Source: a virus. From it: DNA of 21,728 nt. Where the stretch lies: IMG/VR virus record IMGVR_UViG_3300006104_000083, positions 1-21,728 of that record. One strand, given 5' to 3'. A program made the translations under genes and the position numbers. Every line of letters begins with the position of its first letter. Within the stretch, counting starts at the first letter, position 1. Below, piece after piece: positions 1-21,728 of the stretch. The notes below the pieces were generated by a model. It did no database searches. It was not told the origin of the DNA and was given only the letters and a program-made list of their open reading frames with translations.

Positions 1-132
1 TACAACTTGATCGTCAACGCGGGTGACCAACACTTCTCGACGACACCGTGTGGTGTCTGTCAAACCAGTCTGTCAGGTGACCGATACTCGGTCGCGGCAG
101 TAAGCAAAGCAAACATAGAAAGTGAGCAGTGA
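1..132 (+). CDS. Small CxxC protein, 3' end only
   Basis: Frame 1 is open from the window edge to TGA at 130-132 and gives 43 residues containing CGVCQTSLSGDRYSVAAV. The CxxC followed by TSL-GDRY resembles small zinc-binding proteins common in actinobacteriophages, which is family recollection and not a search result. The stop lies one base before the ATG of the next gene (TGAGATG), as expected for a translationally coupled operon. The start is outside the window and the function is unknown. Confidence 0.6.
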   Translation, partial: YNLIVNAGDQHFSTTPCGVCQTSLSGDRYSVAAVSKANIESEQ

Positions 133-133
133 G

Positions 134-382
134 ATGGGGCAAGTAGTAGGTGAGTTGGATCAAGAGGTCACGGGCAACGTGATCACTGGGTTCGCTCTAT
201 GGAACGAGGAACACACGGCGACGTTGTTGTATTGCCCACCGTGTTTCATCGCAGATCAAGCGTCGTTGTATGACGAGTACGGTCGACACCTCGACGAGTT
301 GATCTACGACGAGAACTGTGACTGGTTAGGCAAAGGTGGCCCAGTAACGATGTGTCACGTGTGTGGTCGGGCGGTCAACTGA
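134..382 (+). CDS. Small zinc-ribbon-like hypothetical protein
   Basis: 82 residues with CPPC near residue 35 and CHVCG near the C-terminus. The two CxxC pairs could hold one zinc ion. ATG 134 was chosen because the preceding gene stops at 132; a GTG at 122 in the same frame would add four residues but overlap that gene. The TGA overlaps the next ATG (TGATG at 380-384). It probably belongs to the early regulatory or hypothetical set. No specific function can be assigned. Confidence 0.6.
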   Translation: MGQVVGELDQEVTGNVITGFALWNEEHTATLLYCPPCFIADQASLYDEYGRHLDELIYDENCDWLGKGGPVTMCHVCGRAVN

Positions 383-633
383 TGACGCTCAACTTCATGA
401 AACGAGACAACGGTCGGTCAGGGTACGTCGGTACGATCCTCGACGATGGGACCTACATCGTCGGCATCATGTTGACGGTACTCGACGAGTTGTCGATGTA
501 CGTCACGGTGGCCAGCAACGGTGAGACAACGCTCATGTGGGACAAACCATACGACTCGATCGAGTCTGCCACCGCAGACTTTGAGGAGTGGGCGATCGAC
601 TACGTCAAAGCGAGAGAGGACAGCAACGCATGA
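382..633 (+). CDS. Hypothetical protein
   Basis: 83 residues with no recognised domain. The sequence alternates predicted beta strands (GYVGTILDDGTYIVGIMLTVL, in two turns) with a C-terminal acidic helix (SIESATADFEEWAIDYVKARE). That arrangement is seen in many small phage proteins with a beta sheet and one terminal helix. ATG 382 overlaps the upstream stop; a GTG 30 bases earlier is in frame but would lie inside the upstream gene. The stop overlaps the following ATG by four bases (ATGA). Function unknown. Confidence 0.55.
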   Translation: MTLNFMKRDNGRSGYVGTILDDGTYIVGIMLTVLDELSMYVTVASNGETTLMWDKPYDSIESATADFEEWAIDYVKAREDSNA

Positions 634-812
634 ACAGCAGTTTGTTTACACTCAAGAACATCGAGACTGGTTACCGTCTCAAGGTGATCCTGAGAAACAG
701 TCGTAAGGCTGGCAAGTCGTACCGCACCATCGCATCAGAACTATCGACCAAAGGTACATCGGTCGGTTACACCGCAGTCCAACAATGGTGTCGAGCCCTC
801 GACATCAACTAA
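630..812 (+). CDS. Small helix-turn-helix protein
   Basis: 60 residues. The segment from about residue 25 to 55 (KAGKSYRTIASELSTKG, then SVGYTAVQQWCRAL) reads as a helix-turn-helix of the kind that tests whether a site matches before binding, similar to Hin/resolvase-type or terminase-small N-terminal HTHs. It is almost entirely HTH, so it is probably a DNA-binding regulator. ATG 630 overlaps the upstream TGA (ATGA). The target site is unknown; the palindromic operators near 4092 and 8057 are possible targets, but nothing in the sequence proves this. Confidence 0.6.
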   Translation: MNSSLFTLKNIETGYRLKVILRNSRKAGKSYRTIASELSTKGTSVGYTAVQQWCRALDIN

Positions 813-828
813 CAGGGAGAGAAACAAC

Positions 829-1353
829 ATGGCATCATTCAACCTCAACGATTACGAAACAGTCGAGACCCGACTGGCTCGCTTCTGGACAGACCACCCA
901 CAGGGTCAGGTCATCACCGAGATGATCATCAACCACGACGGTCAGTTCATGTTCAAGGCCACGATCTACCGTAACGACGGATCACTGATCGCTACTGGGT
1001 ACGCCGAGGAACAAGTCACGACTCGAGGTGTCAACCAGACCAGTGCGGCAGAGAACTGTGAGACGAGTGCGATCGGACGTGCGCTCGCGAACGGATCGTA
1101 TGCGGCCAAAGCCAAGCGACCCAGTCGTGAGGAGATGGAGAAGGTACAACGGGGTCAAGTGGTCACACCACCCGAGTTGTCACCCAAGCACACGATCGTC
1201 AAGGCGGCACTGACTGAGCGGTTTCCAGACGAACCGATGAGTCGCAAGTCGTACATGGAGTCGGTACTCAACCGTGAGGTTCGTGGGTACTCAGACTTGC
1301 TACCCGAGGAGATCGACCAGATCATCAACTCACTGGCGGCACCCAATGGATGA
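829..1353 (+). CDS. Probable single-strand annealing / recombination protein
   Basis: 174 residues. The region from about 71 to 88 (TSAAENCETSAIGRALA) matches the recurring 'E(T/N)xExSAIGRAL' signature of a conserved phage family usually placed among Erf/Sak-like annealing proteins; the exact superfamily is from memory and uncertain. A start at ATG 829 is supported by the upstream AGGGAGAGAAACAAC Shine-Dalgarno region. Context agrees: an SSB follows within 160 bases and a YqaJ-type exonuclease is encoded at 6853-7875, the usual partner of an annealase. The basic C-terminal part (AKAKRPSREEMEK) could contact DNA. Confidence 0.55.
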   Translation: MASFNLNDYETVETRLARFWTDHPQGQVITEMIINHDGQFMFKATIYRNDGSLIATGYAEEQVTTRGVNQTSAAENCETSAIGRALANGSYAAKAKRPSREEMEKVQRGQVVTPPELSPKHTIVKAALTERFPDEPMSRKSYMESVLNREVRGYSDLLPEEIDQIINSLAAPNG

Positions 1354-1522
1354 ACTAAGGATCATCGAGTTCTTCGTGCCCGAGGTCATGGCAGTCGACC
1401 TCACGACACGGGCATCACTTGACGGTCGGTCACAGACCGAGGTCATACGAGAGGCACTACACGCCTACCTGTACGCAGTACCAAACAACCAACCAGAGGG
1501 AGACCCCAATGAACAGCAGTAG
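1346..1522 (+). CDS. Ribbon-helix-helix-like small protein
   Basis: 58 residues. An N-terminal beta strand (LRIIEFFVPEVMAVDL) is followed by the helix-turn-helix pair of a CopG/MetJ-type ribbon-helix-helix fold (SLDGRSQTEVIREALHAYL). Such proteins bind palindromic operators as dimers. ATG 1346 overlaps the end of the annealase gene by eight bases, and the gene overlaps the start of SSB by 14 bases. It could be the repressor that reads the two palindromic operators downstream, but this is only inference from fold and context. Confidence 0.55.
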   Translation: MDELRIIEFFVPEVMAVDLTTRASLDGRSQTEVIREALHAYLYAVPNNQPEGDPNEQQ

Positions 1523-1916
1523 CAACATCACCGGCAACATCACCCGAGACCCAGAACTCAAGTGGCTCGACGGTGGCACCCCGACCGTACGGTTTACAGT
1601 GGCCGTGTCAGAGAAGTGGCGAGACCGCAACGGCAACGACAAAGAGCAGACATCGTTCTTTGACTGTGATGCCATCGGTACGATCGCATCAAACATCGCT
1701 GACTCGTTCCGTAAGGGTGACCGAGTCGTCGTGACGGGTAACTTCAAGCAACGGTCTTGGGACACCCCAGAGGGTCAGAAGCGGTCAGTGATCGAACTCA
1801 AGGTCGAGTCGTGTGGCCACGACCTACGGTTTGCCACCTCGACCGTCAACCGCAACACGTCGACGGGTGACTACAAGCAGGTGTCGAAGCCTGTGGTCGA
1901 CGAGGACTTGTTCTAA
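1509..1916 (+). CDS. ssb: Single-stranded DNA-binding protein (SSB)
   Basis: 135 residues with a complete OB fold: ITGNITRDPELKWLDGGTP, then TVRFTVAVSEKWRDRNG, a FFDCDAIGTIASNIADSFRK helix and GDRVVVTGNF. The C-terminus ends in acidic DEDLF, the usual SSB tip that recruits partner proteins. Length is slightly short of bacterial SSB because the glycine-rich linker is brief. ATG 1509 has GAGGGAGA seven or so bases upstream; in-frame starts further upstream lack this. It coats single-stranded DNA during phage replication and recombination and sits directly after the proposed annealase. Confidence 0.93.
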   Translation: MNSSSNITGNITRDPELKWLDGGTPTVRFTVAVSEKWRDRNGNDKEQTSFFDCDAIGTIASNIADSFRKGDRVVVTGNFKQRSWDTPEGQKRSVIELKVESCGHDLRFATSTVNRNTSTGDYKQVSKPVVDEDLF

Positions 1917-2179
1917 TGGTCACCAAGTCCAAAGACACGTACAGCGTCTTGACCCTCACCATGCTCGACGAGTTGGTCGAGAAGGTGGGTCGAGATCAAG
2001 TGATCACCAAAGACGAGGCCGAGAGGATCTTTGGCGGTGACCACGACATCGAGGTCGGTGACCTGACCAAACCACAGTTGTTACAACTGGCCTTGTTTGA
2101 GGCCTACGCCATGTTGCTCGATGTCACTCAACAACGACCGACTCAACCAAACCGAGCCACACGTCGAGCAAAGAAGTAA
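1916..2179 (+). CDS. Hypothetical protein with basic C-terminal tail
   Basis: 87 residues. It contains a short helical N-terminal region (VLTLTMLDELVEKVGRDQ), a middle helix (LTKPQLLQLALFEAYAMLL) and a basic end PNRATRRAKK. The 'NRAxRRA' style tail occurs at the C-terminus of many unrelated phage and actinobacterial proteins and is not diagnostic. ATG 1916 overlaps the last base of SSB's TAA, and its own stop TAA overlaps the WhiB ATG. Co-translation with SSB suggests a replication-linked role, but no function can be given. Confidence 0.6.
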   Translation: MVTKSKDTYSVLTLTMLDELVEKVGRDQVITKDEAERIFGGDHDIEVGDLTKPQLLQLALFEAYAMLLDVTQQRPTQPNRATRRAKK

Positions 2180-2535
2180 TGAACCTCGAGGACTGGCGAC
2201 GACACGCGGCATGTCGTGGGCAAGACACTGGTCAGTTCTACTCGTATGAGTCTGACGCCAGAGCCCCGATACCGTCGACCCTTGACCAACTGTGTCGAGG
2301 GTGTGTCGTCGTCAGTCCCTGCTTGAGCCACGCGGTCACGTATGAGGCATACGGGTGGTGGGCGGGTACCACAGCCAAAGACCGAGACGAGTTACGTCAT
2401 ACACTGGGGATCCGTTTGAGACGGGTCAACGACAAGTCAAACGAGATGGGACTCGATGAGCATCAAGATACAGAACTTAGTGTGGCGGTTGATCCTGCCA
2501 CCCATGATCAAGTTGGTGGCGATAGCCCTCGCTGA
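2179..2535 (+). CDS. WhiB-family iron-sulfur transcription factor
   Basis: 118 residues. Four cysteines C12, C39, C42 and C48 (C-x26-C-x2-C-x5-C) and the following GWWAGTT turn at 59-65 are the hallmarks of WhiB proteins, which bind a [4Fe-4S] cluster and act with the host primary sigma factor. WhiB is known only from Actinobacteria and their phages, so it fixes the host group. The usual G(I/V)WGG turn appears here as GWWAG. The C-terminal 26 residues (acidic and unusual) are encoded in the region that overlaps the next gene by 80 bases. It probably alters host or phage transcription early in infection. Confidence 0.9.
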   Translation: MNLEDWRRHAACRGQDTGQFYSYESDARAPIPSTLDQLCRGCVVVSPCLSHAVTYEAYGWWAGTTAKDRDELRHTLGIRLRRVNDKSNEMGLDEHQDTELSVAVDPATHDQVGGDSPR

Positions 2536-3010
2536 TCATGCTCATGACGACGGTACTGAGGCACGACCCAGTCAGGCACTACTCGAGGCCAAGACGGGTC
2601 TGAGTAACGCCAGCGTCAGGCGATCACTACGACACCTGCTTGAGATCGGTGTGATCCGACTCGAGAGACGGTCGACTCAACACCACGCCAACGTGTACGC
2701 GTTTGATCTCAGGGTGATCACACAGACCACCCTCACGACATCTCAGGGTGATCACACAGTACGTCAGGGTGGTCACACAGTACGCCCAGAGGGATCACAC
2801 AGATCCCCTAACCATAAGAACCGTCCTATTGAACCAACGACCGTGAACCGTCATGTTGTAATAAGTCCACCTGACGACCTCGAGTCAGAGGCACAACGTC
2901 GACGTGAGATCGAGGCCTACGGTCACGTGTTGAGCGATCGTGAACGGATCCGTTTGATCAAGGCTCAACTCAAGGGCATGACGTTTGTACCCGATGGTGA
3001 CGTATCATGA
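2456..3010 (+). CDS. Winged-helix replication initiation-like protein
   Basis: 184 residues. Residues about 16-85 form a winged helix typical of phage replication proteins of the lambda O N-terminal type: LADHAHDDGTEARPS, TGLSNASVRRSLRHLLEIG and a wing ending in NVYAFDL. The middle (about 85-120) is low-complexity, rich in GDHTV/GGHTV, and is encoded by iteron-like repeats. The C-terminus is charged and helical (ESEAQRRREIEAYG, RERIRLIKAQLKG), a plausible helicase-loading part. ATG 2456 lies 80 bases inside whiB; ATG 2504 is an alternative. The likely role is origin recognition and loading of the replicative helicase. No helicase or polymerase is in the window. Confidence 0.7.
   Translation: MSIKIQNLVWRLILPPMIKLVAIALADHAHDDGTEARPSQALLEAKTGLSNASVRRSLRHLLEIGVIRLERRSTQHHANVYAFDLRVITQTTLTTSQGDHTVRQGGHTVRPEGSHRSPNHKNRPIEPTTVNRHVVISPPDDLESEAQRRREIEAYGHVLSDRERIRLIKAQLKGMTFVPDGDVS
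2707..2802 (+). repeat. Four iteron-like direct repeats, candidate replication origin
   Basis: Two exact 19-base copies of TCTCAGGGTGATCACACAG lie at 2707-2725 and 2741-2759. Two diverged copies lie at 2762-2780 (three differences) and 2784-2802 (about 15 of 19 matching). Spacings are 34, 21 and 22 bases. They sit in the middle of the winged-helix replication gene and are followed at about 2805-2875 by a somewhat more A+T-rich stretch. This copies the lambda design, where O-binding iterons and an A+T-rich region lie inside gene O. Origin function is inference. Confidence 0.65.
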
Positions 3011-3014
3011 AGGC

Positions 3015-3359
3015 ATGTCTCAGACCGACTCACCCGACGTTGATCTCCCCGAGGTCATCGACCTACTGTGTCGACTCCAAGAGACGGGGTCGTCGATCTA
3101 CCTACAACGGGCGATCAACAACCTGACGATCACACCGGCACCTGACGGTGACCTACTCAACTCGGTCGAGACCCACTACGCCGAACTCAAGGCACTGCTT
3201 CCCGGATACTGCGACGGGTGTGGTGAGTGGGCACTACGTCGGATCGAGTCGTACTGGGGCGCACACCCACACCTGTGTGGTCTGTGTCGTCAACGAGCGG
3301 TGATGATCTTTGACCGTAACGACAAGTGGCCACCGACCACAGTCCCCGATCGACCATGA
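3015..3359 (+). CDS. Zinc-ribbon hypothetical protein
   Basis: 114 residues. The first half is helical and acidic (PEVIDLLCRLQETGSSIYLQRAINNL); the second half carries YCDGCGEW and, 23 residues later, LCGLCRQR, giving CxxC pairs suited to one zinc ion. ATG 3015 is preceded by GAAGG, close to the start; two ATG codons further upstream in frame would overlap the replication gene. The stop overlaps the next ATG (ATGA at 3356-3359). No named family recognised. Confidence 0.6.
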   Translation: MSQTDSPDVDLPEVIDLLCRLQETGSSIYLQRAINNLTITPAPDGDLLNSVETHYAELKALLPGYCDGCGEWALRRIESYWGAHPHLCGLCRQRAVMIFDRNDKWPPTTVPDRP

Positions 3360-3730
3360 AGCGATCGCGTCTCAAGCCGATGTCGGCCAAGCGACGATCA
3401 CAGATCCCCGAGCGTCAAGCGTTACGTGAGCGGGTACTTGAGAGATCGTCACGGTGTGAGGCAAACCTCGACACGATCTGCTCGTACCACGCCACCGACG
3501 TACATGAGATCAAGACACGTGCCCGAGGTGGGTCGATCCTCGACGACGACAACTGTGTTGGTCTGTGTCGCAACTGCCATCGGTGGATCACTGATCACCC
3601 AGCGTGGGCACTTGAGCATGGGTTCATGGTTCACTCATGGGCGACCGAGGCAGACATGATCGCCGCGCAACGAGCAAGGGTGATGTGGACACGTGGTGTG
3701 ATGACGGTGAGTGATGATGACCCGTTCTGA
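3356..3730 (+). CDS. HNH endonuclease-like protein
   Basis: 124 residues. The HNH core is visible as H50-E51 (DVHEIKTRARGG), N66 (DDDNCVGL) and H75 (CRNCHRWI), with zinc ligands C34, C42, C71 and C74. The N-terminus is strongly basic (MKRSRLKPMSAKRRSQ), as in many phage HNH proteins. It would nick or cut DNA with a metal ion. In phages such enzymes work in packaging, recombination or homing; distance from the terminase (about 10 kb) makes a packaging role less likely here. ATG 3356 overlaps the upstream stop. Confidence 0.82.
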   Translation: MKRSRLKPMSAKRRSQIPERQALRERVLERSSRCEANLDTICSYHATDVHEIKTRARGGSILDDDNCVGLCRNCHRWITDHPAWALEHGFMVHSWATEADMIAAQRARVMWTRGVMTVSDDDPF

Positions 3731-4046
3731 CAAGTTGTTGTCACTCGAGCAGTTGCGATCACTCGAGACCGAAGCCGAGTTTCAAACACGTGTCGTTACG
3801 GTGGCACGTCTTGCTGGTTGGAAGGTCTACGCGATCCCTGACTCACGTCGAGCAACGATCGCTGGTTACCCCGACCTCACGATGTGGCGTGGTACTCGAC
3901 TGATCTTTGCCGAACTCAAACGAGACAAAGGTCGACTGTCACCAGCACAGGTCGAGGTGCTTGATGACCTACGCAAGATCCCCTGTGCCGAGGTCTACGT
4001 ATGGCGACCAAACGAGTGGACTGACATACGAAAAGCCTTACAGTGA
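3714..4046 (+). CDS. VRR-NUC-type nuclease
   Basis: 110 residues. The PD-(D/E)xK core reads GYPDLTMW at 51-58, then FAELKRDKG from 65 with the ExK at 67-69, and SPAQ at 76-79, the usual order in VRR-NUC domains (phage and Holliday-junction or flap-type nucleases). An N-terminal helix with E20/E22 precedes it. The start is one of GTG 3711, ATG 3714 or ATG 3717, all overlapping the end of the HNH gene; ATG 3714 is a choice, not a certainty. It is the last gene of the first operon and probably serves DNA repair, recombination or branch trimming during replication. Confidence 0.85.
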   Translation: MMTRSDKLLSLEQLRSLETEAEFQTRVVTVARLAGWKVYAIPDSRRATIAGYPDLTMWRGTRLIFAELKRDKGRLSPAQVEVLDDLRKIPCAEVYVWRPNEWTDIRKALQ

Positions 4047-4082
4047 CTGGCGATTAGAGCCCTCAAAAAAACTTGTCGAAAA

Positions 4083-4115
4083 TACTTGTGTTGACCGTAC
4101 GGCGGTCACTACACT
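4083..4115 (+). promoter_or_regulatory. Promoter with palindromic operator, copy 1
   Basis: In the 117-base gap before 4164 a 33-base block has 27 of 33 bases in common with the block at 8048-8080. It contains a palindrome TGACCGT-acg-GCGGTCA (4092-4108, one mismatch) between a -35-like TTGTGT (4086-4091) and a -10-like TACACT (4110-4115), 18 bases apart. An A7 tract at about 4063-4070 lies just upstream and may help RNA polymerase bind. A dimeric repressor on the palindrome would block the promoter spacer directly. Promoter activity is inferred. Confidence 0.75.
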
Positions 4116-4163
4116 TGACCTTGTCAGGTGAGAAGCCAAGTACCACCGACAGGGAGTAGTGAG

Positions 4164-4532
4164 ATGGCAAAGATTTACACACACAAGTGTCTTACCTGTG
4201 GTCAGAAGTTTGGATCGCTCGAGTCGGCACAGACCCACGTCAACAAGCGTCACGCTAACGGTGCTGTGTGGGTCGAGGGCAACAAGTCGTTGTGGGACGA
4301 GCGTTCGACTGACGGCCGTTACATGCTGGTCTGTAACACTCACAGCCAAGCGATCAACTTTACGTCGAAGGCCATCGCTCTCGACTGGACACGTACCGTC
4401 GACACCCGGGAGTTCTGCGAGTGCTGTGCCAACCCCGACGAGTGGTGCGACGGGTGCGAGACCCACGTCGGCACTTGGCAGATGGAGTTCCACAAGTGCC
4501 TCGGCACCACGTCGGTCTTGGTGGGTGCGTGA
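4164..4532 (+). CDS. C2H2 zinc-finger protein, first gene of operon 2
   Basis: 122 residues. The N-terminus holds a classical C2H2 finger, C9-x2-C12-x12-H25-x4-H30 (HKCLTCGQKFGSLESAQTHV). A second cysteine cluster lies near 93-105 (FCECC, then CDGC). C2H2 fingers are uncommon in bacteria but recur in actinophage proteins, where they may bind DNA. ATG 4164 has a clear AGGGAG site 8 bases upstream; the GTG at 4128 in frame lies inside the leader and is rejected. The gene is 49 bases from the -10 of the operator-controlled promoter. It uses TGC and CGC codons more than its neighbours, which hints at high expression. Confidence 0.75.
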   Translation: MAKIYTHKCLTCGQKFGSLESAQTHVNKRHANGAVWVEGNKSLWDERSTDGRYMLVCNTHSQAINFTSKAIALDWTRTVDTREFCECCANPDEWCDGCETHVGTWQMEFHKCLGTTSVLVGA

Positions 4533-4783
4533 TGGCGAACCGCTACTTCTACAAAGGCCACCACATCGTGCCGGTCATGAACGATGACATCGAGAACGTT
4601 GTGGACTACTGGGACATCATTGAGTGTTCGTGCGACGCAAGTGGGTTTGACTGTGACTGCTGGTGGAACGAGTCTGCGCCAACAGAAACGGCGGCGAGTC
4701 TCAAGGACGCGAAGTCGATCGCGTCGAAGCGTTGGGAGGAAGGCAGGTTCTTTCGTGCGGTGTGGAAGGTGGTGGCACGATGA
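4532..4783 (+). CDS. Hypothetical cysteine-containing protein
   Basis: 83 residues. A central ECSCDASGFDCDCWW stretch has four cysteines in CxC pairs, followed by a helix (SLKDAKSIASKRWEEG). It might bind a metal. ATG 4532 overlaps the stop of the zinc-finger gene (TGATG), and its TGA overlaps the next ATG (ATGA). No family recognised; probably co-translated with its neighbours. Confidence 0.6.
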   Translation: MANRYFYKGHHIVPVMNDDIENVVDYWDIIECSCDASGFDCDCWWNESAPTETAASLKDAKSIASKRWEEGRFFRAVWKVVAR

Positions 4784-5103
4784 CCATCGACGACATCATC
4801 GCATGTGCCAAGTCACACGGGTCACACTTCTTTGATGCCGACGCACGTCGGTTCTTTCTGTCTCGTATCTCGAGCAAGACGTTTGGCATCGAGGGCAACA
4901 TCTTTGTGACCAGCGAGAAGCATGAGTACGCAAGCGAGCGTGTGACGATCAACGAGCCTCGTCGGTACACGGTACGAGCCATCGACCCCGAGACTGGCGA
5001 GATCGACTCGTTGTCATCGTGGCAACAGTTTGACAACCAGCGTGAGGCGTTTGAGTGGGCACGACGTTACGGTCAGGCGATGTTGGATCAGAGGGCATCA
5101 TGA
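4780..5103 (+). CDS. Hypothetical protein, paralogue of the product of 6138-6518
   Basis: 107 residues. The central region (GNIFVTSEK, then RRYTVRAIDPETGEIDSLSSW and a terminal helix AFEWARRYG) aligns with the product of 6138-6518 (GHIFITSE, RRYTIGWIHPYTGVVDHLSEV, DARRRAKYW). The shared order suggests gene duplication within this operon. An N-terminal helix DDIIACAKSHG and FFLSRIS come first. ATG 4780 overlaps the upstream stop. Function unknown. Confidence 0.65.
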   Translation: MTIDDIIACAKSHGSHFFDADARRFFLSRISSKTFGIEGNIFVTSEKHEYASERVTINEPRRYTVRAIDPETGEIDSLSSWQQFDNQREAFEWARRYGQAMLDQRAS

Positions 5104-5600
5104 CCGCGACCTACCGTCTCTACGAGTGTGAGGTCGAGTGGAAGGACGACAACACCACCGCCGACGTGACGATCGGTTGGATCTGGTCTGGTGAGGGATC
5201 GGCACTTGACTGTGACGACGACGTGTTCTACTGGCTCGACCATGAGCCCTACACGGGTCAAGATCTTGGTGACTGCTGGGTCACCCGTGTGGGCATACCG
5301 ATCGAGATGTGGCGGGTCACGTACAACTACGAGTACGTGATCATGGCCTTTGATCAACATGAGGCGGTCACACGATCTGCCGAGTTGTTTGGTCGTGACG
5401 TACTCGACGGTCGTCAACCAAAGGTCGAGATGATCGACAAGGCCAAGTTCACCAACGGTGAGTACGAGGTCAGGTTTGTCACCACGATGTACGTCAAGGC
5501 CGACTCGCCCGACGAGGCAGAGGAGTTGGCCAACGAGATGTACCCGACCGTCGTCGGATCTCAGGGTGAGCGGTTTCACATCGAGGTGGTCGAGGTATGA
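5100..5600 (+). CDS. Hypothetical protein with internal repeat
   Basis: 166 residues, acidic. Two related segments are visible in the second half: YEYVIMAFDQHEAVTRSAEL (about 75-95) and RFVTTMYVKADSPDEAEELA (about 127-146). Each is a beta strand followed by an 'A-x-D-x-x-EA' helix, a beta-alpha unit often repeated in small phage proteins. The first half contains WSGEGSALDCDDDVFYWLDH. ATG 5100 overlaps the upstream stop, and the gene's TGA overlaps the next ATG. Function unknown. Confidence 0.6.
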   Translation: MTATYRLYECEVEWKDDNTTADVTIGWIWSGEGSALDCDDDVFYWLDHEPYTGQDLGDCWVTRVGIPIEMWRVTYNYEYVIMAFDQHEAVTRSAELFGRDVLDGRQPKVEMIDKAKFTNGEYEVRFVTTMYVKADSPDEAEELANEMYPTVVGSQGERFHIEVVEV

Positions 5601-5779
5601 CCCTCATGATCAAAGACTGGGTGGGCAACGTCTGCTTTGATGGCAAGACGTTTGAGACGTTTGAGGAAGCGTGGGCTCACGTGTACGAGAACGACCCCGA
5701 GCCCAGTTACCTCGACCCACGTTGGAAGGATCACTGGTTCGACGATTACTACGTCACTGAGGTCGAGGTCGAGTCATGA
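5597..5779 (+). CDS. Small conserved phage protein
   Basis: 60 residues. The N-terminal MIKDWVGNVCFDGKTFETFEEAWA pattern, in two stretches, resembles a widespread small phage protein in which 'IKDWxGNxxFxGKxFxTFEEA' starts the chain; its role is unknown. The C-terminal half is acidic and aromatic (YLDPRWKDHWFDDYYV). Overlapping ATGA junctions at both ends mark it as part of a coupled operon. Confidence 0.65.
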   Translation: MTLMIKDWVGNVCFDGKTFETFEEAWAHVYENDPEPSYLDPRWKDHWFDDYYVTEVEVES

Positions 5780-6141
5780 TCCGTATCGACTACCTCGGAG
5801 ACGTTGGTGACCCGACACCAGCACCGACGCTGTTCGACTTTACTGAGGTGACCTATGACACGTCTCAGAGCCTGTATGAGCGGTTCTTGGCGTTTCACAA
5901 GGCAAACCCATCGGTGTACGCAGAACTCAAGCGTCTGGCCATGATCCTCAAGAGACGTGGTCACACCAAGATCGGCATCGCCATGCTCTACGAGCAGATG
6001 CGATGGCAGTGGTACGCCCAGACAACCGATGTGTCTGGGTTCAAGTTGAGCAACAACCATCGGGCGTACTACGCACGACTGCTCATGACACAAGAACCGG
6101 AACTCGCCGGTTTCTTTACAACAAGGGAGACATCATCATGA
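5776..6141 (+). CDS. Conserved phage protein of unknown function
   Basis: 121 residues. The region SLYERFLAFHKANPSVYAEL, the basic RLAMILKRRGHTKIG and the C-terminal FKLSNNHRAYYARLLM with EPELAGFF form a pattern seen in many tailed-phage hypothetical proteins ('FxxFHxxNPxVY...RGxxxxGxxxxxExxRW...FKLNNxxxxYYARLxM'). It is mostly helical. I know of no established function. ATG 5776 overlaps the upstream stop, and the stop overlaps the next ATG at 6138. Confidence 0.7.
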   Translation: MIRIDYLGDVGDPTPAPTLFDFTEVTYDTSQSLYERFLAFHKANPSVYAELKRLAMILKRRGHTKIGIAMLYEQMRWQWYAQTTDVSGFKLSNNHRAYYARLLMTQEPELAGFFTTRETSS

Positions 6142-6518
6142 TCAAGTCGATCAAACGGCTACTGACCCGTCGTCAGTCAACACCGACCCCGACCGTCAAC
6201 ACGGCGACGATCGAGGTACCGCTACCTCAACCGTTGCGGTTTACGTCGGGTGACGAGATCCGTCAGTACCTGAACGAGCGTACGCTCGACGGGTCGATCC
6301 GATCTGGTGTCTCGTTCATGACCAAGACCTACGGTCATTTCGGTCACATCTTCATCACCAGTGAGACGGTGGCCAAGAAGCGTCGGTACACGATCGGTTG
6401 GATCCACCCGTACACGGGTGTGGTCGACCACTTGAGCGAGGTACACCAGTACGCAACACTGGCCGACGCTCGTCGACGTGCCAAGTATTGGGACGAGACC
6501 GAGGAAGTGGCCGAGTGA
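6138..6518 (+). CDS. Hypothetical protein, paralogue of the product of 4780-5103
   Basis: 126 residues. The C-terminal two thirds align with the product of 4780-5103 (shared IF(V/I)TSE, RRYT and P-x-TG-x-(V/I)-D-x-LS blocks). It differs by an N-terminal basic and threonine/proline-rich extension (KSIKRLLTRRQSTPTPT) that may be a flexible arm. ATG 6138 was chosen over earlier in-frame starts because it overlaps the previous stop and has AAGGGAG upstream. Function unknown. Confidence 0.65.
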   Translation: MIKSIKRLLTRRQSTPTPTVNTATIEVPLPQPLRFTSGDEIRQYLNERTLDGSIRSGVSFMTKTYGHFGHIFITSETVAKKRRYTIGWIHPYTGVVDHLSEVHQYATLADARRRAKYWDETEEVAE

Positions 6519-6823
6519 CGACCCGAGTGATCTGTGACGAGTGTGACTTCTGTATCGACCCACAACATGACGGTGTGGCCAACGCCCACTGTGATCGTTG
6601 TGATGAGGTACCAGTGATCACGACCCGTGAGGAGTGGGTCGAGTACGGGATCTCTAAGGGCTACTGCTCACCCACGTACTGTGACACCCACGATGGCACC
6701 CCGATGGTCGAACTCGAGTTGGATCAGTTCGACTCAGGTCACGACCCGTGTGTGATCGCCATCAGACTCGGTAACGAGGACGAGTGGCAAGCCGACGCCG
6801 AGGCCTTTGGCGACATCAAGTAA
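6515..6823 (+). CDS. Cysteine-rich conserved actinophage protein
   Basis: 102 residues starting at GTG 6515, which overlaps the upstream stop (GTGA). Cysteine groups CDECDFC (8-14), HCDRC (about 26-30) and YCSPTYCDTHDG (about 50-61) suggest two zinc sites. The C-terminal part (ELELDQFDSG, DPCVIAIRL) matches a family common in actinobacteriophages ('GFCxPxxCxTHDGxP...E.(F/E)xxGxDPCxHxxRL'), recalled and not searched. Function unknown. Confidence 0.7.
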   Translation: MTTRVICDECDFCIDPQHDGVANAHCDRCDEVPVITTREEWVEYGISKGYCSPTYCDTHDGTPMVELELDQFDSGHDPCVIAIRLGNEDEWQADAEAFGDIK

Positions 6824-6852
6824 TGACAAACAACAACAACAAGGACAACAAC

Positions 6853-7875
6853 ATGAACTACGAAGTGATCGAACACCTAGACAACATCACCCACGAGCAG
6901 TGGCTCGACCTACGATCGACGGGCATCGGGGGATCAGACTGTGCGGCAGTGTTTGGCGAGTCGCCATACACGTCACCACTGACCCTGTGGGCTCAGAAGT
7001 CGGGTCGGGTCGAACGAGACGTACCGACCAACGAAGCAATGGAGTGGGGCAACTTGCTCGAGGACGTTGTGGCCAGCAAGTTTGCTCGTGACCACAACAA
7101 AGTCGTCGTCAAGTGGCCGGTGATGCTACGGTCACGTCGACTCCCTCACATGCTCGCCAACCTCGACTTTGTGATCATGGCCGACGACTCACACTTTGAG
7201 GCGGGCACGATCACCACGTGGAACGAGACGACACCACCACCCGGGATCATCGACTCGATCCTCGAGATCAAGACTGCTGGACTCGTTGGTCGGTACTCGA
7301 CCCATCAGTGGGACGACGACGGGGTACCCACTGGGTACTGGTATCAGGGTCTCCACTACTCAACCGTGACGGGTATCTCCAGCGTGACGTATGCGGCACT
7401 CGTAGCAGGATCAGGTCTGGTCGTACGTGAGCGGTTCTACAACGAGGGTGATCACCTCACCTGTGAGTTGACCGAGGCAGTGTTCTGGACAAACGTCACG
7501 TCGGGCACACCACCCGAGGTCGACGGGTCACCATCGACATCAGAAACGATCAGTGAGTTGTACCCGACATCGACCGAGACCACCATCGAGGCCGACGAGT
7601 TCATGCTCGAGACGTACAAGACCTACTGTGAGGCAAAGTCAGCACTGACCGAACTCGAGCGTCGGGTCAAGCAGTTGCGGGCACAACTCGAGATGGGCAT
7701 CGGATCATCAGAGGCAGTGACCTACAACGGTGAGACGTTGTTCACGTACAAGTCGACCAAAGACACCGAGGCGTTTGACGCTAAGTTGTTCAAGACGACT
7801 CACCCCGATCTCTACAAAGAGTTCGTCAAGCCCAAGTCGGGCTACCGAGTCATGCGTATGAAGGGAGAACTGTGA
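6853..7875 (+). CDS. YqaJ / lambda exonuclease-family recombination nuclease
   Basis: 340 residues. The YqaJ viral recombinase fold is clear: W-x-x-LR-x-x-GIGGSDCAAVFGESPY at 17-39, SPLTLWAQKSG at 41-51, MEWGNLLE at 63-70, ANLD with D105, and LEIK with E138 and K140 as the PD-(D/E)xK active site, then YWYQGLHY. A C-terminal helical part (ALTELERRVKQLRAQLEMG) resembles other phage members. ATG 6853 has AAGGA seven bases upstream; ATG 6823 would only add an asparagine-rich NNNNKDNN leader. It resects DNA 5' to 3' so that the annealase at 829-1353 can act. Confidence 0.9.
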   Translation: MNYEVIEHLDNITHEQWLDLRSTGIGGSDCAAVFGESPYTSPLTLWAQKSGRVERDVPTNEAMEWGNLLEDVVASKFARDHNKVVVKWPVMLRSRRLPHMLANLDFVIMADDSHFEAGTITTWNETTPPPGIIDSILEIKTAGLVGRYSTHQWDDDGVPTGYWYQGLHYSTVTGISSVTYAALVAGSGLVVRERFYNEGDHLTCELTEAVFWTNVTSGTPPEVDGSPSTSETISELYPTSTETTIEADEFMLETYKTYCEAKSALTELERRVKQLRAQLEMGIGSSEAVTYNGETLFTYKSTKDTEAFDAKLFKTTHPDLYKEFVKPKSGYRVMRMKGEL

Positions 7876-7946
7876 TGACGTATGTGGCACTCGTCGTGAC
7901 CATCATCATCGTTGCGTACATCGGCTACAAAGCGTGGAACGTATGA
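7875..7946 (+). CDS. Tiny single-span membrane peptide
   Basis: A 23-residue frame, MTYVALVVTIIIVAYIGYKA plus three residues, is almost entirely one hydrophobic segment with a lysine and tryptophan at its end. ATG 7875 overlaps the stop of the exonuclease gene (TGATG), with AAGGGAG about 8 bases upstream, and its own stop overlaps another tiny frame at 7943. Coupling on both sides and the ribosome site favour a real peptide. Its role is unknown. Confidence 0.45.
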   Translation: MTYVALVVTIIIVAYIGYKAWNV

Positions 7947-8011
7947 CGGTGGCGTTGCTTTGTACGTTGTTGATCTTCATCGCGGTCAGCAACATCATCA
8001 ACAACAAGTAG
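7943..8011 (+). CDS. Second tiny membrane peptide
   Basis: A 22-residue frame beginning MTVALLCTLLIFIAVSNIIN has one hydrophobic span and ends in TAG at 8009-8011. ATG 7943 overlaps the stop of the preceding tiny frame (ATGA). It has no independent ribosome site and would depend on coupling. Together the pair ends operon 2. A holin- or superinfection-type role is imaginable, but nothing in the sequence shows it. Confidence 0.4.
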   Translation: MTVALLCTLLIFIAVSNIINNK

Positions 8012-8014
8012 TGG

Positions 8015-8043
8015 TCAAACCCCAGTAATCACTTGGTGTTTGA
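8015..8043 (+). terminator. Hairpin at end of operon 2, possible terminator
   Basis: Arms TCAAACCCCA (8015-8024) and TGGTGTTTGA (8034-8043) pair in 9 of 10 positions around a 9-base loop. No T tract follows, so intrinsic termination would be weak. Its place between the last gene of operon 2 and the promoter at 8048 supports a boundary role. Confidence 0.45.
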
Positions 8044-8047
8044 GAGA

Positions 8048-8080
8048 TACTTGACATGACCGTTTGACGGTCACTACACT
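8048..8080 (+). promoter_or_regulatory. Promoter with palindromic operator, copy 2
   Basis: A consensus -35 TTGACA (8051-8056) and -10 TACACT (8075-8080) are separated by 18 bases. The spacer holds a perfect palindrome TGACCGT-ttg-ACGGTCA (8057-8073). The 33-base block matches the one at 4083-4115 in 27 positions, and both are followed after 48-49 bases by the ATG of the next gene with an AGGGAG ribosome site. It should drive the operon containing the DNA-modification genes. Confidence 0.8.
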
Positions 8081-8129
8081 AGATCTCGTAGCGACCGAAG
8101 CACAGTACGTCGATACAGGGAGAAGTGTG

Positions 8130-8369
8130 ATGGACACAGTTGAGATGAAGCAATACAAGAAGGACTACAACCGAGGTTGGAATACGTCGGCTCGTATGAC
8201 TGATGGTGCGCTTGACCGAGCCGATGGTCGAGGTGAGGTGACCGCGTGGTTCTCCGGTTACTACGACCACGCATGCGGCCGTGACAAGTGGATCAACCAA
8301 GAAGGCATCCACCGCATCACCGGCGTTCAGGTGTTTGACCCAGTCACCGGCCTGAATGTGGGTAACTGA
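8130..8369 (+). CDS. Small conserved actinophage protein, first gene of operon 3
   Basis: 79 residues. The sequence YKKDYNRGW, GALDRADGRGEVTAWFSGYYD and a terminal AxGRDKW pattern match a short family seen in many actinophages; function unknown. ATG 8130 is preceded by CAGGGAGAAGTGTG, the same leader style as at 4164. The frame extends upstream to 8064, but that part lies inside the promoter and leader, so the longer start is rejected. It uses C-ending codons more than downstream genes. Confidence 0.7.
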   Translation: MDTVEMKQYKKDYNRGWNTSARMTDGALDRADGRGEVTAWFSGYYDHACGRDKWINQEGIHRITGVQVFDPVTGLNVGN

Positions 8370-8371
8370 TC

Positions 8372-8656
8372 ATGAAGGCAAGCGAGGCAGGTGTCTGGGT
8401 CGAGGAAGGTGTGGGTGAGATGTACCCACGTCTCAAGTGGAAGTGGATCGTCGACCGCTCACTGGTGATCGACAAGGTGACGGGTCAGCCAGTCAACTAC
8501 GAGTTCAGGGCCAGCATCACCGACGACAGCAAGTACCACACCATCATCTGCGCCCGTCACCGTAAGGCGACTCGACGCAAGGATCACAAGAACATGGGCG
8601 AGGCTCAGACACAGATCCTCAGGTGGCTCGACCGTAACTTTGAGGTGACGCTGTGA
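8372..8656 (+). CDS. Hypothetical protein
   Basis: 94 residues, basic. Beta-rich first part (YPRLKWKWIVDRSLVIDK, YEFRASITDDSKYHTIICA) followed by a basic segment RHRKATRRKDHK and a terminal helix (MGEAQTQILRWLDRNF). The basic patch could contact nucleic acid. The start is two bases after the upstream stop, so translation is probably coupled. No family recognised. Confidence 0.55.
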   Translation: MKASEAGVWVEEGVGEMYPRLKWKWIVDRSLVIDKVTGQPVNYEFRASITDDSKYHTIICARHRKATRRKDHKNMGEAQTQILRWLDRNFEVTL

Positions 8657-8671
8657 TGCTCGGGGTCAACT

Positions 8672-8884
8672 ATGTGTGAGCAGAAGTGGGCGGTCACTCG
8701 GATCATCAAGACTCGAGGTAACCTGACCGAGTACGTCACCCGATCTCACGGCCACAGGGTCGTGGTCACTCGGGGGCAAGGGGACAAGCGATGTGTGATC
8801 TTGATCAACGGTCGGTTCATGGAGACGACACTCAGTCTGGCCAGAGCCAAGACACGGGCACTCGAGTTGGCCGCCGTTGTCTGA
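8672..8884 (+). CDS. Small hypothetical protein
   Basis: 70 residues, basic. The pattern is beta hairpin (WAVTRIIKTRGNLTEYV, HRVVVTRGQGDKRCVILING) followed by a helix (SLARAKTRALELA). It resembles other small phage proteins with a double-stranded sheet and one helix. The 3' third is overlapped in another frame by the gene at 8791. Function unknown. Confidence 0.5.
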   Translation: MCEQKWAVTRIIKTRGNLTEYVTRSHGHRVVVTRGQGDKRCVILINGRFMETTLSLARAKTRALELAAVV

Positions 8885-9003
8885 TCTGTGGTCAACCGAT
8901 CGACTGCCCCGAGGTGGCCATCGGTGTGTGGCGACACACCACGACCAAACAGATCAGGTGTCACACCGATCAACCAGACTGTGATCACAGGGTGACCCCA
9001 TGA
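8791..9003 (+). CDS. Overlapping zinc-ribbon protein
   Basis: 70 residues. The first 31 overlap the previous gene in a different frame and are low in structure; the unique part has CLICGQPIDC and later C-x6-C residues (IRCHTDQPDC), suitable for zinc. AAGGGG lies seven bases before ATG 8791, a strong ribosome site. No later ATG, GTG or TTG start is available in frame, and without this gene 8885-8999 would be an unexplained gap. The stop overlaps the next ATG (ATGA). Confidence 0.55.
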   Translation: MCDLDQRSVHGDDTQSGQSQDTGTRVGRRCLICGQPIDCPEVAIGVWRHTTTKQIRCHTDQPDCDHRVTP

Positions 9004-9491
9004 CGATCGTCGCTGGCATCGTCACACCCACTGGGTGTTACATCGGATCCGACTCGATGTCGAGTGACGGTGATCTCTACACGGTCTCGGCCACACCAAA
9101 GATCATGAGGGTCGGTGACACCCTGATCGGGTTTGCTGGATCATGGCGAGCGGGTCAGCAGTTCTTTGATCACGTACGCAAGAACGAGACGATGACCCTC
9201 GAGCAGATGGTTGACTTTGAGACGACCGAGACTGACTTCAACCTGCTGGTGATCAAGGATCGTGAGGTCTACGAGGTCTCACAGGATCGGGCACTGATCA
9301 AGTCGGTCAAGACTCGAGGTGTGGCCTACGCCGCGATCGGGTCAGGGTCGGCGGTGTGTCTGGGTGCCCTTGCCTACGCCCGACCCAAACTTGACAAGGT
9401 GGCACTCAGGCGGGCGTTGACCGTGACCGCTCAACACGTGACGACGGTCTGTGCCCCGATGACGGTCATGTCTGTGCTAGAACAGAGGTAA
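9000..9491 (+). CDS. Proteasome/HslV-like N-terminal nucleophile hydrolase
   Basis: 163 residues. After removal of Met1, Thr becomes residue 1 (MTIVAGIV), with Asp at 17 (YIGSDSMS) and Lys at 33 (ATPKIMRVGD). These are the spacings of the Thr1-Asp17-Lys33 triad of HslV and proteasome beta subunits. The GFAGSWRAGQQFFDHV and YAAIGSGSAVCLGAL blocks also match that fold. It is close to HslV size. No ATPase partner (HslU, Mpa/ARC) is encoded in the window, so it may act alone, use a host unfoldase, or process a phage protein. It lies directly upstream of the DNA-modification genes. Substrate unknown. Confidence 0.82.
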   Translation: MTIVAGIVTPTGCYIGSDSMSSDGDLYTVSATPKIMRVGDTLIGFAGSWRAGQQFFDHVRKNETMTLEQMVDFETTETDFNLLVIKDREVYEVSQDRALIKSVKTRGVAYAAIGSGSAVCLGALAYARPKLDKVALRRALTVTAQHVTTVCAPMTVMSVLEQR

Positions 9492-9516
9492 CACAGCACA
9501 ACACAGGGGAGAGATC

Positions 9517-10077
9517 ATGACACTGTCAGTCCACTCGGTCGCCATCGACTCGGTCACACCACACCCAGAGAACGTACGTCAGGGCGATGTCGGGTCGATC
9601 GTCGAGTCGCTCAAGACTCACGGCCAGTACCGACCCATCGTCGTACAGAAGTCGACGGGTCACATCTTGGCTGGTAACCACACGTGGAAGGCCGCCCGAC
9701 TGCTCAAGTGGCCAGAGATCGCGGTCACCGAGATCGACGTTGACGACGAGCAAGCCTTACGGATCCTGTTGATGGACAACCGAGCCAACGATCTGGCCTC
9801 ATACGACGAGTCGGGTCTGCTCGACCTGCTCAAGATGTTGGCCGAGTCTGAGGCACAGTTGGCGGGTACTGGTTACACCCTCGAGGATCTCGACGACAAG
9901 GCGGCACTGGCGGCACTGACCCTCGACCTCAGTGACGACCCGATCGGTGAACTCCACGATCACCTCGCGGTGGTCAAGATCCGTCTCGACCTTGACAAAG
10001 AGACCGCCGACCTATTCCGCGCACAACCGGGACACGACGACGTGGCCAAACTCAAGGGTCTGCTCGGTGTCAGTTGA
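9517..10077 (+). CDS. ParB/sulfiredoxin-fold protein next to DpdA
   Basis: 186 residues. Residues 1-90 form a ParB N-terminal-like domain: VAIDSVTPHPENVRQGD, SLKTHGQYRPIVVQ, HILAGNHTWKAARLL (the nucleotide-binding G-N-H box) and a DxDDEQALRILLMDNRAND segment. A C-terminal helical region follows (LLDLLKMLAESEAQLAGTGYTLEDL). ATG 9517 has CAGGGGAGAG upstream. The gene overlaps dpdA by 11 bases. The bacterial Dpd system needs DpdB, a ParB/DndB-like protein, beside DpdA, so this gene may assist the transglycosylase. A partition or nuclease role is the alternative. Confidence 0.82.
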   Translation: MTLSVHSVAIDSVTPHPENVRQGDVGSIVESLKTHGQYRPIVVQKSTGHILAGNHTWKAARLLKWPEIAVTEIDVDDEQALRILLMDNRANDLASYDESGLLDLLKMLAESEAQLAGTGYTLEDLDDKAALAALTLDLSDDPIGELHDHLAVVKIRLDLDKETADLFRAQPGHDDVAKLKGLLGVS

Positions 10078-10939
10078 TCTACTGATGTCGTATGCCTACC
10101 ATGCGACTGCCAAGTTTGACAAGATCCGTGAGGCACTGGGTGCCAACCAGCACCTGATGATCGACTCGGGGGCGTTTACCGTCTTTACCAAAGGCAAGCA
10201 GATCGACCGTGAGCAGTACGCCAAGTTCTTGACCCACTGGCGAGGTGCCTACAACTACGCCATGACCCTCGACGTGATCGGTGACCCAGTGGCGACCGAG
10301 GCAAACCTACAGTGGTTGCTCGACAAGGGTCTGCCGGTGATCCCCGTTTACACAGCACGTGCCCCGATCAGTGAACTCGAGTCACTGGCCGAGCGGTTTG
10401 ACTACATCGCCTACGGTGGTCTCGTCGGTGTGCCCAAACCGATCCAGATGCGAGCCCTCAAGGTGGTCACCGACATCGCCGCTCAAGCCAACTGTCGAGT
10501 TCACGCTCTCGGTCAAGCGTCGGCACGTACGTTTACCCAGACCCAGACCTACTCGGGCGACTCGTCAAAGGCCTCGACAGCACCAGTCAACAACACGGTG
10601 TCGTTGGCCGATCTCTCGACGGGCAAGTTTGTGACGATCAAGATGAACGACCCAAAGACAGCGATCGGTCACGAACGACTGCTCAGGGCGTACGGTCTCA
10701 ACGTGGCCGACTGCTTCGGCCCTGATCGTTGGCAACGAGACAACCGAAAGAAGATCATGAGGGCTGGGTTCTTGGCCGTTGCTGTCATGGGCGCACTACT
10801 CAAGGGTGAGAACGAGAAGCCTGTGGTCTACTCGGCGTTTACGTCAGGTGACCTCGATGCGATCCTCAACGCCGCCCGAGACTGGCGCACCGGCAACCTG
10901 CCACCAGCGTTTGATCACGTACTGGCGAGGTCGATGTGA
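10067..10939 (+). CDS. dpdA: DpdA-type DNA 7-deazaguanine transglycosylase
   Basis: 290 residues. It belongs to the tRNA-guanine transglycosylase (TGT) superfamily as found in phage DpdA proteins: LLMSYAYH at 5-12, IDSGAFT at 32-38, TLDVIGDP at 67-74 with the likely nucleophile region, IAYGGLVGVPK and VHALGQAS further on. DpdA swaps guanine in double-stranded DNA for a 7-deazaguanine base. GTG 10067 was chosen because it gives the N-terminal strand expected for the family (VDLLMSYAY) and overlaps parB; ATG 10085 is the alternative. A tRNA-modifying role is unlikely next to phage queD, queE and folE. The DpdA subfamily could not be assigned by eye. Confidence 0.85.
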   Translation: MSVDLLMSYAYHATAKFDKIREALGANQHLMIDSGAFTVFTKGKQIDREQYAKFLTHWRGAYNYAMTLDVIGDPVATEANLQWLLDKGLPVIPVYTARAPISELESLAERFDYIAYGGLVGVPKPIQMRALKVVTDIAAQANCRVHALGQASARTFTQTQTYSGDSSKASTAPVNNTVSLADLSTGKFVTIKMNDPKTAIGHERLLRAYGLNVADCFGPDRWQRDNRKKIMRAGFLAVAVMGALLKGENEKPVVYSAFTSGDLDAILNAARDWRTGNLPPAFDHVLARSM

Positions 10940-11514
10940 ACGTCGATCAGGGTGTGACCTTTGGTCTGTGGCCTGACCAGACCTCGAAGTTGATCTACTG
11001 GGATCTCATGCCCGTCATGCTCAACGGTGTCGACACCAGTGGTCGAGTCGGTGATCTTGGTGGGGGCAACGGGATCATCAAGACGTGGGTGCCACAGGCC
11101 GTGACGATCGACGTTGACGAGACCAAACAACCAGACATCGTCGACAACATCTTGACCCACGTCGGTGACTACGACCTTGTGATCATCAGATACGTACTTC
11201 ACTACCTCGATGATCATCAGGTACGGGCACTACTGAGACACCTGTCGCTCAACCACGACGGTCAGATCTTGTTGATCCAGTTTGTCAACGACGACCTCGA
11301 GGCCAAGCAAGCCAACTCGGTCAACGAGACCAAGTGGTTTCGACGTGAGGATCATCTTGAGTCACTGATCGCTCACACCCACCTGATCGTTGATCGTAAG
11401 TCAGTCGGGTACCGTGTCGGTGCCGACTTCTACCGCAACCGACTTGGTCACCCAAACCCCACGCCACACAACGAGACCGTCGTTGGTTACCTACTCGAGA
11501 GGAGACTGCCATGA
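10936..11514 (+). CDS. Class I SAM-dependent methyltransferase in the modification cluster
   Basis: 192 residues starting at GTG 10936 (GTGA overlap with dpdA). Motif I is GDLGGGNG at 39-46, the acidic end of strand 2 is TIDVDE at 57-62, and motif IV is YDLVIIRYVLHYL at 79-91, as in Methyltransf_11/25-type small-molecule methyltransferases. No DPPY/NPPY or PC motif is present, so it is not a standard DNA base methylase. The gene lies between dpdA and queD with overlapping starts, which implies a job in making or finishing the 7-deazaguanine base. The acceptor (for example the CDG carboxylate, free or in DNA) is inference. Confidence 0.75.
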   Translation: MNVDQGVTFGLWPDQTSKLIYWDLMPVMLNGVDTSGRVGDLGGGNGIIKTWVPQAVTIDVDETKQPDIVDNILTHVGDYDLVIIRYVLHYLDDHQVRALLRHLSLNHDGQILLIQFVNDDLEAKQANSVNETKWFRREDHLESLIAHTHLIVDRKSVGYRVGADFYRNRLGHPNPTPHNETVVGYLLERRLP

Positions 11515-11957
11515 GAACGTCGATAAGCAAAGAGGTTGAGTTTGACACAGGACACCGAGTACCCGATCACCAGTCAAAGTGTTACAACCCACATGGTCAC
11601 CGTTATCGTGTCAGGGCGACGTGTGAGGGTCAGGTTGTCAACGAGGCAGGGTCGGCAGACAACGGCATGCTCGTCGACTTCTCAGACCTCAAGCGTTGGT
11701 TGACCGAGTACGTACACGATCGGTTTGACCACGCCTTTGTCGTGTACGCCGACGATGTCACGATGCGTCACGCCCTCACCACTGATCCGTTGTGGAACGT
11801 GGTGGTCGTCAACTACACACCGACGGCCGAGAACCTTGCTCGAGACATCTTTGTACGACTGGCACCGATCATCGAGTCACACTGGCGTGGCAACATGACC
11901 CTGACCAAGATCGAGTTGTGGGAGACCCCGACCAGTGTTGCGGTGGTGGAACGATGA
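11511..11957 (+). CDS. queD: QueD, 6-carboxytetrahydropterin synthase
   Basis: 148 residues. The zinc site is H15 (FDTGHRVPDH), H28 and H30 (NPHGHRYRV), with the catalytic-type cysteine C24 between them. NGMLVDFSDLKRWL, FDHAF with H74, PTAENLARDIF and E138 (ELWET) complete the pattern. It converts dihydroneopterin triphosphate from FolE to 6-carboxy-tetrahydropterin, the second step toward 7-deazaguanines. ATG 11511 overlaps the methyltransferase stop and follows GAGAGGAG. Slightly longer than typical QueD (about 120). Confidence 0.93.
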   Translation: MRTSISKEVEFDTGHRVPDHQSKCYNPHGHRYRVRATCEGQVVNEAGSADNGMLVDFSDLKRWLTEYVHDRFDHAFVVYADDVTMRHALTTDPLWNVVVVNYTPTAENLARDIFVRLAPIIESHWRGNMTLTKIELWETPTSVAVVER

Positions 11958-12676
11958 CCAGCGATCGTGTGGTGATCCACAACTCACGTCACGTACCGAC
12001 CCTACGTGTGGCCGAGGTCTTTGGTCCCACGATCCAAGGCGAGGGCAAACACATGGGTCGACAAACTCACTTCATCAGACTGAGCGGTTGTAACTTGTCA
12101 TGCTCATGGTGTGACACCCCGTACACGTGGGACTGGTCTGGTGTCAACGGCACCAAGTACGACCGGGAGACCGAGTCAAAGATCTACACGGTTGAGGAAC
12201 TGGTCAACCTGATGGATCAGTCAGAGGCAACCAGCGTGGTGATCACAGGTGGTGAGCCACTGGTACAGGCAAAGGCACTGGTCGAGTTGGCCAACGATCT
12301 GATCTACATGGGGATCAGTGTCGAGATCGAGACCAACGGCACCCGACCCTGCCCCGACAACATCTCACGATCGGTACAGTGGAACATCAGCCCCAAACTG
12401 ACGACCAGTGGTAACGCCAACGGGATCAAACCAAAGGCACTGAGGTCGTACCCAGCGTCAGCGATCTACAAGTTTGTGATCACTGATCCGACCGACATCG
12501 ACGAGATCAACCGACTGGGTCTGGCACCATCACAGGTCTGGTTGATGCCCGAGGGTCGTACTCCGACCGAGATCAACAAGCGAGCCCTCATGGTCGCCAA
12601 CCTCGCCCTGACACACGGGTACAACTACTCACATCGACTACACGTCACGTTGTGGGGCAACAAGAGAGGACACTGA
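11954..12676 (+). CDS. queE: QueE, 7-carboxy-7-deazaguanine synthase
   Basis: 240 residues. The QueE signature VAEVFGPTIQGEG at 19-31 is followed by the radical-SAM cluster C46-x3-C50-x2-C53 (CNLSCSWCDTPYTWDW) and GGEPL at 99-103. The end reads RLHVTLWGNKRG as in QueE. It rearranges 6-carboxytetrahydropterin to 7-carboxy-7-deazaguanine (CDG) using SAM and a [4Fe-4S] cluster. ATG 11954 overlaps the queD stop; the earlier in-frame start would lie inside queD. This is the last dedicated biosynthetic step visible in the window, as no queC is present. Confidence 0.95.
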   Translation: MTSDRVVIHNSRHVPTLRVAEVFGPTIQGEGKHMGRQTHFIRLSGCNLSCSWCDTPYTWDWSGVNGTKYDRETESKIYTVEELVNLMDQSEATSVVITGGEPLVQAKALVELANDLIYMGISVEIETNGTRPCPDNISRSVQWNISPKLTTSGNANGIKPKALRSYPASAIYKFVITDPTDIDEINRLGLAPSQVWLMPEGRTPTEINKRALMVANLALTHGYNYSHRLHVTLWGNKRGH

Positions 12677-12677
12677 G

Positions 12678-13580
12678 ATGTTGGAGATCACTGAGACGGG
12701 CGTATACGCGTCTCTCGCGGCAGTTGTGGCCGAGGGTCGACGGTTAGCCCAGAGATGGGTCGGCAAGGGTATAACTGACGTTTGCGGCATACCACGTGGC
12801 GGTCTGTACCCAGCACTGATCGTGGCCGAGACACTGGGCGTACCAGTCACTGATCAGGTCACCGCTAACACACTGGTCGTCGACGATCTTGTTGACTCGG
12901 GTCGTACCGCCGAGTGGTGGGTCAAGAGCCATCACTTTGACGCCCTTTACCGCAAGTCACACTCACCCGCTCACATCGCACCCGAGGCCACTGAGATCGA
13001 GGGTTGGATCACGTTCGCTTGGGAGACCAACGAGACGGGACCAGAGGACGCAGTCGTACGGTTGCTTGAGTACGTGGGTGAGGATCCGACTCGAGACGGT
13101 CTGATCGACACACCCAAGCGGGTGATCAAAGCACTGACCGAGTTGACCACAGGGTACGGCCAGTCACCCGAGACGATCTTGTCGACGACCTTTGACGTTG
13201 GATCCGACGAGATGATCGTGGTCAGCAACATCGAGTTCTCGTCGATGTGTGAACACCACATGTTGCCGTTCATCGGCCACGTGACGATCGGGTACATACC
13301 TCGAGGTCGAGTCGTCGGTCTCTCAAAGTTGGCACGACTCGTCGACGTGTTTGCCAAACGACTACAGGTACAAGAGCGACTGACCCGTGAGATCGCCCAA
13401 GCCATCGAGGATCATCTCGACACGGTGGGTGTGGGTGTGATCGTTACGAGCCACCACTCGTGTATGGGTCTGAGGGGCGTCAAGAAGCCATCGGCCAAGA
13501 TGACGACCTCATCGCTACTCGGTGTGTTTCGGTCTGACCCCGTCGTGAGATCAGAGTTTCTCGCTCACCACGATCACTAG
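12678..13580 (+). CDS. folE: Phosphoribosyltransferase-GTP cyclohydrolase I fusion
   Basis: 300 residues. Residues 1-115 look like a type I phosphoribosyltransferase: VCGIPRGGLYPALIVAE and the PRPP loop LVVDDLVDSGRT at 66-77. Residues about 120-300 are FolE (GTP cyclohydrolase I): GEDPTRDGLIDTPKRV at 134-149, EFSSMCEHHMLPFIGH, zinc ligands C191, H194 and C262 (HHSCMGLRGV). FolE makes dihydroneopterin triphosphate from GTP, the first step toward CDG. The N-terminal domain may recycle a purine base to its nucleotide. It starts one base after queE; GAGAGGA lies upstream. The modification operon ends here. Confidence 0.9.
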   Translation: MLEITETGVYASLAAVVAEGRRLAQRWVGKGITDVCGIPRGGLYPALIVAETLGVPVTDQVTANTLVVDDLVDSGRTAEWWVKSHHFDALYRKSHSPAHIAPEATEIEGWITFAWETNETGPEDAVVRLLEYVGEDPTRDGLIDTPKRVIKALTELTTGYGQSPETILSTTFDVGSDEMIVVSNIEFSSMCEHHMLPFIGHVTIGYIPRGRVVGLSKLARLVDVFAKRLQVQERLTREIAQAIEDHLDTVGVGVIVTSHHSCMGLRGVKKPSAKMTTSSLLGVFRSDPVVRSEFLAHHDH

Positions 13581-13593
13581 ATACGCTAGACAC

Positions 13594-14073
13594 ATGGGCA
13601 ATAGAAACAACACACCGACCCCAGAGTTGATCGACAAAGAGCGACGGGTACTCGAGTTGCGTCGTGCTGGTGTGACCTACGAGGAGATCGCCAACCTCAC
13701 TGGGTACGCCACCGCTCAAGGTGCCTACCTCGCCTACAACCGAGCCCTCAAGAGAACGCTCGTTGACGCTGGTGCCCAAGAAGCCCGAGAGATGGAACTC
13801 GACCGACTCGACAAACTACAACGATCATGCTGGGCTCGAGCCCTCAACGGTGACGACAAGGCAGTCGACCGAGTGTTGCGGATCATGGAACATCGTGCCC
13901 GCTACCTCGGTTTGTACGCCCCGACAAAGGTACAGATGGAGACGGTGGTCTATGACGCAGGAACGATCGAAGGAGAAGTCGCCCGACTCAGACTCCTACT
14001 TGAGCAACCTAGCGGCGAGCAGGGTGTTCTGGACGGATCATCAAGCGAGACCGGAACAGATACCGAGTCTTGA
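13594..14073 (+). CDS. Terminase small subunit
   Basis: 159 residues. An N-terminal helix-turn-helix (RRVLELRRAGVTYEEIANLTGY, in two runs) is followed by a long helical section (EMELDRLDKLQRSCWARA, DKAVDRVLRIMEHRARYLGL) with the 'RYLGLYAP' end common to phage small terminases. It would recognise the packaging site and regulate the large subunit. The gene overlaps the large terminase by 122 bases in another frame, so its disordered serine/glutamate-rich tail is dual-coding. No clear ribosome site precedes ATG 13594. Confidence 0.8.
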   Translation: MGNRNNTPTPELIDKERRVLELRRAGVTYEEIANLTGYATAQGAYLAYNRALKRTLVDAGAQEAREMELDRLDKLQRSCWARALNGDDKAVDRVLRIMEHRARYLGLYAPTKVQMETVVYDAGTIEGEVARLRLLLEQPSGEQGVLDGSSSETGTDTES

Positions 14074-15316
14074 CGACTGGGGCGTGTGGTTGTACCTCGC
14101 TGGTCGAGGTGCTGGTAAGACCCGTACCGCCGCAGAGTGGGTGGCGTGGCAAGCGATCACACAGGCCGGTACCCGATGGGCGGTAGTGGCCGCGACCTTT
14201 GGTGACGTACGTGACACGTGTGCCGAGGGTGAGTCAGGTCTGATCACCGTCTTGCGTCGGTACAACGTACTCAAGCACTACAACCGCTCGATGGGTGAGA
14301 TCCGTCTCGACAACGGGTCACTGATCAAGTTGTTCTCAGCCGACGAGCCAGACCGACTACGTGGTCCACAGTTTCACGGTGCTTGGTGTGACGAGTTAGC
14401 CGCGTGGCGGTACACCGACACCTACGACCAACTCCAGTTCACCTTGCGTCTCGGTACCAAGCCACAAACGATCATTACAACCACACCACGACCGACCAAG
14501 ATCATCAAGGACTTGGTGGCCGAGTCAGGATCAGGTCGAGTCAGGGTGATCAGAGGATCGACCTTTGACAACGCCAAGAACTTGGCACCCGCCGCTCTCG
14601 CTCAGTTGCGCCAACGGTACGAGGGCACACGACTGGGTCGACAAGAACTCGAGGCCGAGATCCTTGACGACGTACCGGGAGCGTTGTGGACACTCAAGAT
14701 GGTTGAGGAGTGTCGGGTCACTGACGTACCTGACATGACTCGAGTCGTCGTGGCCATCGACCCCGCCGCAACCTCAAACGAGAACAGTGACGAGACGGGG
14801 ATCATCGTCGTGGGTCGTGGTGTCGACAACCGAGGCTACGTACTCGGTGACTACTCATGTCGTTTGTCACCTGCTGGGTGGGCACGTCGAGCGATCGAGG
14901 CCTTTGATCAACACCAAGCGTCACGGATCGTTGGTGAGACCAACATGGGTGGCGACATGATCGAGACGATCATCAAGCAGATCAGACCGACGATCCCTTA
15001 TCGAGGTGTCGTGGCCAAGCGAGGCAAGTTGCTACGAGCAGAGCCAGTGTCGGCGTTGTACGAGCAGGGTCGGATCAGTCATCACGGGATCTACGCCGAA
15101 CTCGAGACCCAGATGACGACATGGGTCGCTGGTGAGTCAGACTTCTCACCCGACCGACTCGACGCTCTCGTACACGGGATCACATCACTCAACATCGGGT
15201 CTGAGGGTGGTGCCGACCGTTACTTTGCGGCCATCGCCCCGAGGTGTCCGTACTGTGACATGCCCAACCCAGCCGAGGCGACGATCTGCGCGTCGTGTGT
15301 ACGGTCGCTACAATGA
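13952..15316 (+). CDS. Terminase large subunit with C-terminal zinc ribbon
   Basis: 454 residues. ATPase: Walker A GRGAGKT at 51-57, Walker B-like GAWCDELAAW. RNase H-like nuclease: VVVAIDPAATS, IVGETNMGGDM and DFSPDRLDALVHGIT supply the acidic residues. It powers DNA into the prohead and cuts it. The last 23 residues add CPYC...CASC (C432, C435, C446, C449), a zinc ribbon that is not part of the usual core. ATG 13952 has GGAG about 10 bases upstream; a start further upstream in frame would lie deep within the small terminase. Confidence 0.93.
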   Translation: MTQERSKEKSPDSDSYLSNLAASRVFWTDHQARPEQIPSLDDWGVWLYLAGRGAGKTRTAAEWVAWQAITQAGTRWAVVAATFGDVRDTCAEGESGLITVLRRYNVLKHYNRSMGEIRLDNGSLIKLFSADEPDRLRGPQFHGAWCDELAAWRYTDTYDQLQFTLRLGTKPQTIITTTPRPTKIIKDLVAESGSGRVRVIRGSTFDNAKNLAPAALAQLRQRYEGTRLGRQELEAEILDDVPGALWTLKMVEECRVTDVPDMTRVVVAIDPAATSNENSDETGIIVVGRGVDNRGYVLGDYSCRLSPAGWARRAIEAFDQHQASRIVGETNMGGDMIETIIKQIRPTIPYRGVVAKRGKLLRAEPVSALYEQGRISHHGIYAELETQMTTWVAGESDFSPDRLDALVHGITSLNIGSEGGADRYFAAIAPRCPYCDMPNPAEATICASCVRSLQ

Positions 15317-15338
15317 ACGAGACCCCACTAGGAGTGTG

Positions 15339-18155
15339 ATGGCACTGTTCAACCGTAAGAGCAAACAAGACGCCCTAGTCGAGCGACTGGTCGACGCGAT
15401 CACCAAAGCCAACAACATGGCCATGACACCGCTCGCCAACTCAGGGTACGTATCGGCCACAGTCGCCAACCCGTCACCCGTCGACGCTAGTGGTGTCGGT
15501 GGTCAGGGTCTGCTCTCGACAACCGCTCAGGCAAACCCACTGCCACGACCAGCAACGTCGTTTGGATCCCAACTCGGTCCTGCGGCACCGTTCTTACCCT
15601 CGCCACTCGACCCCGTCTTTGACGACTCGGGTCGTGCCCTACCTCGACTGTGGGAGTTCCCAGTCGCATGGAACCTCGACCTCAACCAGCGTACGACGCC
15701 GTGGACGGTGCTTCGGTCGATGGCCGATCAGATCGACATCATTCACCGAGCGGTCGAGATCAAGATCGCAGAGATCACCAAGATGGGCTGGTCGTTTGAG
15801 ATCGAGGACGCGACGATCACGTCGATCATGGCCGACCAGAACGTCAGTCACGCTAAGGCCGCCAAGATCGCTCGAGACAAGTACGCCAAGCAGATCGACG
15901 ACCTACGTAAGTTCTGGGAGAACCCGTACCCACAACTCGGTCGCACGTTTACCGAGTGGATGACCGAGTTCTTGTGGCAACACATGGTCTTTGATGGCAC
16001 ACCCGTGTACGCCCGTTACAACCTCGGCAAAGAGGTCATCGGCTTTGAGATCATCGACTCACCGACGATCAAGGTCTTGCTCGACAACCGAGGTGCTGTA
16101 CCATCACCACCATCACCGGCATACCAGCAGATCCTGTGGGGATTCCCTCGAGGTGAATACCAGTGGACACCCGAGTCTGACGGTGAGTTCTACAACGCCC
16201 CCGGCAGGAGCAACGAGTACCTGCGCGACCAGTTGGCCTACTTTGTGCGCAACCGCCGTACGTGGTCACCCTACGGTTTCAGTGCCGTTGAGGAAGCAGT
16301 ACCCGCCGCGACCCTGTACCTCGACCGTCAGCAGTGGATGAAGTCAGAGTATCGAGACGGGTCGATGCCGATGGCGTTCTTTGAGACTGACTCAGAGGAG
16401 ATGGATCCAACCCACCTCGCCGCCTTTGAGCGAGTGTTCAACGATCGTCTCGTCGGGTCGACGGTTGAGCGTCACCGCATGAAGGTGTTGCCCCGAGGGT
16501 TCAAACCCGTGTTCGCCCCAGCGATCGAGAGCCAATACAAGAACGAATACGACGAATACATCATCTTGCGTATCGCCACGATCTTTGGTGTGGCACCGTC
16601 AGCGATGGGTGTGGTTCCCCGCTCGGGTCTCGGTGGTAAGGGTGAACATCAGGGTGAGGCACAGGCCGCCCTGACCACGTCACAGAAGCCGCTTGAGGCG
16701 TTCCTCATCGAGACCATCAACACGTTGTCACGTCGGTTTCTCAACTCAGACAAGAACATCACATTCTCGTTTGACGACGACGACTCAGATGTCAACCAGA
16801 TGGCACAACGGGCGACCGCTTACCAGACCGCTCTACAGTCGGGTCAGATGACGATCAATGACGTACGTGGTGAACTCAACATGCCGTTGTACGACATCGA
16901 GGAAGCAGACGAGCCGTTGATCTTGGCCGGTAACACGCTCCAGTTCTTGACGGGTCTACTCGACAACCAACGACAAGCGATGGCAAACAACACGAAAGGA
17001 TCAGACGATGGCGATCAAGTGGATGGTGGGACCAGTGGTGGCCGACTCACCGAAGGCGACCCACAAGAAGGGTCTCAAGAAGGGTCGACGACCCAGCCTC
17101 AAGTCAAGCCGACGCAAACTGAGGTAGAGCCCACCGAGGCCAAGTCACTCATGGCCGACGAGATCCGTGACTTTGCTCGGTTCGTCAAGTCGCGTCACAA
17201 GCGTGGTAACTGGCGACCCTTTGACTTCTCAACCGTCACCGAGTCTGTGGCCGAGATCCTCAACGAGAGGGCTTACTTCATCGTCAAGGGTGTCGCCCCC
17301 ATGCCCGAGATCTTGACCACGTGGGTCACTGAGATCATCGAAGGGCAGATAACCGATAACCCTTTATCACGACCGATCGCTGGTCTGACTACTAAGCGAT
17401 CGCTCGACGACCAAGTCGGTCTGACCCACAAGAAGCAGATCGAGGATCACTACCTCACCCAGATCATCGACGCCATGAGTCAGTCGATCTCAGGTGTCGA
17501 CGAGGCCATCAGTCAGGTGATGACGATGATGGGTCAGAAAGCGGCCACCGATCCCTTGACCCTCGTCAAGAGCATCGTCAAGTGGGACGCGACACCACTG
17601 AGAAAGGTGTTGACCAACGTCTATCGTGAGGCGGGCTACGTCGGCACAGCGATGGCGGTCAAAGACATGGGCAACAACGCATCGCTCTCGTACCCACTGG
17701 CAGAGGCGGCGGCCACGATCGACTGGTCGACATGGTCACCGGGATCACCAGTCGCCGCAGACTTGTTGTCGGGTGGTGGTCTACAGGCGACCCTCGACCA
17801 ACTGGGGATCACCATCGCGGGCATCGGTGACACTCGGATCACACGGGTCGGCAACATCATCGGTGCTGGTGTCTCACAGGGTCTGCCCGCAAAGACGATC
17901 GCTCGTAACATCGCCTCGATGGTCAGTGATCCCTCGAGTGCTTACGTCGTGGCAGTCACCGAGACCAACCGAGCGTACTGTCAAGCGTCGGTCGATCAGT
18001 ACGCCGCAACTGGTCTCACCGAGTTTGAGTGGATCGCATACGACACGGCATGCGCCGAGTGTGCCACACTTGAGGGCAACCACCCGATCGGTGACCCAGT
18101 ACCACCACAACACCCGAGTTGCCGTTGTACGGTCGCGGCAGTAATCTCAAACTAA
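15339..18155 (+). CDS. Portal protein fused to MuF-type head protein
   Basis: 938 residues. Roughly 1-560 is a portal: LWEFPVAWNLDLNQRT, MADQIDIIHRAVEIK, FLWQHMVFDGTPVYARY, NRRTWSPYGFSAVEEA and the IFGVAPSAMGVV segment. A Gly/Gln/Thr-rich linker (about 560-610) leads to a helical MuF domain ending in WIAYDTACAECATLEG and PPQHPSCRCT, the cysteine-histidine terminus of MuF proteins. ATG 15339 has AGGAG five bases upstream. The portal forms the dodecameric DNA gate at one capsid vertex; MuF domains are packaged or assist head assembly. Such fusions are known in actinophages. Confidence 0.9.
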   Translation: MALFNRKSKQDALVERLVDAITKANNMAMTPLANSGYVSATVANPSPVDASGVGGQGLLSTTAQANPLPRPATSFGSQLGPAAPFLPSPLDPVFDDSGRALPRLWEFPVAWNLDLNQRTTPWTVLRSMADQIDIIHRAVEIKIAEITKMGWSFEIEDATITSIMADQNVSHAKAAKIARDKYAKQIDDLRKFWENPYPQLGRTFTEWMTEFLWQHMVFDGTPVYARYNLGKEVIGFEIIDSPTIKVLLDNRGAVPSPPSPAYQQILWGFPRGEYQWTPESDGEFYNAPGRSNEYLRDQLAYFVRNRRTWSPYGFSAVEEAVPAATLYLDRQQWMKSEYRDGSMPMAFFETDSEEMDPTHLAAFERVFNDRLVGSTVERHRMKVLPRGFKPVFAPAIESQYKNEYDEYIILRIATIFGVAPSAMGVVPRSGLGGKGEHQGEAQAALTTSQKPLEAFLIETINTLSRRFLNSDKNITFSFDDDDSDVNQMAQRATAYQTALQSGQMTINDVRGELNMPLYDIEEADEPLILAGNTLQFLTGLLDNQRQAMANNTKGSDDGDQVDGGTSGGRLTEGDPQEGSQEGSTTQPQVKPTQTEVEPTEAKSLMADEIRDFARFVKSRHKRGNWRPFDFSTVTESVAEILNERAYFIVKGVAPMPEILTTWVTEIIEGQITDNPLSRPIAGLTTKRSLDDQVGLTHKKQIEDHYLTQIIDAMSQSISGVDEAISQVMTMMGQKAATDPLTLVKSIVKWDATPLRKVLTNVYREAGYVGTAMAVKDMGNNASLSYPLAEAAATIDWSTWSPGSPVAADLLSGGGLQATLDQLGITIAGIGDTRITRVGNIIGAGVSQGLPAKTIARNIASMVSDPSSAYVVAVTETNRAYCQASVDQYAATGLTEFEWIAYDTACAECATLEGNHPIGDPVPPQHPSCRCTVAAVISN

Positions 18156-18172
18156 GAACACAGGAGATCAAC

Positions 18173-19624
18173 ATGAGTGACATCACGTACGTCGGCTTCG
18201 GCGACTTGACCTACAAGAGCGCACCCGATGGATCGTTGATCGTCTACGGCAAGGCCACAGGACCCGACCTCGACCTCGACCAGCAGATCTGTGACCCCGA
18301 GTGGCTCAAGACTGCCATGCCTCAGTGGATGGCCACTGGTGCCAACGTACGAGAGATGCACCAGTCGATCGCCGCAGGTGTTGGTCTCGAGTTGTCGGCC
18401 ACTGGTGACGACTGGTTCCTCAAGTCTGAGGTCGTCGACGACAACACCAAGAAGAAGATCGAAAAGGGTGTCCTCAAGGGCTACTCGATCGGTATCAAGG
18501 GTGCCCGTATCGTCAAGTCTGACGACGCCCCAAACGGTCGGATCGTCTCGGGTCAGATCGTAGAAGTCTCACTGGTCGACCGTCCAGCAAACCCTACGGC
18601 CACCGTCGAGATCGCCAAGTCGGTTGACGGTGGTGACCTCGAGATCGTCAAGGGCGTCGGCGGTATCGACCTACAACCACTGATCCCCGACACCCAGCAG
18701 GGTCACGCCGAGGTCGCCGCGATCATTCCTCAGATGAACGTCATCGACGTACATGCTCTGCCAAACGACAGCGACGAGGCGTACCCGTCGTCAGAGGTGT
18801 GCCCGAAGTGTAACGGTCTCGGTGTCACCGTCGACGACAACCAGTCGTGTTCTTACTGTGGTGGATCGGGCAAGTTTCCCGCCGAGGGTGAAGCCCACAC
18901 CGATGCCGACATGCCCTACACGCGCACTCGGATCGGTGACAAGGCCATCACCTCAGACCTGCTCAAGACGATCTCGGGTGACCTCACCAAGATGGCTCAC
19001 GACCCAGCAGACCTCAACGCCGTACGTCAGTCACTGATCAACTTGATCAAGCAGGAACTCGACGAGATGGCAACGGGCAACGAGAACGAGACCGACGACG
19101 TGGCCGAGTTGTTGTCGGCACTGTGTACGTTCTTGTGCTGGTGGAACGACGAGGCCAACGAGTCGACCAACGAGACCACACCACCCTTCGCAAACAGCGT
19201 TGACAACTTAGGAGACGACACCATGAGTTACATCGGACTCGGCGTATCTGCCGACCTGATCAAGAGCGCATCAGCACCCGACGCGACCGACGAGGTCAAG
19301 GGTGAGTTGCGTACAGAGATCGTCAAGGCTCTCGGCCTTGAAGAAGTCATCACCACAAAGGCAGAGTTGAGCAAGGCAACAGAGGAGATCGCTCTCCTAA
19401 AGGCCGCACTCAACGAAGTGAGGGAGATGGCAACGCCCGGAGGTCCCGCCCTTCGAGCAACCAACGGTCAGGCGAACAAAGCCGCCGACGCCGAACGTTT
19501 ACAGTCAGAGGCAGGTCGGTTCCGCCGACTCGCAGAGTCTGTGTACGACCCCACCATGAAGTCTGGTTACTTGGACAAGGCTCTCGCTCTCGAGGCCGAC
19601 GCCAAAGCCATACTCCGTAACTAA
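18173..19624 (+). CDS. Prohead protease with zinc motif and scaffold-like C-terminus
   Basis: 483 residues. The first ~145 are an XkdF/HK97-type prohead serine protease: GKATGPDLDLDQQ, EMHQS with H63, KGYSIGIKG with S105 and IVEVSLVDRPANP with E131. Residues 210-233 carry two DnaJ-style motifs, CPKCNGLG and CSYCGGSG, which should bind zinc. From about 350 a separate helical region follows with a coiled-coil (KAELSKATEEIALLKAAL), like a scaffold. AGGAG precedes ATG 18173. It lies between portal and capsid, as expected, and should trim the capsid and scaffold during maturation. Confidence 0.85.
   Translation: MSDITYVGFGDLTYKSAPDGSLIVYGKATGPDLDLDQQICDPEWLKTAMPQWMATGANVREMHQSIAAGVGLELSATGDDWFLKSEVVDDNTKKKIEKGVLKGYSIGIKGARIVKSDDAPNGRIVSGQIVEVSLVDRPANPTATVEIAKSVDGGDLEIVKGVGGIDLQPLIPDTQQGHAEVAAIIPQMNVIDVHALPNDSDEAYPSSEVCPKCNGLGVTVDDNQSCSYCGGSGKFPAEGEAHTDADMPYTRTRIGDKAITSDLLKTISGDLTKMAHDPADLNAVRQSLINLIKQELDEMATGNENETDDVAELLSALCTFLCWWNDEANESTNETTPPFANSVDNLGDDTMSYIGLGVSADLIKSASAPDATDEVKGELRTEIVKALGLEEVITTKAELSKATEEIALLKAALNEVREMATPGGPALRATNGQANKAADAERLQSEAGRFRRLAESVYDPTMKSGYLDKALALEADAKAILRN
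19223..19624 (+). CDS. Probable nested scaffold protein (internal start in protease gene)
   Basis: In frame with the protease gene, ATG 19223 (residue 351) is preceded by TTAGGAGACGACACC, an AGGAG site eight bases upstream that coding alone does not require. It would yield 133 residues beginning MSYIGLGVSADLIKSA, with the coiled-coil (AELSKATEEIALLKAALNEV) and a helical end. The region before it is low-complexity (NESTNETTPPFANSVDN), a natural domain boundary. Lambda makes its scaffold Nu3 by an internal start in the C protease gene in the same way. The evidence is indirect. Confidence 0.6.
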   Translation: MSYIGLGVSADLIKSASAPDATDEVKGELRTEIVKALGLEEVITTKAELSKATEEIALLKAALNEVREMATPGGPALRATNGQANKAADAERLQSEAGRFRRLAESVYDPTMKSGYLDKALALEADAKAILRN

Positions 19625-19653
19625 CCAACCAACCCTCACAGAAAGATAACAAC

Positions 19654-21309
19654 ATGGCTCTCACAGCCCCCGCCATTGACGAACTGTTTGGTGGTCTGCC
19701 CGCCGAACAGCGTCTCGACCGTTTCGAGGCGTACAAGTCAGCACTCAGCCTTTGCCACAAGCGCACCCAGTCCGGTGGTGTGATCTGGAACGGCAGTCAG
19801 GTAGTCAAGAACACGACCGTTGCCGACCGCATCGGTGAAGTCAAGGATCTGGTCACTAAGGGCATGAGCCCTGAGCAGGTTGCCGACATCGCCACTGCCC
19901 TCGACCGCGTACAGGACATCAGCAAGGCTGGTTCTGAGTGGACGTTGACTAATCCGTTGAACAACAGTTCTTCCGGTGTCACTGGTCTCGTTCCCTACGA
20001 CCTCGAACCCGCACTCGCGATGCTCGTACCTCGCTCGTTCATCTTGCGCAACTCAACGTCGCGTATCGGTGGCATTGGTCAGGCATACGAGTTCCGTCGG
20101 ATCCTCGGTGTGACCAACTCCAACACTGGTGGCGTTGCCAACATGTCGACCTTCTTTAGCGGTACGTCGGTACAGGACACCTTTGGTGCCGTTACCCTCA
20201 ACCGCCCAAAGAAGATCTCGTACGCCGCAGACAAGATCGTGTTGAGCCACGTGAATCAGGGTGTGTCCGACCAAGTCGACCTGACCGCCCAGTTCGCGGG
20301 CCAAGGGTACACGGACCTGCGCCAACTTTCACACACTGCTTTGATCTGGGCTCACATGCTGGGCGAAGAGCGCAACATGCTCAACGGCTCGGCATCGGTC
20401 TTGCCCATCACGGGTCTGTCGGCCAGTGCCGCCGCCGCCTCGATCACTGGATCGGGTCTGCCAGCAGGTGCTACGTCGGGCATCATCGTGACCTTCTCGT
20501 CACCTGCCGGTGAGTCTCAGGGCATCTCGGTGTCCTCGACCCCGACGTTGACTGCTGGTCAGGGTCTGACCTTGACGATCACGGGTACGGTTCCAACTCG
20601 CGCCATCGCCACCAACGTGTACGTCGTCTCGGGCGGTGCCTACTACAAGGGCACGACCGTTCGTGTCGACGGTACGTCACCCACGACCTTCACCTCGATC
20701 ACGTCAGCCGTTTACAACGCTGTGTCAACCAGTGCCGACAACGGCTCGGGTAACTCACAGGGTTACGACGGTTTCGTCTCGACCTTCACTGGTGCCAACT
20801 CGGGTTACACCAAGTCGCTCAACGGTTCGTTGTCGACCTCGATCCCGGGTGACGAGTTCCAGAGCCTGTTCTACAGTCTCTACACCTCAGTCATCGCAGA
20901 CCCTGACTACATCTTGACCACCGCGTCGATCCGTAAGTCACTGGCCGCCGCGATCCAGCAACAGCAGTCAGGTGCCAACACTGGTTACCGTCTCAACTAC
21001 CAGACTGGTGCCGATGGCATCACGATCGGTTCCGTTGTCACGGCGATCCAGAACGAGTCGACCGGCAAGATGGTCGACGTTGTCCCTCACCCTTACATGC
21101 CAGCAGGTGTGGCTCTCGTCCACTCAAAGACGTTGCCCTTCCCTGACTCGGGTGTGTCTGAGACCGTTCAGGCCGTCAACGTACAGGACCTCACGATCCT
21201 CGAGTGGCCACAGGTTCAGTTGAGTTGGGACTCAAGCACCTTCCAGTACGGCACCCTCGCGTTCCGTGCGCCAGCATGGTCAGGTGCCATCACCAACATC
21301 GTCTCGTAA
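19654..21309 (+). CDS. Major capsid protein (HK97 fold) with inserted domain
   Basis: 551 residues, long for an HK97-type capsid. The N-terminal helical part, GLVPYDLEPALAMLVPRSF, FRRILGVTNS and the C-terminal PHPYMPAGVALVHSKTLPFP and VQAVNVQDLTILEWPQVQLS are capsid-like. Residues about 249-360 form a Gly/Ser/Thr-rich beta domain (GLPAGATSGIIVTFSSP, TLTAGQGLTLTITGTVP, TNVYVVSGGAYY) that looks like an Ig-type surface domain placed in the E-loop to A-domain region or beyond. Codons are more C-ending than elsewhere, as for a highly expressed gene. It follows the protease/scaffold and precedes a strong terminator. Confidence 0.87.
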   Translation: MALTAPAIDELFGGLPAEQRLDRFEAYKSALSLCHKRTQSGGVIWNGSQVVKNTTVADRIGEVKDLVTKGMSPEQVADIATALDRVQDISKAGSEWTLTNPLNNSSSGVTGLVPYDLEPALAMLVPRSFILRNSTSRIGGIGQAYEFRRILGVTNSNTGGVANMSTFFSGTSVQDTFGAVTLNRPKKISYAADKIVLSHVNQGVSDQVDLTAQFAGQGYTDLRQLSHTALIWAHMLGEERNMLNGSASVLPITGLSASAAAASITGSGLPAGATSGIIVTFSSPAGESQGISVSSTPTLTAGQGLTLTITGTVPTRAIATNVYVVSGGAYYKGTTVRVDGTSPTTFTSITSAVYNAVSTSADNGSGNSQGYDGFVSTFTGANSGYTKSLNGSLSTSIPGDEFQSLFYSLYTSVIADPDYILTTASIRKSLAAAIQQQQSGANTGYRLNYQTGADGITIGSVVTAIQNESTGKMVDVVPHPYMPAGVALVHSKTLPFPDSGVSETVQAVNVQDLTILEWPQVQLSWDSSTFQYGTLAFRAPAWSGAITNIVS

Positions 21310-21323
21310 TAAGACGACACCAG

Positions 21324-21340
21324 TCGCTACTATGTAGCGA
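21324..21340 (+). repeat. Small perfect hairpin after capsid gene
   Basis: TCGCTAC (21324-21330) and GTAGCGA (21334-21340) pair perfectly over 7 bases around a TAT loop. It lies just downstream of the capsid stop and just before the large terminator. It may protect the mRNA 3' end or act as part of a tandem terminator. Confidence 0.6.
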
Positions 21341-21345
21341 GGCAT

Positions 21346-21392
21346 GGGTGGTCTCACGGTTTCTCCCCCTGACCGTGAGACCACCCTTTGTC
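21346..21392 (+). terminator. Strong rho-independent-like terminator after the capsid gene
   Basis: GGGTGGTCTCACGGT (21346-21360) and ACCGTGAGACCACCC (21372-21386) pair over 15 perfect bases around an 11-base pyrimidine-rich loop, followed by TTTGTCATT. The stem is very stable; the T run is short, as is common in high-GC genomes. It should limit capsid-level transcription from reaching later genes. Confidence 0.85.
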
Positions 21393-21413
21393 ATTACATG
21401 AAAGGGTGAACAC

Positions 21414-21668
21414 ATGCGACTCGTCGGATCAGACCGAGGTCTCAAACAACTCGAGGTCGGTGATCGGATCATCAACCGATCCAAAGATGGCACGTTCCAC
21501 GTCGATGGTCCCGGTGCCAAGCAACTCGTCAAGACTGGTGACTTCGCCGTTGCCGGTACCAACTTTCGTAGTGCCCGAGGGTACCGATGTGAGTGCGGCT
21601 TCGTGGCACTGATCAAAGATCGTTGTGGTCGATGTGGTGCCACCGACCTCACACCCGAGTACGACTGA
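21414..21668 (+). CDS. Small zinc-ribbon protein after the capsid gene
   Basis: 84 residues. An N-terminal beta-type region (GDRIINRSKDGTFHVDG) is followed by a zinc ribbon, CECG and CGRCG (RCECGFVALIKDRCGRCG). ATG 21414 has AAAGGGTG upstream with good spacing. It could be a head decoration or connector-linked protein by position, or a regulator, but neither is shown. Its stop overlaps the next ATG. Confidence 0.6.
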   Translation: MRLVGSDRGLKQLEVGDRIINRSKDGTFHVDGPGAKQLVKTGDFAVAGTNFRSARGYRCECGFVALIKDRCGRCGATDLTPEYD

Positions 21669-21728
21669 TGAAGTACCTACTGACCAACGGCAACCGTGAG
21701 TTAGCCAAAGACGGGATCTTTACGTGGT
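21668..21728 (+). CDS. Partial gene, possible gp88-like family
   Basis: ATG 21668 overlaps the upstream stop (TGATG) and the frame runs to the window end, giving MKYLLTNGNRELAKDGIFTW. The 'TNGNxxLxKxGI' start resembles phage proteins of the 'gene product 88' group, whose role is unknown. Only 20 residues are visible, so this is a weak assignment. Confidence 0.45.
   Translation, partial: MKYLLTNGNRELAKDGIFTW

Follow-up and report, generated by a model that had tools for sequence, protein, structure and literature searches.

A methyltransferase family occupies the position of QueC in phage 7-deazaguanine DNA-modification clusters

The window analysed here, a viral fragment from IMG/VR with a length of 21,728 bp, carries between positions 10067 and 13580 one compact operon in which every gene overlaps or abuts the next, with 4-base overlaps joining the first four genes (DpdA, methyltransferase, QueD, and QueE). 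The operon is preceded by a ParB-like gene and followed, 3' of its last gene, by terminase genes:

9517–10077, plus strand: ParB-like protein (PF02195, 2.1e-7; PHROG 723, 1.2e-39)
10067–10939, plus strand: DpdA, DNA-guanine transglycosylase (PHROG 887, E 1.6e-28; PHROG 7068)
10936–11514, plus strand: QueC-slot methyltransferase (MT), class I SAM-dependent, 192 aa (Methyltransf_23, 2e-5)
11511–11957, plus strand: QueD, 6-carboxytetrahydropterin synthase (PTPS, 3.6e-31; PHROG 2389, 8.7e-32)
11954–12676, plus strand: QueE, 7-carboxy-7-deazaguanine synthase (PHROG 2076, E 1.2e-57; TIGR03365, 2.7e-28; Radical_SAM)
12678–13580, plus strand: PRT-FolE fusion, phosphoribosyltransferase-like domain and GTP cyclohydrolase I (PF01227, 4.5e-71, residues 123–297)
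13594–14073, plus strand: terminase small-subunit-like gene (PHROG 645, 2e-30; PHROG label RNase E)
13952–15316, plus strand: terminase large subunit (PHROG 979, 1.4e-42; start estimated from the ORF)

Gene calls and Pfam and PHROG matches agree with an earlier, sequence-only reading of the window, which had described overlapping genes for DpdA, a methyltransferase, QueD, QueE, and a PRT-FolE fusion at this location. The precursor enzymes FolE, QueD, and QueE are all present by profile matches, and on reading their sequences QueD is seen to keep its CxxxHGH motif, QueE the cluster motif CX3CX2C, and FolE its metal motifs. The start of DpdA at GTG 10067 agrees with its homologues, ATG 10085 being an alternative. 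DpdA scores only 0.2 against the Pfam TGT profile, and the group profile gives a weak match (E 0.009) to 7ui4, a DNA-guanine transglycosylase of solved structure, but its aspartate motifs DSGAF, LDVIGD, and GDSS are intact and D27, D63, and D159 are conserved, as would be expected of a DpdA system; tblastn with DpdA finds matches in 242 phage records. The phosphoribosyltransferase domain of PRT-FolE is recognized at residues 16–59 (E 0.0012), and the fusion is matched over its full length in many phages of Pseudomonas, Stenotrophomonas, and Vibrio, and also in Sphingomonas phages; the fused domain (12678–13040) is short and carries the PRPP motif VVDDLVDSGRT. The terminase small-subunit-like gene has an equal position in the phages Bipper and Typha. 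Elsewhere in the window, a gene for an HslV/proteasome-like peptidase lies just 5' of the ParB-like gene (9000–9491; PHROG 1040, E 1.6e-20), and a WhiB-family transcription factor gene (2179–2535; PF02467, E 2.3e-11) points to an actinobacterial host.

The sequence-only reading had noted the lack of QueC in any frame, and a six-frame search of the window with the QueC profile (PF06508) was likewise empty. Eight overlapping, near-identical (>99%) IMG/VR contigs, which extend the window by 3.4 kb to the left and 11.2 kb to the right, through tail genes, to a combined ~36 kb, contain no QueC either, and a further walk leftward in IMG/VR yielded no new contig. A QueC assigning this phage to the dPreQ0 subtype is thus found neither in the window nor in the eight contigs, and, the genome being unclosed, its absence from the phage is likely, short of proof. 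In the right flank (L010, from ~21668, where the window stops on that side), a GP88-family protein (PF17338, E 1.8e-49) is encoded amid structural genes.

In the actinophages CRB2, Saguaro, Quesadilla, Sour, Sonali, Finch, Funsized, and Rinkes, the modification genes follow the order ParB-DpdA-QueC-QueD-QueE-FolE, the gene before DpdA being named QueF-like in Funsized and GTP cyclohydrolase in Rinkes. The order in the window matches that of these phages, with MT standing where QueC is. Alignment of DpdA gathered 80 loci with 51 distinct full clusters, of which 48 carry QueC and lack MT; QueC lies immediately 3' of DpdA in 38 of these 48, and the ParB-like gene, the usual upstream neighbour of DpdA in such clusters, immediately precedes the DpdA-QueC pair in 35. 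The remaining three full clusters lack QueC, one having MT and two a 141-aa orphan resembling gp4 of Bipper, and none of the 51 lacks QueC, MT, and the orphan together. The same substitution is seen in a second gene order. In L050 (36% GC), MT lies between FolE and DpdA, in the order FolE-MT-DpdA-ParB, and its order-mates L057 and L097 read FolE-QueC-DpdA-ParB, with QueC in the place that MT has in L050. Five further loci (L035, L036, L042, L071, and L094) were rejected as QueC-less clusters, since a divergent QueC is present in each. This QueC sits between DpdA and QueD and matches PF06508 at 1e-11 to 1e-15, and the phage QueC profile barely detects members of the group or misses them.

MT belongs to a previously undescribed family that recurs in the QueC slot of clusters from unrelated phages. 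All IMG/VR contigs were scanned for the DNA pattern of the MT SAM motif, blind to gene neighbourhood, and every ORF was then scored with a two-sequence MT profile, which returned ten further homologues (38–53% identity; E 6e-40 to 8e-62) separated by a clean gap from the next matches (~3e-3). The contigs of these homologues range from 25 to 71% GC. All ten homologues lie in dpd clusters, where MT is almost always immediately 3' of DpdA (contig L138 stops before DpdA), and, since homologues without the exact SAM motif would escape the scan, this statement covers all those found. PF06508 is missing from nine of these records, one of which spans 62 kb, nearly all records of the family being fragments. 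Together with the MTs of the window and L050, the twelve sequences form ~8 groups. No relatives of MT were detected among 50,697 phage records representing isolated phages or among 84,980 cellular genomes, and the sole close match among viral models is the uncharacterised phage protein A0A6J5MXR3 (44% identity). A literature search, whose reach did not include Cui 2023, found no description of the family.

The one record with both MT and QueC is L129, where a second, distant DpdA-like gene (L129:2976-4239, minus strand) lies beside them, an arrangement which suggests that this phage may run both branches and make two different modified bases. In L179, a phage membrane protein gene (L179:4045-4551, minus strand) is located between MT and QueD; its product resembles the Vut_1/YhhQ queuosine-precursor transporters, with a PF02592 match (E 7.8e-6) just under the cut-off.

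Across the ~8 MT groups, MT and QueC alternate repeatedly and near-exclusively. The DpdA tree, which was obtained by a quick search and contains some long branches, requires QueC and MT to have changed places several times. A single clade for the MT-linked DpdAs is rejected (AU p 4.9e-5), indicating that these DpdAs are not monophyletic and that the exchange happened repeatedly. The nearest relative of the window DpdA (43%) is that of L035, which retains a divergent QueC. It is therefore very probable that MT is part of the 7-deazaguanine pathway and occupies the place of QueC; the sequence-only reading had treated the methyltransferase as an extra component, a description better exchanged for that of a QueC replacement, since MT takes QueC's position.

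MT has no match in PHROG, and its similarity to Methyltransf_23 falls just below the curated Pfam cut-off. An alignment of 11 MT sequences shows 36 invariant columns, many of them polar, comprising the motifs DxGGGNG and R[YH]VLHYL (with R85 and H89) and the residues Q115-F116, K124, N130, K133, F135-R136, Y159, Y166, R169, H178, and E180. An AF2 model of high confidence (pLDDT 91.5), which superseded a mediocre first model from two sequences (pLDDT 74.5), adopts, together with its Foldseek matches, the Rossmann fold of class I SAM methyltransferases already proposed from the sequence, and the invariant DxGGGNG is a GxGxG-like motif of that class. The comparison of 10936–11514 with small-molecule methyltransferases, to which the sequence-only reading had pointed, gives BioC (8x8j), a carboxyl O-methyltransferase, as the best PDB match of the model (Foldseek E 9.6e-10). 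BioC is, however, one of 862 PDB chains that match at E ≤ 0.001, many of them O-, N-, and C-methyltransferases, so that the substrate cannot be read from the fold. By profile against PDB sequences, the nearest proteins are plant O-methyltransferases, and H89 aligns with His257 of the isoflavone O-methyltransferase 1fp2, a histidine that acts on hydroxyls, which counts against a carboxylate as the target. The model confidently predicts a fold of the small-molecule methyltransferase type, and the sequence and fold matches are compatible with O-methylation by MT.

QueC activates the carboxylate of 7-carboxy-7-deazaguanine (CDG) for amidation and dehydration to preQ0, from which the known 7-deazaguanine DNA bases mostly derive. 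In the mechanism proposed here, FolE, QueD, and QueE would yield CDG, following the established pathway (PMC13329287), and MT, in QueC's stead, would methylate CDG, most likely at the 7-carboxylate. The product would be a neutral methyl ester, 7-methoxycarbonyl-7-deazaguanine, which DpdA would swap for guanine in the phage DNA; in an alternative order, CDG would first be inserted by DpdA and the ester formed in DNA. Given a methyltransferase and no QueC, methylation of the carboxylate is the simplest reading. The earlier suggestion that QueC is lacking and that the methyltransferase acts on CDG or dCDG is strengthened by the QueC-slot position, by the ~8 groups, and by the two gene orders. Gene content, the place in the QueC slot, the alternation with QueC, the conservation across the family, and the fold are observed; which substrate MT uses, at which atom it adds the methyl group, and at what stage it acts are inferred, as are a protective role for the putative modification and the presence of CDG or its ester as a DNA base. 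We consider the chances about even that MT makes the CDG methyl ester in place of preQ0, and hold rather more tentatively the fuller account in which a phage-restricted MT esterifies free CDG, DpdA inserts 7-methoxycarbonyl-7-deazaguanine, and preQ0 has been displaced several times in evolution.

The motifs of the DpdA pocket bear on the order of steps. Bipper-type DpdAs display GKLLGN and DSGAH at the positions of GGxVG and DSGAF, and the MT-linked DpdAs do not show these changes. The lysine and histidine represent a possible charge-binding change, and, as the MT-linked DpdAs lack them, a Bipper-type DpdA would be expected to bind a charged base and an MT-linked DpdA a neutral one. This provides a weak hint that methylation may precede DpdA. 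A change of H90 to T/R was also considered as a substrate signature of MT-linked DpdAs (Fisher 4e-8) and rejected, being unsupported by kinship-aware pairs; T at position 90 is also found in the QueC-bearing L035, L036, and L057.

That MT acts on CDG or dCDG at another atom (N2, O6, or the ring), or carries out a different chemistry such as decarboxylation, appears rather unlikely. A methyl group at O6 or N1 of a guanine-type base spoils pairing in DNA, which argues against these atoms, and the carboxylate is the group that stays unprocessed without QueC. While the decarboxylase TamK and the hydroxylase RdmB are among the Foldseek matches of the MT model, the invariance of DxGGGNG throughout the family disfavours a loss of methyl transfer. 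Action at another atom would draw support from the alignment of the invariant His89 to the isoflavone O-methyltransferase histidine and from HuiC, encoded in a QueC-MT-QueD-QueE-FolE operon for huimycin, whose proposed role is the O-methylation of preQ0 at its guanine-type oxygen (PMC7439116).

We regard it as improbable that the host provides QueC or preQ0, the phage inserting dPreQ0 and MT modifying preQ0 or a downstream product. Phages can rely on host enzymes, and both the coexistence of QueC and MT in L129 and the fragmentary nature of the window would fit such an arrangement. However, each of the 51 full clusters that lacks QueC has either MT or the orphan instead, so that dependence on host QueC alone is unseen, and the alternation of QueC and MT over ~8 groups argues against it as well. 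The insertion of plain CDG, with dCDG as the main base and a minor or regulatory role for MT, is very improbable, although Cui 2023 reportedly found dCDG in phage DNA. Along the same lines, Hutinet 2019 suggested CDG as a possible base in phage Bipper, which has no QueC (PMC6884629). Yet the pocket changes with possible charge binding belong to Bipper-type DpdAs and not to the MT-linked ones. Least credible of all is a sequence-specific DNA or protein methyltransferase placed in the operon by chance: such genes are common in phages and the Methyltransf_23 similarity is generic, but all MT members found belong to dpd clusters, have no relatives in the isolated phages or cellular genomes searched, and at 192 aa MT carries neither a target-recognition or other extra domain nor a conserved [DNS]PP[YFW] or PC motif.

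On the reading that MT replaces QueC, phages with MT clusters probably carry a hitherto unreported DNA base, which is perhaps the methyl ester of CDG. The repeated replacement of QueC by the MT family would mean that the pathway forks at CDG, and a new DNA base of defined mass is predicted, for whose production in a laboratory strain the MT clusters supply a short, testable gene set. These clusters also bear on why phages keep diversifying the 7-deazaguanine position against restriction, and the recurrence of the slot swap beyond the window phage makes the finding wider than first thought.

Among known methyltransferases, the best structural match, the malonyl-ACP carboxyl O-methyltransferase BioC, methylates a carboxylate, but it shares 11–13% identity with MT, is longer, and has an unrelated substrate. 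DpdM, compared here by description, resembles the proposed MT in placing a methyl group onto a 7-deazaguanine in phage DNA; it reportedly methylates dPreQ1 (Cui 2023), and its fold is said to be unusual. Unlike DpdM as so described, MT is of Rossmann class I, and the window has no QueC or QueF for preQ1; DpdM-bearing phages are presumably among the isolated phages without an MT relative. HuiC, also compared by description, is like MT a SAM methyltransferase in a queD-queE-folE operon with a proposed 7-deazaguanine substrate, but it works with QueC, on an oxygen of preQ0, and toward a natural product rather than DNA (PMC7439116).

Among known modification clusters, those of the QueC-less Mycobacterium phages Bipper and Typha, whose complete genomes contain no QueC, share with the window the arrangement DpdA-X-QueD-QueE-FolE, with X at QueC's place; their X, however, is the 141-aa orphan, unrelated to MT, and their DpdA has the GK and DSGAH changes. 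The orphan (Bipper gp4) is found in the QueC slot at L018:2047-2472 and L030:2043-2468, with homologues in L061 and L080, and may be the enzyme behind a second base derived from CDG; perhaps it is the decarboxylase DpdL. Lastly, the preQ0 modification of Rosebush-type Mycobacterium phages (DpdA, FolE, QueD, QueE, and QueC) shares with the window its operon order beside the terminase, its precursor enzymes, and its kind of transglycosylase, and differs from it in having QueC where the window has MT.
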